From: Myxococcales bacterium
Lineage (GTDB): Bacteria > Myxococcota_A > Polyangia > Polyangiales > Houyiibacteriaceae
Direction of reading: 5' to 3'
Assembly: GCA_019637115.1 (NCBI GenBank)
Contig: JAHBWH010000064.1
Span: 1-39,854, forward strand
Length of the DNA: 39,854 nt
Positions 1 to 39,854 of the stretch are shown in pieces; the first letter of the stretch is position 1; each line of letters opens with the position of its first letter. A program made the position numbers and the translations under genes. The notes below the pieces were generated by a model. It was not told the DNA's origin. It saw nothing but the letters and a program-made list of their open reading frames with translations, and did not search any database.

Positions 1-50
1 ACACGGTCTCGGACACGGTCTCGGACACGGTCTCGGACACGGTCTCGGAC
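1..50. repeat. 12-bp tandem repeat at left window edge
   Basis: The 12-base unit ACACGGTCTCGG is repeated a little over four times and runs off the window edge. It shares the core GACACGGTC with the 18-bp array at the other end of the window. Read in the frame of the membrane-protein gene that starts at 163, the array has no stop and would encode Thr-Arg-Ser-Arg units. Confidence 0.95.
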
Positions 51-59
51 CGGAGATGC

Positions 60-121
60 AAGGGCAGGGGCACGGGCAAGGGCAGGGGCAGGGGGAAGCG
101 CACAGGCAGGGGCGGGGCGGG
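60..121. repeat. G-rich degenerate hexamer repeat
   Basis: This is a run of GGGCAG/GGGCAC/GGGCAA-like hexamers, rich in G on the plus strand, between the 12-bp array and the first gene. It is open in the frame of the gene at 163. It may be repeat-derived leader DNA; no promoter can be recognised in it. Confidence 0.75.
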
Positions 122-162
122 GCGCTCGGGACTTCGCGACCGGCTCGCACTATGCATCAGAC

Positions 163-513
163 GTGCTCGTCCTGCGCTTCGTGAAGATCCTCTCGGTGCT
201 CGTCCTCGTCGCCGGCTCGCTCGGCGCGACGCTGCCTGCGCCGATGCCGCTCACCACCAGGCGGCGCTTCGCGTTCGCGGTCGCGGCGCCCGGCTTGCTC
301 GCGAGCTGGACGAGCGGCTTCGTGCTCGCGTGGTCCGCTGGCCACCGGCTCTGGAGCACCTGGGTCGTCGTCTCGCTCCTGCTCTCGATCCTCTCCGTCC
401 AGGGCGTGCTCTACAGCGCCGGTCGTGAGGGCCGGGAGTCGTGGAAGGCCTTCGCCTTCACGATGCTCACGCTGGGAGGCGTCGTGGGCCTGATGGTCTG
501 GCGCCCGGCCTGA
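163..513 (+). CDS. Small four-helix membrane protein of unknown function
   Basis: A 116-residue protein with a GTG start and four predicted hydrophobic segments, at roughly residues 4-24, 36-57, 65-85 and 96-113. The short loops contain Arg. The even number of helices suggests both ends lie on the same side of the inner membrane. No catalytic motif is visible, and the family is not recognised. The start is uncertain: there is no clear Shine-Dalgarno sequence, and the frame is open upstream through the repeats to the window edge, so the protein could be longer. It converges with the FAD oxidase gene, whose 3' end lies 71 bases away. Confidence 0.6.
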   Translation: MLVLRFVKILSVLVLVAGSLGATLPAPMPLTTRRRFAFAVAAPGLLASWTSGFVLAWSAGHRLWSTWVVVSLLLSILSVQGVLYSAGREGRESWKAFAFTMLTLGGVVGLMVWRPA

Positions 514-584
514 GCTTCCCTTCGACCGTCCGCACCCAAGTTCGTGCTGCGCGGAACCCGGAACGAACTTCGGTTCGAGGGCCG

Positions 585-2198
585 TCAGCGTGGATCGATG
601 AGCACGCCCGGGTTCAAGAGCCCGCGCGGATCCAGCTCGCGCTTCATAGCGGCGAGCGCCGCCGCGAACGGCTCGGGGCGCTGACGATCGTACCAGGGGC
701 GGTGCGTGCGCCCGACCGCGTGGTGGTGCGTGATCGTCGCGCCGTGCCTCCCGAGCGCCTCGCCGGCGGCGGTCTTGATCGCGTCCCATTGCGTCACCTC
801 GGCGCCGCGCCGCGCGGGCGCGATCCACGTGAAGTAGGGCGCGGGGCCGTCGGGGTAGACGTGCGTGAAACGACACGAGAGGAAGCCACCGCCGGCGACC
901 TCCCGCATCGCCGCGCGCACGCTCGTGACGACGTCGGCGTGGAGCGCGTCGAAGCGGTCCCACGGGACGGCGGTCTCGAAGGTGTCGACCAGCACGCCGA
1001 GCGAGACGAGCACGTTCATGAGGTAGGGCGCCTCGACGAACGCCGCCTTCCACGCGCCGGCGGAGCCTGCGTCGCCGCTCTTCTCGCCTGCCTCGGCGTA
1101 GAGGGGGCCCTTCGGGGCGCGCCCGCCGTGATCCGCGCAGAGCTCCAGCGCGCGCGCCATCCACGGCTGTAGCGGGTGATCGGCGGACTCGAAGCCGACG
1201 AGCAAGACGTGGCTGCCGTCCCCCGTCACGAAGTTCAGGGCGGCCTCGCGCCGATCGAGGAGGCGGCAGTTGGTCGGGTAGAGCCCCGACTGCGCGAGCG
1301 CCCGCGCGGCGGCGACGGCGTCGCTCCACTCTCCGAAGTGCACGCTCGCCGTTGCCCGAAAGGTCGGACGCGGCCGGACGCGCATCCACGCCTCGGTGAT
1401 TACGCCGAGGATGCCCTCCGAGCCGAGCAAGAAGCGATCGGGGCTCGGGCCCGCGCCGCTCCCGGGCAGGCGCCAGCTCTCCCAAGGGCCCCGAGGGGTG
1501 AGCGCGCGAATCGAGGCCGTCAGATCGTCGACGTGGGTGTAGACCGTCGCGAAATGACCGCCCGCGCGCGTCGCGAGCCAGCCACCCAGCGTGCTGTGCT
1601 CGAAGCTCTGCGGGAAGCATCGCAGCGTGAGCCCGTGCGCCGCGAGCTGCGACTCGAGCAGGGGTCCGGTCGCGCCGGCTTGGATGCGCGCCGTGAGCGA
1701 GGTCGGCTCCACCTCCAGCACGCGATCGAGGCGCGCGAGATCGAGCGAGAGCACGCCCGCGAAGCCATCGGGGGCGCGCGCCTCGACGCCCGCGACGACG
1801 CTCGTCCCGCCGCCGTAGGGGACGACCACGACGCGCGCGTCGCTCGCCCACTCCAGCGTGCGTCGGACGTCGTCCTCGCTCTCCGGCAGCGCGACCAGGT
1901 CCGGCGCCGCGTCGAAGTCCCCCGCGAACCCGCGGACGATGTCGCGGAACGCGCGACCGTAGGTGTGTCGAACGCGCGCCTCGGGATCGTCGGTGACGAA
2001 GGACAACGACGACGGCGGCGCGACTCGACTTTCGGGGATGACCGACGCGACGGCCTCGAGCGTCGGAGGATCGAAGGGGCCCTGCGGGTCGATCCCGAGC
2101 ATCCCCTTCAGCTGCCCGCCGAAGCTCTTGCGCGCCTCGTGGCTCGGGAACTTGTCCGCCCAACCCCACCCCCAGAAGCTCTTCTCACGCGCGCTCAT
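585..2198 (-). CDS. FAD-binding oxidase, alkyldihydroxyacetonephosphate synthase-like
   Basis: A 537-residue flavoprotein of the VAO/PCMH superfamily. The motif PYGGGTSVV (about residues 127-135) is the FAD-pyrophosphate loop typical of the PCMH domain. The C-terminal half carries the His-rich stretch THHHAVG followed by RTHRPWYDRQRP, and the protein ends with DPRGLLNPGVLI, both characteristic of alkyldihydroxyacetonephosphate synthase (AGPS) and its bacterial relatives. AGPS exchanges the acyl chain of acyl-DHAP for a fatty alcohol in ether-lipid synthesis, and myxobacteria make ether lipids; whether this copy does so is inference. Length suits the bacterial family, and no targeting signal is seen. 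The start is an ATG at 2198. No partner gene for ether-lipid synthesis lies beside it. A general FAD-linked oxidase is the alternative. Confidence 0.85.
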   Translation of the reverse strand: MSAREKSFWGWGWADKFPSHEARKSFGGQLKGMLGIDPQGPFDPPTLEAVASVIPESRVAPPSSLSFVTDDPEARVRHTYGRAFRDIVRGFAGDFDAAPDLVALPESEDDVRRTLEWASDARVVVVPYGGGTSVVAGVEARAPDGFAGVLSLDLARLDRVLEVEPTSLTARIQAGATGPLLESQLAAHGLTLRCFPQSFEHSTLGGWLATRAGGHFATVYTHVDDLTASIRALTPRGPWESWRLPGSGAGPSPDRFLLGSEGILGVITEAWMRVRPRPTFRATASVHFGEWSDAVAAARALAQSGLYPTNCRLLDRREAALNFVTGDGSHVLLVGFESADHPLQPWMARALELCADHGGRAPKGPLYAEAGEKSGDAGSAGAWKAAFVEAPYLMNVLVSLGVLVDTFETAVPWDRFDALHADVVTSVRAAMREVAGGGFLSCRFTHVYPDGPAPYFTWIAPARRGAEVTQWDAIKTAAGEALGRHGATITHHHAVGRTHRPWYDRQRPEPFAAALAAMKRELDPRGLLNPGVLIDPR

Positions 2199-2306
2199 CC
2201 CGCGAGCCTACACCACGGCGCCGGGCGCCAGCCTCGGAAGCCGCGAGCCGAGCCGTGCTCGAGGTCTCCTCCGATCGCCCGCGCGATTCGCTGGCGTCGA
2301 AAGCCG

Positions 2307-2340
2307 CGAGCCCCGCGTCCTCATCGAGGAGCGGGGCTCG
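2307..2340 (-). terminator. Hairpin downstream of tRNA-Leu, probable terminator
   Basis: Perfect 10-base arms (2307-2316 and 2331-2340, CGAGCCCCGC and its complement) are extended by a 5-bp inner stem (2318-2322/2326-2330) after a one-base bulge, with a 3-nt loop. It lies 36 bases past the tRNA 3' end on the minus strand and is followed there by a short T-containing stretch. A Rho-independent terminator for the tRNA transcript fits best, though the U tract is weak. Confidence 0.6.
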
Positions 2341-2376
2341 TTGCGTGCCCGGGACCAATCGGGCTCAGGTCGTCGG

Positions 2377-2460
2377 TGCGGAAGAGAGGACTCGAACCTC
2401 CACGCCCTTGCGGGCACAGGAACCTGAATCCTGCGCGTCTGCCAGTTCCGCCACTTCCGC
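2377..2460 (-). tRNA. tRNA-Leu (anticodon CAG)
   Basis: On the minus strand the 84-nt gene folds as a class II tRNA. The acceptor stem GCGGAAG pairs with CTTCCGC, with discriminator A. The D arm carries TGGCAGAC, the anticodon stem CAGGA/TCCTG encloses loop TTCAGGT with anticodon CAG, the long variable arm is GCCCGCAAGGGCG-like, and the T arm is GGTTCGAGTCC. The 3' CCA is not encoded, since the next bases read CCG. CAG reads CUG, expected to be a major leucine codon in this GC-rich genome. Confidence 0.97.
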
Positions 2461-2567
2461 GTGGGGACCGGCTAAGTAGACCTCGCGGCTCGCGAAGTCA
2501 AGGACGAGCCACGCGGTCTCGGGCGTTCGGCCATGTCGCCCGCTGCCGAGGGTAGCGACACCGCCGC

Positions 2568-3743
2568 TCAGAGGCCCCACCTCCGCCGGAGGTATTGGTG
2601 GACCTGCATGGTCTCCGGTCCGGTGAGAACCCGATCGTAGACCAGCACCTCGCCGACCCTGCCCCGGAAGGTGCCGCCAGGACCGACGCCGATCACGAAC
2701 GCGTGGCTCGTGACGGTCGCGCTCTCGGTGAGCACCAGGGTGTTGGTGTTGGCCATGAGGTTGCTGCCCTCGGCGACGTTGAGCTGCAGGATGCCCGCTG
2801 GAATGCTCCCATACCGAACGGCTCGGATGATGTCGGGGACCGCCAGGGGCCGAGAGGTGGCGACCGCGTCGCCCGTGACCGAGCCGCCCGCGGCCGTCCC
2901 TCGATGGACGAAGCGGTAGCCTGACCCGGTCGTCTCCAAGAACGTCGCGTAGTTCGTGCCCGTGCGCGTCGACACGATCCCGAGGCCGCTCATGAGGTTG
3001 CTCGCGCCAGCGACCACGAAGACGGTGAAGTCTTCACCCGAGAGCGCGTTCGTGCTGCCCGACGAGGCAACACGCTCGTTGTCGCTGTCGAAGACCACGA
3101 CCGCGCGACCGTTCCAGACGTTCGTCGCGAGGGTAGGCCGCGCGCCGGCCGGGCTGACCAGCGGGAACGTACCTACGCGGCTCGGCCAGGCCGTGACCTC
3201 GTCCGAAGCGTTCGTGACGACGTTCGCGTGATCGGCGTCGTACCAGAGCCGCAGGCCCGTGATGACCTCGAGCTCAGGCTCGCACTCGTCATCCACGAGC
3301 GACCAACCCGCCGCGCACTCGTCGCAGAGGTCTCCCGCCCAGCCCGTGTCGCACACACACCTTCGCGATCCAGAGCTCGCGCTCTCTTCGCAGGTGCCAC
3401 GGTCCCCGCAGTCGAGCGCGTCGTCTCCCGTGGCGTCACACCCGAGCTCACACACGCCGTCGTCATCGGCGTCCTGATAACCCTCGGCGCAATCCGAGCA
3501 GTCCGCCCCCGCCATGCCCGTTGGGCACGCGCCCCCGTCGGGGTCGTCGCCGCCGTCCATGTCGCTCCCACCGTCGCCGGGGCCGCCGTCGGTGGGGACG
3601 GGCCCGCCATCGATCGCCGAGTCGGCGCCGCCGTCGCTCGGCGTCATTCCCGAGTCCGTCTCGCCCGGCGCGTCGTCGTCTCCGCACGCCGCCGCGACCA
3701 GGAGCACGCTGCACATCAACCAACGTACCGATCTCGTTCGCAT
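2568..3743 (-). CDS. Cys-rich lipoprotein with EGF-like repeats and LamG-like domain
   Basis: A 391-residue predicted lipoprotein. The start at 3743 is chosen because GAGAGGA lies 8 bases upstream and it gives a short signal peptide with lipobox VAAAC at about residue 20; an in-frame start at 3779 is also possible. Next come an Asp/Gly-rich linker (about 21-75), a Cys-rich region with EGF-like spacing (about 75-155), and a beta-rich C-terminal domain that starts GLRLWYDA and ends with FRGRVGEVLVYDR, resembling concanavalin/LamG-type lectin modules. Such proteins are usually held at the outer membrane and bind glycans or other surface ligands; no ligand can be named. It diverges from the LuxR regulator across a 127-bp gap that should hold both promoters. 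Confidence 0.8.
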   Translation of the reverse strand: MRTRSVRWLMCSVLLVAAACGDDDAPGETDSGMTPSDGGADSAIDGGPVPTDGGPGDGGSDMDGGDDPDGGACPTGMAGADCSDCAEGYQDADDDGVCELGCDATGDDALDCGDRGTCEESASSGSRRCVCDTGWAGDLCDECAAGWSLVDDECEPELEVITGLRLWYDADHANVVTNASDEVTAWPSRVGTFPLVSPAGARPTLATNVWNGRAVVVFDSDNERVASSGSTNALSGEDFTVFVVAGASNLMSGLGIVSTRTGTNYATFLETTGSGYRFVHRGTAAGGSVTGDAVATSRPLAVPDIIRAVRYGSIPAGILQLNVAEGSNLMANTNTLVLTESATVTSHAFVIGVGPGGTFRGRVGEVLVYDRVLTGPETMQVHQYLRRRWGL

Positions 3744-3870
3744 TACGTTCGTCCTCTCCCCCGACCTTCGCCGAGTCATCGGTGCCAGGATGGGGAGGGG
3801 GCTGCCGGTGCTCCATGGTCACCTCGACACCGCGCCGCCGAAGGGATGACCATGCGGTGAAGAATTGCTC

Positions 3871-4827
3871 ATGTCGCCGTCCTCGGACCTCGGGCATCCT
3901 CGGGCGTTGATGGGGATCAACGCGCTGAAGCTGTTGGGCGTGCTGGAGGCCGCCGATCGCGTCGAGCAGCTCGACGACTGGGCGGCGGCGTTTGGGACCA
4001 GCCTGCGGCGCACGACGCGAGCGCTCGGCGCGCAGCTCCTCCGGGTCCGTGAGGGGGGGGCGCGGCTCGAGCTCCTCGGCCCCGAGGACCCCATCGCGCG
4101 GGCGGTCGTCGTCGCCGGTCACGGGACGCTCGACGGGGATCAACGTCGGCGCCTCTACGCGAGCGGCGTCACCGTCGCTTGCGTCGGCGACCTCTTCGGC
4201 GCGGGCCCGCTGCCCGAGCCGCTCGGTTCCTCGATGGCCGCTGCGGGCGTCGGGGACGTGCTCGGCCTCGTGGCGCCACCGGGCCTGAGCGTCGGCGTCT
4301 TCTTCCCCGAGCGATTGCGGCTCGACCTGCGGCGTCGACAGCTCCTCGCGTCGTTCTGTCAGCACCTCGGCGCGTCCGTCGCGCTCCGAGAGGCGCGCGA
4401 GGAGCGCGCGCTCGACGCCGCCGACTTGCCCGCCGAGCTCGATGGGGCGCTCGAGGAGCTCGACCAGCGGCGCCGATGGGCGCGTCGTCACGGCGACGCC
4501 GACGACGCCGCGAGCGCCGTCGCGTTCCTCGGCGCGTTGGCGAACGAAGGCTTTGCGGTGGTCGAGGAGGCGCGGCGCGGGCGTCGTCGTCGGCTCGTCG
4601 CGGTGCGCGTGAGGGAGCCCTCGGCCCGCGCGATGCGCGCGCTCGACGAGGGCGAGCGGGCGGTGCTCGAGGGGTTGATCGCGGGCTGTTCGTCACAAGA
4701 GATCGCGTTCGACCTCGGCGTCGCGGAGGCCACCGTCTCGGGGCGCATCGCCCGCATCCGCAGCAAGCTCGGCCTGGATCCGCGGGACGAGATCGTGCGA
4801 GTGGCGGCCGCACGGAGGCGCTCGTGA
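3871..4827 (+). CDS. LuxR-type transcriptional regulator
   Basis: A 318-residue predicted DNA-binding protein. The last 65 residues form a LuxR/FixJ-type helix-turn-helix: LDEGERAVLEGLIAGCSSQEIA, then VAEATVSGRIARIRSKLG. The first 240 residues look like a degenerate GAF/PAS-like sensory region and have no receiver aspartate pattern, so this is not a two-component response regulator. ATG 3871 is preferred over the TTG two codons earlier; GGTGAAG lies upstream. It is followed, after a repeat-bearing gap, by a second LuxR-containing regulator whose leader resembles this gene's 5' end, so the two may be related and co-regulated. Target genes are unknown. Confidence 0.8.
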   Translation: MSPSSDLGHPRALMGINALKLLGVLEAADRVEQLDDWAAAFGTSLRRTTRALGAQLLRVREGGARLELLGPEDPIARAVVVAGHGTLDGDQRRRLYASGVTVACVGDLFGAGPLPEPLGSSMAAAGVGDVLGLVAPPGLSVGVFFPERLRLDLRRRQLLASFCQHLGASVALREAREERALDAADLPAELDGALEELDQRRRWARRHGDADDAASAVAFLGALANEGFAVVEEARRGRRRRLVAVRVREPSARAMRALDEGERAVLEGLIAGCSSQEIAFDLGVAEATVSGRIARIRSKLGLDPRDEIVRVAAARRRS

Positions 4828-4866
4828 GCCGCGTCGCGGCACCCCCGACGACCACACCGCGGCTCC

Positions 4867-4941
4867 GTACGTGGCCCCCGACGCGGGCCCGCACATGGCT
4901 CCCGATTCGGACGCCGTCGCACACGTGGCTGCACACGTGGT
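4867..4941. repeat. Degenerate ACGTGGC repeats between two regulator genes
   Basis: Four copies of ACGTGGC-like heptamers start at 4869, 4893, 4923 and 4935, at spacings of 24, 30 and 12 bases, all multiples of six. The last two each contain the palindrome CACGTG (4922-4927 and 4934-4939), one helical turn apart. They lie in the 274-bp gap before the LuxR/AraC regulator. They may be operator half-sites or simply a decayed minisatellite. Confidence 0.5.
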
Positions 4942-5101
4942 TTCGGACGGGGCTCGAGACACCCGCGCCGCCTCCGTTCGCCGACCAGCCGCGTCGAACA
5001 ACTGCCCATGTCGCGCTCGCCGCACGCGCGGCATCTTCGTGGCCATGGGAGGCCGACACCGCAGCGACATCTCGTCCGCCCTGGGCGGCGAGGAGGGCGT
5101 G

Positions 5102-6376
5102 ATGGATCGGCGGGAGCTTCCAGACGGTCTCGTGCGCTTCACGCTCGGCGACCTCGAGGTGCTCGTGCTCGATCTCGAGCTCCCCGAGGCGCCGCTACCC
5201 GAGCTGACCCCGAGCGAGCGGTCGGTCGCCACGCTCGTGGCGGATGGGCTCTCGAACGGCGAGATCGCGGAGGCGCGAGAGGTCTCGGAGCGGACCGTGG
5301 CCAACCAGATCCGCAGCATCTTCCAGAAGCTCGGGGTCTGCTCCCGCTGGGATCTCGCGCTCCTGATGACCCGCCGCGCCCTGGAGCCGGTCGTCGACGC
5401 GCCGACGGTCCTCGTCCGCCGAGACCCCCCCTCGCGGAGCTACTCGGGCATCTACAACTCGCCCACCTCCGCGGCCGTCTTGCGCGCGTCGTACGAGCGG
5501 CACGGCGTCGACTTCGAGGCGGCGTGCGCGCGTCGACGAGCCGCTCCAGAGCCGGACGGCTCCCTCGCGCGCGAGGACTATTGCGCGCTCTTCGACGAGC
5601 TCGCGGCCGAGCTCGGCGAGCCCGAGCTCGGTGTTCGTCTCCCACGGAGCGTGCCCATCGGCGCGCTCGGCATGCTCGAGTGGCTCGGGATGAGCGCGCC
5701 GACGCTCGGCGACGCGATGGCGATCGTGAGCACGCATGGTGACCTCCTGCACCCCGGCGCGCGCCGCGAGACGCGGGTGCGAGGCGACGAGCTCCGCGTC
5801 GAGTACTCGGTCGACGGGCTCTCGATGCCGCGCGTCGTGCTCGACTGGTCGATGGTCTGCCTGCTCGAGCGGATCCGGAGCGGCGCCCCGGAGGTCGAGC
5901 CGATCGAGCTGCAGGTGCAATACGACCGCCCGCGCGGGGGCGTCGTCGAGGCGCTCGTCGGCTGTCCAGTGCGCTTTGGCGCCGAGACCAACGCCCTCGT
6001 CCTCCCCCGCGAGCAAGCCGAGATGCGGCTCCCCACGAGCGACCCCGAGACCTTCGAGCGCCTGCGGGCCATCGCGGACTGGCGGCTCGACGCGGCGCGA
6101 TCGAGCGTCGTTGGCCAGCTCCGCGCGGCGGTCACCGGCGTGCTCGAGCGAGACGCGGTGGCGACCCCGCGCGAGGTCGCGCGCGCGCTCGGCGTGCCGA
6201 TGAACGCGCTCGGCAGGGAGCTCGCTCGACCCGACCTGCCCATGGCCAGCCGGGGCCTCTCCTTCGCCGACGTCGTGAGCCTCTGCCGCGCCGAGCGCGT
6301 GATCGGCGCGCTCGAAGGGAGAGGCGTCGACGCGCGCCACGTGGGGATCGTGCTCTCCGCGCTCGCGGAGCGCTGA
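5102..6376 (+). CDS. Hybrid LuxR-HTH / AraC-type regulator
   Basis: A 424-residue protein with an unusual domain order. Residues about 34-95 form a LuxR-type helix-turn-helix (LTPSERSVATLVADGLSNGE, then VSERTVANQIRSIFQKLGV). From about 113 to 290 the sequence matches the ligand-binding domain of AraC-family regulators of the PF12625 type (LPRSVPIGALGMLEWLGMSA; pattern of HGDLLHP, LDWSMVCLLERI). The C-terminus keeps an AraC-like helical segment (ATPREVARALGVPMNALGRE, then SLCRAERVIGAL) but ends early, so its second helix-turn-helix is probably incomplete. The start at 5102 is chosen for the strong GAGGAGG upstream; the frame is open back to 4871 through repeats. It should sense a small hydrophobic or sugar-like ligand, with DNA binding moved to the LuxR module. 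It converges with the sensor kinase gene. Confidence 0.8.
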   Translation: MDRRELPDGLVRFTLGDLEVLVLDLELPEAPLPELTPSERSVATLVADGLSNGEIAEAREVSERTVANQIRSIFQKLGVCSRWDLALLMTRRALEPVVDAPTVLVRRDPPSRSYSGIYNSPTSAAVLRASYERHGVDFEAACARRRAAPEPDGSLAREDYCALFDELAAELGEPELGVRLPRSVPIGALGMLEWLGMSAPTLGDAMAIVSTHGDLLHPGARRETRVRGDELRVEYSVDGLSMPRVVLDWSMVCLLERIRSGAPEVEPIELQVQYDRPRGGVVEALVGCPVRFGAETNALVLPREQAEMRLPTSDPETFERLRAIADWRLDAARSSVVGQLRAAVTGVLERDAVATPREVARALGVPMNALGRELARPDLPMASRGLSFADVVSLCRAERVIGALEGRGVDARHVGIVLSALAER

Positions 6377-6389
6377 GCGCGCGCGAGCC

Positions 6390-8186
6390 TCACGGCCCGT
6401 TGCGGCTCGTCGACTTCGCCTTCGCGCGGCTCAGAGGGAGCGCCGTGTCCGAGAGGCTCGCGCTCGGCTCGTCGGGCGCCGGGCCCTCGGCCGGCAGGGT
6501 CACGACGAAGGCGGCCCCGCCGTCGAGGCCGTCCTCGACGTCCACGCTCCCGCCGTGGTCTCCGACGATGCGGTGGACGATCGCGAGGCCGAGGCCGGTG
6601 CCGTGCGCCTTCGTCGTGAAGTAGGGCTCGAAGACGCGCAGTCGCTCTTCGAGGGGGATGCCTGGTCCGTCGTCGAGCACCCGGAGGAGCGCGCCTTCGG
6701 GCGTGGGCTCGAGGTGCACCTCGACGTGTCCGCCCGTGCCCCCGTGGCGCGCCGTCGCGGCGTCCGTCGCGTTCTGCACCAGGTTGAGCAGCACCTGCGT
6801 GAGCTGGTCTCGGTCGGCGCGCACCTCGACGGGCGCGTCCGCCCGCACCGTCAGCTGCACCGCCTCGTCGGTGTGCAGCCCCACGACGTGCTGCACGACG
6901 TCACGGAGGTCGAGCCGGACGGGGCGGGGGCGCGGCATCCGCGCGAAGCGGCTGAACTCCGTGACCATGTCGTTCAGCCGCTTGACCTCCTCGAGGATGA
7001 CGCCCGTCGACTGCTGGAACTCCTCGTCGAAGCTCGGGTGGCCGCGCGCGTGCAGCTTCCGCATCGTCTCGATCTCCATCTGGATCGGCTGGAGCGGGTT
7101 CTTGATCTCGTGCGCGATGCGACGGGCGACCTCCCGCCACGCCGCGATGCGCTCGGCGCGGAGCAGCTTGCGGCGCGTGGCCGCGAGCTCCTTGGTCATG
7201 TCGTTGAAGGCGCGGAGCGTACGGCCGACGTCGTCACCGTCGCGCGCGCGGCCGGTCTCGATCTCGGAGTCGAGGTCGCCCTTGGCGACGCGCCGAGTGG
7301 CCTCTTCGAGGGCGCGGAGCGGGCGCGAGAGCATCCACGCGACGAGGAGCGCGAGCACGAGCGCGACGAGCAGGCCGCCGCCGGCCACGTAGACGCTGCG
7401 CGCGCGGAGCCGATCGAGATCGTCGCGGAGCGGCGCGTCGTCCAAGGTGGCGATCAAGCGGAGCGTGTCGTCGGAGGTGCCCATCGGGAACGCGCGGACC
7501 TGTCGCGGCGGCTCGCGATCGGTCGGCGGGGTCGCGTCCCCCGGTCCCACCCAAGCGAGCCGGACGGGGCCACCGTCTCCGCTGGTCGCGACGAGGTCGT
7601 CGTCGAGCAAGCGACCGCCGAGGACGGCCAAGCTCACGCCGTCGCGTTGGGTCGTGCACCCCGTGATCAGCACGCGGACGTCTCGCGGCGCGCCCTCGTC
7701 GGCGGGCAGGACGCGGACCGTCTCGATCCACGGTGCGCCGCCGTGGCGCGCGAGCGCGTCGAGGAGCTGCCCGTCGCGGGCGCCTGCGCGATCGGGGTAA
7801 TGCCCTGCGGCGAGCACGCGCCCCCGATCGTCGCCGCTGCGCGCGTCGAGCAGGTGGAGCGTGTCGAAGCGTCGCCCGCGCATCAGCGGCGGAAGCGCCG
7901 AGACGAGGGCCTGCTGCCGCGACGCGTCGAAGCGCTGCGCCGCGAGGTCGAGCAGCAGCCGGTCGACGACGGGCTCGTGCTGGCACAACGCCCGCACCGC
8001 GCGAGCGTCGGCGTCGAGCACGTCGTCGAGGCGGCGCCCCGCGCTGCCCGTGCGCTGCTCGAGCTGTCGCGCGTGATCGGCCTCGAGCTCCTCGACGAAG
8101 GTCTTCTGCACCACGAGGCCGAGCGCGCCGAAGGGGACGAGCGCCGCGAGCGAGAAGAGCAGGACGAGGCGGGCGCGGAGGCTCAT
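6390..8186 (-). CDS. NtrY-like membrane sensor histidine kinase
   Basis: A 598-residue inner-membrane histidine kinase. A first membrane helix (about 5-26) and a second (about 266-286) enclose a roughly 240-residue periplasmic sensor region, cache-like by size. A HAMP segment follows (SRPLRALEEATRRVAKGDLD), then the DHp helix with the phospho-acceptor His at about 359 in RIAHEIKNPLQPI, and a complete ATPase domain with N box NLVQNATDAA, G1 box DDGPGIP, F box FEPYFTTK and G2 box GTGLGLAIV. The HEIKNPL pattern and architecture are those of NtrY-type kinases. No receiver domain is fused and no response regulator is adjacent. The ATG overlaps the stop of the solute-binding-like gene by 4 nt, so it is the last gene of a four-gene operon and may be informed by its upstream partners. 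Confidence 0.9.
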   Translation of the reverse strand: MSLRARLVLLFSLAALVPFGALGLVVQKTFVEELEADHARQLEQRTGSAGRRLDDVLDADARAVRALCQHEPVVDRLLLDLAAQRFDASRQQALVSALPPLMRGRRFDTLHLLDARSGDDRGRVLAAGHYPDRAGARDGQLLDALARHGGAPWIETVRVLPADEGAPRDVRVLITGCTTQRDGVSLAVLGGRLLDDDLVATSGDGGPVRLAWVGPGDATPPTDREPPRQVRAFPMGTSDDTLRLIATLDDAPLRDDLDRLRARSVYVAGGGLLVALVLALLVAWMLSRPLRALEEATRRVAKGDLDSEIETGRARDGDDVGRTLRAFNDMTKELAATRRKLLRAERIAAWREVARRIAHEIKNPLQPIQMEIETMRKLHARGHPSFDEEFQQSTGVILEEVKRLNDMVTEFSRFARMPRPRPVRLDLRDVVQHVVGLHTDEAVQLTVRADAPVEVRADRDQLTQVLLNLVQNATDAATARHGGTGGHVEVHLEPTPEGALLRVLDDGPGIPLEERLRVFEPYFTTKAHGTGLGLAIVHRIVGDHGGSVDVEDGLDGGAAFVVTLPAEGPAPDEPSASLSDTALPLSRAKAKSTSRNGP

Positions 8187-9613
8187 TCGTCTCCCCGAGA
8201 GCGTGGCGAGAAGAGCCGCTCGAGGCGGAGCCGCCCGAGCGCGTCGTGGCTCGCGCCGCGGATGGCCTCGCGGTGATGCAGCGTCCGCGCGCGATGGCCG
8301 AGCACCACGGCCGGAAGCGCGCGGGCGTGCGTCGCGACGACCACGGGGTCGTGGCTCTCCGCGAGGATCGAGGGCGCGCGGGCTGGCTCGACGCCGGTCG
8401 CCAACCACGCCGCGAGCGTGAGCGCGTCGCCGCCGGGTAGGCTCGGGATGACCTGCGCGAACGAGAGGTCGGCTTGTCGGCGCTGCGCGGCGAAGCGATC
8501 CGCCGACACGCGCGCGATGTCCACGCGAACGCCGAGCTCGTCGAGGCGCGCCGCGAGCGCGGCCCCGAGGGCGGCCTCGAAAGGATCGCCTTCTCGCACC
8601 AAGAGCTGCAGGCGCGGCGGGAGGGCCGCGCCGCCGCGGTGCTCGGGCGGCGGTAGCCCCGCCGCGAGCCGATCGCTCGGCCGGAGGCCGAGGCGCTCGA
8701 AGCGGCGGCGGTCGAGCGCGCGCTCGAGCGCCGCCGTCGCGTCCGCGAGGCGGGCGCTCGGGACGAGGAGGACGGCGGTGTCGTTCGGGAAGACGTGCGC
8801 GCGGAGGTCTGCGTCGCTCGGCCCACCGTAGAGCGAGGCGCCCTGCCACGAGGCGTCGATCTGCCGGAGCTCGAACGCGCGCAGCTCGTCCTCGCGGGCG
8901 CGCGGGGGGTCGACGCGGATGACCTCGAGGAAGGGGGCGCCGCGGGCGGCGTTCCGAAAGTGACGCAGCTCGAGCGCGCCCGCGCGGAGGCGCGCGGTGT
9001 AGGGCCCGGTGCCGAGGCCTCGCCCCAGATCGATCGCGAGCGCCGGCGCGGCGAGCCGCCGCGCGAGCTCGCGCGCGGGCTCGGGTAGCCGCGGGGCGCC
9101 GAAGACGAGCTCGGTGGGGCTCGCGGCGCGCACGTCGAGCTCCTCGCCGTCGAGCGCGAGGCCCGCGATCCAGCCGGGGCTCGCGCGGCCCGCGCGGCGG
9201 AGGGTCCGCGCGACGTCGGCGGCGTGGAGCACGCGGCGGTCGTGCCGACGGATGCCTGCGCGCAGGGTGACCAACAGGCCGCCGTCGGGGAGCGGCGTGG
9301 GCAGGGCGGCCGCGAGCTCGGGCTCGGGCTGGCCGCTCCCGCCGATGGTGTAGAGCCCGTCGAAGACGGCGCGCGCGAGCATCGCGTCGAAGGGCGAGGT
9401 GGGGCGCGACGGGTCCGGCAGGGCGAGCGGTCCGTCCGCGGGCAAGCGGAGCGTTCCTCCGTAGCCTGGCGGCAGCGCGCCGCGGGCGAGGGGCGCGAAC
9501 GCCGCGACCAGCATCAGCCCGGAGACGAGCAGCGACGCGCGGCGAACCTCCCGGCCCGAACCTCCGCCGCTGGCGTCGTTTCGGACGCCGCCGCTCATGG
9601 CATCGCCGCTCAT
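8183..9613 (-). CDS. Periplasmic solute-binding protein-like (family 5 / peptide type)
   Basis: A 476-residue protein with an N-terminal hydrophobic segment (about 27-45, LLVSGLMLVAAFAPLARG) read as a signal sequence. The mature part begins YGGTLRLP and includes ARAVFDGLY, PELAAALP, an ATG-like lid GTGPYTARL and a C-terminal ALGAALAARLDELGV, the order seen in extracellular solute-binding proteins of family 5 (oligopeptide and nickel ABC binding proteins). It is somewhat short for the family, and no ABC permease or ATPase genes are nearby. Wedged by 4-nt overlaps between the VCBS-type gene and the sensor kinase, it may present a ligand such as a muropeptide to the kinase instead of feeding a transporter; that is inference. 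A nearby in-frame ATG at residue 6 is an alternative start. Confidence 0.7.
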   Translation of the reverse strand: MSGDAMSGGVRNDASGGGSGREVRRASLLVSGLMLVAAFAPLARGALPPGYGGTLRLPADGPLALPDPSRPTSPFDAMLARAVFDGLYTIGGSGQPEPELAAALPTPLPDGGLLVTLRAGIRRHDRRVLHAADVARTLRRAGRASPGWIAGLALDGEELDVRAASPTELVFGAPRLPEPARELARRLAAPALAIDLGRGLGTGPYTARLRAGALELRHFRNAARGAPFLEVIRVDPPRAREDELRAFELRQIDASWQGASLYGGPSDADLRAHVFPNDTAVLLVPSARLADATAALERALDRRRFERLGLRPSDRLAAGLPPPEHRGGAALPPRLQLLVREGDPFEAALGAALAARLDELGVRVDIARVSADRFAAQRRQADLSFAQVIPSLPGGDALTLAAWLATGVEPARAPSILAESHDPVVVATHARALPAVVLGHRARTLHHREAIRGASHDALGRLRLERLFSPRSRGDE

Positions 9614-10956
9614 CGCACCACCCAGAGCGTCGCGCGACCCTCGCCGCGCGGCTCCTCGATCGCGAGCAGCTCCTCGACGCCGTCCGCGTCGAGGTCTCCC
9701 GCGCCCGCGACGAGCACCGACCCCTCGAGCGGCTCGGACTGCCAGACCGCGCGGAGCGCGCCGTCTGCGCGCACGCGCAGCAGCCGGAGCTGATCCCCCT
9801 CGCCGACGAGCGCGTCGCTCGACGTCAGCACCTCGGCTTGGCCGTCGTGGTCGACGTCCGCGAGGCCGATGGCTGCGCCGTAACCTCCGAGGCCGACGAC
9901 GCGGTCGCCCGTGCGGACCACGATGCGGCCCCGCGGCGTCACCACGGCCTCGACGTCGGCCTCGACGCCGTCGACGCGGCGGACGGCCCGACGGGCCCGC
10001 GCGTAGAACGACGTCGGCGCACGCGCGGGCGAGGCCTCACCCACGCGCGCGAGCAGCACCGACGCGTAGTAGTCGCGGCCATCGACGGGGGCCGCGCAGG
10101 CGTCGGCGAGCGCTTGGCTGCCGGGCGGGCAGAGGCCATCCGCCACGGGCGCGACGGTGAGCGCGTCGCCCTGGCGCGCGATCCGGAAGGTGCCCTCGCG
10201 ATCCCGGAGAGACGCGAGCGCGGTCGCGCCGTCGACGGTGAGGACGCCGAACGCGCGAGGCGCCCCGACGCCTGGCCTCGCGGCGCTCGGCAGCCGCGCC
10301 TCGCCACGCCGCCGCAGCCGGACGCGACCGGTCGCGTCCGCGCCCAGCTGGTGCGCCTCGACGACGCCGTCCTCGCGCAGCAGGACGAGCTCGGCGGGCC
10401 CGTCGCCCGCGAGCTCGACGACCGCGAGCGCGACGTAGCCGCGCGCCGGAAGCGAGTACGACCGCGCGACGAGCGTCGTCTCGGTCAGCGCCGGGAGCGG
10501 CGCCACGTAGCGCCGCAGCTCGGCGTCGAGCGGGACTCGCGCGAAGTGTTGGCGCTGCGTCGGCGTCTGGACCGAGGGCACGAGCGCGCGAGGGAGCCAC
10601 TGGCTGCGCGCGAGCATCACCCGCAACCAATGCGGCGCGGGCTCCCCGACCCGCAAGGCGAGCGTGAGCGCGTTCGCGCCGATCGCGGCGTCGAGCATCA
10701 CGCTCGGGCCTTCTCCGCCGCTGGGCGGCAGCGCCGCGCGGAGGCGCCGCTCGAGAGCCGCGCCGTCCGGGCTCGCGCTCGGCCAGCGCGCGTCGACGTC
10801 GACGGCGCCCACGCGCTCGGGCGCATGCGACGCGGCCAGCGTCTCGGCGAGCCATTGCTCGGCGGCGCGGAGGCTCGGCAGCGTCGTCGGCGGCTGCGCG
10901 CGCGCGCTCGTCACGAGGCCGAGCACCAAGACCACGAGCGGGGCGCGGCGGGTCAC
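9610..10956 (-). CDS. Secreted VCBS/FG-GAP-type repeat protein
   Basis: A 448-residue protein with a signal peptide (about 1-20, ending TSARA) and a GTG start that overlaps the PBP1A stop (GTGA). The C-terminal part has Asp-rich calcium-loop motifs typical of FG-GAP/VCBS propeller repeats: DVDHDGQAEVL and DLDADGVEELL. The N-terminal half has no recognised domain; a pair of cysteines (about 290-305, LCPPGSQALADAC) could form a disulfide. Such proteins usually act in the periplasm or at the surface in adhesion or as scaffolds. Its position between PBP1A and the binding protein points to an envelope role. Molecular function is unknown. Confidence 0.75.
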   Translation of the reverse strand: MTRRAPLVVLVLGLVTSARAQPPTTLPSLRAAEQWLAETLAASHAPERVGAVDVDARWPSASPDGAALERRLRAALPPSGGEGPSVMLDAAIGANALTLALRVGEPAPHWLRVMLARSQWLPRALVPSVQTPTQRQHFARVPLDAELRRYVAPLPALTETTLVARSYSLPARGYVALAVVELAGDGPAELVLLREDGVVEAHQLGADATGRVRLRRRGEARLPSAARPGVGAPRAFGVLTVDGATALASLRDREGTFRIARQGDALTVAPVADGLCPPGSQALADACAAPVDGRDYYASVLLARVGEASPARAPTSFYARARRAVRRVDGVEADVEAVVTPRGRIVVRTGDRVVGLGGYGAAIGLADVDHDGQAEVLTSSDALVGEGDQLRLLRVRADGALRAVWQSEPLEGSVLVAGAGDLDADGVEELLAIEEPRGEGRATLWVVR

Positions 10957-13505
10957 GGCGGCGGCTCGTCCTCGAAGACCTCCGGGCCGCGGCGCTCGCC
11001 GTCGCCCTCGGGCTCCGGCTCGTCGTCGTCGAAGGCGCCCAGCTGCTCCATGAGAAAGGTCGAGGAGTCCGCGACGTCCGGTGGACGCGCGACCTCGGTG
11101 GGGGCGGTCCCCTCGAGGAAGACCTCCTCGAGGGCGTCGGTCTGCCCCGGGTAGGGCAAGAGGCCGCTGGCTGGATCGATCGACACGCTCACCACACCTG
11201 GCGGGCGTGGGAACTCGAGCGCGGGCCGTCGCCCCTCGGCGGCGCGGATGAGCGACATCCAGACGGGCAGCGCCGCGCGGCCGCCGCTCTCGCGGCGCCC
11301 GAGGCTCCGGCGATCGTCGTAGCCGATCCACACGCCCGCGACGACGTTGGGGGTGTACCCCACGAACCAGGCGTCCTTGGCCTCGTTGCTGGTGCCCGTC
11401 TTGCCGGCGCTCGGGCGCTCGAGGCGCGTCGCTCGCGCGGCGGTCCCGCCCGCGGCGGTCACGCTCTGGAGCATGCTCGTGACCACGTACGCCTCCGCCG
11501 GATCGAGCACGTCGCGCGCGGCCGGGCGCGGCGGCAGCGGCACGTCCCGGCCGTCCGAGCCGACGATGCGCGAGATGAAGCGCGGCGCCTCCCAGCGTCC
11601 GCCCGCCGCGAACGTCGCGTAGGCGTTCACGAGCTCGATGGGCCGCACCTCGCTCGCACCGAGCGCGAGGGCGAGCGAGGCGTCGAGCTCGCTCTCGACG
11701 CCGAGCTCGCGCGCGAAGGCGGCGACGTTGGCGGGGCCGAGGTCTTCGATGGCGCGGACCGCGACGAGGTTGATCGAGCCCGCGAGCGCGACCCGCAGCC
11801 GAACCGGGCCCTCGTTCTGCCAGGTCTCGTAGTTCTGCGGGCGCCACTCCTCGTAGACCACGGGCGCGTCGATCATGACCGTCGCGGGCGTCATCCGGCG
11901 CTCGCGCACCCCGAGAGCGTAGACGAAGGGCTTGAAGGTCGAGCCGGGCTGGCGCCGCGCCTGCCGTGCGCGATCGAAGCCCGCGCCGCCTTCGTAGCTC
12001 CCGACGATCGCGAGCACGTCGCGCGTGCGCGGCTCGATCACGATCGCAGCGGCCTGCGGGCCGAGCTCGAGCCGCGCGATCGCGGGGGTCTCGGTCGCGA
12101 CCTCGCTCGCGCGCTCGTCGTCGCGCGCGCCCTCGTCGCTGGCGCCCTCCTCCTCGTCGTCGTCCGCGCGCGCGCCGCTCGGGAGCTCGAGGATCGAGAC
12201 GCGTGCGCGCGCGCCGATCGGCGCGAAGGCGCTGGCGGAGAGGTTGTCGGGGTTGAAGCGCGCGAGCCCTCGCAGCTCCGCGATGGCGCGATGACCGCCG
12301 ACGTCGAGGTGGATGACGCCGCGCTCGTCGTCCGCCCCGGTCACCTCGGCGTCGTAGGTGCGGCCGAGGCGCAACGCGTCGACGGGCGCGAGCGCGCGCG
12401 CGCGCCTCGGGCGGCTCAGCGGGCCGCGCAACCGCTGGCGCCCGTCGAGCGCCTCGAGCCCCTCGCGGACGGCGCCGCGCGCGGCGCGCTGCAACCCCAG
12501 ATCGAGCGTGGTGTGCACGACGAAGCCGCCGCGGCCGAAGGCGTCCGCGCCGACGATCTCGCGCAGCTCGCGGCGCGCCAGCGTCATGATCTCCGCGCCC
12601 TCGGCCTCGTCGATCGCGCGCGGCACGATGCGGGGCTCGGCCTCTCGCGCGGCCTCGATCGCCTCGAGCGGGATGTCGGGCCAATAGGCCTCGCGCTTCT
12701 GTTCGAGTTGGCGAAGCACGTAGGCCTGGCGTCGTCGCGCGGCCTCGAGGTGGGTGCGCGGCGAGAGGCGCGCGGGCGCCTGGGGGATGCCCGCGAGCAG
12801 CGACGCCTCCGCGAGCGTCAGCTCGCTCGCGTCCTTGCCGAAGTAGAAGCGCGCGGCCTCTTGGACGCCGTAGCGGCCATGGCCGAAGTTGATGTGGTTG
12901 AGGTAGACGTGGAGGATCTCGTCCTTGCTCAGCTCTCGCTCGACGCGGCGCGCGAGGATGAGCTCGCGGAATTTGCGCGAGAAGGTGCGCTCGGGCGTCA
13001 GCAGGAGCAGCTTGACCACCTGCTGGGTGATCGTGCTGGCGCCCTGGACGGCGCGCCCCTCCTCGACGCCGCGCAGGATCGCGCGGACGATGCCCGTGTA
13101 GTCGAGGCCCTCGTGCTGGTAGAAGTCGGAGTCCTCGGCCGCGAGCACCGAGACGATCATCTCGCGCGGGATCTGATCGAGCGGGATGACGGTGCGGCGC
13201 TCGGAGAAGATCTCGCCGATCGTCTCGCCGTGGCGGTCGAGCACGCGGGTCGTCTGAGGGGGCGCGTAGGCGCGCAGGGACGCCACGTCCGGCAGGTCGC
13301 GGCCGAAATACCAGAACACGCCCGTGACCCCGAGCAGGCCGAGGATCGCCAAGACCGCGAGCGCGATCAGCCCGCGGCGCGTCCACTTCCACCAGCGCGG
13401 TCGCTCGCGCTTCGTGCGCGCGGCGGCTCGCGCGGCGGGACGAGCCCCGCGTGTGGCGGTGGCCTTCGGGGTGGCCTTCGGGGCGGGGGTGGGACGACGG
13501 GTCAT
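10953..13505 (-). CDS. mrcA: Penicillin-binding protein 1A (bifunctional transglycosylase/transpeptidase)
   Basis: An 850-residue class A PBP that polymerises and cross-links peptidoglycan. A basic cytoplasmic tail precedes one membrane helix (about 45-66). The glycosyltransferase 51 domain follows, with catalytic Glu at about 124 in AAEDSDFYQHEG, then QGASTITQQVVK and RKFRELILARR. The transpeptidase has the SxxK motif GSTFKPF (Ser about 522), SxN as SIN at about 577 and KTG in SAGKTGTSNEAKDAWF. Between them an OB-like region carries an unusual acidic insert of Asp/Glu (about 447-470), and the C-terminus ends in another acidic Pro/Glu tail. The start at 13505 gives the normal basic N-terminus; the frame is open further upstream. 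It is the first gene of the operon continuing to the sensor kinase. Confidence 0.95.
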   Translation of the reverse strand: MTRRPTPAPKATPKATATRGARPAARAAARTKRERPRWWKWTRRGLIALAVLAILGLLGVTGVFWYFGRDLPDVASLRAYAPPQTTRVLDRHGETIGEIFSERRTVIPLDQIPREMIVSVLAAEDSDFYQHEGLDYTGIVRAILRGVEEGRAVQGASTITQQVVKLLLLTPERTFSRKFRELILARRVERELSKDEILHVYLNHINFGHGRYGVQEAARFYFGKDASELTLAEASLLAGIPQAPARLSPRTHLEAARRRQAYVLRQLEQKREAYWPDIPLEAIEAAREAEPRIVPRAIDEAEGAEIMTLARRELREIVGADAFGRGGFVVHTTLDLGLQRAARGAVREGLEALDGRQRLRGPLSRPRRARALAPVDALRLGRTYDAEVTGADDERGVIHLDVGGHRAIAELRGLARFNPDNLSASAFAPIGARARVSILELPSGARADDDEEEGASDEGARDDERASEVATETPAIARLELGPQAAAIVIEPRTRDVLAIVGSYEGGAGFDRARQARRQPGSTFKPFVYALGVRERRMTPATVMIDAPVVYEEWRPQNYETWQNEGPVRLRVALAGSINLVAVRAIEDLGPANVAAFARELGVESELDASLALALGASEVRPIELVNAYATFAAGGRWEAPRFISRIVGSDGRDVPLPPRPAARDVLDPAEAYVVTSMLQSVTAAGGTAARATRLERPSAGKTGTSNEAKDAWFVGYTPNVVAGVWIGYDDRRSLGRRESGGRAALPVWMSLIRAAEGRRPALEFPRPPGVVSVSIDPASGLLPYPGQTDALEEVFLEGTAPTEVARPPDVADSSTFLMEQLGAFDDDEPEPEGDGERRGPEVFEDEPPP

Positions 13506-13722
13506 CGAAGCAGCGTGTCGCACGCCCCCGTCGGGCTCGGGGGGCCGTCGCACCATACTCGACTCGGAGCCACTGTGGAGCACGCGGTGGTGGAACACCG
13601 GGAGGGCGCCGCTGCCTTCCCGCGGGACGGACGCTCGCCGCGGTTCTTTGGCGAGGCATCCCTGCGGCGCGGCGCGCAGCGAGCGGAGTCCCGTGGGGGG
13701 TGATGGGCGGGGGAGGGCGTGG

Positions 13723-15441
13723 TCACTCGGCGGCGCAGCGGACCGGGCGCGCGGAGGGCAGCGCGGTGCGCGGCCGCTCGCGATCGTAGAGGCGGGCGGG
13801 ATCCAGCGTGCCGCCGCGGCGACGGAGCAGCTCCACGTAGACCTCGCGGATCGGCGGGCCGTCCTCGACGGCGACGGCGCCGTCGGGGAGCGCCGCGAAG
13901 AGCGGCGTCGTCGCGAGGTAGTCGCTCGTCGCCACGGTGAGGACGCGGTCGTCCCGCATCACGCGGCCTCGCGCGTCGCGGAGCGTCACCACGAGCTCGT
14001 CGCCTCGGCAGCTCGCCTCGACGCGCGCGCCCGCGATGAGCAGCGAGCCGTCGTCGCGCACGAGGTTGTAGCGGAGGACCTCACGCATCTGGGCCACCGT
14101 CAGTCGGACGGTCGCGAAGCGGTTGTCGAAGGGGAACGAACGGTAGAGCGCGCCATACGTGAGCGGGCCCTCCGGCAGCGGCTCGCGCACGCCGCCGGCG
14201 TTGAGCAGCGCGAGATCGGCGCGCGGGCGCGCCTCGGCGAGCAGATCGGCGAAGAGGTTGCCGAGCGGGGACTCGCCCGCGTAGTGACGCCAGAGTTCGC
14301 CGGCGAGCGTCACGCCGAGCGGCTCGGCTTCTCGCGCGGCGGCCGCCGCGGTGGACTCGGCGACGAGCGCCGCGACGTCGGCGTCGAGCGCGACCGGCGC
14401 GCCTTCGTAGTCGCCGAGCGGGCAGACCTCGGCCTCTTCCTCGGCCGGACAGAAGAAGCGCGGCGGGTGGATCCGTGACTCGACCACGCGCCCAGCCTCG
14501 AAGACGAGGTCCACGCGCCCGAAGGCGTGGCCGGTCGCGAACGACTCGATGATCGGCGTGCCGTTCACGCGATGCGCGACGCCCCGGTGGGTGTGCCCCG
14601 CGACGATGGCGTCGACCGTGCCGGGCTCGAGCTCCCGCGCGACGCGGAAGATCTCCTCGTCGGGGTTGCAGCTCGAGAGGTCGTCCGGGTCGTCGAAGCT
14701 GCGGCAGCGGCCGCCCGCGTGCACCGCGACGAGCACCGCGTGCGCCCCCTCGGCGCGCAGCGCGGCGGCGAGCTCGGTGATCGTGGGCGCGAGGGGGGCC
14801 ATCCGCAGATCGCGCACGTTCGCGGCGATCGTGGTCGTGAGCGTCTCCTCGGTGCTCAGGCCGATGACGCCGATCTTCAGGCCGGCCTTGTCGAGCATCA
14901 CCGTGCGGCGCACGTTCTCCCACGCCACCGGCGCGCCCGACTCGGCGTCGAGGTAGTTCGCGGCGAGGAGCGGGAAGCTCGCCTCGGCGGCGCGAGCGAG
15001 GAGCGCGCCGCGCGGGTCGTCGCCCGGAGCGGTCGGAACCGCGTTCGGGCCGATGGGGCCGTAGTCGAACTCGTGATTGCCGATGGTCGCCGCGTCGTAG
15101 CCGAGCGCGCCGTAGAGCCGCACCATCGAGGCGCCCTCGTCGAGGTTCGACGCGAGGGTGCCCTGCCACATGTCGCCGCCGTCGAGGAGGACCACCGCGC
15201 CGCCGTCGGCCGCGCGGGCCGCGCGGAGGTTCATGAGCATCCCGCCGAAGTGGGCGAGGCGCTCCATGTGGCCGTGGACGTCGTTGGTGCCGACGACGCT
15301 GACGATCGTCCGCGGAGGCGGCGTCGGCTCGGCGAGCGAGGGCACCGCGTCGAGCGTCGGATACGCCGGGACGGGCGGAGGCGCCGCGCAGGCGATGGCG
15401 AAGAGCGCGAGCGTGGCGCGAAGGACGATGAGCCGAAGCAT
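13723..15441 (-). CDS. 5'-nucleotidase / metallophosphatase family lipoprotein
   Basis: A 572-residue predicted lipoprotein (signal 1-19, lipobox AIAC). The N-terminal metallophosphatase domain has the metal-binding motifs GTNDVHGHMER, LLDGGDMWQGT, IGNHEFDYG and the paired-histidine motifs AVHAGG and AGHTHRG. The C-terminal domain has the 5'-nucleotidase substrate signature: LLNAGGVREPLPEG, YRSFPFDNRFATV and VATSDYLA. UshA-type enzymes hydrolyse extracellular nucleotides and UDP-sugars to salvage phosphate and nucleosides; this one is likely anchored on the outer membrane or periplasmic face. Length fits. It stands 56 bases downstream of a small same-strand gene and the Ser/Thr kinase, so it may be co-transcribed with them. 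The 217 bases before the PBP1A gene show no gene. Confidence 0.9.
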   Translation of the reverse strand: MLRLIVLRATLALFAIACAAPPPVPAYPTLDAVPSLAEPTPPPRTIVSVVGTNDVHGHMERLAHFGGMLMNLRAARAADGGAVVLLDGGDMWQGTLASNLDEGASMVRLYGALGYDAATIGNHEFDYGPIGPNAVPTAPGDDPRGALLARAAEASFPLLAANYLDAESGAPVAWENVRRTVMLDKAGLKIGVIGLSTEETLTTTIAANVRDLRMAPLAPTITELAAALRAEGAHAVLVAVHAGGRCRSFDDPDDLSSCNPDEEIFRVARELEPGTVDAIVAGHTHRGVAHRVNGTPIIESFATGHAFGRVDLVFEAGRVVESRIHPPRFFCPAEEEAEVCPLGDYEGAPVALDADVAALVAESTAAAAAREAEPLGVTLAGELWRHYAGESPLGNLFADLLAEARPRADLALLNAGGVREPLPEGPLTYGALYRSFPFDNRFATVRLTVAQMREVLRYNLVRDDGSLLIAGARVEASCRGDELVVTLRDARGRVMRDDRVLTVATSDYLATTPLFAALPDGAVAVEDGPPIREVYVELLRRRGGTLDPARLYDRERPRTALPSARPVRCAAE

Positions 15442-15497
15442 CGGCTCGGTGTAGCGGGCGCGCGCGGCGGGCTCAAGGGCGGCGCCGCGCCGTAGAT

Positions 15498-15722
15498 TCA
15501 CTCGAGGTGGACGACGAAGCGGGCGTGCAGCGATCCCTCGTCCTCGAAGATGTCGATCCTCGCGCGCCGGCCGAAGTGGCCGACCACGCCCTCGATCTGC
15601 CCGAGCTGGTAGCTGTAGACGCCGTAGAGCGGCGCCACGTCGACCTGCACCGCGCCGTCGATCCGGGCGGCCGTCACGCGAGGCCCCGGCGCCACCTTCT
15701 CGTAGACCGGTGGAAAGTGCAT
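15498..15722 (-). CDS. Small beta-rich protein, coupled to the Ser/Thr kinase gene
   Basis: A 74-residue protein of unknown family (a GTG one codon earlier is also possible). It starts MHFPPVYEKVAP and contains GVYSYQLGQIEGVVGHFG followed by RRARIDIFEDEG; it has alternating hydrophobic residues suggesting beta strands, and no signal peptide or membrane helix. It starts 21 bases after the kinase stop and ends 56 bases before the nucleotidase, in the same direction. Clean GC-biased codon use and tight spacing argue it is real. A substrate or inhibitor of the kinase is possible but untested. Confidence 0.6.
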   Translation of the reverse strand: MHFPPVYEKVAPGPRVTAARIDGAVQVDVAPLYGVYSYQLGQIEGVVGHFGRRARIDIFEDEGSLHARFVVHLE

Positions 15723-15743
15723 CACGGCGCTCAGCCGGTCGCC

Positions 15744-17654
15744 TCAGGTGAGCGGGGGCGGCGCCGCTCGCGCCCGCGCGACGCGGCGCTGCGCCCAGAT
15801 CAGCGCGACGACCGCGACGACGGTGGCGGCGTTGGTCATCGGTCCGAAGTGCGCGGGGGAGACGACCGCGCCGGCGGCGCCTGCGAAGAGCGCGAGCGCC
15901 GGCAAGAGGAAGGGGCGACCGAGCCAGAGCGACCCGATCACGAACGCGAGCCCACCGAGCAGCATGTCTCCGCTCATCACGTTCGCGACACCAGGCTCGC
16001 GGACGAGGGCGAAGAGGCGATGGACGAGCGTCGTCGCCGCGAGCGCCAAGTAGAGGTCGACCAGGTGCCGCCCCTCCTCGGTGCGCGCGACGCGCCGCCG
16101 CAGCACGAGCAGGAGGAGCGCGGGCGGGAGCAGCGTGAAGCCCCAGACCCCGAGGAGCTCGAGGTGGGCGTCTTCCGGTGGGACGCTCGACCACGGCCGG
16201 ACGAAGGTCCGGTAGACCTGCACCGGCACGATGCCGAGCACGAGCAACGCGAAGAGGCCCTCGCGCTGACGCCGGCCCGCCTCGAGGTCTCGCTCTCGCT
16301 CGCGCCGGTCGCGCTCCGCCTCCTGCGCCTCGAGGCGCGCCACCGCGTCGGCGTGCCGAGGCTCGAGCACGTCGAGGGATCGGAGCTCCGCGAGGTGCCG
16401 GCGCGCGGAGGCGAGGTCACCGCGCGCGATGGCGTGCTCGACGAGCAGGCGCGGCAGCCCCTTCTGCATCGCGAGGGCGAGGGGGTTCTCGGGCCATTTG
16501 CGGAGCGACTCGTGGAGCGCGAAGCGGCATTGGATGGCGAGCTGATCGATCGCGTCGTCATCGGCGCCTTCACCCCGCTGGAGCGTCTCCTCGAGGGCCT
16601 CGAGCGACTCCGCCGCTCGGTCTGCCAGCTCGCTGGCGGAGCGGAGCTGCAGGTAGCGCCGAATCGCCTGCGCGAACTCGAGCGCCGACGCCGGGCGCTC
16701 GTCGCGCGCCGCGCTCGTCGCCCGGTTGGCGAGCGCCGCGAGCGCCGTCGGGACCGTGGCGTCGTACTCGACCGGCTTCGACTCCACGACCGAGAGGATC
16801 GCGCTCCACGCGCTCGAGGCGGCGTGGCGCGCCTTGCCCGTCAGGAGCTCGTGCAGGGTGCTCCCGAGCAAATAGACGTCGGTTCGGGCGTCGGGCTCTT
16901 CGCCGTGCACCATCTCGGGGGCCATGTAGGCCGGCGAGCCGACGACGCCGTGCTGCTCGAAGACCCCGTGCACCTCGCGGGAGTACGCGACGCCCCAGTC
17001 GATGAGCATCACCTCGCCGAAGGAGCCGATCATCACGTTCGCCGGCTTGACGTCGCGGTGGATGACGCCGCGAGTGTGGGCGAAGTGCAGCGCGTTGCAG
17101 ACCTGCACGAGGATCTCGAGGTGCGCGTCGAGCTCCTCGCCGCCGAAGAGCGGGTTGTCCTCGCGGACGGGATGGCGCGGATCCGCGAGCACCTCGCTCC
17201 ACGAGGCGCCCTCGATCCGCTTCATCACGAGCACGGGGTTGCCGTGCGCGTCCTCCCCGAGCTGGTGGACCGGCGGGATGTTTGGGTGCTCGAGCATTCC
17301 CGTGATGACGGCCTCGGCGACGAGGGCCGAGTGCAGCCGGCTGTCGGTGGCGGTCTTGACCGCGACGCCGCGGTGGAGCGAGGGCTGCCGCGCGAGGAAG
17401 ACGCGCCCCATGCCCCCTTCGCCGAGGGTCCGGACGTAGCGGAGGTCATCCGCGCGGGGGACCAGGACGACACCGGGCGCCTCGGCGTGCGTCTCGGGAG
17501 GCTGCGTCTCGGGCGGCGGCGCGACGATCGGCCCGGCGCGAAACGCGGGCCGGATCGTCTCGGAGGCGTGCAGCGTGTCCGGCAGGCTCAGGCGCTCGCG
17601 GAGCGCCTCGACCCCCGGCCGCGCGACCTCGCCCTCCACGCCCTGCTGCTTCAT
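15744..17654 (-). CDS. Membrane-anchored Ser/Thr protein kinase (PknB-like)
   Basis: A 636-residue Hanks-type kinase. The kinase domain spans about 70-340: Gly loop GEGGMGRV (78-85), ATP-site Lys100 in VAVK, catalytic loop HRDVKPANV (His199, Asp201), metal-binding DWG (219-221) replacing DFG, and GSPAYMAPE, so it should be active. A charged helical region (about 440-500) follows. About six membrane helices form the C-terminal 180 residues (for example GLFALLVLGIVPVQVY and LLPPALLLLVL). The kinase sits at the cytoplasmic N-terminus; the membrane part is not a PASTA sensor and may sense the membrane. The start at 17654 is an ATG giving a short N-terminal region rich in Pro/Glu. Its 5' region is divergent from the lipoprotein-cytochrome operon. 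Confidence 0.9.
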   Translation of the reverse strand: MKQQGVEGEVARPGVEALRERLSLPDTLHASETIRPAFRAGPIVAPPPETQPPETHAEAPGVVLVPRADDLRYVRTLGEGGMGRVFLARQPSLHRGVAVKTATDSRLHSALVAEAVITGMLEHPNIPPVHQLGEDAHGNPVLVMKRIEGASWSEVLADPRHPVREDNPLFGGEELDAHLEILVQVCNALHFAHTRGVIHRDVKPANVMIGSFGEVMLIDWGVAYSREVHGVFEQHGVVGSPAYMAPEMVHGEEPDARTDVYLLGSTLHELLTGKARHAASSAWSAILSVVESKPVEYDATVPTALAALANRATSAARDERPASALEFAQAIRRYLQLRSASELADRAAESLEALEETLQRGEGADDDAIDQLAIQCRFALHESLRKWPENPLALAMQKGLPRLLVEHAIARGDLASARRHLAELRSLDVLEPRHADAVARLEAQEAERDRRERERDLEAGRRQREGLFALLVLGIVPVQVYRTFVRPWSSVPPEDAHLELLGVWGFTLLPPALLLLVLRRRVARTEEGRHLVDLYLALAATTLVHRLFALVREPGVANVMSGDMLLGGLAFVIGSLWLGRPFLLPALALFAGAAGAVVSPAHFGPMTNAATVVAVVALIWAQRRVARARAAPPPLT

Positions 17655-18032
17655 ACGCGCGCGCAGTCTCCCAAGGGGCGCCAGCGCTGTCCACGGAGTC
17701 GACGGGTGAAATCCCCGACACCTGGCACCACGCCCCTGCCGCTCTGGCGGCGGGCGAGCCTCCGTGAGCAGAGGTGAGCGCTCGTACGCCGCCGCCGACG
17801 CGCCACGGCCTACGCTCCACGTGAGCTCGCTCGGTCGCCCCGGAAGCGGTCCTGCCGCGCGGCTCGCTTCGCGAGCGGCGTTCGCTGCGCTCGGCGTGGT
17901 GGTAGGCGCACGGACCGAAAGGAGCGCACGTTCATGGATTCGAAAGGAATTCTGGCTCACGACATGAGCTGCCCTCACCTCCGTGATGGCGGTCACGCTC
18001 CGCGTGACGTGAACGCGCGACGCTCCACGTCC
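17655..18032. promoter_or_regulatory. Divergent intergenic region with hairpins and an orphan ribosome-binding site
   Basis: This 378-bp gap separates the kinase gene (minus) from the lipoprotein-cytochrome operon (plus). It holds two short inverted repeats: 17862-17867/17871-17876 and 17992-17998/18002-18008 (GTCACGC with 3-nt spacer). At 17918-17924 there is a strong Shine-Dalgarno (AAAGGAG) nine bases before an ATG at 17934 that is in frame with the lipoprotein. Third-position GC from there to 18033 is only about 60%, far below the genes, so this stretch looks untranslated or recently recruited. No clear -35/-10 pair is seen. Confidence 0.5.
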
Positions 18033-19589
18033 ATGCGTACCTCATTCGCGCTCGCGCCCTTCGCTCTGCTCGTGGCCTGCTCCAGCGCGCCCTCCAGCGG
18101 CGCGCCTGCGGGCGAGAATCGTCCGCGCTCCGAGCCGATCGAGAGCGTGGGCCTCGCGCTCGCGCTGCCGGTCGCGACCGTCGCCGAGGCGAAGGCCACG
18201 CTCTCGCGGCTCTTCGGCGACGCCGCGCAGGCAGGGGACCGGCTCACGGCCCACCTGCTGCAGCCGGGGCTCCGCCTCAGCGCGCTCCCCGACGAGCGCA
18301 CGCCGGAGCAGGGCGTGATCGTGCTCGAGATGGACACGATGGAGGCCGAGCCGCGCGTCGTCCTGCAGGTGCCCGCGAGCTACGCCTACGGTCGGGTCTT
18401 CATCGACGCCGCCGAGGTCGCCTTCACCCGCGCCGAGGCCGTCGAGGCGTCACGTCCCGGCAGCATGGAGCCCTTCGTGCTCGAGTACCGGAGCTGGAGC
18501 CCGAACGGCGGCACCCTGACCGTCCGCGCGCGCTTCCAGGACGGGCAAAAGACGCTCGAGCTCGATACGACCACCCCCGAGACCTCCTTGCGACCCGACT
18601 CGCTGAACGCCCCCGCCTACGGCGGCGAGCCATGGGAGACCCTCGGCGGCACGGTCTGGTTCACCCTCAGCCGGGACGAGTTCGACTTCTTCTCGACGCG
18701 CGCATATGGGCTGTCGGCGGGCGCCGCGCAGAACTTCCGCGACTTCCGGCTGCTCCCTCATGACTGGCTCCGCCTGACGGTCACCCCCGAGCTCGCGGAA
18801 GAGCGCGTCGACGTGGCCTTCGAGGTGCTCACGGTGGACGGCCGCCGCGTGCCCTTCGCGCGCGCGCCCGCGTCGCTCGTCGCAGGCGAGCAGTTCCGCG
18901 CCAACGTCTTCCGGATGGTGGCCAACATGAACGCGGCCGAGCGCGCGGAGCCGGGGTCGAGCGCGTCTTGGCGTGTCCCCTTCTACTACGACGACCCCGA
19001 GGGCGGCGGCGTGGTGAGCGTCATCGCGCAAGGGCAGGGCGGCGTCTTCCGCATCGCCTATGCGGTCGAGGCGCCCCGCCGGCGACTGCGCGACGTGAGC
19101 TTCCTGCCCTACCAGGGCCACGTCGAGGTGCCCGAGACCCTCGAGCCACCCCGGCGGACCTGCGCGGACGTCGGCAGCACGGAGGCGCTCCGTGGCCGCT
19201 TCCGCGTGCGCTTCGACGCGTCGAGGACGGTGCGCGAGAGCGAGCGGCTCATGCATCCGCTGCGGGGAAACGTCTGGGGCGACGTCTTCCGCGCCGAGGA
19301 CGTCACGCTCGCTGGGCCGCGCGACGGCGCGGTCGCGCTCGCCAGCTTCGCCTTCGAGGACGTCGACGCGACCGTCGTCGGCGCCGGCATGGAGTACGTG
19401 GTCGACGCGGAGCTTCCGATCGGCGAGTACCAGATCCTCGGCTTCATGGACGTCGACGGCGACGCGGATGAGAGCCCGCGGCCGTCGCCAGGCGATCCCG
19501 TGACGCTGCCCATCGGCGGCTATCGGCTCGAGTGCGCCGAGCAGCCTGTCGTGGTCGAGTTCGCGCTCCTCCTCCCCGAGGGGTACTGA
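18033..19589 (+). CDS. Lipoprotein of unknown function, first gene of cytochrome operon
   Basis: A 518-residue predicted lipoprotein: MRTSFALAPFALLVACSS, with lipobox LVAC at about residue 16. ATG 18033 is chosen from the compact signal peptide and the jump in third-position GC; an upstream in-frame ATG at 17934 has the better ribosome-binding site. The mature protein is rich in beta strands, with one Cys pair (about 372 and 506) and no recognised catalytic motif. The C-terminus repeats Asp-rich turns (MDVDGDADESPR). It ends 15 bases before the beta-propeller/cytochrome gene, so it probably belongs to the same outer-membrane redox system, perhaps as a scaffold or substrate-binding partner. 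Family not recognised. Confidence 0.75.
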   Translation: MRTSFALAPFALLVACSSAPSSGAPAGENRPRSEPIESVGLALALPVATVAEAKATLSRLFGDAAQAGDRLTAHLLQPGLRLSALPDERTPEQGVIVLEMDTMEAEPRVVLQVPASYAYGRVFIDAAEVAFTRAEAVEASRPGSMEPFVLEYRSWSPNGGTLTVRARFQDGQKTLELDTTTPETSLRPDSLNAPAYGGEPWETLGGTVWFTLSRDEFDFFSTRAYGLSAGAAQNFRDFRLLPHDWLRLTVTPELAEERVDVAFEVLTVDGRRVPFARAPASLVAGEQFRANVFRMVANMNAAERAEPGSSASWRVPFYYDDPEGGGVVSVIAQGQGGVFRIAYAVEAPRRRLRDVSFLPYQGHVEVPETLEPPRRTCADVGSTEALRGRFRVRFDASRTVRESERLMHPLRGNVWGDVFRAEDVTLAGPRDGAVALASFAFEDVDATVVGAGMEYVVDAELPIGEYQILGFMDVDGDADESPRPSPGDPVTLPIGGYRLECAEQPVVVEFALLLPEGY

Positions 19590-19604
19590 CCGCGGGGGCT
19601 CGGC

Positions 19605-21497
19605 GTGAGGGGCGCGTCACGAACGATCGCGCGCGTGTGCGCTGGCGTCGCGCGGATCGGGCCTGTGTGTCTGGACGGTGTGTGTCTGGGCGTCGCGCCG
19701 ATCGCGTGCGTCGCACCGATCGCGCGCGTGTGCGCGGGCGTCGCGCTGATCGCGCTCGCCTGCCAGACGCCGGAGCGCCCGCGCGCCGCGAGCGCGAGCC
19801 TGATCCTCTACGACGACACGGTCTGGGTGGCGTCCGCGGACGACGACGCGCTGATCGGGCTCGACGCCGCGACCCTCGAGCCGCGCGCGCGCGTCGCGAT
19901 TGCGGGGGCTCCGACCCACCTCGCCCGGGCCGACGGCGCCTTCGTCGTCGGGCTCGCGCAGGAGAGCGAGGTCGCCTGGGTCTCGGAGACGCTCGAGGTG
20001 CGGCGGGTCCCCGTGCCGTGCGGGGGGACCGGGGCGGCGCTCGCGTTGCCCGACGGCGGCGCCCTCGTGGCCTGCCCGAACGACGATCGGCTCGTGCTCG
20101 TGCGAGACGGCGCGCTCGTCGCGACCTTCGACGCGCCGGGGCGCCCGACCGCGCTCGCGCTCGCGGCGGGACGCGTCTACGTCAGCGCGTCGCGCGCGGG
20201 GGCGGTCCGGTCGGCGCCGGCGGAGGCGCTCGACATCGACGCAGTCGTCGACGTCGAGCCGCGTGTCCTCACGACCGTCGCGTGGGAGACGCGCCGCATC
20301 GAGCAGACGCCAGGGTTCGCGGCCACCCAGGTCGACGCGCTCGCGCCGAGCCCCGAGGGCGTCGTCGCCTCGTACCAACGCGTCGACGTCGACAGCGATC
20401 GCGACCGCGATCCGTCGCGAGGCGGGTACGGGAGCCTCGTCGACGGCGCGCCGCGCCTCGAGCCGCGCCTGCTCGCCCCCTGCGGCGGGCGCTACGCGCG
20501 CTTCGATGGCGGTGAGCGGGTGGCGAGCGGCCCGAGCGCGCTCGCGTTCGACGCCGCGCGCGAGCGGCTCTGGATCGCGCACCGACAGACGGGGAACGTC
20601 GTGCTCCTCGCGTGCGCGCCCGGCCGGGGGCTCGCCGAGGCGAGCGACCGCGAGGCGCGCGTGCTCGGCGCGCTCGCGCTCGGGCGGGGGCTCGAGGGGC
20701 TCGCGCTGGCGCCTGATGGCAGCGTCTACGTCGACGTCGCCTTCGACCACGCCGTCGCGCACGTCGCGCTCGCGGACGGGCGGCTGGTCGTGCGCGCGCA
20801 GCGGACGCGACCGCTCGGCCCGACGCGCCTGTCCACGGCGGCGCTGCGTGGTCGCGCGCTCTTCTTCGACGCGCGGGACCCGCAGCTCACACCGAGCGGA
20901 GTCGTCACGTGCGGGAGCTGTCACCCCGCGGCCGGCGACGACGGCCTCTCGTGGTTCCTCCACACCGCGACCGTGGGGCCGAAGCTCCGCCGCACCCTGC
21001 CGGCGTGGTCGGCGCGGCCGGCGCTGGCGCCCTATCACCGGGACGGAGAATTCGCCGACGCGCGCGCGCTGACCCTCTCGACCCTGCGCGCGCTGCTCGA
21101 AGGGGACGGACTGCTCGTCGACCTCGACGCCATCGTGGCGTTCATGCAGGAGGCGCCCGCGCCGCCGCCGCGTCCCATCGACGATCCCGCCGCCGTGGCG
21201 CGCGGGGGCGAGCTCTTCGCGAGCCGCTGCGAGCGGTGCCACACCGCGGGCGGCCGCGGCAGCGACGGCGAGATGCACGCCGTCGTCCCGCTGAGCGCCG
21301 ACCCCCTGGGCGTGCTCGCCGCCGCGCTCACCCCCACCCTCGAGGCGATCCGCGCCCGCGCGCCCTACCTGCACGACGGACGCGCCGCGAGCCTGCGCGA
21401 CGTGCTGACGGTGCACGACCCGGAGGGCACCCACGGCGGCGGCGGGCTCGATCCTGCCGACCTCGCCGACCTCCTCACGTACCTGGAGTCTCTATGA
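19605..21497 (+). CDS. Beta-propeller / di-heme cytochrome c peroxidase-like lipoprotein
   Basis: A 630-residue exported c-type cytochrome with a GTG start. The N-terminal 53 residues are a repetitive, Cys-rich hydrophobic stretch ending in lipobox ALIALAC. Residues about 60-400 repeat beta-strand units of the YVTN/propeller kind (VWVASADDDALIGLD, VYVSAS, LWIAHRQTGNVVLL). The C-terminal part resembles MauG/CcpA di-heme peroxidases: GRALFFDARDPQLTPSGVV leads into heme motif CGSCH (436-440), and GGELFASRCERCH carries the second (542-546). APYLHDGRAASLRDVL matches the family's distal segment. Such enzymes reduce peroxide or oxidise protein substrates. It overlaps the RoxA-like gene by 4 nt. The real start could be one of several in-frame GTGs in the repeat. 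Confidence 0.85.
   Translation: MRGASRTIARVCAGVARIGPVCLDGVCLGVAPIACVAPIARVCAGVALIALACQTPERPRAASASLILYDDTVWVASADDDALIGLDAATLEPRARVAIAGAPTHLARADGAFVVGLAQESEVAWVSETLEVRRVPVPCGGTGAALALPDGGALVACPNDDRLVLVRDGALVATFDAPGRPTALALAAGRVYVSASRAGAVRSAPAEALDIDAVVDVEPRVLTTVAWETRRIEQTPGFAATQVDALAPSPEGVVASYQRVDVDSDRDRDPSRGGYGSLVDGAPRLEPRLLAPCGGRYARFDGGERVASGPSALAFDAARERLWIAHRQTGNVVLLACAPGRGLAEASDREARVLGALALGRGLEGLALAPDGSVYVDVAFDHAVAHVALADGRLVVRAQRTRPLGPTRLSTAALRGRALFFDARDPQLTPSGVVTCGSCHPAAGDDGLSWFLHTATVGPKLRRTLPAWSARPALAPYHRDGEFADARALTLSTLRALLEGDGLLVDLDAIVAFMQEAPAPPPRPIDDPAAVARGGELFASRCERCHTAGGRGSDGEMHAVVPLSADPLGVLAAALTPTLEAIRARAPYLHDGRAASLRDVLTVHDPEGTHGGGGLDPADLADLLTYLESL
19624..19752 (+). repeat. In-frame repeat inside signal peptide of the di-heme protein
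   Basis: Two 36-base copies (19624-19659 and 19717-19752) differ at two positions and lie 93 bases, i.e. 31 codons, apart. Between them lies a partial third copy (GGCGTCGCGCCGATCGCG). Encoded motifs are IARVCAGVARIG and IARVCAGVALIA. The array stays in frame and builds the signal peptide. Confidence 0.85.
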
Positions 21498-22924
21498 AAC
21501 GAAGCCCATGCGACCGATCCGTCTTCGCCGCCCTGCTCGCGTTCGCGCCGCCCGCGCTCGCGGCCCTCGCGCTCGCGGTGCTCTGCGCGTGCGGTGACGA
21601 CGACATGCCCGCGCATGACGCCGACCTGTCGGTGGATGCGGCGGCCGACGCGGAGGCGGACGCGGCGCGCGACGCGGGCCTGGTCCCGCTCGAACGCCCG
21701 GCGTTCCCCGCGGCGAACGCGGTCCCCGCCGCCGATCCTCGCTACCCGGGGATGATCCGCTTTCTCTGGGACACCTGGGGCGTCGAGGTCCTCGGGGAGT
21801 GGCCGCCCGCCGCGTTCATGATCGATCTGATGACGGAGGAGCCCGAAGTCTTCGGCGATCAGTTCTCCGCGTTCGGCTTCCTCCCCGATCCGAACGACGA
21901 CCTCCCGGTCGGCTTCAAGCGCGGCGTCGACGACGAGACTCGGGTCTATCAGACGTGCGCGGTCTGCCACGTGGGTAGGCTGCCCGACGGTCGGACCTGG
22001 CTCGGGCTGCCGAACCTCGAGCTCGACCTCGGGCGCTTTCGCGTCGAGGTGAACCGGCGCTGGGTCGCCGCCGGAAACGCGCCGCTCATCACTTCGCTGC
22101 AGGAGGAGAAGGCGAGCGCGCTCGGACCAGGGCGCTTCCACGCCGAGTCGGGCGACTACCCGCAGGTCGTCCCCGCGGACTTCCCACCCTACTTCGGGCT
22201 CGGGGAGCGGACGCGGCTGAACTACCTCGGCACGGGCGGTGACGTCCGGAGCGAGGCGTATATGGCGATCTTCTCGTTCGGCGCCGGCAACCCGAACCCG
22301 CGGGACGCGGTCGTGCCCTTGCCGAGCCGCGCGCGGGTCGACGAGTTCCTCACGTTCCTCGGCGCCATCGACGCGCCGGTCGGCCCCGCGCAGGATCCCG
22401 CACGGGTCGAGGCCGGGCGGGCGATCTTCGCGCGCGAGCGGTGCAACGACTGCCACCGGGTCGACGACCCGAGCGCGCTCCTGGTGGTGCCCTACGCGCC
22501 CGACGGCGTCGAGCGCCACCCCGGCGACGACGACGACTTCCCGCGCGGCGCCATCGCGACCTCGCGACTTCATCGCGTGCTCATCGACGGCGACGAGGAG
22601 GGCGGCGGAACCCCGAGCGACGAGGGGCGGGCCGACCTGATCAACTTCATCGTGCGCAACGGGCTGCGCGTCGGGCCCTCCGACGGCTACCGAGCCGCCG
22701 ACCTGCGCGGGGTCTGGGCGACCGCGCCGTATCTGCACAACGGCAGCGTGCCGACGCTCGAGGACCTCCTCCGCCCAGCTGCCGAGCGACCCGTGACCTT
22801 CGAGCGCGGAGGGTTCACCGTGGACACGACCATCCGTGGCAACGGCAACGAGGGACACGAGCTCGGCACCACGCTCGACGACGACGAGCGCGACGCGCTC
22901 GCCGCGTACCTGCGAACGCTCTGA
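21494..22924 (+). CDS. RoxA-like di-heme cytochrome c lipoprotein
   Basis: A 476-residue exported c-type cytochrome. The signal peptide ends in lipobox AVLCAC (about 32-33), followed by an Asp/Ala linker. Two heme-binding motifs are present: CAVCH (155-159) and CNDCH (317-321). The C-terminal signature GVWATAPYLHNGSVPTLEDL is typical of the cytochrome domain of rubber oxygenase RoxA and related di-heme enzymes. RoxA cleaves polyisoprene; relatives include oxidases of unknown substrate, so rubber cleavage should not be assumed. GGAG lies 5 bases before the ATG, which overlaps the previous stop (ATGA). Both cytochromes are probably lipid-anchored at the same surface and may pass electrons between them. 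Confidence 0.85.
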   Translation: MKRSPCDRSVFAALLAFAPPALAALALAVLCACGDDDMPAHDADLSVDAAADAEADAARDAGLVPLERPAFPAANAVPAADPRYPGMIRFLWDTWGVEVLGEWPPAAFMIDLMTEEPEVFGDQFSAFGFLPDPNDDLPVGFKRGVDDETRVYQTCAVCHVGRLPDGRTWLGLPNLELDLGRFRVEVNRRWVAAGNAPLITSLQEEKASALGPGRFHAESGDYPQVVPADFPPYFGLGERTRLNYLGTGGDVRSEAYMAIFSFGAGNPNPRDAVVPLPSRARVDEFLTFLGAIDAPVGPAQDPARVEAGRAIFARERCNDCHRVDDPSALLVVPYAPDGVERHPGDDDDFPRGAIATSRLHRVLIDGDEEGGGTPSDEGRADLINFIVRNGLRVGPSDGYRAADLRGVWATAPYLHNGSVPTLEDLLRPAAERPVTFERGGFTVDTTIRGNGNEGHELGTTLDDDERDALAAYLRTL

Positions 22925-23080
22925 GTCGGACACGCCGAGTCGACACCATGGACCGACGCAGAACGCGTGGATGTCAATCGGCGCGGCGTCTCGAGAAGCG
23001 CCGACCTCACGCGGAGCCACTCCGTCGGTGCGCCGCGCAGCTCCGCCACCGTGGACGCGGACCAGGGGAGCGGCTCTGGT

Positions 23081-24106
23081 TCAAGGGGCTGCCACGGCCG
23101 ACGGAGCGCCTGCAGCGCTCGGCGCGTGTAAGAACATGAACGGAAAGTTCACGACGGTGATGCCCCCATCCCCGTTCGGCTGGAAGCGAAGCGATTGGAG
23201 GAGGCGCGCCATGCAAACCTCGAGCAAGAGATCGAGCGCGCCGGAAGGTTCTGTGGAAGAGACGCGAACGACGCTCCCATCCTGGTCGATCACAAACCGA
23301 AACATGACCCGCCCTTGCAGGTTGGGGTTCGACGCGAGTCGCCACTGGTAGCAGCGGTGGAACTCGTCGGATCGCGTCCGGATCGTGGCTCGGATGTGGT
23401 CACGACTGCGAGGGCCTGGGAGCTCCGCGACCGATTCGTCGGTGGGGATCGGGCGAGGGAGCAACACCCACCGGCCCGGACCGACCTCGAGGGCCCACTG
23501 GTCGCCCTCATCGCAGGTTGCGATGGCGTCGGGGTCGCGGCGGATGATCGGCGTGGCGGGGGGCACGTGAAACCCGCTGACGTGGTGTTCCGCCGTCTCC
23601 AGCTCGGTCGACGCGACGGTCTCCGCGGGACAGGCGGCGTGGGACGCGAGGTTGCGCGCGATCCTGAACGTCTGGTCGGGAAGCCCGGCGCTCACGGCCA
23701 CGGTGAGCTCGGTGTCGGTCACGCCGCGGAGGTAGAGCGGGGTGCCGACCTCGATGTGGCGTCCCGAGCGTGTCTCGAAGAAGCGCTCAGTCGCGCAGAG
23801 ATGGAGCGCGAGGCGATCGACGACCATCCACCTCACGCCGTGCGTGGGCAGGCCCAGGTCCACGTAATGGCGTCGGTCGACCGCGTGAACGACGACGGTC
23901 CAGTCGCCCCGTAGCTCGATGACCAAGCCGTCTCGAGACAGGCGCGCGCCGTGCGCTCGGTAGCGGCCCGAAGGCAGGTGCCAGCCAGGAGGCATGGCCA
24001 CCGCTGACGCCACGGCGGGCGCTGGTGGTTGGGGGCGTTGGGGCGTCGTGGCCGTGCCGGCGCAGGCGAGGCAGACGACCGCGAGCGCGGAGGCATGGCG
24101 GCGCAT
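23081..24106 (-). CDS. Lipoprotein with AgmX/PglI-type C-terminal domain
   Basis: A 341-residue predicted lipoprotein (MRRHASALAVVCLACAG, lipobox CLAC). The C-terminal 100 residues fit the AgmX/PglI C-terminal domain common in myxobacteria: RSDEFHRCYQWRLASNPNLQ, then GRVMFRFVIDQDGSV, and ending with a conserved Cys and SLRFQPNGDGGITVVNFPF. The fold is TonB-C-like and occurs in gliding-motility and other envelope proteins; its role here is unknown. The central region has several cysteines and beta strands. Codon bias is weaker than in the neighbours. Its start overlaps a divergent ATG on the other strand, leaving no normal promoter gap, which suggests the DNA upstream is a rearranged remnant. 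It converges with the cytochrome operon; the 156-bp gap shows nothing. Confidence 0.8.
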   Translation of the reverse strand: MRRHASALAVVCLACAGTATTPQRPQPPAPAVASAVAMPPGWHLPSGRYRAHGARLSRDGLVIELRGDWTVVVHAVDRRHYVDLGLPTHGVRWMVVDRLALHLCATERFFETRSGRHIEVGTPLYLRGVTDTELTVAVSAGLPDQTFRIARNLASHAACPAETVASTELETAEHHVSGFHVPPATPIIRRDPDAIATCDEGDQWALEVGPGRWVLLPRPIPTDESVAELPGPRSRDHIRATIRTRSDEFHRCYQWRLASNPNLQGRVMFRFVIDQDGSVVRVSSTEPSGALDLLLEVCMARLLQSLRFQPNGDGGITVVNFPFMFLHAPSAAGAPSAVAAP

Positions 24107-24385
24107 GGGCGAGTTCGTGCGCGGGTTGGGCCTGGAGCGCAACAGCTCTCGTGCCGCGGCTCTGGAGGCGCCGAGCGACGAGCGGTGCATCCGCCTCGAG
24201 CAAGAGGCGCGCGTCGTGGTGCTCCCGGGCGGTGGTCGCGTCGCGCTCTCGGCGCGACCGCTCCTGCGTCGCCTCTTCCTCGCGCTCGTCGAGCATCACG
24301 CGGCGGCGCCCGGCGCGCCGCTCGACAGCGAGGCGCTCCTCGAAGTGGGGTGGCCTGGCGAGCGAACTCTCCCGCGCGCCGTCTA
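24105..24385 (+). pseudogene. Remnant of a winged-helix/HTH regulator
   Basis: The fragment reads MGEFVRGLGLERNSSRAAAL and continues to LLEVGWPGERTLPRAVYD, resembling the DNA-binding part of a regulator type frequent in myxobacteria, in which a Gly-Trp-Pro-Gly-Glu-Arg motif precedes a recognition helix with Val-Tyr and Leu-Arg. After about 24385 the frame turns into Arg-rich sequence until a stop at 24596, so the C-terminus is lost. Here the same DNA in another frame encodes a lipoprotein signal. This looks like a deletion or fusion junction. The start is uncertain. Confidence 0.5.
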
Positions 24386-24849
24386 CGATCCTCTTCGCGC
24401 TCTTCGCCGTCGCGTGCGCGCCGGTGCGTCCGATGGGCGCCGACGCCACCGTCGACTCGGACGTCGACTCGGGCGTCGCCTCGGACGGGGCGGTCGACGC
24501 AGCCGACGATGGGGCGAGGCCGGAAGCATCCGACGCGGCGGACGCCGGCGGGTCCTCGCTCGGGCCGCACGATTGCGAGCTGAAGATCGTGGATGAACCG
24601 CGGCGCGAGTGTCGTGAGGCCTGCGACACGCCCGACTCCTGCTCGTGTCGGGGCGCTACTACTGCACCCTCCAATGCACGGACGACGTCGAGTGCGCGCA
24701 CCATGGCGAGCGGATGGCGTGTGTGATCGAGATGGGCGGCGTGTGCGCGCCGGTGCGCGCCGCGGTGCGAACGCGACGCGGACTGTCCGGTCGGGTTTCA
24801 TCGCTGCGACCCGATCGGACACTTCTGCGATACCTACCCTGTCGATTGA
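24386..24849 (+). pseudogene. Decayed Cys-rich lipoprotein gene with two compensating frameshifts
   Basis: In one frame the DNA encodes STILFALFAVACAPVRP, a clear lipoprotein signal and lipobox, then an Asp/Ala linker and CREACDTPDSC. Near 24650 the coherent sequence jumps to another frame (GRYYCTLQCTDDVECAHH, then ACVIEMGGVCAP). Near 24765 it returns to the first frame (CERDADCPVGFHRCDPIG, then HFCDTYPVD) and ends at TGA 24847. No start codon precedes the signal peptide, which overlaps the regulator remnant. The Cys spacing suggests the disulfide-rich stalk common in myxobacterial lipoproteins. Two small sequencing errors cannot be excluded for the frameshifts, but they would not restore the missing start. 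Confidence 0.65.
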
Positions 24850-24855
24850 GATCAC

Positions 24856-24978
24856 ACGTCCCTCGTCCCACGTCCCTCGTCCCACGTCCCTCGTCCCTCG
24901 TCCCTCGTCCCTCGTCCCTCGTCCCTCGTCCCTCGTCCCTCGTCCCTCGTCCCTCGTCCCTCGTCCCTCGTCCCTCGT
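24856..24978. repeat. 7-bp minisatellite (TCCCTCG)
   Basis: The array starts with two 14-bp units (ACGTCCCTCGTCCC) and continues as about thirteen near-perfect 7-bp units. It begins seven bases after the stop of the lipoprotein remnant. The period is not a multiple of three, so it shifts frame with every unit and lies in true intergenic DNA. The remaining bases up to the HD-domain gene hold no gene. Confidence 0.95.
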
Positions 24979-25134
24979 GGGCGGTGAGCGGTGAGGCTCC
25001 CTTGCTCGGTAGACTCCGCTCGGCCCGTGTGATGCGGGCTCCCCCTGCAATACGAAGGGAGTGAGTGAGTGAGCCGACGTAGCTCGCGGCGCAGGGCCAC
25101 GAGCGCACCTCGTGCTTCGTGGTAGAGGCGGGTG

Positions 25135-25833
25135 ATGATGTCCGCGCCCTCCCGAGACCTCGCGTCCCTCGAAGCCTTCATCGCCGCCGACCCGGCGCTG
25201 CGCGCGCTGCGCGACGAGCTCGCGGCGGCGCTCGCGGGCGACGACGACCCGGGCCACGACGCCGCGCATGCGCTCCGCGTCGCGCTTTGGACGTTGCGAT
25301 TGGCGCCGGACGAGTCACCGCGGGCAGCGATCGCCGCCGCGCTGCTCCACGACGTCGTGAACCTGCCCAAGGATCACCCCGAGCGACACCTCGCGAGCGA
25401 GCGCAGCGCGGAGCGCGCGCGCGAGCTGCTGCCGCGGCTCGACTTCGACGCCGCCACCACCGAGCGCGTCGCCGGCGCCATCCGCGACCACAGCTTCAGC
25501 CGGGGCGCCACCCCCGAGTCGCCGCTCGGCGACGCGCTGCAGGACGCCGACCGGCTCGAGGCGCTCGGCGCCCTCGGCCTCTGCCGGACCCTCAGCACCG
25601 GCGTGCGCATGGGCGCGCGCTACTTCCACGCGGACGATCCGTGGGGTCGGCGGCGCGCCCTCGACGATCGCAGCTACAGCGTCGACCACTTCTTCACGAA
25701 GCTGCTCGGCTTGCCCACCACGATGCGCACCGCGCGCGGCCGCGAGGAAGCCACGCGGCGGGCGGCTTTCCTCGAGGCCTTCCTCGACCAGCTCGCCGAC
25801 GAGCTCGGCGTCGCTCGCTCGACCCCAAGGTGA
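25135..25833 (+). CDS. HD-domain phosphohydrolase
   Basis: A 232-residue cytoplasmic protein of the HD metal-dependent phosphohydrolase superfamily (YedJ-like). Motifs: GHDAAHALRVALWT carries the first His, AALLHDVVNLPKDHP supplies the HD pair, IRDHSFSRG a further His, and DALQDADRLEALGALGL the conserved Asp. Members hydrolyse nucleotides or other phosphate esters; the substrate cannot be told. Three possible starts (GTG 25132, ATG 25135, ATG 25138) follow AGAGG at 25124-25128; 25135 gives 6-base spacing. It stands alone between two repeat arrays. Confidence 0.85.
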   Translation: MMSAPSRDLASLEAFIAADPALRALRDELAAALAGDDDPGHDAAHALRVALWTLRLAPDESPRAAIAAALLHDVVNLPKDHPERHLASERSAERARELLPRLDFDAATTERVAGAIRDHSFSRGATPESPLGDALQDADRLEALGALGLCRTLSTGVRMGARYFHADDPWGRRRALDDRSYSVDHFFTKLLGLPTTMRTARGREEATRRAAFLEAFLDQLADELGVARSTPR

Positions 25834-25863
25834 TGATCCCGCCCGCGTGAGCTCGACGAGCTC

Positions 25864-25980
25864 GGCGCGTGAGCCCGATCGAGCGCGGTGACTCCGCGTG
25901 GGTGGCGCGTGAGTCCGCTCGAGCGTCGTGACTCCGCGCGCGTGAGCGGCGCGTGAGCGGCGCGTGAGCTGGCGCGTGAT
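25864..25980. repeat. Imperfect 40-bp and 11-bp direct repeats
   Basis: Two copies of a 40-bp unit (from 25864 and 25904), each GGCGCGTGAG followed by a CGAGCG..GTGACTCCGCG segment, are followed by three CGCGTGAGCGG-like 11-bp units. They contain many TGA triplets, lie in the 203-bp gap before the esterase lipoprotein, and may include its promoter region, though no consensus is clear. Confidence 0.8.
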
Positions 25981-26036
25981 CTTCCACTCGCTGCGCCGAT
26001 CCTTGAGTCAGAACGTGCATCGTTGCAGGGTTACGC

Positions 26037-27197
26037 ATGCGCCGAGGGATAGGTTGGGGGCTCGCGTTCTGGGGGATCGTCGGTGGTGCCTGTGGACCGT
26101 CCGGCGACCTGCACGAGGCAGACGCGGCGATCGGGCCCGTAGACGCACCCCTCGACGCGAGCACGCCCGACGCGCCGGCCGACGCGCCGCGTGACCTGGA
26201 AGACGGCGACGCCGGAGGTCTCGCGGACGCTGGGCTTGCCGCCGACGCGGGCGCCTCCACCGAGGCTGGCCCTTGGACCCCGCCGTCGCGCGCCGCGCTC
26301 ATCCCTGCGCACGAGCGGTTCGCCTCGAACACGTTCTCGCTCGGAGGACAGTCCGCATTCTTCCACGACGAAGGCCACGCGGCCGGGGTCTTCCACACCT
26401 ACGACGCGTTCGACGCGTGCGGGCCGGCCCGCCGCGTCCACGTCTTCGTCCCTCGCGACTACGCCGGTCGGGACGAGCGCCTCGCCGTCCTCTACTTCAA
26501 CGATGGCAACACGACGTTCTGGCCGGGAGGCGTCTCGCCCGACACCTGGGACGCCGCCCAGGCCCAGAGCGATCTCTTCATGGCGGGCCGCGCGCCGCGC
26601 GCGATCCTCGTGGCGCTCCACCCGCTCGAGCGCGAGCGCGAGTACACCCACGCCGAGTGGGTCCCGGGTCGCGCGTGCTGTGGCGTCACCGAGTACGCCG
26701 AGCGCGTCGCGCGCTGCGTCGCTCCTTGGGTGGACGCGCACTACCGCACGAGCGGCGCGCGCGCGATCGTCGGCTCGTCGCACGGCGGGCTCGCGGCGTT
26801 CTTCCTCGCCACACGTCACCCGGAGGTCTTCGGCTTCGCGGGCGCCCTCAGCCCCAGCTTCTGGGCCGGCGTCGACGCGCGCGCCGACGGCACTCGTGGC
26901 GAGTCGGTCCTCGAGGAGAGCGCGCTCGTCGCGCCCGTGCGCTCACTCCTTCGCGACCGGACCCGCCGCCCGGCCCTCTGGATCGACTGGGGACTCGTCC
27001 GCGCGGGCGGCGCGCACAACGCGATCATCGAGGCGATGGCGACGGACCGCGGCCGCGAGATGGTCTCGCTCCTCGAGGCCCACGGCTACGGGGCGGGCGA
27101 GCTCGCGTGGTTCGAAGACTCCGGCGGCGCGCACGACGAGGCGTCGTGGGGGCGTCGGCTGCCCCGCGTGCTCGAGCGCGCCCTCGCGCCGCGTTGA
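26037..27197 (+). CDS. Esterase-family (CE1/Fes-like) lipoprotein
   Basis: A 386-residue predicted lipoprotein: signal about 1-18 with lipobox GGAC, then a long Asp/Ala/Pro linker to about residue 80. The catalytic part is an alpha/beta hydrolase of the putative-esterase family (PF00756; esterase D, feruloyl esterase and enterochelin esterase relatives). It has VHVFVPRDYAGRDERLAVLY near its start, nucleophile Ser in GSSHGG (the GxSxG elbow), and a catalytic His candidate in SGGAHDEASW. It likely acts on extracellular esters at the surface. It converges with the serine protease gene across 115 bases. Confidence 0.85.
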   Translation: MRRGIGWGLAFWGIVGGACGPSGDLHEADAAIGPVDAPLDASTPDAPADAPRDLEDGDAGGLADAGLAADAGASTEAGPWTPPSRAALIPAHERFASNTFSLGGQSAFFHDEGHAAGVFHTYDAFDACGPARRVHVFVPRDYAGRDERLAVLYFNDGNTTFWPGGVSPDTWDAAQAQSDLFMAGRAPRAILVALHPLEREREYTHAEWVPGRACCGVTEYAERVARCVAPWVDAHYRTSGARAIVGSSHGGLAAFFLATRHPEVFGFAGALSPSFWAGVDARADGTRGESVLEESALVAPVRSLLRDRTRRPALWIDWGLVRAGGAHNAIIEAMATDRGREMVSLLEAHGYGAGELAWFEDSGGAHDEASWGRRLPRVLERALAPR

Positions 27198-27312
27198 GGG
27201 TCGGGGCGCGCTCGAGCCACGCTGATGGCGCGAGCCCTCCAAGCGGCGGCCGCTCGGCGTTGCTACCTCGAGCCCGCGTCCGTGGGTGATGACGCCGTCT
27301 GCGCGTCGGACC

Positions 27313-28950
27313 TCAGGCTTCGTCGCGTCGCGTAGGATCAGTCGGTAGGCGCCTCGCTCGGGGCCGTCGTCGGCGCACGAACGACACCACCAGAGCTGCT
27401 CCGAGCCACCCGCCGAGCGCGCTGGACCTTGGAGAGGTCGCGCAGCCGGCGCTCCTCGTCGGCGACGGCCCGACCGCACGACAGACGCGCGGGCCCCCGT
27501 CGCTCGCGGCGTCACACGTGAAGCCGTCCCCGCAGCCCTCTTCGCCGCACGGTCGTGCGCAGCTGCCGTCCAGGCAGACGCCGGAGGCGCACGTGTCGTG
27601 GGCCTCGCACGAGGCGCCCGGCGCGCGGCCTGGCTCGGGCTCGGGCTCGGGCTCGGCGTCTTCGGGGACGCAGGCCCCGCAGCCGCCGGCCCTCGCCGTG
27701 CACACCTCGCCCCGATTGCAGCGGCCCCCGGGGCCACAGGGGGCGGCGCACCGACGGCCCCCCGCGCCGAGGTTCACGCAGCGCGTCGATTCGCAGTCGA
27801 GATCCGCCTCACAGGCATCGCCGTCCGCCCGCGCGCCGGGGCGGCCAGGGCGACAGACCCCCTCGCAACGCTGCGGTCCTAGCGGAGCGCAGTAGCCCGA
27901 CGCGCCGCAGCCGCTCGCGGGCTGCAAGGGGTCGCACGAGGTCGCGCACTGCTGGCGACCGTCGAGCGTGACGCACGTGCCGCTGTTGCACTCGCGGTCC
28001 ATGGTGCAGGCGGCGCCATCTGGCGCGCAGCCCTCGTCGACGAGCTCGTCGCAGTCGTCGTCCTCGCCGTTGCAGGTCTCCGGGGCGGGGATACATGACG
28101 GGTCGCCGCTGCTGGCGTCCGCGATCGCGCGCTCGATGAACGCGCGGTATTGGTGGATGGTGTTGTAGGCGCCGCGGGCGCGCCCGCACTCGAGCCCGGC
28201 GAGATCGGAGGCGAAGGTGTACGAGACCACGCCCCAGACGCGGCCGTCCGCGCCGATGAAGGGACCCCCGCTGTCGCCCGTGCAGATCGTCGGGGGGACG
28301 CGGATGTTCGTCTCGCCGATGCTCTCCACGGTGTTCGTCGTGGAGTATTTGACGCCTGACGCGCCACCGGGGCGCTGACCGTAGCCCACGGCCGTGAACG
28401 ACTGCCCGAGCAGCACCGAGGGGTCGTCGAAGGAGAGCGCCCTCGGGCGCTCGCGCGCCGGAGTGGCGAGGATGAGCACGGCGACGTCCGCGCCGTCGAA
28501 GACGTCCCACGAGCCGGGGACGGCGCGCACCTCGGACACGCGGTAGGTGCCCTCGTCGGCGTTGGTGCCGACCTGCACGCGGAAGCGCGAGGGTTGATCC
28601 GGCCTGCCCGTCGCGGGGTCGGTGGGAACGCAATGCTTCGCGGTGAGGACCACGCGCGGCGCGATGATCGTCGCCGTGCAGTTCTGTCCGGTCACCTCGT
28701 TCCGGATGAAGACGACCTCCGGATAGCCACGCTCGATCGTGCCGCCGACGATCGCCGAGGAGGTCGCGTCCGCCTCCTCGAGCATGCAGCCCGAGGTGAT
28801 CAGCAGCGCCAGCGCCGCGGCCGCGCGGAGCGGTCGCGCAGCGAGGGGCGTCGACGCTCGTCGGGCGCCCGCGATCGACGAGGTGTTCTTCGCAGGGGCG
28901 GTTCCAGGTTCGATCGGTTGACGAGCTCGGGTCTTCGAGTGGGTTTGCAC
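27313..28950 (-). CDS. Trypsin-like serine protease with Cys-rich stalk and MYXO-CTERM-like tail
   Basis: A 545-residue exported protease. The GTG start at 28950 is supported by GAGGAG eight bases upstream. The signal region ends in ALLITSGC, a lipobox-like motif. The mature domain starts with IVGGTIERGYPEV, the usual activated N-terminus of trypsins. The catalytic triad is His in VLTAKHC, Asp in DVAVLIL and Ser in TGDSGGP. From about residue 285 there is a Cys-rich region with CNGEDDDCDELVDEGC (an Asp-rich motif common in Myxococcota) and several CxSGxCV-type repeats, then a Glu-Pro linker. The C-terminus has GC, a hydrophobic helix and an Arg cluster, like MYXO-CTERM sorting signals. Having both anchors is unusual. 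It diverges from the next lipoprotein across 208 bases. Confidence 0.9.
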   Translation of the reverse strand: MQTHSKTRARQPIEPGTAPAKNTSSIAGARRASTPLAARPLRAAAALALLITSGCMLEEADATSSAIVGGTIERGYPEVVFIRNEVTGQNCTATIIAPRVVLTAKHCVPTDPATGRPDQPSRFRVQVGTNADEGTYRVSEVRAVPGSWDVFDGADVAVLILATPARERPRALSFDDPSVLLGQSFTAVGYGQRPGGASGVKYSTTNTVESIGETNIRVPPTICTGDSGGPFIGADGRVWGVVSYTFASDLAGLECGRARGAYNTIHQYRAFIERAIADASSGDPSCIPAPETCNGEDDDCDELVDEGCAPDGAACTMDRECNSGTCVTLDGRQQCATSCDPLQPASGCGASGYCAPLGPQRCEGVCRPGRPGARADGDACEADLDCESTRCVNLGAGGRRCAAPCGPGGRCNRGEVCTARAGGCGACVPEDAEPEPEPEPGRAPGASCEAHDTCASGVCLDGSCARPCGEEGCGDGFTCDAASDGGPRVCRAVGPSPTRSAGCATSPRSSALGGWLGAALVVSFVRRRRPRARRLPTDPTRRDEA

Positions 28951-29158
28951 GGGGCGACTCCTCGGTCCTGGCGCGCGAAGGATCCAGCAGACCGCGCCCG
29001 GGCGCGCTTACATCGTCTGTCGCGGCGATCGCCCGCGCGGCCGCGTCGCTCGCCGCGGGGGCGCGGTGAGCGGTAAGGGCTTGTAAGGGGTCGGGGCCCT
29101 GCCCGACGCGAGGCCTCGCTTAGGATCCGAGCGTCGCAGGTCCGCGGCAGGAGGTGCC

Positions 29159-30139
29159 ATGCGCAGGTTGAGCTCGGTGTTGCTCGCGATCGTCGTCAGT
29201 CAGGGGTGTGGGCAGGCCGAGGCGCCGCCGGCGGCCGAGCCTTCGGCCCCCACCGAGCCCGCGGCGCCCGCCGAGCCCGCGGCCGGTGCCGTCGAGCCTG
29301 CCGTCGAGCGGGCGGCGCAAGCTCCCACGACCGCCGTCGTGCCGATCCCTCCGGGCGAGGTCCCGCCCGCCGACGCCCCCTCGCTCCCGGGCACCGAGTT
29401 CCCGAGCTTCGGGACCTTCCGTCTCGAGGCGCCCGCCTACTTTCCGACCCGCGAGGCCGCCGAGAAGCTGCGCGCGGGCGACCTCGATGCGAGCGGCCTG
29501 AGCTACTTTCGCGGCATGCTCGTCGGTCACGACGCCGACGCCGCGATGGTCACGGTGCGCGACCTCCGGAGCGAGACCTACGACGTCCCAGCGTCCTACG
29601 TGCTTCAGGCGCGTGAGCCCGTCACGCAGGTCTCGGTCGGGCAGATCGTCCTCGGGGTGCGTTTCAACCGCGCCGAGCTCGTCCTGGTGACGAGCGCCGA
29701 CGTCGACGAGCGTGGGCAGGTGGCGACCCTCGGCCTCGCCGGCTTCATGTCCGACGCGGTCCGCGCGGGCTCGGACACCCTCGAGTCGCTCGTCCCGGTC
29801 GTCGACGGAGGGATCGGGAGCAACGCCGTCTGTCGGGGGCCGAACGGCGTGCGGGGTTACATGGTCGTGCGTCGCGCGCCCGGGAAGGTGCTCGGCTACG
29901 ACGGATCGTTCGTGCGGGTGCTGGACGAGGCGGCGTGCCGCTTCGCGCCGCTGCGCCCGACCCTCGCGCCGGGCGACGCGATCGCGTACGTGTCGGCGAT
30001 GCAGCACCGCGAGGCGACGGTGCGCGAGGTCGACGACGCGACCGGCGCGGTGAAGGTGGCCTACCGGTGGGGCACCGGCGAGCGCGAGGACACCGCGCGC
30101 TTCGGGTCGATCGTGCGCGAGCTGCCGCCGTCGCCCTGA
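29159..30139 (+). CDS. Lipoprotein of unknown function with Pro/Ala/Glu linker
   Basis: A 326-residue predicted lipoprotein with an excellent ribosome-binding site (AGGAGG) before ATG 29159. Signal 1-16 ends VSQGCG. A linker rich in Ala, Pro and Glu follows (about 18-75). The mature domain is beta-rich with motifs FRGMLVGHDADAAMVTVRDL and AVCRGPNGVRGYMVV; one Cys pair is present. No family recognised. Its last codons are partly duplicated just after the stop (30148-30184). From 30140 to 30359 there is no other gene. Confidence 0.7.
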   Translation: MRRLSSVLLAIVVSQGCGQAEAPPAAEPSAPTEPAAPAEPAAGAVEPAVERAAQAPTTAVVPIPPGEVPPADAPSLPGTEFPSFGTFRLEAPAYFPTREAAEKLRAGDLDASGLSYFRGMLVGHDADAAMVTVRDLRSETYDVPASYVLQAREPVTQVSVGQIVLGVRFNRAELVLVTSADVDERGQVATLGLAGFMSDAVRAGSDTLESLVPVVDGGIGSNAVCRGPNGVRGYMVVRRAPGKVLGYDGSFVRVLDEAACRFAPLRPTLAPGDAIAYVSAMQHREATVREVDDATGAVKVAYRWGTGEREDTARFGSIVRELPPSP

Positions 30140-30184
30140 GCGGGGGCGGCGAGCGCGAGGACACCTTCGGATCGATCGTGCGCG
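30077..30184 (+). repeat. Partial duplication of the lipoprotein gene 3' end
   Basis: The 43 bases at 30077-30119 recur as 37 bases at 30148-30184 (GGCGAGCGCGAGGACACC then TTCGGNTCGATCGTGCGCG). The second copy lacks GCGCGC and has one substitution. It lies after the stop and probably marks a tandem duplication with decay. Confidence 0.85.
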
Positions 30185-30359
30185 CGTCGGTGCGGCACAC
30201 GACCTCCACGCCGATCGTCCACGGCAACCGGGAGCGATTGTTCGGTGGGACCCCCCGCCTTCATCGCGAGGCTCTGCGTGCGCGCCGAAGTCGTCCTCGG
30301 CCGCGAGCCCGAGCCTCCTCCGCAGCTCCCACCGAGCAAGCACGATCGAGGACGCGCGC

Positions 30360-30984
30360 TCAGCGCAGCGCCTTGGGTAGCCACACCGGTTGCAGCGCGC
30401 TGCGCCATACGCAGTGTCCGGACTCCCACCGAGCGACGGCCCGATACGGCTCGTCGAGTGAGCTGTTGTCGAGGAGCGTGGCCACGTCGACGAACTCCAC
30501 CGCCGCTCGCAGGTCGGCGAGCGTCCGTGGGAATCTGGAGACGAGGCGTGCGCGGGGCACGCCGTGGCCACCGGCGGCAGTGCGCTGCGAGACCCGCAGC
30601 TCAGGCAGCTCGGGGCTGGCGATCCCGATGAAGACTAGGGACGACGACGTAGCCGAGAGACTGAGCCTCACGCAGGAGCTCGAGCTTGGCCCCCACCGGA
30701 TCGGAGAACACGGTCTCGGTGCAGAACGACTCACCGCGTTCCATCAGGAAGTGGCGCTCGGCGTCGGCGAGCTCGGACGCCTCTCGGGCCAGCCGCTGCG
30801 GATCGTTGATCGGGAGCGTCGCGGCGATCAGGTCCGCGTTGACGAAGGGAAGTCCGAGGCGTCCGAGGTAGATGTCGTAGAAGGTCGACTTGCCGGCGCC
30901 GTTTGAGCCCGCGAGGACGACCAGGCAGCGCTCTCGCTCGGCGAGGAGTCCGCGGAGTCGGGCTTCGATCCGGTCGAGGGTCAC
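30360..30984 (-). pseudogene. Zeta-toxin-like P-loop kinase, interrupted by a +1 frameshift
   Basis: Upstream part (from 30984): CLVVLAGSNGAGKSTFYD is a Walker A motif, followed by PFVNADLIAATLP and ERGESFCTETVFSD, as in zeta toxin/UDP-N-acetylglucosamine kinase-like families. The frame breaks at a CCC run (plus-strand GGG 30638-30640). Removing one base gives GYVVVLVFIGIASPELPELR, joining it to the remaining domain (GGHGVPRARLVSRFPRTLADL, LLDNSS, YRAVARWESG) and restoring a roughly 207-residue protein. Its ATG overlaps the antitoxin stop by 4 nt. Zeta toxins phosphorylate UDP-activated sugars and block wall synthesis. The break may be real decay or a sequencing error. Confidence 0.8.
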
Positions 30985-31397
30985 ATGCCCCTACGAGGCT
31001 CGTCGGAGACCTCGTCTGCCACGAACTCACCATCGACCAGCGTGCCCGTCGTACGCGCCCCCGAAGGGTCGACACGGACCAAGCGCCCCTCGTCGTCGAC
31101 GCCGTATCTCGGTCCGGGCACGGCGGTGATGTGGGCCAGCGCGGCGCTTCGATCGGTGGACCGAGCGAGCTCCTCGAGGACCCGGGTGACACGGGCGCGC
31201 GGAGAGCCGACCGAGGCAACGGCCCCGCCCCCGAGCCGCTTTAGGGCCAAGAGCTCGCGGTGATCGAGGAGCTTCTCGACCGCCCGACCGAGGGTGGCCC
31301 AGTGCTCGAGCTGCGCCGTCATCGACCGGCTCGCGGCGGCCGATTCCTCGCGCGCGGCTGAGGCGAGCTCATCGGAGACTTTGATCGGCTTTGCCAT
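30981..31397 (-). CDS. ParD-like antitoxin
   Basis: A 138-residue protein. Its N-terminal half (MAKPIKVSDELASAAREES, then SMTAQLEHWATLGRAVEKLL) matches the ParD-like antitoxin family (PF11903-type), which has a ribbon-helix-helix-like DNA-binding fold. The C-terminal half (about 75-138) is acidic and would be expected to hold the toxin. It is followed by a zeta-type toxin gene with a 4-nt overlap, the usual antitoxin-first order. It likely represses its own promoter, which should lie in the 139-bp gap upstream (31398-31536); no operator is evident by eye. The antitoxin is intact while the toxin frame is broken. Confidence 0.8.
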   Translation of the reverse strand: MAKPIKVSDELASAAREESAAASRSMTAQLEHWATLGRAVEKLLDHRELLALKRLGGGAVASVGSPRARVTRVLEELARSTDRSAALAHITAVPGPRYGVDDEGRLVRVDPSGARTTGTLVDGEFVADEVSDEPRRGM

Positions 31398-31536
31398 GTC
31401 GTCACCCTACGCATCGACGGTAGCGTTTTGCTATCTCATGTGCACGGACGCGCCGGCGGGGTCGCGAGCGCGAAGAGGTGGTTCGCTGGCGGCCACGCGG
31501 GTGATGTCGTTGGGGGCACCAGCGGGCGCGTCGGCT

Positions 31537-32682
31537 TCACCGGTGGGCGCCGAAGAAGGCCGTGATCTCGCTCGCGCTGACGCGGAGCCACTCGTGATCG
31601 GCGTCGCGATCGACGACGACTCGAGGGGTGACGCCTGCGCGCGCGAGCTCGGCCTCGTAGAGGCGCATCGTGCCGATGGGGACGACGCCGTCACGCTCGC
31701 CGTGGAGGAAGAGCGTCGGCGGGTGGTCGCCAGCGAGCGTCGGCACCGCGCAGAAGGCGCCCCCGCAGGTCATGTAGGACGCAGACGCGATCGCGATCGC
31801 GCGGACGCGGCCTGGGTAGGCGAGCGCGACGCGCGAGCTCATGTAGCCACCGCTCGAGAGGCCCGTGGCGAAGAGCCGGTCGCCGTCGAGTGGGCCGAGG
31901 TCGCCGCGATCGATCGCGTCGAAGAGCGCGCGCATGAGCGCGTGGTCCGGCGCGCGCGGCCAGTCGTCGCGCCAAGGCGCGAGGTTCGTGTCCCACGCGC
32001 CGTCGCGCGCGAGCGGCGTGAGGACCGCGAAGCCCGCGTCGAGGAGCGCGCGGACGACGTCGGTCTGCCAGTAGGCGCCGAACGCGCCGAGGCGCTCGCC
32101 GCGCCAGACGCTGCGGCCCTCCACGAACGCGCCGTGGAAGAGGAGCACCGCGGGCCAACCCGCCGCGGGCGCGGCGCCGAGCGGCGTCTGGAAGTAGAGC
32201 GTGCGGGAGAAGCCGCCCGCGTCGAGCGTCGCCGTCTCCTGCGCGCAGGTGATGCGCGCCGCGCTGACGTCGCAGCGGGATCCGCCGGGGCCGGCGTCGT
32301 CTCCGGTGCTCGCGTCGGCGTCGAGCGCGTCGCCGTCGAGCGCGTCGGCGTCCAGCACGTCGCCGTCGACGTCCACGCGGGCACCGTCTGCTCGTAGGGC
32401 GCCGTCCGTGAGGGCGCCGCCGTCTCGCGCTTCGGTCGACCCGTCGTGGGCACCTGCGTCCTCGGGCAGCGTCGTGCCGCACGCGAAGGCGAGCGAGGCC
32501 GAGAGTCGAAGCGCGCGGACGACGAGCGAGGCCGAAAACCGAAGCTCGCGCCGCGGCGTCCCGCCGCGCGAGGCCACTCCGCCTCGCGGCGAGCCACCAC
32601 GCGAGGTCGCTCCACCACGCGACGTCACTCCACGACGCGACGTCACTCCACGACGGGAGCTCACTCCGCCGCGCGAGCTCAC
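31537..32682 (-). CDS. PHB depolymerase-like esterase lipoprotein
   Basis: An alpha/beta hydrolase resembling polyhydroxybutyrate depolymerase/LpqC-type secreted esterases. The catalytic part has LLFHGAFVEG (oxyanion), GLSSGGYMSS with the nucleophile Ser, HGERDGVVP with the Asp and DADHEWLR with the His, plus a CGGAFC pair. A lipoprotein signal (LRLSASLAFACG) and an Asp/Ala linker precede it. GTG 32682 is given as the start because it overlaps the PhaC stop as GTGA, matching the operon style; this puts an 18-bp in-frame repeat in the N-terminus. GTG 32577 would give a more normal 346-residue lipoprotein. It could release hydroxy acids from polyesters, or act on other esters. Last gene of the seven-gene run. 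Confidence 0.8.
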   Translation of the reverse strand: MSSRGGVSSRRGVTSRRGVTSRGGATSRGGSPRGGVASRGGTPRRELRFSASLVVRALRLSASLAFACGTTLPEDAGAHDGSTEARDGGALTDGALRADGARVDVDGDVLDADALDGDALDADASTGDDAGPGGSRCDVSAARITCAQETATLDAGGFSRTLYFQTPLGAAPAAGWPAVLLFHGAFVEGRSVWRGERLGAFGAYWQTDVVRALLDAGFAVLTPLARDGAWDTNLAPWRDDWPRAPDHALMRALFDAIDRGDLGPLDGDRLFATGLSSGGYMSSRVALAYPGRVRAIAIASASYMTCGGAFCAVPTLAGDHPPTLFLHGERDGVVPIGTMRLYEAELARAGVTPRVVVDRDADHEWLRVSASEITAFFGAHR

Positions 32683-32695
32683 TCCGCCGCCTCGA
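32570..32695. repeat. 18-bp minisatellite at the PhaC/depolymerase-like junction
   Basis: About six to seven units of an 18-bp repeat (for example CGACGTCACTCCACGACG on the plus strand; GGAGTGA on the minus). Units toward 32690 are GAGCTCACTCCGCCG variants and overlap the PhaC stop codon. Most units carry a GTG in frame with the depolymerase-like gene, and many form GTGA, so the array looks like a repeated copy of the stop/start junction. Confidence 0.85.
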
Positions 32696-33761
32696 CCGCG
32701 CGCAGGGCGCGATCCCGCGACGCCCACCAAGCGTCGAGCTTCGGCCAGAGCCGATCCTTCGCGCTCTCGCTGACGACCGCCGCCACGTGCCCGCCGGGCA
32801 GGTGCGTATGCGTCACGTCGTCGCTGCCCGTCCGCTCGACGAGCGGCAGCGCGCTCTCCTTGGGCACGATGTAGTCGTGCTCGAAGCTCAGGACGTGCAC
32901 GGGGCACCGGATCTGATCGAGGCGTGCGGCGTGCCCACGCAGCGCGAGCGTCCCGTGGACGAGCCGATCCTCCCGGTAGAACGACCGGATCCACGTCCGG
33001 AAGATCTCGCCCGGCAGGTCGACGTTGTCGTTCGCCCAGCGCTCCTTCGCCATGAACCCGTCGAGGAAGGCGCCGTCGAAGCCGCGGCCCGTGACGAGCT
33101 TGTCCGCGAGGTACGCGAGCTTGCTCGGCGTGAGCGTGGGGCGGAGCATGAGGAAGCTCGCCTGCAAGAGCGGCCACGGCACGTTGCCGAAGGCGTCGAC
33201 CAGGCTGTCCGGGTCGAAGGCCGGGTTGCGGGTCCAGGTCGCGAGGATGCCGTCGTCCGCGAAGGCGACGGGAGCGGCGAGCGTGGTCAGGGTAGCGACG
33301 CGCGGGCGCGGCTCCCACGTGGGCGCGCGCTCGGCGGCGGCGTGGATCACCGCGAGCGTCCCGCCCATGCAATAGCCGAGCACGTGCGCGTCCGGCGCGC
33401 CGCTCGCCTCGCACGCTCGGCGAAGCGCGCGACCGAGGTAGCGACCGACGACGTCGTCGAAGGTCAGCAGGCGGTCCTCGGCGCCAGGCTTGCCCCAGTC
33501 GAGCACGAAGACGTCCCAGCCGCGCTCGGCGAGCCACTCGACGAGGCTCTTGCCCGGCAGGAGATCGAGCACGTACCAGCGGTTGATCATGGAGGGCACG
33601 AGCACGAGCGGGCGCTGGTGGGTCGGCCGCGCGCCGCTCGGCGCCGTGAAGCGCAAGAGGCGCCATTTGTTCTCGGCGTGCACCACGACGTGCGGCGTGC
33701 GTCCGACCGCGGGCGCGGAGTGTCGCACGAGCTTCACGAGGTTCGAGAGCAGGCCCATCAT
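32679..33761 (-). CDS. phaC: Polyhydroxyalkanoate synthase PhaC (class III-like)
   Basis: A 360-residue PHA synthase, the length of class III/IV PhaC. It polymerises hydroxyacyl-CoA on the surface of polyester granules. The catalytic Cys is in GYCMGGTLAV, replacing the Ser of lipases; Asp is in FEHDYIVP and His in PGGHVAAVV. RPLVLVPSMINRWYVLDL and VFVLDWGKPG are typical. Its ATG overlaps the synthetase stop by 4 nt (ATGA). A short PhaE-like gene lies two genes upstream. No phaA or phaB is present, so the monomer should come from the adjacent acyl-CoA synthetase or from fatty-acid oxidation elsewhere. Confidence 0.92.
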   Translation of the reverse strand: MMGLLSNLVKLVRHSAPAVGRTPHVVVHAENKWRLLRFTAPSGARPTHQRPLVLVPSMINRWYVLDLLPGKSLVEWLAERGWDVFVLDWGKPGAEDRLLTFDDVVGRYLGRALRRACEASGAPDAHVLGYCMGGTLAVIHAAAERAPTWEPRPRVATLTTLAAPVAFADDGILATWTRNPAFDPDSLVDAFGNVPWPLLQASFLMLRPTLTPSKLAYLADKLVTGRGFDGAFLDGFMAKERWANDNVDLPGEIFRTWIRSFYREDRLVHGTLALRGHAARLDQIRCPVHVLSFEHDYIVPKESALPLVERTGSDDVTHTHLPGGHVAAVVSESAKDRLWPKLDAWWASRDRALRAVEAAE

Positions 33762-35503
33762 CGCCTCCCGTAGAGCGCCTCGAGCGCCGCGCCATGACGC
33801 TCGTAGACCGCCTTGCGCTTCACCTTCAGGGTCGGCGTGAGCAGGCCCCCTTCGACCGTCAGGGGCTCGTCGATCACGGCGATGGCCTTGATCGTCTCGT
33901 AGCTCGCGAGCTCCGCGTTCACCTGTTCGACGCGCCTCCAGAGCATCGCGCGCACCGCCTCGGGGTCGGCGTCGCCGCCGCGCTTGGCGAGCGCCTCGCG
34001 CACGGCCGCGTGGTTCGGCCAGACGCCCGCGACGAGGAACTTCTCGCCATCCCCGTAGACCACGACGTGCTCGAAGAAGGGATCGTCGCGGAAGCGAACC
34101 TCGATGTTCGCCGGCGCGACGTTCTTGCCGCCCGCCGTCACGAGGATGTCCTTCTTGCGGTCGACGATCTGCAAGAAGCCGTCGTCGGTCCAGCGCCCCA
34201 CGTCGCCGGTCTTGAGCCAGCCGTCCTCGGTGAAGACCTCCTGGGTGGCCTTCGGATCCTTGTGGTAGCCGGAGAAGACGCTCGGGCCCCTCGCGAGGAT
34301 CTCGCCGTCCTCGGCGAGGCGGAGCTGGACCGAGGGGAAGGGCCTGCCGACGCTGTCGAAGCGGAAGGCGTCGGGGCGGTTCATCGTGAGCGTCGGCGAC
34401 GCCTCCGTGAGCCCGTAGCCCTCGACGATGAGGAGGCCCGCCTCGTGGAAGAGCTCCTTGACCTCGCGCTTGAGGCCCGCGCCGCCGCTCAGACAGAAAC
34501 GGAGCGAGCCGCCCGTGAGCTCGTGGAGCTTCGCGATCTGCTTGCTGCGCTCCTCGCTCGACGCGAGCGCGAGCGAGGCGAGCTTGTCCCAATAGCTCGG
34601 CACGCTCATGAACACCGAGGGGCGCACGAGCGGCAGCTCGGCGAGCGCCTGGCGCGGGTCGGAGAGGTAGGTGACCCAGCCGAGCTGGTTGCCGATGCCC
34701 GCCTCGCCGAAGCCGAAGATGTGGCTCATCGGCAGCCAGAGCACGTCGACCATGCCCTCGTCGAGGAGCGGCGCGAGGACCTCGAACCAATCGCGTCCGT
34801 TCACGCCCACGTTCCGGTGCGTCAACGGCACGCCCTTCGGTCGGCCGCTCGTCCCGCTCGTGTAGAGCATCACGCCGGGTTGGTCGAGCGAGACGGCGGC
34901 CAGCGTGCGCTCGAACGCGCTCGGATCTTCGCGGTGACGCGCGGCGCCGAGGCTCCGCGCGCGCGACCAGGTCACGAAGCGCCGGTCGAGCTCTTGCGAC
35001 GTCGGGAGCGCGGCCGCCCCGGCCGCGCCGCGTGCGCGCGCGTCCGCCGCCGCGGCGTGCGGGTCGAGGGCGTCGTCGAGGAGCACGACGCGGCGGACGC
35101 CGTCGAGCGAGGGCCAGACCTCGAGCAGGCGCGCGAGCAGCTCGGGGGTGTCGACGAAGACGATCTTGGCGTCGCTGTGCTCGACGACGTAGCCCGCCTG
35201 GTCGGCGGTGCTCGAGCCGTAGATCGGCACCATCACGCCGCCCGCCGCTTGGATCGCGAGCGCGGCGCTCATCCACTCGACGCGGTTGGGCGCGAAGACG
35301 CAGGCGCGGTCGCCGGACTTCAGCTCGGTGCCGAGGTAGAGCGCGACGTCGCGGATCTGATCGGCGAAGGCCTGCCACGTCACGGCCCGCCAGTCGTCGC
35401 CGTCGTGCACCATGAAGCGCGGCCGCGTCCGCCGCTCGGGGAGGTGATCGAAGACGATCTGCGGCGCGATGCGCAGCTCGCTCGTGTAGCGCGCGACGTC
35501 CAT
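33758..35503 (-). CDS. Long-chain acyl-CoA synthetase (AMP-forming)
   Basis: A 581-residue adenylate-forming enzyme of the ANL superfamily, FadD15-like. Motifs: MLYTSGTSGRPKGVPLTHRN (P-loop), VEGYGLTEASPTLT (A5), WLKTGDVGRW (A7), IVDRKKDILVTAGGKNVAP (A8) and a C-terminal LKVKRKAVYE with the catalytic Lys. It activates a carboxylic acid to acyl-AMP and then acyl-CoA. Sitting between a PhaE-like gene (1-nt overlap, TGATG) and phaC (4-nt overlap), it most likely supplies hydroxyacyl-CoA or related monomers to the synthase; that is inference, since substrate cannot be read from the sequence. No signal peptide. Confidence 0.92.
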   Translation of the reverse strand: MDVARYTSELRIAPQIVFDHLPERRTRPRFMVHDGDDWRAVTWQAFADQIRDVALYLGTELKSGDRACVFAPNRVEWMSAALAIQAAGGVMVPIYGSSTADQAGYVVEHSDAKIVFVDTPELLARLLEVWPSLDGVRRVVLLDDALDPHAAAADARARGAAGAAALPTSQELDRRFVTWSRARSLGAARHREDPSAFERTLAAVSLDQPGVMLYTSGTSGRPKGVPLTHRNVGVNGRDWFEVLAPLLDEGMVDVLWLPMSHIFGFGEAGIGNQLGWVTYLSDPRQALAELPLVRPSVFMSVPSYWDKLASLALASSEERSKQIAKLHELTGGSLRFCLSGGAGLKREVKELFHEAGLLIVEGYGLTEASPTLTMNRPDAFRFDSVGRPFPSVQLRLAEDGEILARGPSVFSGYHKDPKATQEVFTEDGWLKTGDVGRWTDDGFLQIVDRKKDILVTAGGKNVAPANIEVRFRDDPFFEHVVVYGDGEKFLVAGVWPNHAAVREALAKRGGDADPEAVRAMLWRRVEQVNAELASYETIKAIAVIDEPLTVEGGLLTPTLKVKRKAVYERHGAALEALYGRR

Positions 35504-35826
35504 CACCGCCCTCCTTCGTCGCGGCGCGCCGCCTCGGCCTCGGCGAGCCGATCCTCGAGGTCGAGGAGCTGCGACTGCACCTCGTGGAGCGCGTGGAGCA
35601 CGCGCTCCTGATCGTCGCGCGTCGAGAGGCCGAGGCCGCCCCACCACAGCGACATGAGCTGTCGCTGCTGCGCTTGGAGCTTGGTCATGCTCGCAAGCAT
35701 CGACCCCGCGGGCCCGAGCAGCGCCGGTGACTTCATCCAAGTGTCGAGCAGGCTCGTGCTCGCCTGGTCCCAGGCGTCGAAGCCCTTCTTCCACATGCTC
35801 CAACCGAGCTCGAACGGGTTCTTCAT
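35503..35826 (-). CDS. Short PhaE/phasin-like PHA synthase subunit
   Basis: A 107-residue helical protein beginning MKNPFELGWSMWKKGFDAWD. A good ribosome-binding site (AGGAG at 35833-35837, six bases before the ATG) sets the start. It is amphipathic with many Gln, Leu and Trp, and ends in a charged coiled-coil-like stretch (RVLHALHEVQSQLLDLEDRL). PhaE of class III synthases and phasins share such features (PF09712-like), but typical PhaE is about 300 residues. Immediate upstream position to an acyl-CoA ligase and phaC supports a role as a synthase partner. Alternatively it is a granule phasin. No catalytic motif. Confidence 0.65.
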   Translation of the reverse strand: MKNPFELGWSMWKKGFDAWDQASTSLLDTWMKSPALLGPAGSMLASMTKLQAQQRQLMSLWWGGLGLSTRDDQERVLHALHEVQSQLLDLEDRLAEAEAARRDEGGR

Positions 35827-35861
35827 CTCATGCTCCTGTGCTTCGCGCGTGGAGGTCGTGA

Positions 35862-36830
35862 TCACTCGAGGGAGAGCCGGCGCAGCTCCGCGGCGGTCGT
35901 GAAGTCGGCGGCGGCCTCGCCGAGCCGCGAGGTGGCGCGCGCGACCTCTCCGAAGCACTCGAAGAGGAAGCTCGTCTGCCTCACGGTGGTCGCCGCGCCC
36001 GCAGCGGGCTCGATGGTGACGCGCACGTCGACGCGGTGCGCCTGCGTGAAGGCCAGATCCCGCAGCTCGAGGCGGCCTGCGGCCACCGCGCGCACCTCGT
36101 AGACGTCGCGGCCGGCGTAGGGCAGGCCGCGGAAGGTCCCGCCGCGGACCTCGCCGACGCTCACGTGCTCGGCGCCCGGCGCGATCGGGAAGCGGTAGAG
36201 CGCGACCGGCGCGCCGTAGACGAGCAGGGTCCGGCCTTCGGGAGGATCCATGGCCGCGCTCGCGGTGCCGAGCAGCGAGAGCGCGCGCTCGTCGTGGTGG
36301 TACACGCCGAGGGTGCGCGCGCCGGCGTCGGTGGGCGCGACGAAGATCGTGCCTGGCAGCGTCGCGACGAGGGCGGCGAAGTCATCGGCGAACCAATGGT
36401 CGGCGAGCGCGCTCGCCGTGAGGCGCGCGAGCTGGTCGTCGGCGTAGTCGGTCGCGAAGTCCCAGACGCGGCGCTCGTCGACGATCGCGCCGACGAGGTT
36501 CACGGCGCGCTCGACGCCGGCTGGGCTGACGAGGAGGCTCTGCGCGACGCCGAGCGCGGGCGCGAGCTCGTGGGCGTCGATGCGTCCGTCGAGGTTCGGC
36601 AGGCACTCGAGCACGCCCGCGTCGCCGGGATCGTAGGGCTCGCGGTCGGGGAAGGTGCGGTTGTCACCGCACGCGGCGAAGGCGAGCGCGCAGAGCGCCA
36701 GCAGGAGCGCGCGGGCGCCGAGGTCGTGCCGCGTGCCGACGTCCTGGCGCGAGTCGCCGCGGTCGTGCGCGCGGTGCGAGGGCGTGGGGGCGAAGCGGGA
36801 CGTCGGAGCGTGTTCGTCGGGACGGGGCAT
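35862..36830 (-). CDS. Lipoprotein of unknown function in the PHA operon
   Basis: A 322-residue predicted lipoprotein. The hydrophobic segment and lipobox (ALLLALCALAFAACGDN) start at about residue 38, so the N-region is long; a later start may be used. The mature part is beta-rich, has one cysteine pair (about 76 and 300), and resembles no family I know. It begins 7 bases after the stop of the outer-membrane barrel gene and ends 35 bases before the PhaE-like gene, firmly within the operon. It may be a periplasmic or outer-membrane partner of the barrel. Confidence 0.7.
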   Translation of the reverse strand: MPRPDEHAPTSRFAPTPSHRAHDRGDSRQDVGTRHDLGARALLLALCALAFAACGDNRTFPDREPYDPGDAGVLECLPNLDGRIDAHELAPALGVAQSLLVSPAGVERAVNLVGAIVDERRVWDFATDYADDQLARLTASALADHWFADDFAALVATLPGTIFVAPTDAGARTLGVYHHDERALSLLGTASAAMDPPEGRTLLVYGAPVALYRFPIAPGAEHVSVGEVRGGTFRGLPYAGRDVYEVRAVAAGRLELRDLAFTQAHRVDVRVTIEPAAGAATTVRQTSFLFECFGEVARATSRLGEAAADFTTAAELRRLSLE

Positions 36831-36837
36831 GGGCTCC

Positions 36838-38754
36838 TCAATAATGAAAGCCGAGGCGCAGGCGGAGGAGCTGCGCGGGGCGGGCGCCGAGCCCGAGGAC
36901 GGGGTTGTCGAAGCCAGCGAAGGGGAAGAGCACGGCGTACTCGAGCGAGGCGAGGAAGCCTTCGCGCGTCGCGTAGACGATCGTCGGGTCCACCTCGAGG
37001 CCGAGCGGACGCTCGCCGCCGGGTGTGCTCGTCGGCTGCACCGCGAAGCTCGCGATCGCTGCGACGTGCGCCTCGAGCCGCCCCGGGCCCAGCTCGGCGA
37101 GGCGTACGCGCGCGTGCGGGCGCACGTAGACGGCGTCGGTGACGGTGCCGATGATCTCGCGGAAGAGGATGCGGTCGATCCGGTAGTCCGAGTGGAAGCG
37201 GAAGTTGTCGACGCGGTTGTCGAACGGGGGGCGCGCCTGCGGTCCGTCGAGGTCGCCGGGGCGCGGCGCGGGCGCGTTCGGTCCGCGCGCGTTGCGTCCG
37301 AGCTGCGCGCCGAAGCCCGGCGAGGGATCGCCGCTCGCGAAGCCCGCGTCGAGACCGACGCTCCACGTGCTGCGCCCCTCGCCGTGGCCCGGACCGAAGT
37401 CGGTCTCGAGGGCGGCGCCGATCTGGTCGGACCTCAGCGGCTGCCGCAGCTCGACGCCCGGGACGAGCGAGGGCTGCTCGATGCGCGCGCGGAGATAGGC
37501 GGCCTCGAGCTCGATGCGACCGAAGGGGAGCGTGACCTTGAGCCAACCGTCGACGGCGGTGGCGCGGAAGCCGCGGTGCATCGACTGCGCGCGGTCGATC
37601 GCGACGGGGCTCGCGAGCGGGAGGTAGCTCGCCGGGACGTCGCCGTGCTGCCAGCGGTGCGAGACGTAGGCGCCGTATTCGACGCTCGTGCGACCGGCGC
37701 GGGCGCGCCGGCGGCGCGCGAGGTCGGTGTGGAAGTCGAGGACCGCGAAGGTGAAGGTGCGGACGTTGTCCCACGGATCGAGCGCGACGACGCGGCCCGG
37801 GGCGTTGCGCTGCGTGGTGGGACCGATCGACGTCCAGTCGAAGGCGACGGCCCAGACGTGCCCGAGGAAGGGCGAGACGAAGGCGACGCGATCCGCGGCG
37901 TCGCCGCTGTCGCAGTCCGCGCAGTCGCCGCCGTTGGCGAGCATGCCGAGGCCCCAATGGTTGCCCATACGGCCGACCGCCAGCATGCCGAAGGGCGTGA
38001 GGGCCTCGGCGTAGGCGCGGCGGATGACGAAGGGTTGGTCGGCGGGGCGCTGGCTGACCGCGACGCTCGGGACGCCCTCGGGCTGCGAGCCGAGCGAGAG
38101 GTTGTCGAGCGCGTCGAGGCGGACACGCACCGCCATGCCCGCGCGCGGGACGAGGAGCGCGACGTCGGTGCGCAGGCGCATGTCGGCGTGGCTGAGCCAC
38201 TGCGCGCTCGGGTCGGAGAGCGGCACCGGGAAGAGCGGATCGCCGCTCGGCGTCGGCCCTCGGTCGAGGTCGAGGTTGTAGAGGCCCTCGGCGCGCGCGC
38301 GGAGCGCGCCCGCGAAGACGACCTTGGTCTCGCGCGCGGCCTCGATGTCGAGCCCGATGTCGCGGAAGCCCTGGGCGGCGGCGGGGGACGCGGCGAGGAG
38401 GAGCAACGCGAGGAGCGCTCCGAAGGGGACCGGGTGTTGGTTCGGGGCTTGAGCGCGGTTCTCGTTGAGGACCGGGTGCGTGTTCGTGTGCGGCCTTTGC
38501 GGGTTGTTCGTGCGCGCGCACGTGACCGTGACCGTGTTCGTGTCTGTGTCCGTGTCCGTGTTCGTGTTCGTGTGCGGCCTTTGCGCGTTGTTCGCGCACG
38601 TGGACGTGGACGTGGACGTGGACGTGGACGTGGACGTGCACGTGGACGTGCACGTGGACGTCGTGGACGTGGACGTGGACGACGTGGACGTGGACGTGGA
38701 CGTGCACGTGGACGTGCACGTGGACGTGGACGTGGACTCGGGGGGGGTCACCAT
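36838..38754 (-). CDS. TIGR04551-like outer-membrane beta-barrel
   Basis: A predicted outer-membrane protein. After a signal segment (GALLALLLLAASPAAAQG) the mature part carries the hallmarks of the myxobacterial TIGR04551 family: GALRARAEGLYNLDLDRG, HADMRLRTDVALLV, VRLDALDNLSLGSQPEG, AYAEALTPFGMLAVGRMGNH and GGDCADCDSGDAADRVAFVS. It ends in aromatic FHY, as barrels do. The only in-frame start near is ATG 38754, which overlaps the preceding hydrolase stop by 7 nt; it puts about 110 residues of hexamer-encoded Thr/Ser repeats before the signal peptide, which is unusual. The true start may lie within the repeat at a non-ATG codon. Role: probably a porin or channel; inference. Confidence 0.8.
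   Translation of the reverse strand: MVTPPESTSTSTCTSTCTSTSTSTSSTSTSTTSTCTSTCTSTSTSTSTSTSTCANNAQRPHTNTNTDTDTDTNTVTVTCARTNNPQRPHTNTHPVLNENRAQAPNQHPVPFGALLALLLLAASPAAAQGFRDIGLDIEAARETKVVFAGALRARAEGLYNLDLDRGPTPSGDPLFPVPLSDPSAQWLSHADMRLRTDVALLVPRAGMAVRVRLDALDNLSLGSQPEGVPSVAVSQRPADQPFVIRRAYAEALTPFGMLAVGRMGNHWGLGMLANGGDCADCDSGDAADRVAFVSPFLGHVWAVAFDWTSIGPTTQRNAPGRVVALDPWDNVRTFTFAVLDFHTDLARRRRARAGRTSVEYGAYVSHRWQHGDVPASYLPLASPVAIDRAQSMHRGFRATAVDGWLKVTLPFGRIELEAAYLRARIEQPSLVPGVELRQPLRSDQIGAALETDFGPGHGEGRSTWSVGLDAGFASGDPSPGFGAQLGRNARGPNAPAPRPGDLDGPQARPPFDNRVDNFRFHSDYRIDRILFREIIGTVTDAVYVRPHARVRLAELGPGRLEAHVAAIASFAVQPTSTPGGERPLGLEVDPTIVYATREGFLASLEYAVLFPFAGFDNPVLGLGARPAQLLRLRLGFHY
38481..38740. repeat. In-frame hexamer array with an 84-bp higher-order duplication
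   Basis: GTGGAC/GTGCAC and GTGTCC/GTGTTC hexamers fill this stretch. A 30-base block (38481-38510) recurs at 38565-38594 with one mismatch, 84 bases apart (14 hexamers). All steps are multiples of six, so the frame of the barrel gene stays open and encodes Thr-Ser, Thr-Asn, Thr-Asp dipeptides. On the other strand it reads Val-Asp/Val-His. Confidence 0.95.
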
Positions 38755-39740
38755 GGCGCGCCTCCCTCGGTCGTCGCGGGCTCGGGCGGGCTCGGCGTGG
38801 GCTCGAGGGGCGCGGGGGCCTCTGGGGTGGCGGGGGCCGGGGGCTCGAGGAAGGCGACGAGGTCCCGGGTCGAGGGGGTGCGCGCCTCGATCATCGGGAA
38901 GTGCCCGCATTGCGGGTAGACGCGGAGCTCGGCGTTCGGCAGCTCGTTGACGAGGCGCTCGCCGTAGGTGAGCAGCGTGACGGCGTCCTCGCGGCCCCAG
39001 AGCAGGAGGGTCGGCTGCGCGATCTCGCGGTAGCGCGCCGCCTGCGCCTCGTATCGCATCGCGCGCACGGCGGCGAGCGCGGCGGCCGCGGTGCCAGGGC
39101 GCCGGACCTGCTCTTCGACCGTGTCGATCAGCGCCTGCGGGATGAGCTCGGCGTCGTGGAAGGCGAGGGCGATCTTGTCCTCGCTCCGCTCGGTGTAGAA
39201 GACGCCGAAGATCACCTCCCCGAGGCCACGGGCGCGCGCCCAGTGGAAGCTGGTCGGGAGCTGCTCGGGATAGACCCACGCGTCGTAGAGCGCGATGCGC
39301 TCGACGCGCTCGGGGGCCTCGAGGGCCATCGCGAGCGCGACGCTCGAGCCATAGCTGTGCGCGACGACGGCGGCACGCTCGAGCCCCCGGGCCTCCATCA
39401 GCGCGAGCACGAGGCGCGCCTGCTCGTCGGGGCCATAGCCGTGCTCGTCGCTCGGCGGGGGCCGATCGGTGTGGCCGAAGCCCTTGAGATCGAGCGAGAG
39501 GACGCGGAAGCGCTCGCGCAGCGCGGGTCGGACGCCCGCCCAGACGCCGAGGCTGCTCGCGAAGCCGTGAACCAGCACGACCGCGGGCGCGTCCTCGGGT
39601 CCTTCGTCGACGTAGTGGACGCGGGTGCCACGGATCGTCGCGAAGGCGCCGTCCTCGGGTGCGTCGGGGAGGGCGCCGGAGTGGTAAGAGACGCAGCCGG
39701 TCGCGAGCGTGAGGATCGCGGCGATCGCGCGGCGGTCCAC
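38748..39740 (-). CDS. Alpha/beta-hydrolase lipoprotein
   Basis: A 330-residue hydrolase. GTG 39740 is chosen because it opens a compact lipoprotein signal (DRRAIAAILTLATGCVS). The frame remains open upstream through five 18-bp repeats to the window edge, encoding Ser-Asp-Ser-Ala-Thr-Val units. The fold shows VVLVHGFASSLGVW (oxyanion hole), AVVAHSYGSSVA with Ser in a HSYG elbow, LLWGREDAVT with the Asp, and PQCGHFPMIE with the His. It resembles lipase/esterase and epoxide-hydrolase-like enzymes; substrate unknown. A Pro/Glu-rich tail follows. Stop codon overlaps the barrel gene start. First gene of the run within the window. Confidence 0.85.
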   Translation of the reverse strand: MDRRAIAAILTLATGCVSYHSGALPDAPEDGAFATIRGTRVHYVDEGPEDAPAVVLVHGFASSLGVWAGVRPALRERFRVLSLDLKGFGHTDRPPPSDEHGYGPDEQARLVLALMEARGLERAAVVAHSYGSSVALAMALEAPERVERIALYDAWVYPEQLPTSFHWARARGLGEVIFGVFYTERSEDKIALAFHDAELIPQALIDTVEEQVRRPGTAAAALAAVRAMRYEAQAARYREIAQPTLLLWGREDAVTLLTYGERLVNELPNAELRVYPQCGHFPMIEARTPSTRDLVAFLEPPAPATPEAPAPLEPTPSPPEPATTEGGAPW

Positions 39741-39765
39741 GGACCGGCGGGGGCGTGGTCGTGTG

Positions 39766-39854
39766 GTCGCGGAGTCGGACACGGTCGCGGAGTCGGACGC
39801 GGTCGCGGAGTCGGACACGGTCGCGGAGTCGGACACGGTCGCGGAGTCGGACAC
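39766..39854. repeat. 18-bp tandem repeat at right window edge
   Basis: Five units of GTCGCGGAGTCGGACACG (one has GACGCG) run to the window end. They lie directly before the hydrolase start, are open in its frame and would encode Ser-Asp-Ser-Ala-Thr-Val units. The core GACACGGTC is shared with the 12-bp array at the left edge. Confidence 0.95.

What the first reader, a model, noticed from the sequence alone, without database searches (positions are those of the whole stretch)
18033..22924. Operon of a novel lipoprotein, a propeller/di-heme peroxidase and a RoxA-like cytochrome
Three lipid-anchored exported proteins with four c-type hemes in all are encoded with a 15-nt gap and a 4-nt overlap. 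RoxA-type domains cleave polymers oxidatively, MauG/CcpA-types use peroxide or modify proteins. Together they could form an outer-membrane oxidative enzyme complex with the unknown lipoprotein as scaffold.
Basis: partly seen in the sequence, partly recalled or inferred. Interest (0 to 1): 0.55.

Follow-up and report, generated by a model that had tools for sequence, protein, structure and literature searches.

The report
Lipoprotein partnered with two diheme enzymes
A myxobacterium-type genome carries a small, repeatedly conserved gene set in which an unstudied membrane-anchored protein is paired with heme-containing oxidizing enzymes, suggesting an uncharacterized oxidation system on the cell envelope whose target is not yet known.

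Summary
Three same-strand genes encode lipobox proteins: A (18033-19589, no heme motif), B (19605-21497, propeller plus two CxxCH) and C (21494-22924, two CxxCH); gap 15 nt, overlap 4 nt. The linkage is real. I found 18 full-length A loci including the window: B is next to A in 16 of 17 testable loci, C in 12 of 15. Over 377 genomes of the phylum, full-length A occurs in 13, close B in 14 (13 shared) and close C in 11 (10 with A). One genome splits the set into an A-B and an A-C locus, so A is the hub and C is optional. A is an undescribed family: a duplicated domain plus a C-terminal beta-sandwich domain that elsewhere is fused to c-heme/copper monooxygenases. B's heme half is nearest in sequence to hydrazine synthase gamma. 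C is of the RoxA superfamily but is no RoxA. Best reading: a lipid-anchored diheme oxidation module with A as the obligate non-heme partner. Whether A presents a substrate or is itself the modified protein is unresolved. Outer-membrane location and polymer cleavage are untested. New variant of a known kind; interest about 0.5.

The parts
18033..19589 (+). Gene A: 518-aa lipoprotein of an undescribed family (D1 + D2 + CTD), no heme motif
18078..18080 (+). A lipobox cysteine (C16, LVAC)
18138..18608 (+). A domain D1 (residues 36-192), first copy of the duplicated domain
   Evidence: hhalign D1 vs D2 prob 97.7, E 1.6e-12; nearly the same strand/helix order in the AF2 model
18630..19088 (+). A domain D2 (residues 200-352), second copy, more conserved than D1
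18696..18773 (+). Loop in D2 (residues 222-247, RAYG..QNF.DF.L.PHxWLR) with W245, the only invariant Trp in 18 sequences; not the most conserved stretch of D2
   Evidence: lower model confidence at 221-240
19161..19577 (+). A C-terminal domain (residues 377-515), beta-sandwich in the model, also found fused to c-heme/copper monooxygenases
19605..21497 (+). Gene B: lipoprotein with N-terminal propeller and C-terminal diheme domain
19761..19763 (+). B lipobox cysteine (C53, ALAC)
20910..20924 (+). B heme motif 1, CGSCH
21228..21242 (+). B heme motif 2, CERCH
21494..22924 (+). Gene C: lipoprotein, RoxA-like diheme protein
21590..21592 (+). C lipobox cysteine (C33)
21956..21970 (+). C heme motif 1, CAVCH
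22442..22456 (+). C heme motif 2, CNDCH
22727..22753 (+). C MauG/Rox motif PYLHNGSVP (residues 412-420)
22856..22858 (+). C H455, aligned with RoxA H641, the distal ligand of RoxA's second heme

Best explanation
A, B and C form a lipid-anchored oxidation module of the cell envelope. A is the obligate non-heme partner. B, and where present C, are diheme oxidants, each with an N-terminal heme predicted to be open for O2, peroxide or a similar ligand and a C-terminal bis-His heme that relays electrons. I think it most likely that A docks the diheme enzyme and presents or positions its substrate, with the D2 loop (residues 222-247) as the likely working surface, while the CTD acts as a shared docking domain for c-type cytochromes or for the envelope. 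The target is probably a hydrophobic or unsaturated molecule when C is present. Shown: three lipobox proteins, four heme motifs, the A-B(-C) linkage, the duplication in A, the CTD sharing, and the sequence kinship with RoxA and hydrazine synthase gamma. Inferred: heme ligation, oxidant, physical contact, location, substrate.
For: Of 18 full-length A loci, B is adjacent in 16 of 17 testable and C in 12 of 15 testable. In 377 genomes of the phylum: full-length A in 13, close B (E<1e-80; score gap 296 to 168 bits) in 14, shared 13; close C (E<1e-100; gap 424 to 86 bits) in 11, of which 10 have A (Fisher p 3e-23 and 2e-16, kinship not corrected). In one genome (G401) one A stands with C only (L032) and another with B only (L037). 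No other gene recurs beside A at most loci (16 loci compared). Lipoboxes are conserved in all three families. A's CTD is fused to [one-heme cyt c]-[copper monooxygenase] proteins in 6 loci. C keeps P[YF]LHNGSVP and the H641-equivalent in 12 of 12. B's best diheme PDB relative is hydrazine synthase gamma, 3.9e-16, with its DmHGRTS His aligned to B H610.
Against: No experiment. No evident catalytic or metal-binding residues were seen in A, which fits a partner but does not say for what. The trio is not fixed: C is absent at 3 of 15 testable loci and convergent in two. G200 has B and C without A found (short contig, 88% complete). The D2 loop is hardly more conserved than the rest of D2 (0.70 against 0.68; the best windows, 0.75, lie elsewhere), and the divergent A proteins of L071/L072 keep PHxW but little else of the loop. 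Asp follows the lipobox Cys in 9 of 18 A proteins, so a common membrane is not established. C is much shorter than RoxA (162 against 199 residues between the heme histidines) and its F317 position aligns with small residues.
Confidence: 0.42

Rival explanations
1. A is the protein substrate. B (and C) work like MauG on methylamine dehydrogenase or MbnH on MbnP: long-range oxidation of an aromatic side chain of A, with W245 (or Y225) in the D2 loop as the likely target, so that the finished product is a modified A.
For: A is found with B alone or with C alone as well as with both. A has no heme motif and no evident catalytic site. W245 is the only invariant Trp in 18 sequences. Both enzymes hit MauG/MbnH models weakly. 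The chemistry of MauG and MbnH is recalled.
Against: A hits no MbnP-type model. B and C fall far below the MauG and MbnH cut-offs (B 27.4 of 443.85; C 27.0 of 362.85). Their second hemes look bis-His, not the His/Tyr recalled for MauG. An invariant Trp may be structural, Y225 is not invariant, and the loop does not stand out in conservation.
Confidence: 0.25
2. B is a lipid-anchored peroxide or nitrogen-oxide reductase like hydrazine synthase gamma or a bacterial cytochrome c peroxidase; A and C serve it as docking and electron-transfer proteins, and the module is for detoxification or respiration.
For: B's diheme half is closest to hydrazine synthase gamma and three of seven B proteins hit the hydrazine synthase beta-gamma fusion model; Pfam Cytochrom_C above cut-off.
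Against: Peroxidases of this type are not known to me to need a dedicated non-heme lipoprotein (recalled); C is of the oxygenase (RoxA) branch; the CCP_MauG Pfam score is below its cut-off (23.3 of 25.6).
Confidence: 0.15
3. C is a rubber- or lipid-cleaving dioxygenase of the RoxA/FadCcp kind and the operon degrades an extracellular polymer or fatty acid.
For: C: PF21419 at 65.2 bits, PYLHNGSVP motif and H641-equivalent; RoxA homologues exist in myxobacteria and PA2077 oxygenates oleate.
Against: RoxA model 48.9 of 1000 bits; size and heme spacing differ; F317 equivalent not found; C is optional while A-B is the core; no other gene recurs beside it at most loci.
Confidence: 0.12

Closest known systems
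RoxA/RoxB rubber oxygenases and FadCcps (PA2077/PA2078)
   Same: C shares two CxxCH, the P[YF]xHNGSVP motif and an aligned distal His of the second heme
   Different: C is 476 aa with closer heme motifs, lipid-anchored, encoded beside A, below every Rox model cut-off, F317 not identified
Hydrazine synthase beta/gamma (and beta-gamma fusions)
   Same: B joins a propeller to a diheme domain with the HGRTS-type His; closest diheme relative in the PDB by sequence
   Different: Scores far below the gamma model (12.8 of 625 bits for the window B); lipid-anchored; its partner A has no heme motif; an alpha subunit was not searched for
MauG-preMADH and MbnH-MbnP pairs (recalled)
   Same: A diheme enzyme encoded beside a dedicated non-heme exported partner
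   Different: A hits no MbnP-type model; B and C are far below MauG/MbnH cut-offs; modification of A unknown
PHM/DBH-type copper monooxygenases with an N-terminal cytochrome c
   Same: Share A's C-terminal domain (46% identity to L073) in a lipobox protein with a c-heme motif
   Different: A's D1-D2 is unrelated by profile comparison (prob below 1%); no Cu2_monooxygenase hit in A

Membership tests
RoxA/RoxB rubber oxygenases | Two CxxCH motifs | tested here: met
   (window C); in relatives
RoxA/RoxB rubber oxygenases | MauG motif P(Y/F)(F/L/M)HNGSVP | tested here: met
   C 412-420; 12 of 12 C proteins have P[YF]LHNGSVP; motif from PMC6311187 passages
RoxA/RoxB rubber oxygenases | Second heme bis-His (RoxA H641) | tested here: met
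   Aligned His only: H455, 12 of 12; the ligation itself was not tested
RoxA/RoxB rubber oxygenases | F317 equivalent near the open heme | tested here: inconclusive
   Position aligns with A/V/G/I-type residues, a Tyr follows in most; alignment uncertain there
RoxA/RoxB rubber oxygenases | Score over the curated cut-off | tested here: not met
   C: RoxA 48.9 of 1000, RoxB 54.3 of 900, RoxC 61.5 of 900 bits
Di-heme cytochrome c peroxidase NF040606 | Score over 150 bits | tested here: not met
   Window C 118.7 bits; all 7 C members scanned match the model, best E 4e-34 is the window's
MauG (TIGR03791) | Score over the curated cut-off | tested here: not met
   B 27.4 of 443.85 bits
MbnH (TIGR04039) with MbnP partner | Diheme enzyme over the MbnH cut-off | tested here: not met
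   B 19.4, C 27.0 of 362.85 bits
MbnH (TIGR04039) with MbnP partner | Partner is an MbnP-family protein | tested here: not met
   A has one NCBIfam hit at E<=1, ChpT at 0.057; that NCBIfam holds an MbnP model is recalled
MauG/MbnH-type modification | Oxidised aromatic residue in the partner | not testable with these tools
   Needs mass spectrometry
Hydrazine synthase gamma | Score over the curated cut-off | tested here: not met
   Window B 12.8 of 625 bits; best of 7 members E 3.6e-12
Hydrazine synthase beta-gamma | Propeller joined to a diheme domain | tested here: met
   Profile A2 matches PDB propellers and HZS gamma; NF052342 in 3 of 7 and YVTN/PQQ repeat models in 4 of 7 B. Pfam gave no propeller hit for the window B
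Copper type II monooxygenase (PHM-like) | Cu2_monooxygenase domains in A | tested here: not met
   hhalign A D1-D2 vs the PHM part, prob 0.1; no Pfam hit in A
Known structures for A | Fold match of D1/D2 | tested here: inconclusive
   Foldseek reports 0 matches at E<=0.001; VIA rows mostly on the CTD (Z up to 6.6, rmsd 4.0, 108 aligned)

The most novel reading that the evidence does not exclude
A is itself a redox protein with a protein-derived cofactor: B (or C) oxidises the invariant Trp245 (or Tyr225) of the D2 loop, giving a further, independent lineage of MauG-type protein maturation. A's duplicated domain then replaces the copper monooxygenase core that elsewhere sits on the same C-terminal domain.
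Probability: 0.13. Interest if true: 0.78.

Novelty: new variant of a known kind. Interest (0 to 1): 0.5.

Why it matters
It gives a defined gene partner, in genomes of several families and apparently more than one phylum, for two branches of the diheme bCcP/MauG/RoxA superfamily. It also defines a new protein family (A) and a shared accessory domain (CTD) that links diheme enzymes with cytochrome-fused copper monooxygenases. The natural A-B-only and A-C-only loci make the role of A directly testable with two-gene constructs. Four literature searches (12 of 25, 12 of 27, 14 of 14 and 10 of 47 papers listed) showed no title or abstract opening that describes such a set.

Tried and rejected
A as a divergent copper monooxygenase: rejected by profile comparison. 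A as MbnP: no model hit. A fourth conserved gene: one search compared ORFs of 100 aa or more from 16 loci and printed the 14 largest clusters; besides A, B and C these are clusters that overlap A, B or C (taken as shadow frames), a Ser/Thr-kinase-like cluster in 5 of 16 loci, and clusters in 2-3 loci. The kinase-like ORF lies next to A in the window (divergent) and, about 30% identical, in L030 (same direction, ends just before A), elsewhere further off. I do not count it as a partner. First AF2 model (7 sequences) was poor (pLDDT 56) and its fold matches meaningless. The second (18 sequences) was good (87.9), but D1/D2 still found no fold; Foldseek hits to GFP, PCNA and thioesterases are weak and I attach no meaning to them. 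VIA rows for the CTD (Bacteroides surface proteins, a pilotin, a CnaB domain, Z about 5 to 6.6) may show only a common sandwich. RoxA as a control family: nothing over the cut-off in 57 or 377 genomes or the 14 control genomes, so this says little about absence; one RoxA-related gene below the cut-off (L130, 284 bits) was used for alignment. Promoter and terminator scan: 0 promoters, 2 terminator-like sites against 1.0 expected. Papers: passages seen in PMC12607021, PMC6311187, PMC12758564 and PMC4496055; PMC6405878 held none of the terms I asked for; the others only as search listings. MbnH/MbnP and MauG chemistry is recalled.

The profile searches of 377 genomes scored only the best 3 or 4 first-look candidates of each genome, so weaker extra copies may be missed. 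In one search, 61 of 377 genomes matched, 13 with full-length A; the rest match the C-terminal domain only, but for one weak match to residues 105-159 (G119). Small CTD lipoproteins beside copper-monooxygenase-like genes (L078, L080, L082, L083, L085, L086) rest on a GGHMH motif; Pfam found Cu2_monoox_C in 2 of 6, both below cut-off. L084 fuses the CTD to a protein with such motifs and no Pfam hit; L079 showed no such neighbour.
Full report
Observation. Three genes lie head to tail on the plus strand: A 18033-19589, B 19605-21497 (GTG) and C 21494-22924, with a 15-nt gap and a 4-nt overlap. B and C each have two CxxCH motifs, A none. By a loose pattern all three have lipoboxes, and so do 17 of 18 A, 15 of 15 B and 12 of 12 C proteins examined, the window's included. 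Upstream lies a Ser/Thr kinase gene in the opposite direction; downstream, on the other strand, a gene with an AgmX/PglI-type C-terminal domain.

Families. A has no significant hit in Pfam, NCBIfam or the PDB, and 13 A proteins scanned against Pfam, the window's included, gave only chance-level hits. B matches Cytochrom_C above cut-off and CCP_MauG just below it; Pfam shows no propeller in the window B. The profile of seven B proteins finds propellers, hydrazine synthase gamma (3.9e-16) and bacterial peroxidases in the PDB, and 4 of 7 B hit propeller-repeat models. C matches RoxA-like_Cyt-c (65.2 bits) and Cytochrom_C above cut-off and is closest to RoxA 4b2n in the PDB (2.5e-13).

Linkage. 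A was found in 7 of 57 genomes of the first set, counting the window's own; all six relatives have B and C beside A. A scan of genome contigs gave 11 loci, five of them the same as before. A profile search of 377 phylum genomes matched 61, with full-length A in 13. Joined, there are 18 distinct full-length A loci. B is adjacent in 16 of 17 testable loci: absent in L032, and not testable in L071, where A ends at the contig edge; the partial B of L036 is counted as present. C is adjacent in 12 of 15: absent in L033, L035 and L037, not testable in L036, L071 and L072. In L012 and L013 C is convergent to A-B; in the other ten it is co-directional.

Phyletic pattern. In the same 377 genomes, B at E<1e-80 occurs in 14 (the next score drops from 296 to 168 bits) and C at E<1e-100 in 11 (424 to 86 bits). 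All 13 genomes with full-length A have such a B; in G206 the two sit on different contigs, A at a contig edge. Ten of the 11 C genomes have A; the exception, G200, has B and C on a 6.6-kb contig where B runs close to the edge. Weaker relatives of B are common: 112 of 377 genomes match at E<=1e-30, so only the close group follows A. Fisher p values are 3e-23 for A-B and 2e-16 for A-C, without correction for kinship. A-B and A-C distances correlate (Spearman 0.63 and 0.72, reached by 0 and 2 of 2000 permutations), which shared descent alone could also give.

A as hub. One genome (G401) holds A with C but no B nearby (L032) and a second A with B but no C nearby (L037). C is not found at E<=1e-10 in the genomes of L033 and L036, which are labelled as gammaproteobacterial and actinobacterial bins (bins may be contaminated). 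No further gene recurs beside A at most loci (16 loci compared); a kinase-like ORF neighbours A in two of them, in different orientations.

Anatomy of A. Two consecutive domains, residues 36-192 and 200-352, are copies of each other (hhalign prob 97.7, E 1.6e-12) and have nearly the same strand-helix order in a confident AF2 model (pLDDT 87.9, pTM 0.78). D2 is more conserved than D1 (0.68 against 0.52 mean majority identity). D2 has a loop (222-247) that holds W245, the only invariant Trp over 18 sequences, in a PHxW motif (the His is Tyr in one). The loop as a whole is hardly above the D2 mean (0.70), and the best-conserved windows start near 258-261 and 308-316. The two most divergent members, L071 and L072, keep PHxW but not the rest of the loop. 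The D1-D2 pair found no convincing fold match.

The C-terminal domain. Residues 377-515 occur in many other proteins of the phylum. In six loci the domain ends a protein with one CxxCH and a copper type II monooxygenase: Pfam Cu2_monoox_C is above cut-off in 5 of 5 scanned, and the sixth (L074) was read by motif only. All six keep HH, QMHY, HxH and EMC, which I recall as copper-ligand positions of PHM. The domain is 46% identical between A and the L073 fusion protein. In six more loci a small CTD lipoprotein lies beside a gene with a PHM-like motif, which is weaker evidence.

Enzyme features. C has P[YF]LHNGSVP and a His at RoxA H641 in 12 of 12 sequences. RoxA's F317 position aligns with small residues, with a Tyr next to it in most, so oxygenase chemistry of the RoxA kind is possible but not shown. 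In RoxA the N-terminal heme binds O2 and the C-terminal heme is bis-His (PMC6311187, passages); related FadCcps oxygenate oleate (PMC4496055, passages). B H610 aligns with the HGRTS His of hydrazine synthase gamma, whose gamma-II heme is bis-His (PMC12607021, passages); that this His is the ligand is my inference. Fused beta-gamma relatives of hydrazine synthase exist outside anammox bacteria (PMC12758564, passages).

Mechanism. I commit to a lipid-anchored diheme oxidation module with A as the obligate non-heme partner (0.42). The main rival, that A is the modified protein (0.25), is kept apart because one mass-spectrometry experiment separates them. A reductase role for B (0.15) and rubber or lipid cleavage by C (0.12) are less likely.

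Novelty. The enzyme superfamilies are known kinds; A, its duplicated domain, its CTD and the A-B(-C) association were not met in the titles and abstract openings listed, which showed only part of the matching papers for three of the four searches. I therefore rate it a new variant of a known kind.

Noticed in passing
window 19625-19755: B's signal region holds an imperfect 30-bp tandem repeat (4.3 copies) that makes a long Cys-rich leader not seen in the six aligned relatives; several in-frame GTG starts make B's true start uncertain.
   Followed up: partly
window 24857-24978: Near-perfect 7-bp tandem repeat (CGTCCCT, 17.4 copies, 96% matches).
   Followed up: no
L073, L074, L075, L076, L077, L081: Lipobox proteins that fuse a one-heme cytochrome c, a PHM-like copper monooxygenase and A's C-terminal domain; possibly an undescribed enzyme type.
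   Followed up: partly
L032 and L037: One genome carries A-C and A-B as separate loci.
   Followed up: yes
G000:C157:36798-38630 (L022, L015): The window's genome has another protein, in a 1255-aa frame, with weak likeness to B along most of its length and to C's motif region.
   Followed up: no
window 15744-17996 (minus) and L030 7058-9859 (plus): A Ser/Thr-kinase-like ORF lies next to A in the window (divergent) and in L030 (same direction), about 30% identical.
   Followed up: partly
window 1-510 and 36841-39852: Frames that begin with short Arg-rich amino-acid repeats near both window ends.
   Followed up: no
L036: A contig binned as Aquihabitans carries A with a lipobox and a B whose likely starts lead into a hydrophobic stretch without a lipobox.
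   Followed up: partly

Follow-up and report, generated by a model that had tools for sequence, protein, structure and literature searches.

Canonical PHA loci of Proteobacteria (phaC/phaE or phaR-phaP-phaC-phaB) share with the Myxococcota locus described here a PhaR-type repressor, a PhaC with a Cys-Asp-His triad, an SDR reductase, a TGC-N3-GCA operator, and a phasin-sized gene after phaR. Unlike those loci, the operon in Myxococcota adds a predicted outer-membrane channel, three predicted surface lipoproteins, and an acyl-CoA ligase, while PhaE is reduced to about 107 aa and the cluster has no thiolase gene. PHA genes in this phylum have already been noted (PMC11821767). The pairing of a PhaC-like domain with an AMP ligase also occurs in the actinobacterial fused PhaC-like/acyl-CoA synthetase (PRK07868), on which the synthase of this locus scored 52.8 bits against a cut-off of 925; here the two are separate proteins, a mini-PhaE is present, and the class III PhaC score is much stronger.

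In polysaccharide utilization loci (Sus-like), surface lipoproteins, a surface hydrolase, and an outer-membrane channel are encoded together under substrate-linked regulation. The same grouping was found in the Myxococcota cluster, with the differences that the TonB-dependent SusC and SusD were not seen, that the substrate would be a polyester, and that the end point is a storage synthase. The PhaZ GK13/Bdellovibrio-type (NF050057) and scl type 1 (NF050058) depolymerases share their family and lipase box with the last gene of the operon, g7. To our knowledge, the known extracellular PHA depolymerases are secreted and encoded apart from the synthase, whereas those described here are apparently lipoproteins with genes beside it.

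The entry of extracellular PHA breakdown products into Gram-negative cells is poorly described, and no outer-membrane route for them was found in the literature searched. Neither a published description of the surface module nor a paper naming TIGR04551 was found in the open-licence literature. The locus was considered to be a variant of PHA loci and of surface nutrient-utilization loci, although it may well prove to be a separate kind of system. The reading favored here, held at slightly better than even confidence, is that the surface half of the Myxococcota PHA locus serves the PhaR-controlled uptake of hydroxyalkanoates (or similar acids), their CoA activation, and their polymerization.

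Gene content of the operon and its divergent arm

The window (the whole stretch of DNA that was analyzed, 39,854 nt, contig C396 of a Myxococcales bacterium) carries seven genes, g1 to g7, on its minus strand (Table 1). The sequence-only reading had described seven co-directional genes, and this was confirmed, with stop/start distances from g1 to g7 of −7, 7, 35, −1, −4, and −4 nt (the fifth becomes −1 nt with the second ATG of g6). The exact starts of g2 and g7 are uncertain because their 5′ ends hold repeat-derived low-complexity sequence. An internal promoter or terminator had been named as a feature that would separate the pha genes from the barrel genes. Scans between position 31000 and the contig end returned no promoter-like sites and terminator-like sites at chance level only, and no PhaR operator above chance was found inside the window operon.

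Table 1 Coordinates of features in the window (contig C396) and on other contigs of the host genome (G000)
Feature	Contig	Position	Strand	Description
Operon g1–g7	C396	31537..39740	-	Seven genes
g1	C396	38748..39740	-	Alpha/beta hydrolase lipoprotein, 330 aa; lipobox Cys16; predicted triad Ser129/Asp252/His280; 7-nt overlap with g2
g2	C396	36838..38754	-	TIGR04551 outer-membrane barrel (predicted); N-terminal ~109 aa from tandem repeat
g3	C396	35862..36830	-	Beta-rich lipoprotein; paralogue of off-window g0
g4	C396	35503..35826	-	Mini-PhaE, 107 aa; similarity confined to the C-terminal part of PhaE
g5	C396	33758..35503	-	AMP-forming acyl-CoA ligase, long-chain/FadD11-like type
g6	C396	32679..33761	-	PhaC-type PHA synthase, class III-like; start 33761 or 33758
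g7	C396	31537..32682	-	Lipoprotein resembling extracellular mcl-PHA depolymerase; lipase box GLSSGG; start uncertain
18-bp tandem repeat (g0/g1 junction)	C396	39765..39854		Contig end; contig C422 opens with the same repeat
Tandem repeat (g1/g2 junction)	C396	38598..38737
Tandem repeat (g6/g7 junction)	C396	32552..32685
ParD-like antitoxin gene	C396	30981..31397	-	PF11903
Zeta-toxin-like P-loop reading frame	C396	30601..30984	-	Follows the ParD-like gene; apparently interrupted by a frame change
Palindromic operator	C422	1356..1370		g0–phaR intergenic region
KASIII-like enzyme and SSF symporter operon	C70	3547..6044 (of locus L175)		Palindromic operator 53 bp upstream
Two tandem TIGR04551 barrels	C146	30842..34436		400 and 466 bits

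The window operon is incomplete because the contig stops in the 18-bp repeat. After the shared repeat, contig C422 adds g0 (minus strand), then phaR, a small phasin-sized gene, and an SDR reductase gene (plus strand), followed by ATP-synthase genes. The same order of g0 and a divergent phaR arm is unbroken in the nearest relative (G008). Based upon the shared repeat and this order, the two contigs likely join at the repeat, and the full operon is most likely g0–g7, divergent from phaR and its neighbors. The earlier picture, in which the usual pha genes were missing from the locus, was not supported, given that the divergent genes just off the contig are phaR, the phasin-sized gene, and one for a FabG/PhaB-like reductase. 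Tandem repeats of 6–33 bp at the g0/g1, g1/g2, and g6/g7 junctions were observed to lengthen the coding ends of exported proteins, and it was the g0/g1 repeat that broke the assembly.

The G008 orthologue of PhaR belongs to PF07879 (PHB_acc_N; 92.7 bits, cut-off 25) and reached 100.5 bits on TIGR01848 against a cut-off of 109.45. No Pfam or NCBIfam match, including to phasins, was obtained for two members of the small gene after phaR; it is called phasin-sized from its position and length alone because a family match is absent. The SDR reductase of locus L018 fell below the PhaB model TIGR01829 (138.5 bits vs. a cut-off of 302.1) and was closer to the FabG-type PRK08217 (264 vs. 298). Across loci, the divergent arm consists of phaR, the phasin-sized gene, often a second PhaC (PhaC-B), and the SDR reductase. 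PhaC-B is distinct from the synthase of the operon; many pha loci of Myxococcota carry it in their divergent arm (L052, L054–L057, L063, L066, L068, and others), and the arm of the host is without it.

For g6, the class III PhaC model TIGR01836 gave 244.5 bits against a cut-off of 365.3, and TIGR01838 gave 153.8 bits. Its catalytic residues (Cys130, Asp295, and His324) are invariant in six homologues, which identifies it as a PhaC, and in pattern searches of loci with its close relatives (PhaC-A, defined below) the G-x-C-x-G-G box was found in 57 of 57, D-x-IVP in 54, and the GH motif in 52. The PhaE model TIGR01834 matched g4 with 20.4 bits (cut-off 154.95) over positions 233–321 of 324; g4 has no relative in the PDB and is kept in 63 non-redundant loci. 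With both scores below the two models that define class III PHA synthases, g6 and g4 are best called a class III-like synthase with a mini-PhaE.

The ligase g5 matched AMP-binding with 209.8 bits and reached no curated cut-off, its closest relatives being FadD11/long-chain ligases and the adenylation domains of carboxylic acid reductases. Because g5 resembles long-chain ligases and falls below every curated cut-off, plain fatty acids are a possible substrate, and prey lipids are the main rival to hydroxy acids. The operon would then scavenge fatty acids or lysolipids of prey membranes, with g1 as a lipase, g5 as a long-chain acyl-CoA synthetase, PHA formed after β-oxidation, and depolymerases as a later lineage-specific addition. 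That g1 is a general α/β hydrolase, and that most clusters have no depolymerase, also fit this alternative, which we regard as unlikely given the barrel, depolymerase, and operator results presented below.

Linkage of the surface module to pha genes and a predicted PhaR operator

PhaC and barrel profiles were searched against 379 Myxococcota genomes, and the close PhaC group (at least 413 bits) was designated PhaC-A. PhaC-A was found in 71 genomes and the barrel subfamily in 79. Among 59 close barrel homologues, 46 had PhaC-A on the same contig, and all 46 pairs were on the same strand with the barrel first and PhaC-A 2.75–4.07 kb downstream, a spacing that leaves room for g3, g4, and g5. Genes for PHA synthesis were located within about 12 kb of the barrel in 72 of 76 testable cases (79 in total, three on contigs too short to tell); the remaining four barrels were unlinked to pha genes, and two of these also lacked the module. 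Profile maps of the loci gave one order in many families, namely the SDR reductase, PhaC-B where present, the phasin-sized gene, and phaR on one strand, and then divergently g0, hydrolase, barrel, g3, mini-PhaE, ligase, and PhaC-A.

In some families, the four surface genes (g0, g1, g2, and g3) were relocated as an intact block within the pha locus, after PhaC-B (L060, L112, L113, L153), the phasin-sized gene (L123), or the SDR gene (L110, L111). Other pha loci with PhaR, PhaE, ligase, and PhaC are without the surface block (L017, L114–L120). In each of six tested genomes with the module, the g0/g3 family had two members and no more, both of them in this cluster; it had none in G199, a seventh genome tested, which lacks the module.

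Chance adjacency of independent pha and surface genes could appeal to the missing and relocated blocks, and synteny showing such independence had been named at the outset as what would speak against a common system. In general the synteny proved to be conserved, yet the block moves and some pha loci lack it. Given that 72 of the 76 testable barrels are pha-linked across many families, that moved blocks stay inside the pha locus, that the operator is shared, and that the genes are co-directional and overlapping, this explanation was judged extremely improbable, and chance adjacency was rejected on the phylum-wide synteny. As read from these sequences, the locus combines a complete set of PHA genes with a surface module, and its layout is phylum-wide in Myxococcota. 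The functional link between surface genes and PHA synthesis proposed in the sequence-only reading was supported by this linkage, by the shared predicted PhaR operator region, and by recurrent depolymerases beside the synthase. The conserved linkage to surface proteins suggests that Myxococcota gather the extracellular building blocks of polyesters and lay them down as reserves.

Four-gene surface modules with no detectable pha genes were observed in L139 and L145/L103, on contigs of 11–18 kb; since pha genes were undetected there, the module in these loci may have another role or regulation.

The expected co-occurrence of TIGR04551 and PhaC held for the barrel subfamily, which is pha-linked; TIGR04551 as a whole is not PHA-specific and was rejected as a general PHA marker. 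Two other full family members of the host lie together in tandem on contig C146, away from the pha genes, and score higher than the pha-linked barrel (Table 1).

PhaR-type regulators bind TGC-N3-GCA, with footprints of TGNTGCN3GCAA for Herbaspirillum PhbF/PhaR and CTGCN3GCAG for Rhodobacter (PMC3206438). All 31 non-redundant regions between g0 and phaR contain this pattern, with a combined 58 sites where dinucleotide shuffles predict 4.5, and a control with spacers of 0 to 9 nt gave no rival to N3, the next best being N6 with 21 sites. In 23 of the 31 regions the operator starts 17–21 nt before a TTGAC box facing g0, and in 6 further regions it lies 40–48 nt after the TTGAC box, near the expected transcription start (counted by eye). 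PhaR of R. eutropha has been reported at the same two places in the phaP promoter (PMC3206438). Where g0 does not adjoin phaR (L111), a perfect operator was located 44 bp upstream of the g0 match start.

In the 8.88 Mb of the host, the stricter palindromic form TGNTGCRNYGCANCA was located at three places: in the g0–phaR region, upstream of an operon encoding a KASIII-like enzyme together with an SSF Na+:solute symporter (both in Table 1), and inside a moaA-like gene, where it was taken as chance. The symporter operon has the same operator 25 bp upstream in G003, and in G115, where the symporter is alone, the operator is 16 bp upstream. In 11 loci, relatives of the SSF symporter were encoded within the cluster or next to it. 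Reversed patterns used as a control gave similar genome-wide counts in several genomes, so the evidence lies in the positions of the operators and not in their raw count. These promoter-positioned sites are those expected of a PhaR regulon, and PhaR control of both arms of the locus is predicted from their shared operator region, as is PhaR binding itself. Autoregulation of PhaR could account for part of the operator signal in this shared intergenic region. Separately, the KASIII-like enzyme might stand in for a PHA thiolase.

Barrel, lipoproteins, and depolymerases

The barrel protein g2 belongs to TIGR04551 (321.7 bits over positions 147–637, cut-off 300). A family model was generated using AlphaFold2 from 33 barrel homologues (pTM 0.79), and its fold matches were AlgE, Campylobacter MOMP, and OprD/Occ channels (Z about 21–25 over ~325–370 residues, at roughly 10% identity). 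From this model, g2 is predicted to be an 18-strand AlgE/OprD/MOMP-like outer-membrane channel. By sequence it stands in a separate family from OprD/Occ and AlgE, with no Pfam family and no significant PDB match; PDB sequence searches with g2 and g3/g0 gave non-significant matches only (oleate hydratase, E 0.26; EF-hand proteins, E 0.23). Inward faces of the strands were set by strand alternation and hydrophobicity rather than by model coordinates. On this basis, 13 inward Arg are conserved in at least 90% of sequences vs. 9 inward Asp/Glu, a predicted positive lumen like those of OprD/Occ and AlgE.

Among the fold matches, Occ channels serve carboxylate import, and AlgE, a top structural match, is an exporter of an anionic polymer. 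The fold of g2 thus suits small anions and is compatible with either direction of transport. FadL, the known fatty-acid channel, is a different, 14-strand barrel, and a predicted 18-strand channel with a charged lumen argues against the scavenging of lipids.

The similarity to AlgE would also fit export or surface deposition. Once stores are full, hydroxy acids or short PHA chains would leave by way of the channel and lipoproteins, or polymer would be laid down on the cell surface. PhaR control would be in line with this, given that the PhaR proteins of other bacteria bind PHA and, in their free form, act as repressors of PHA genes (PMC12542648), so that the module would be switched on with PHA present. 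That the operon also encodes an acid-activating ligase accords with import, and extracellular-type depolymerases have been recruited to the locus. SSF symporters normally import, and their operon here has the same predicted operator. Taken with this contrary evidence, export was rated as quite improbable.

The hydrolase g1 matched PF00561 with 120 bits and has a lipobox, and the catalytic motifs of its family are kept in nearly all loci. No known domain was found in g3 by profile searches. Its model (pLDDT 94) had no Foldseek match with E up to 0.001, and further structural comparison returned only YmcC-like lipoproteins, which were weak (Z 9.8 and below). Surface anchoring of the lipoproteins is predicted from their sequences. 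Two dedicated lipoproteins with this weak similarity alone (Z 9.8), as well as pha loci from which the module is missing, could point to a role other than transport, in surface assembly or linked to granules, such as attachment to prey or to PHA particles or upkeep of the outer membrane during storage, with regulation merely in common. The porin-like channel and a hydrolase with conserved catalytic motifs suggest substrate handling instead, and such a role was considered highly unlikely.

The g7 lipoprotein fell just below the extracellular mcl-PHA depolymerase model NF050057 (259.3 bits vs. a cut-off of 270), a borderline score, and its orthologues in G008 and L016 reached 266.8 and 303.4 bits. 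Depolymerases were tallied from the matches listed in PhaC-A genomes for two model families. Among these matches, 7 of 78 PHA depolymerases of extracellular type lay within 6 kb of PhaC-A vs. 0.11 expected; the associated p-values take account of neither kinship nor matches outside the list and are only indicative. The seven represent about four lineages (mcl in G000/G008/G003, mcl in G084, scl type 1 in G033, and scl type 1 in G199/G346), and an eighth case in G340 (L059) is a weaker scl-type protein (110 bits vs. a cut-off of 150). The in-cluster depolymerases inspected have a lipoprotein-like hydrophobic N-terminal stretch ending in A/G-C (scored by eye; an automatic rule caught part of them).

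Two operators lie just upstream of the depolymerase in G199 and two about 120–190 bp before the match in G346. At 12 free-standing depolymerase loci (L127–L138), no PhaR-type site was found except a partial one 11 bp before the match in L134, and since these loci are without comparable sites, PhaR control of depolymerases is not general. The depolymerase-like lipoprotein that had been proposed as part of the system is present in the host, but a depolymerase accompanies only a minority of clusters. Both the enrichment of depolymerases beside the synthase and the predicted PhaR operator of the module, a PHA-sensor site, count against lipid scavenging.

A possible route from extracellular polyester to storage

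Bdellovibrio, also a predator, degrades prey PHA with the same enzyme family, leaving monomers, dimers, and trimers outside (PMC4834554), so that extracellular hydroxy-acid and oligomer substrates exist. From the gene content, linkage, and operator sites observed in the sequences, we infer a route in which the four-gene module (g0, g3, g1, and g2) works with the g4/g5/g6 synthase set. Outside polyester or oligomers, most plausibly PHA of lysed prey or dead cells, would be cut at the cell surface by a g7-type depolymerase where present, with g1 acting on oligomers. Anionic hydroxy acids may then pass the outer membrane via g2, helped by g0 and g3, and would enter the cell probably via the SSF Na+ symporter, whose operon has the same PhaR operator. 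The ligase g5 would form the CoA thioester, which PhaC (g6) and the mini-PhaE (g4) would polymerize. Once polymer is there, PhaR would turn on uptake along with storage.

The broader proposal, to which we give just short of an even chance, is a Myxococcota-wide polyester scavenging-to-storage system in which surface depolymerase and hydrolase lipoproteins, an arginine-lined outer-membrane channel with two lipoproteins dedicated to it, a Na+ symporter, a hydroxyacyl-CoA ligase, and a PHA synthase would all be switched by PhaR as a granule-sensing repressor. Polymer that is scavenged would thereby induce the proteins that take it up and store it. Myxococcota are known as predators and are common in soil and activated sludge, and the locus offers candidates for every uptake-to-storage step along with a predicted control site that these have in common. 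It also points to a likely role for the uncharacterized TIGR04551 barrel subfamily and for a lipoprotein family without known domains. If the proposal is true, predators could convert the reserve polymer of their prey directly into their own, and the proteins could be useful in bioplastic degradation and upcycling.

Within the family of the host, PhaC-A was observed in 6 of 34 genomes, all of which were at least 6.4 Mb in size, and genomes under 6 Mb were without it.
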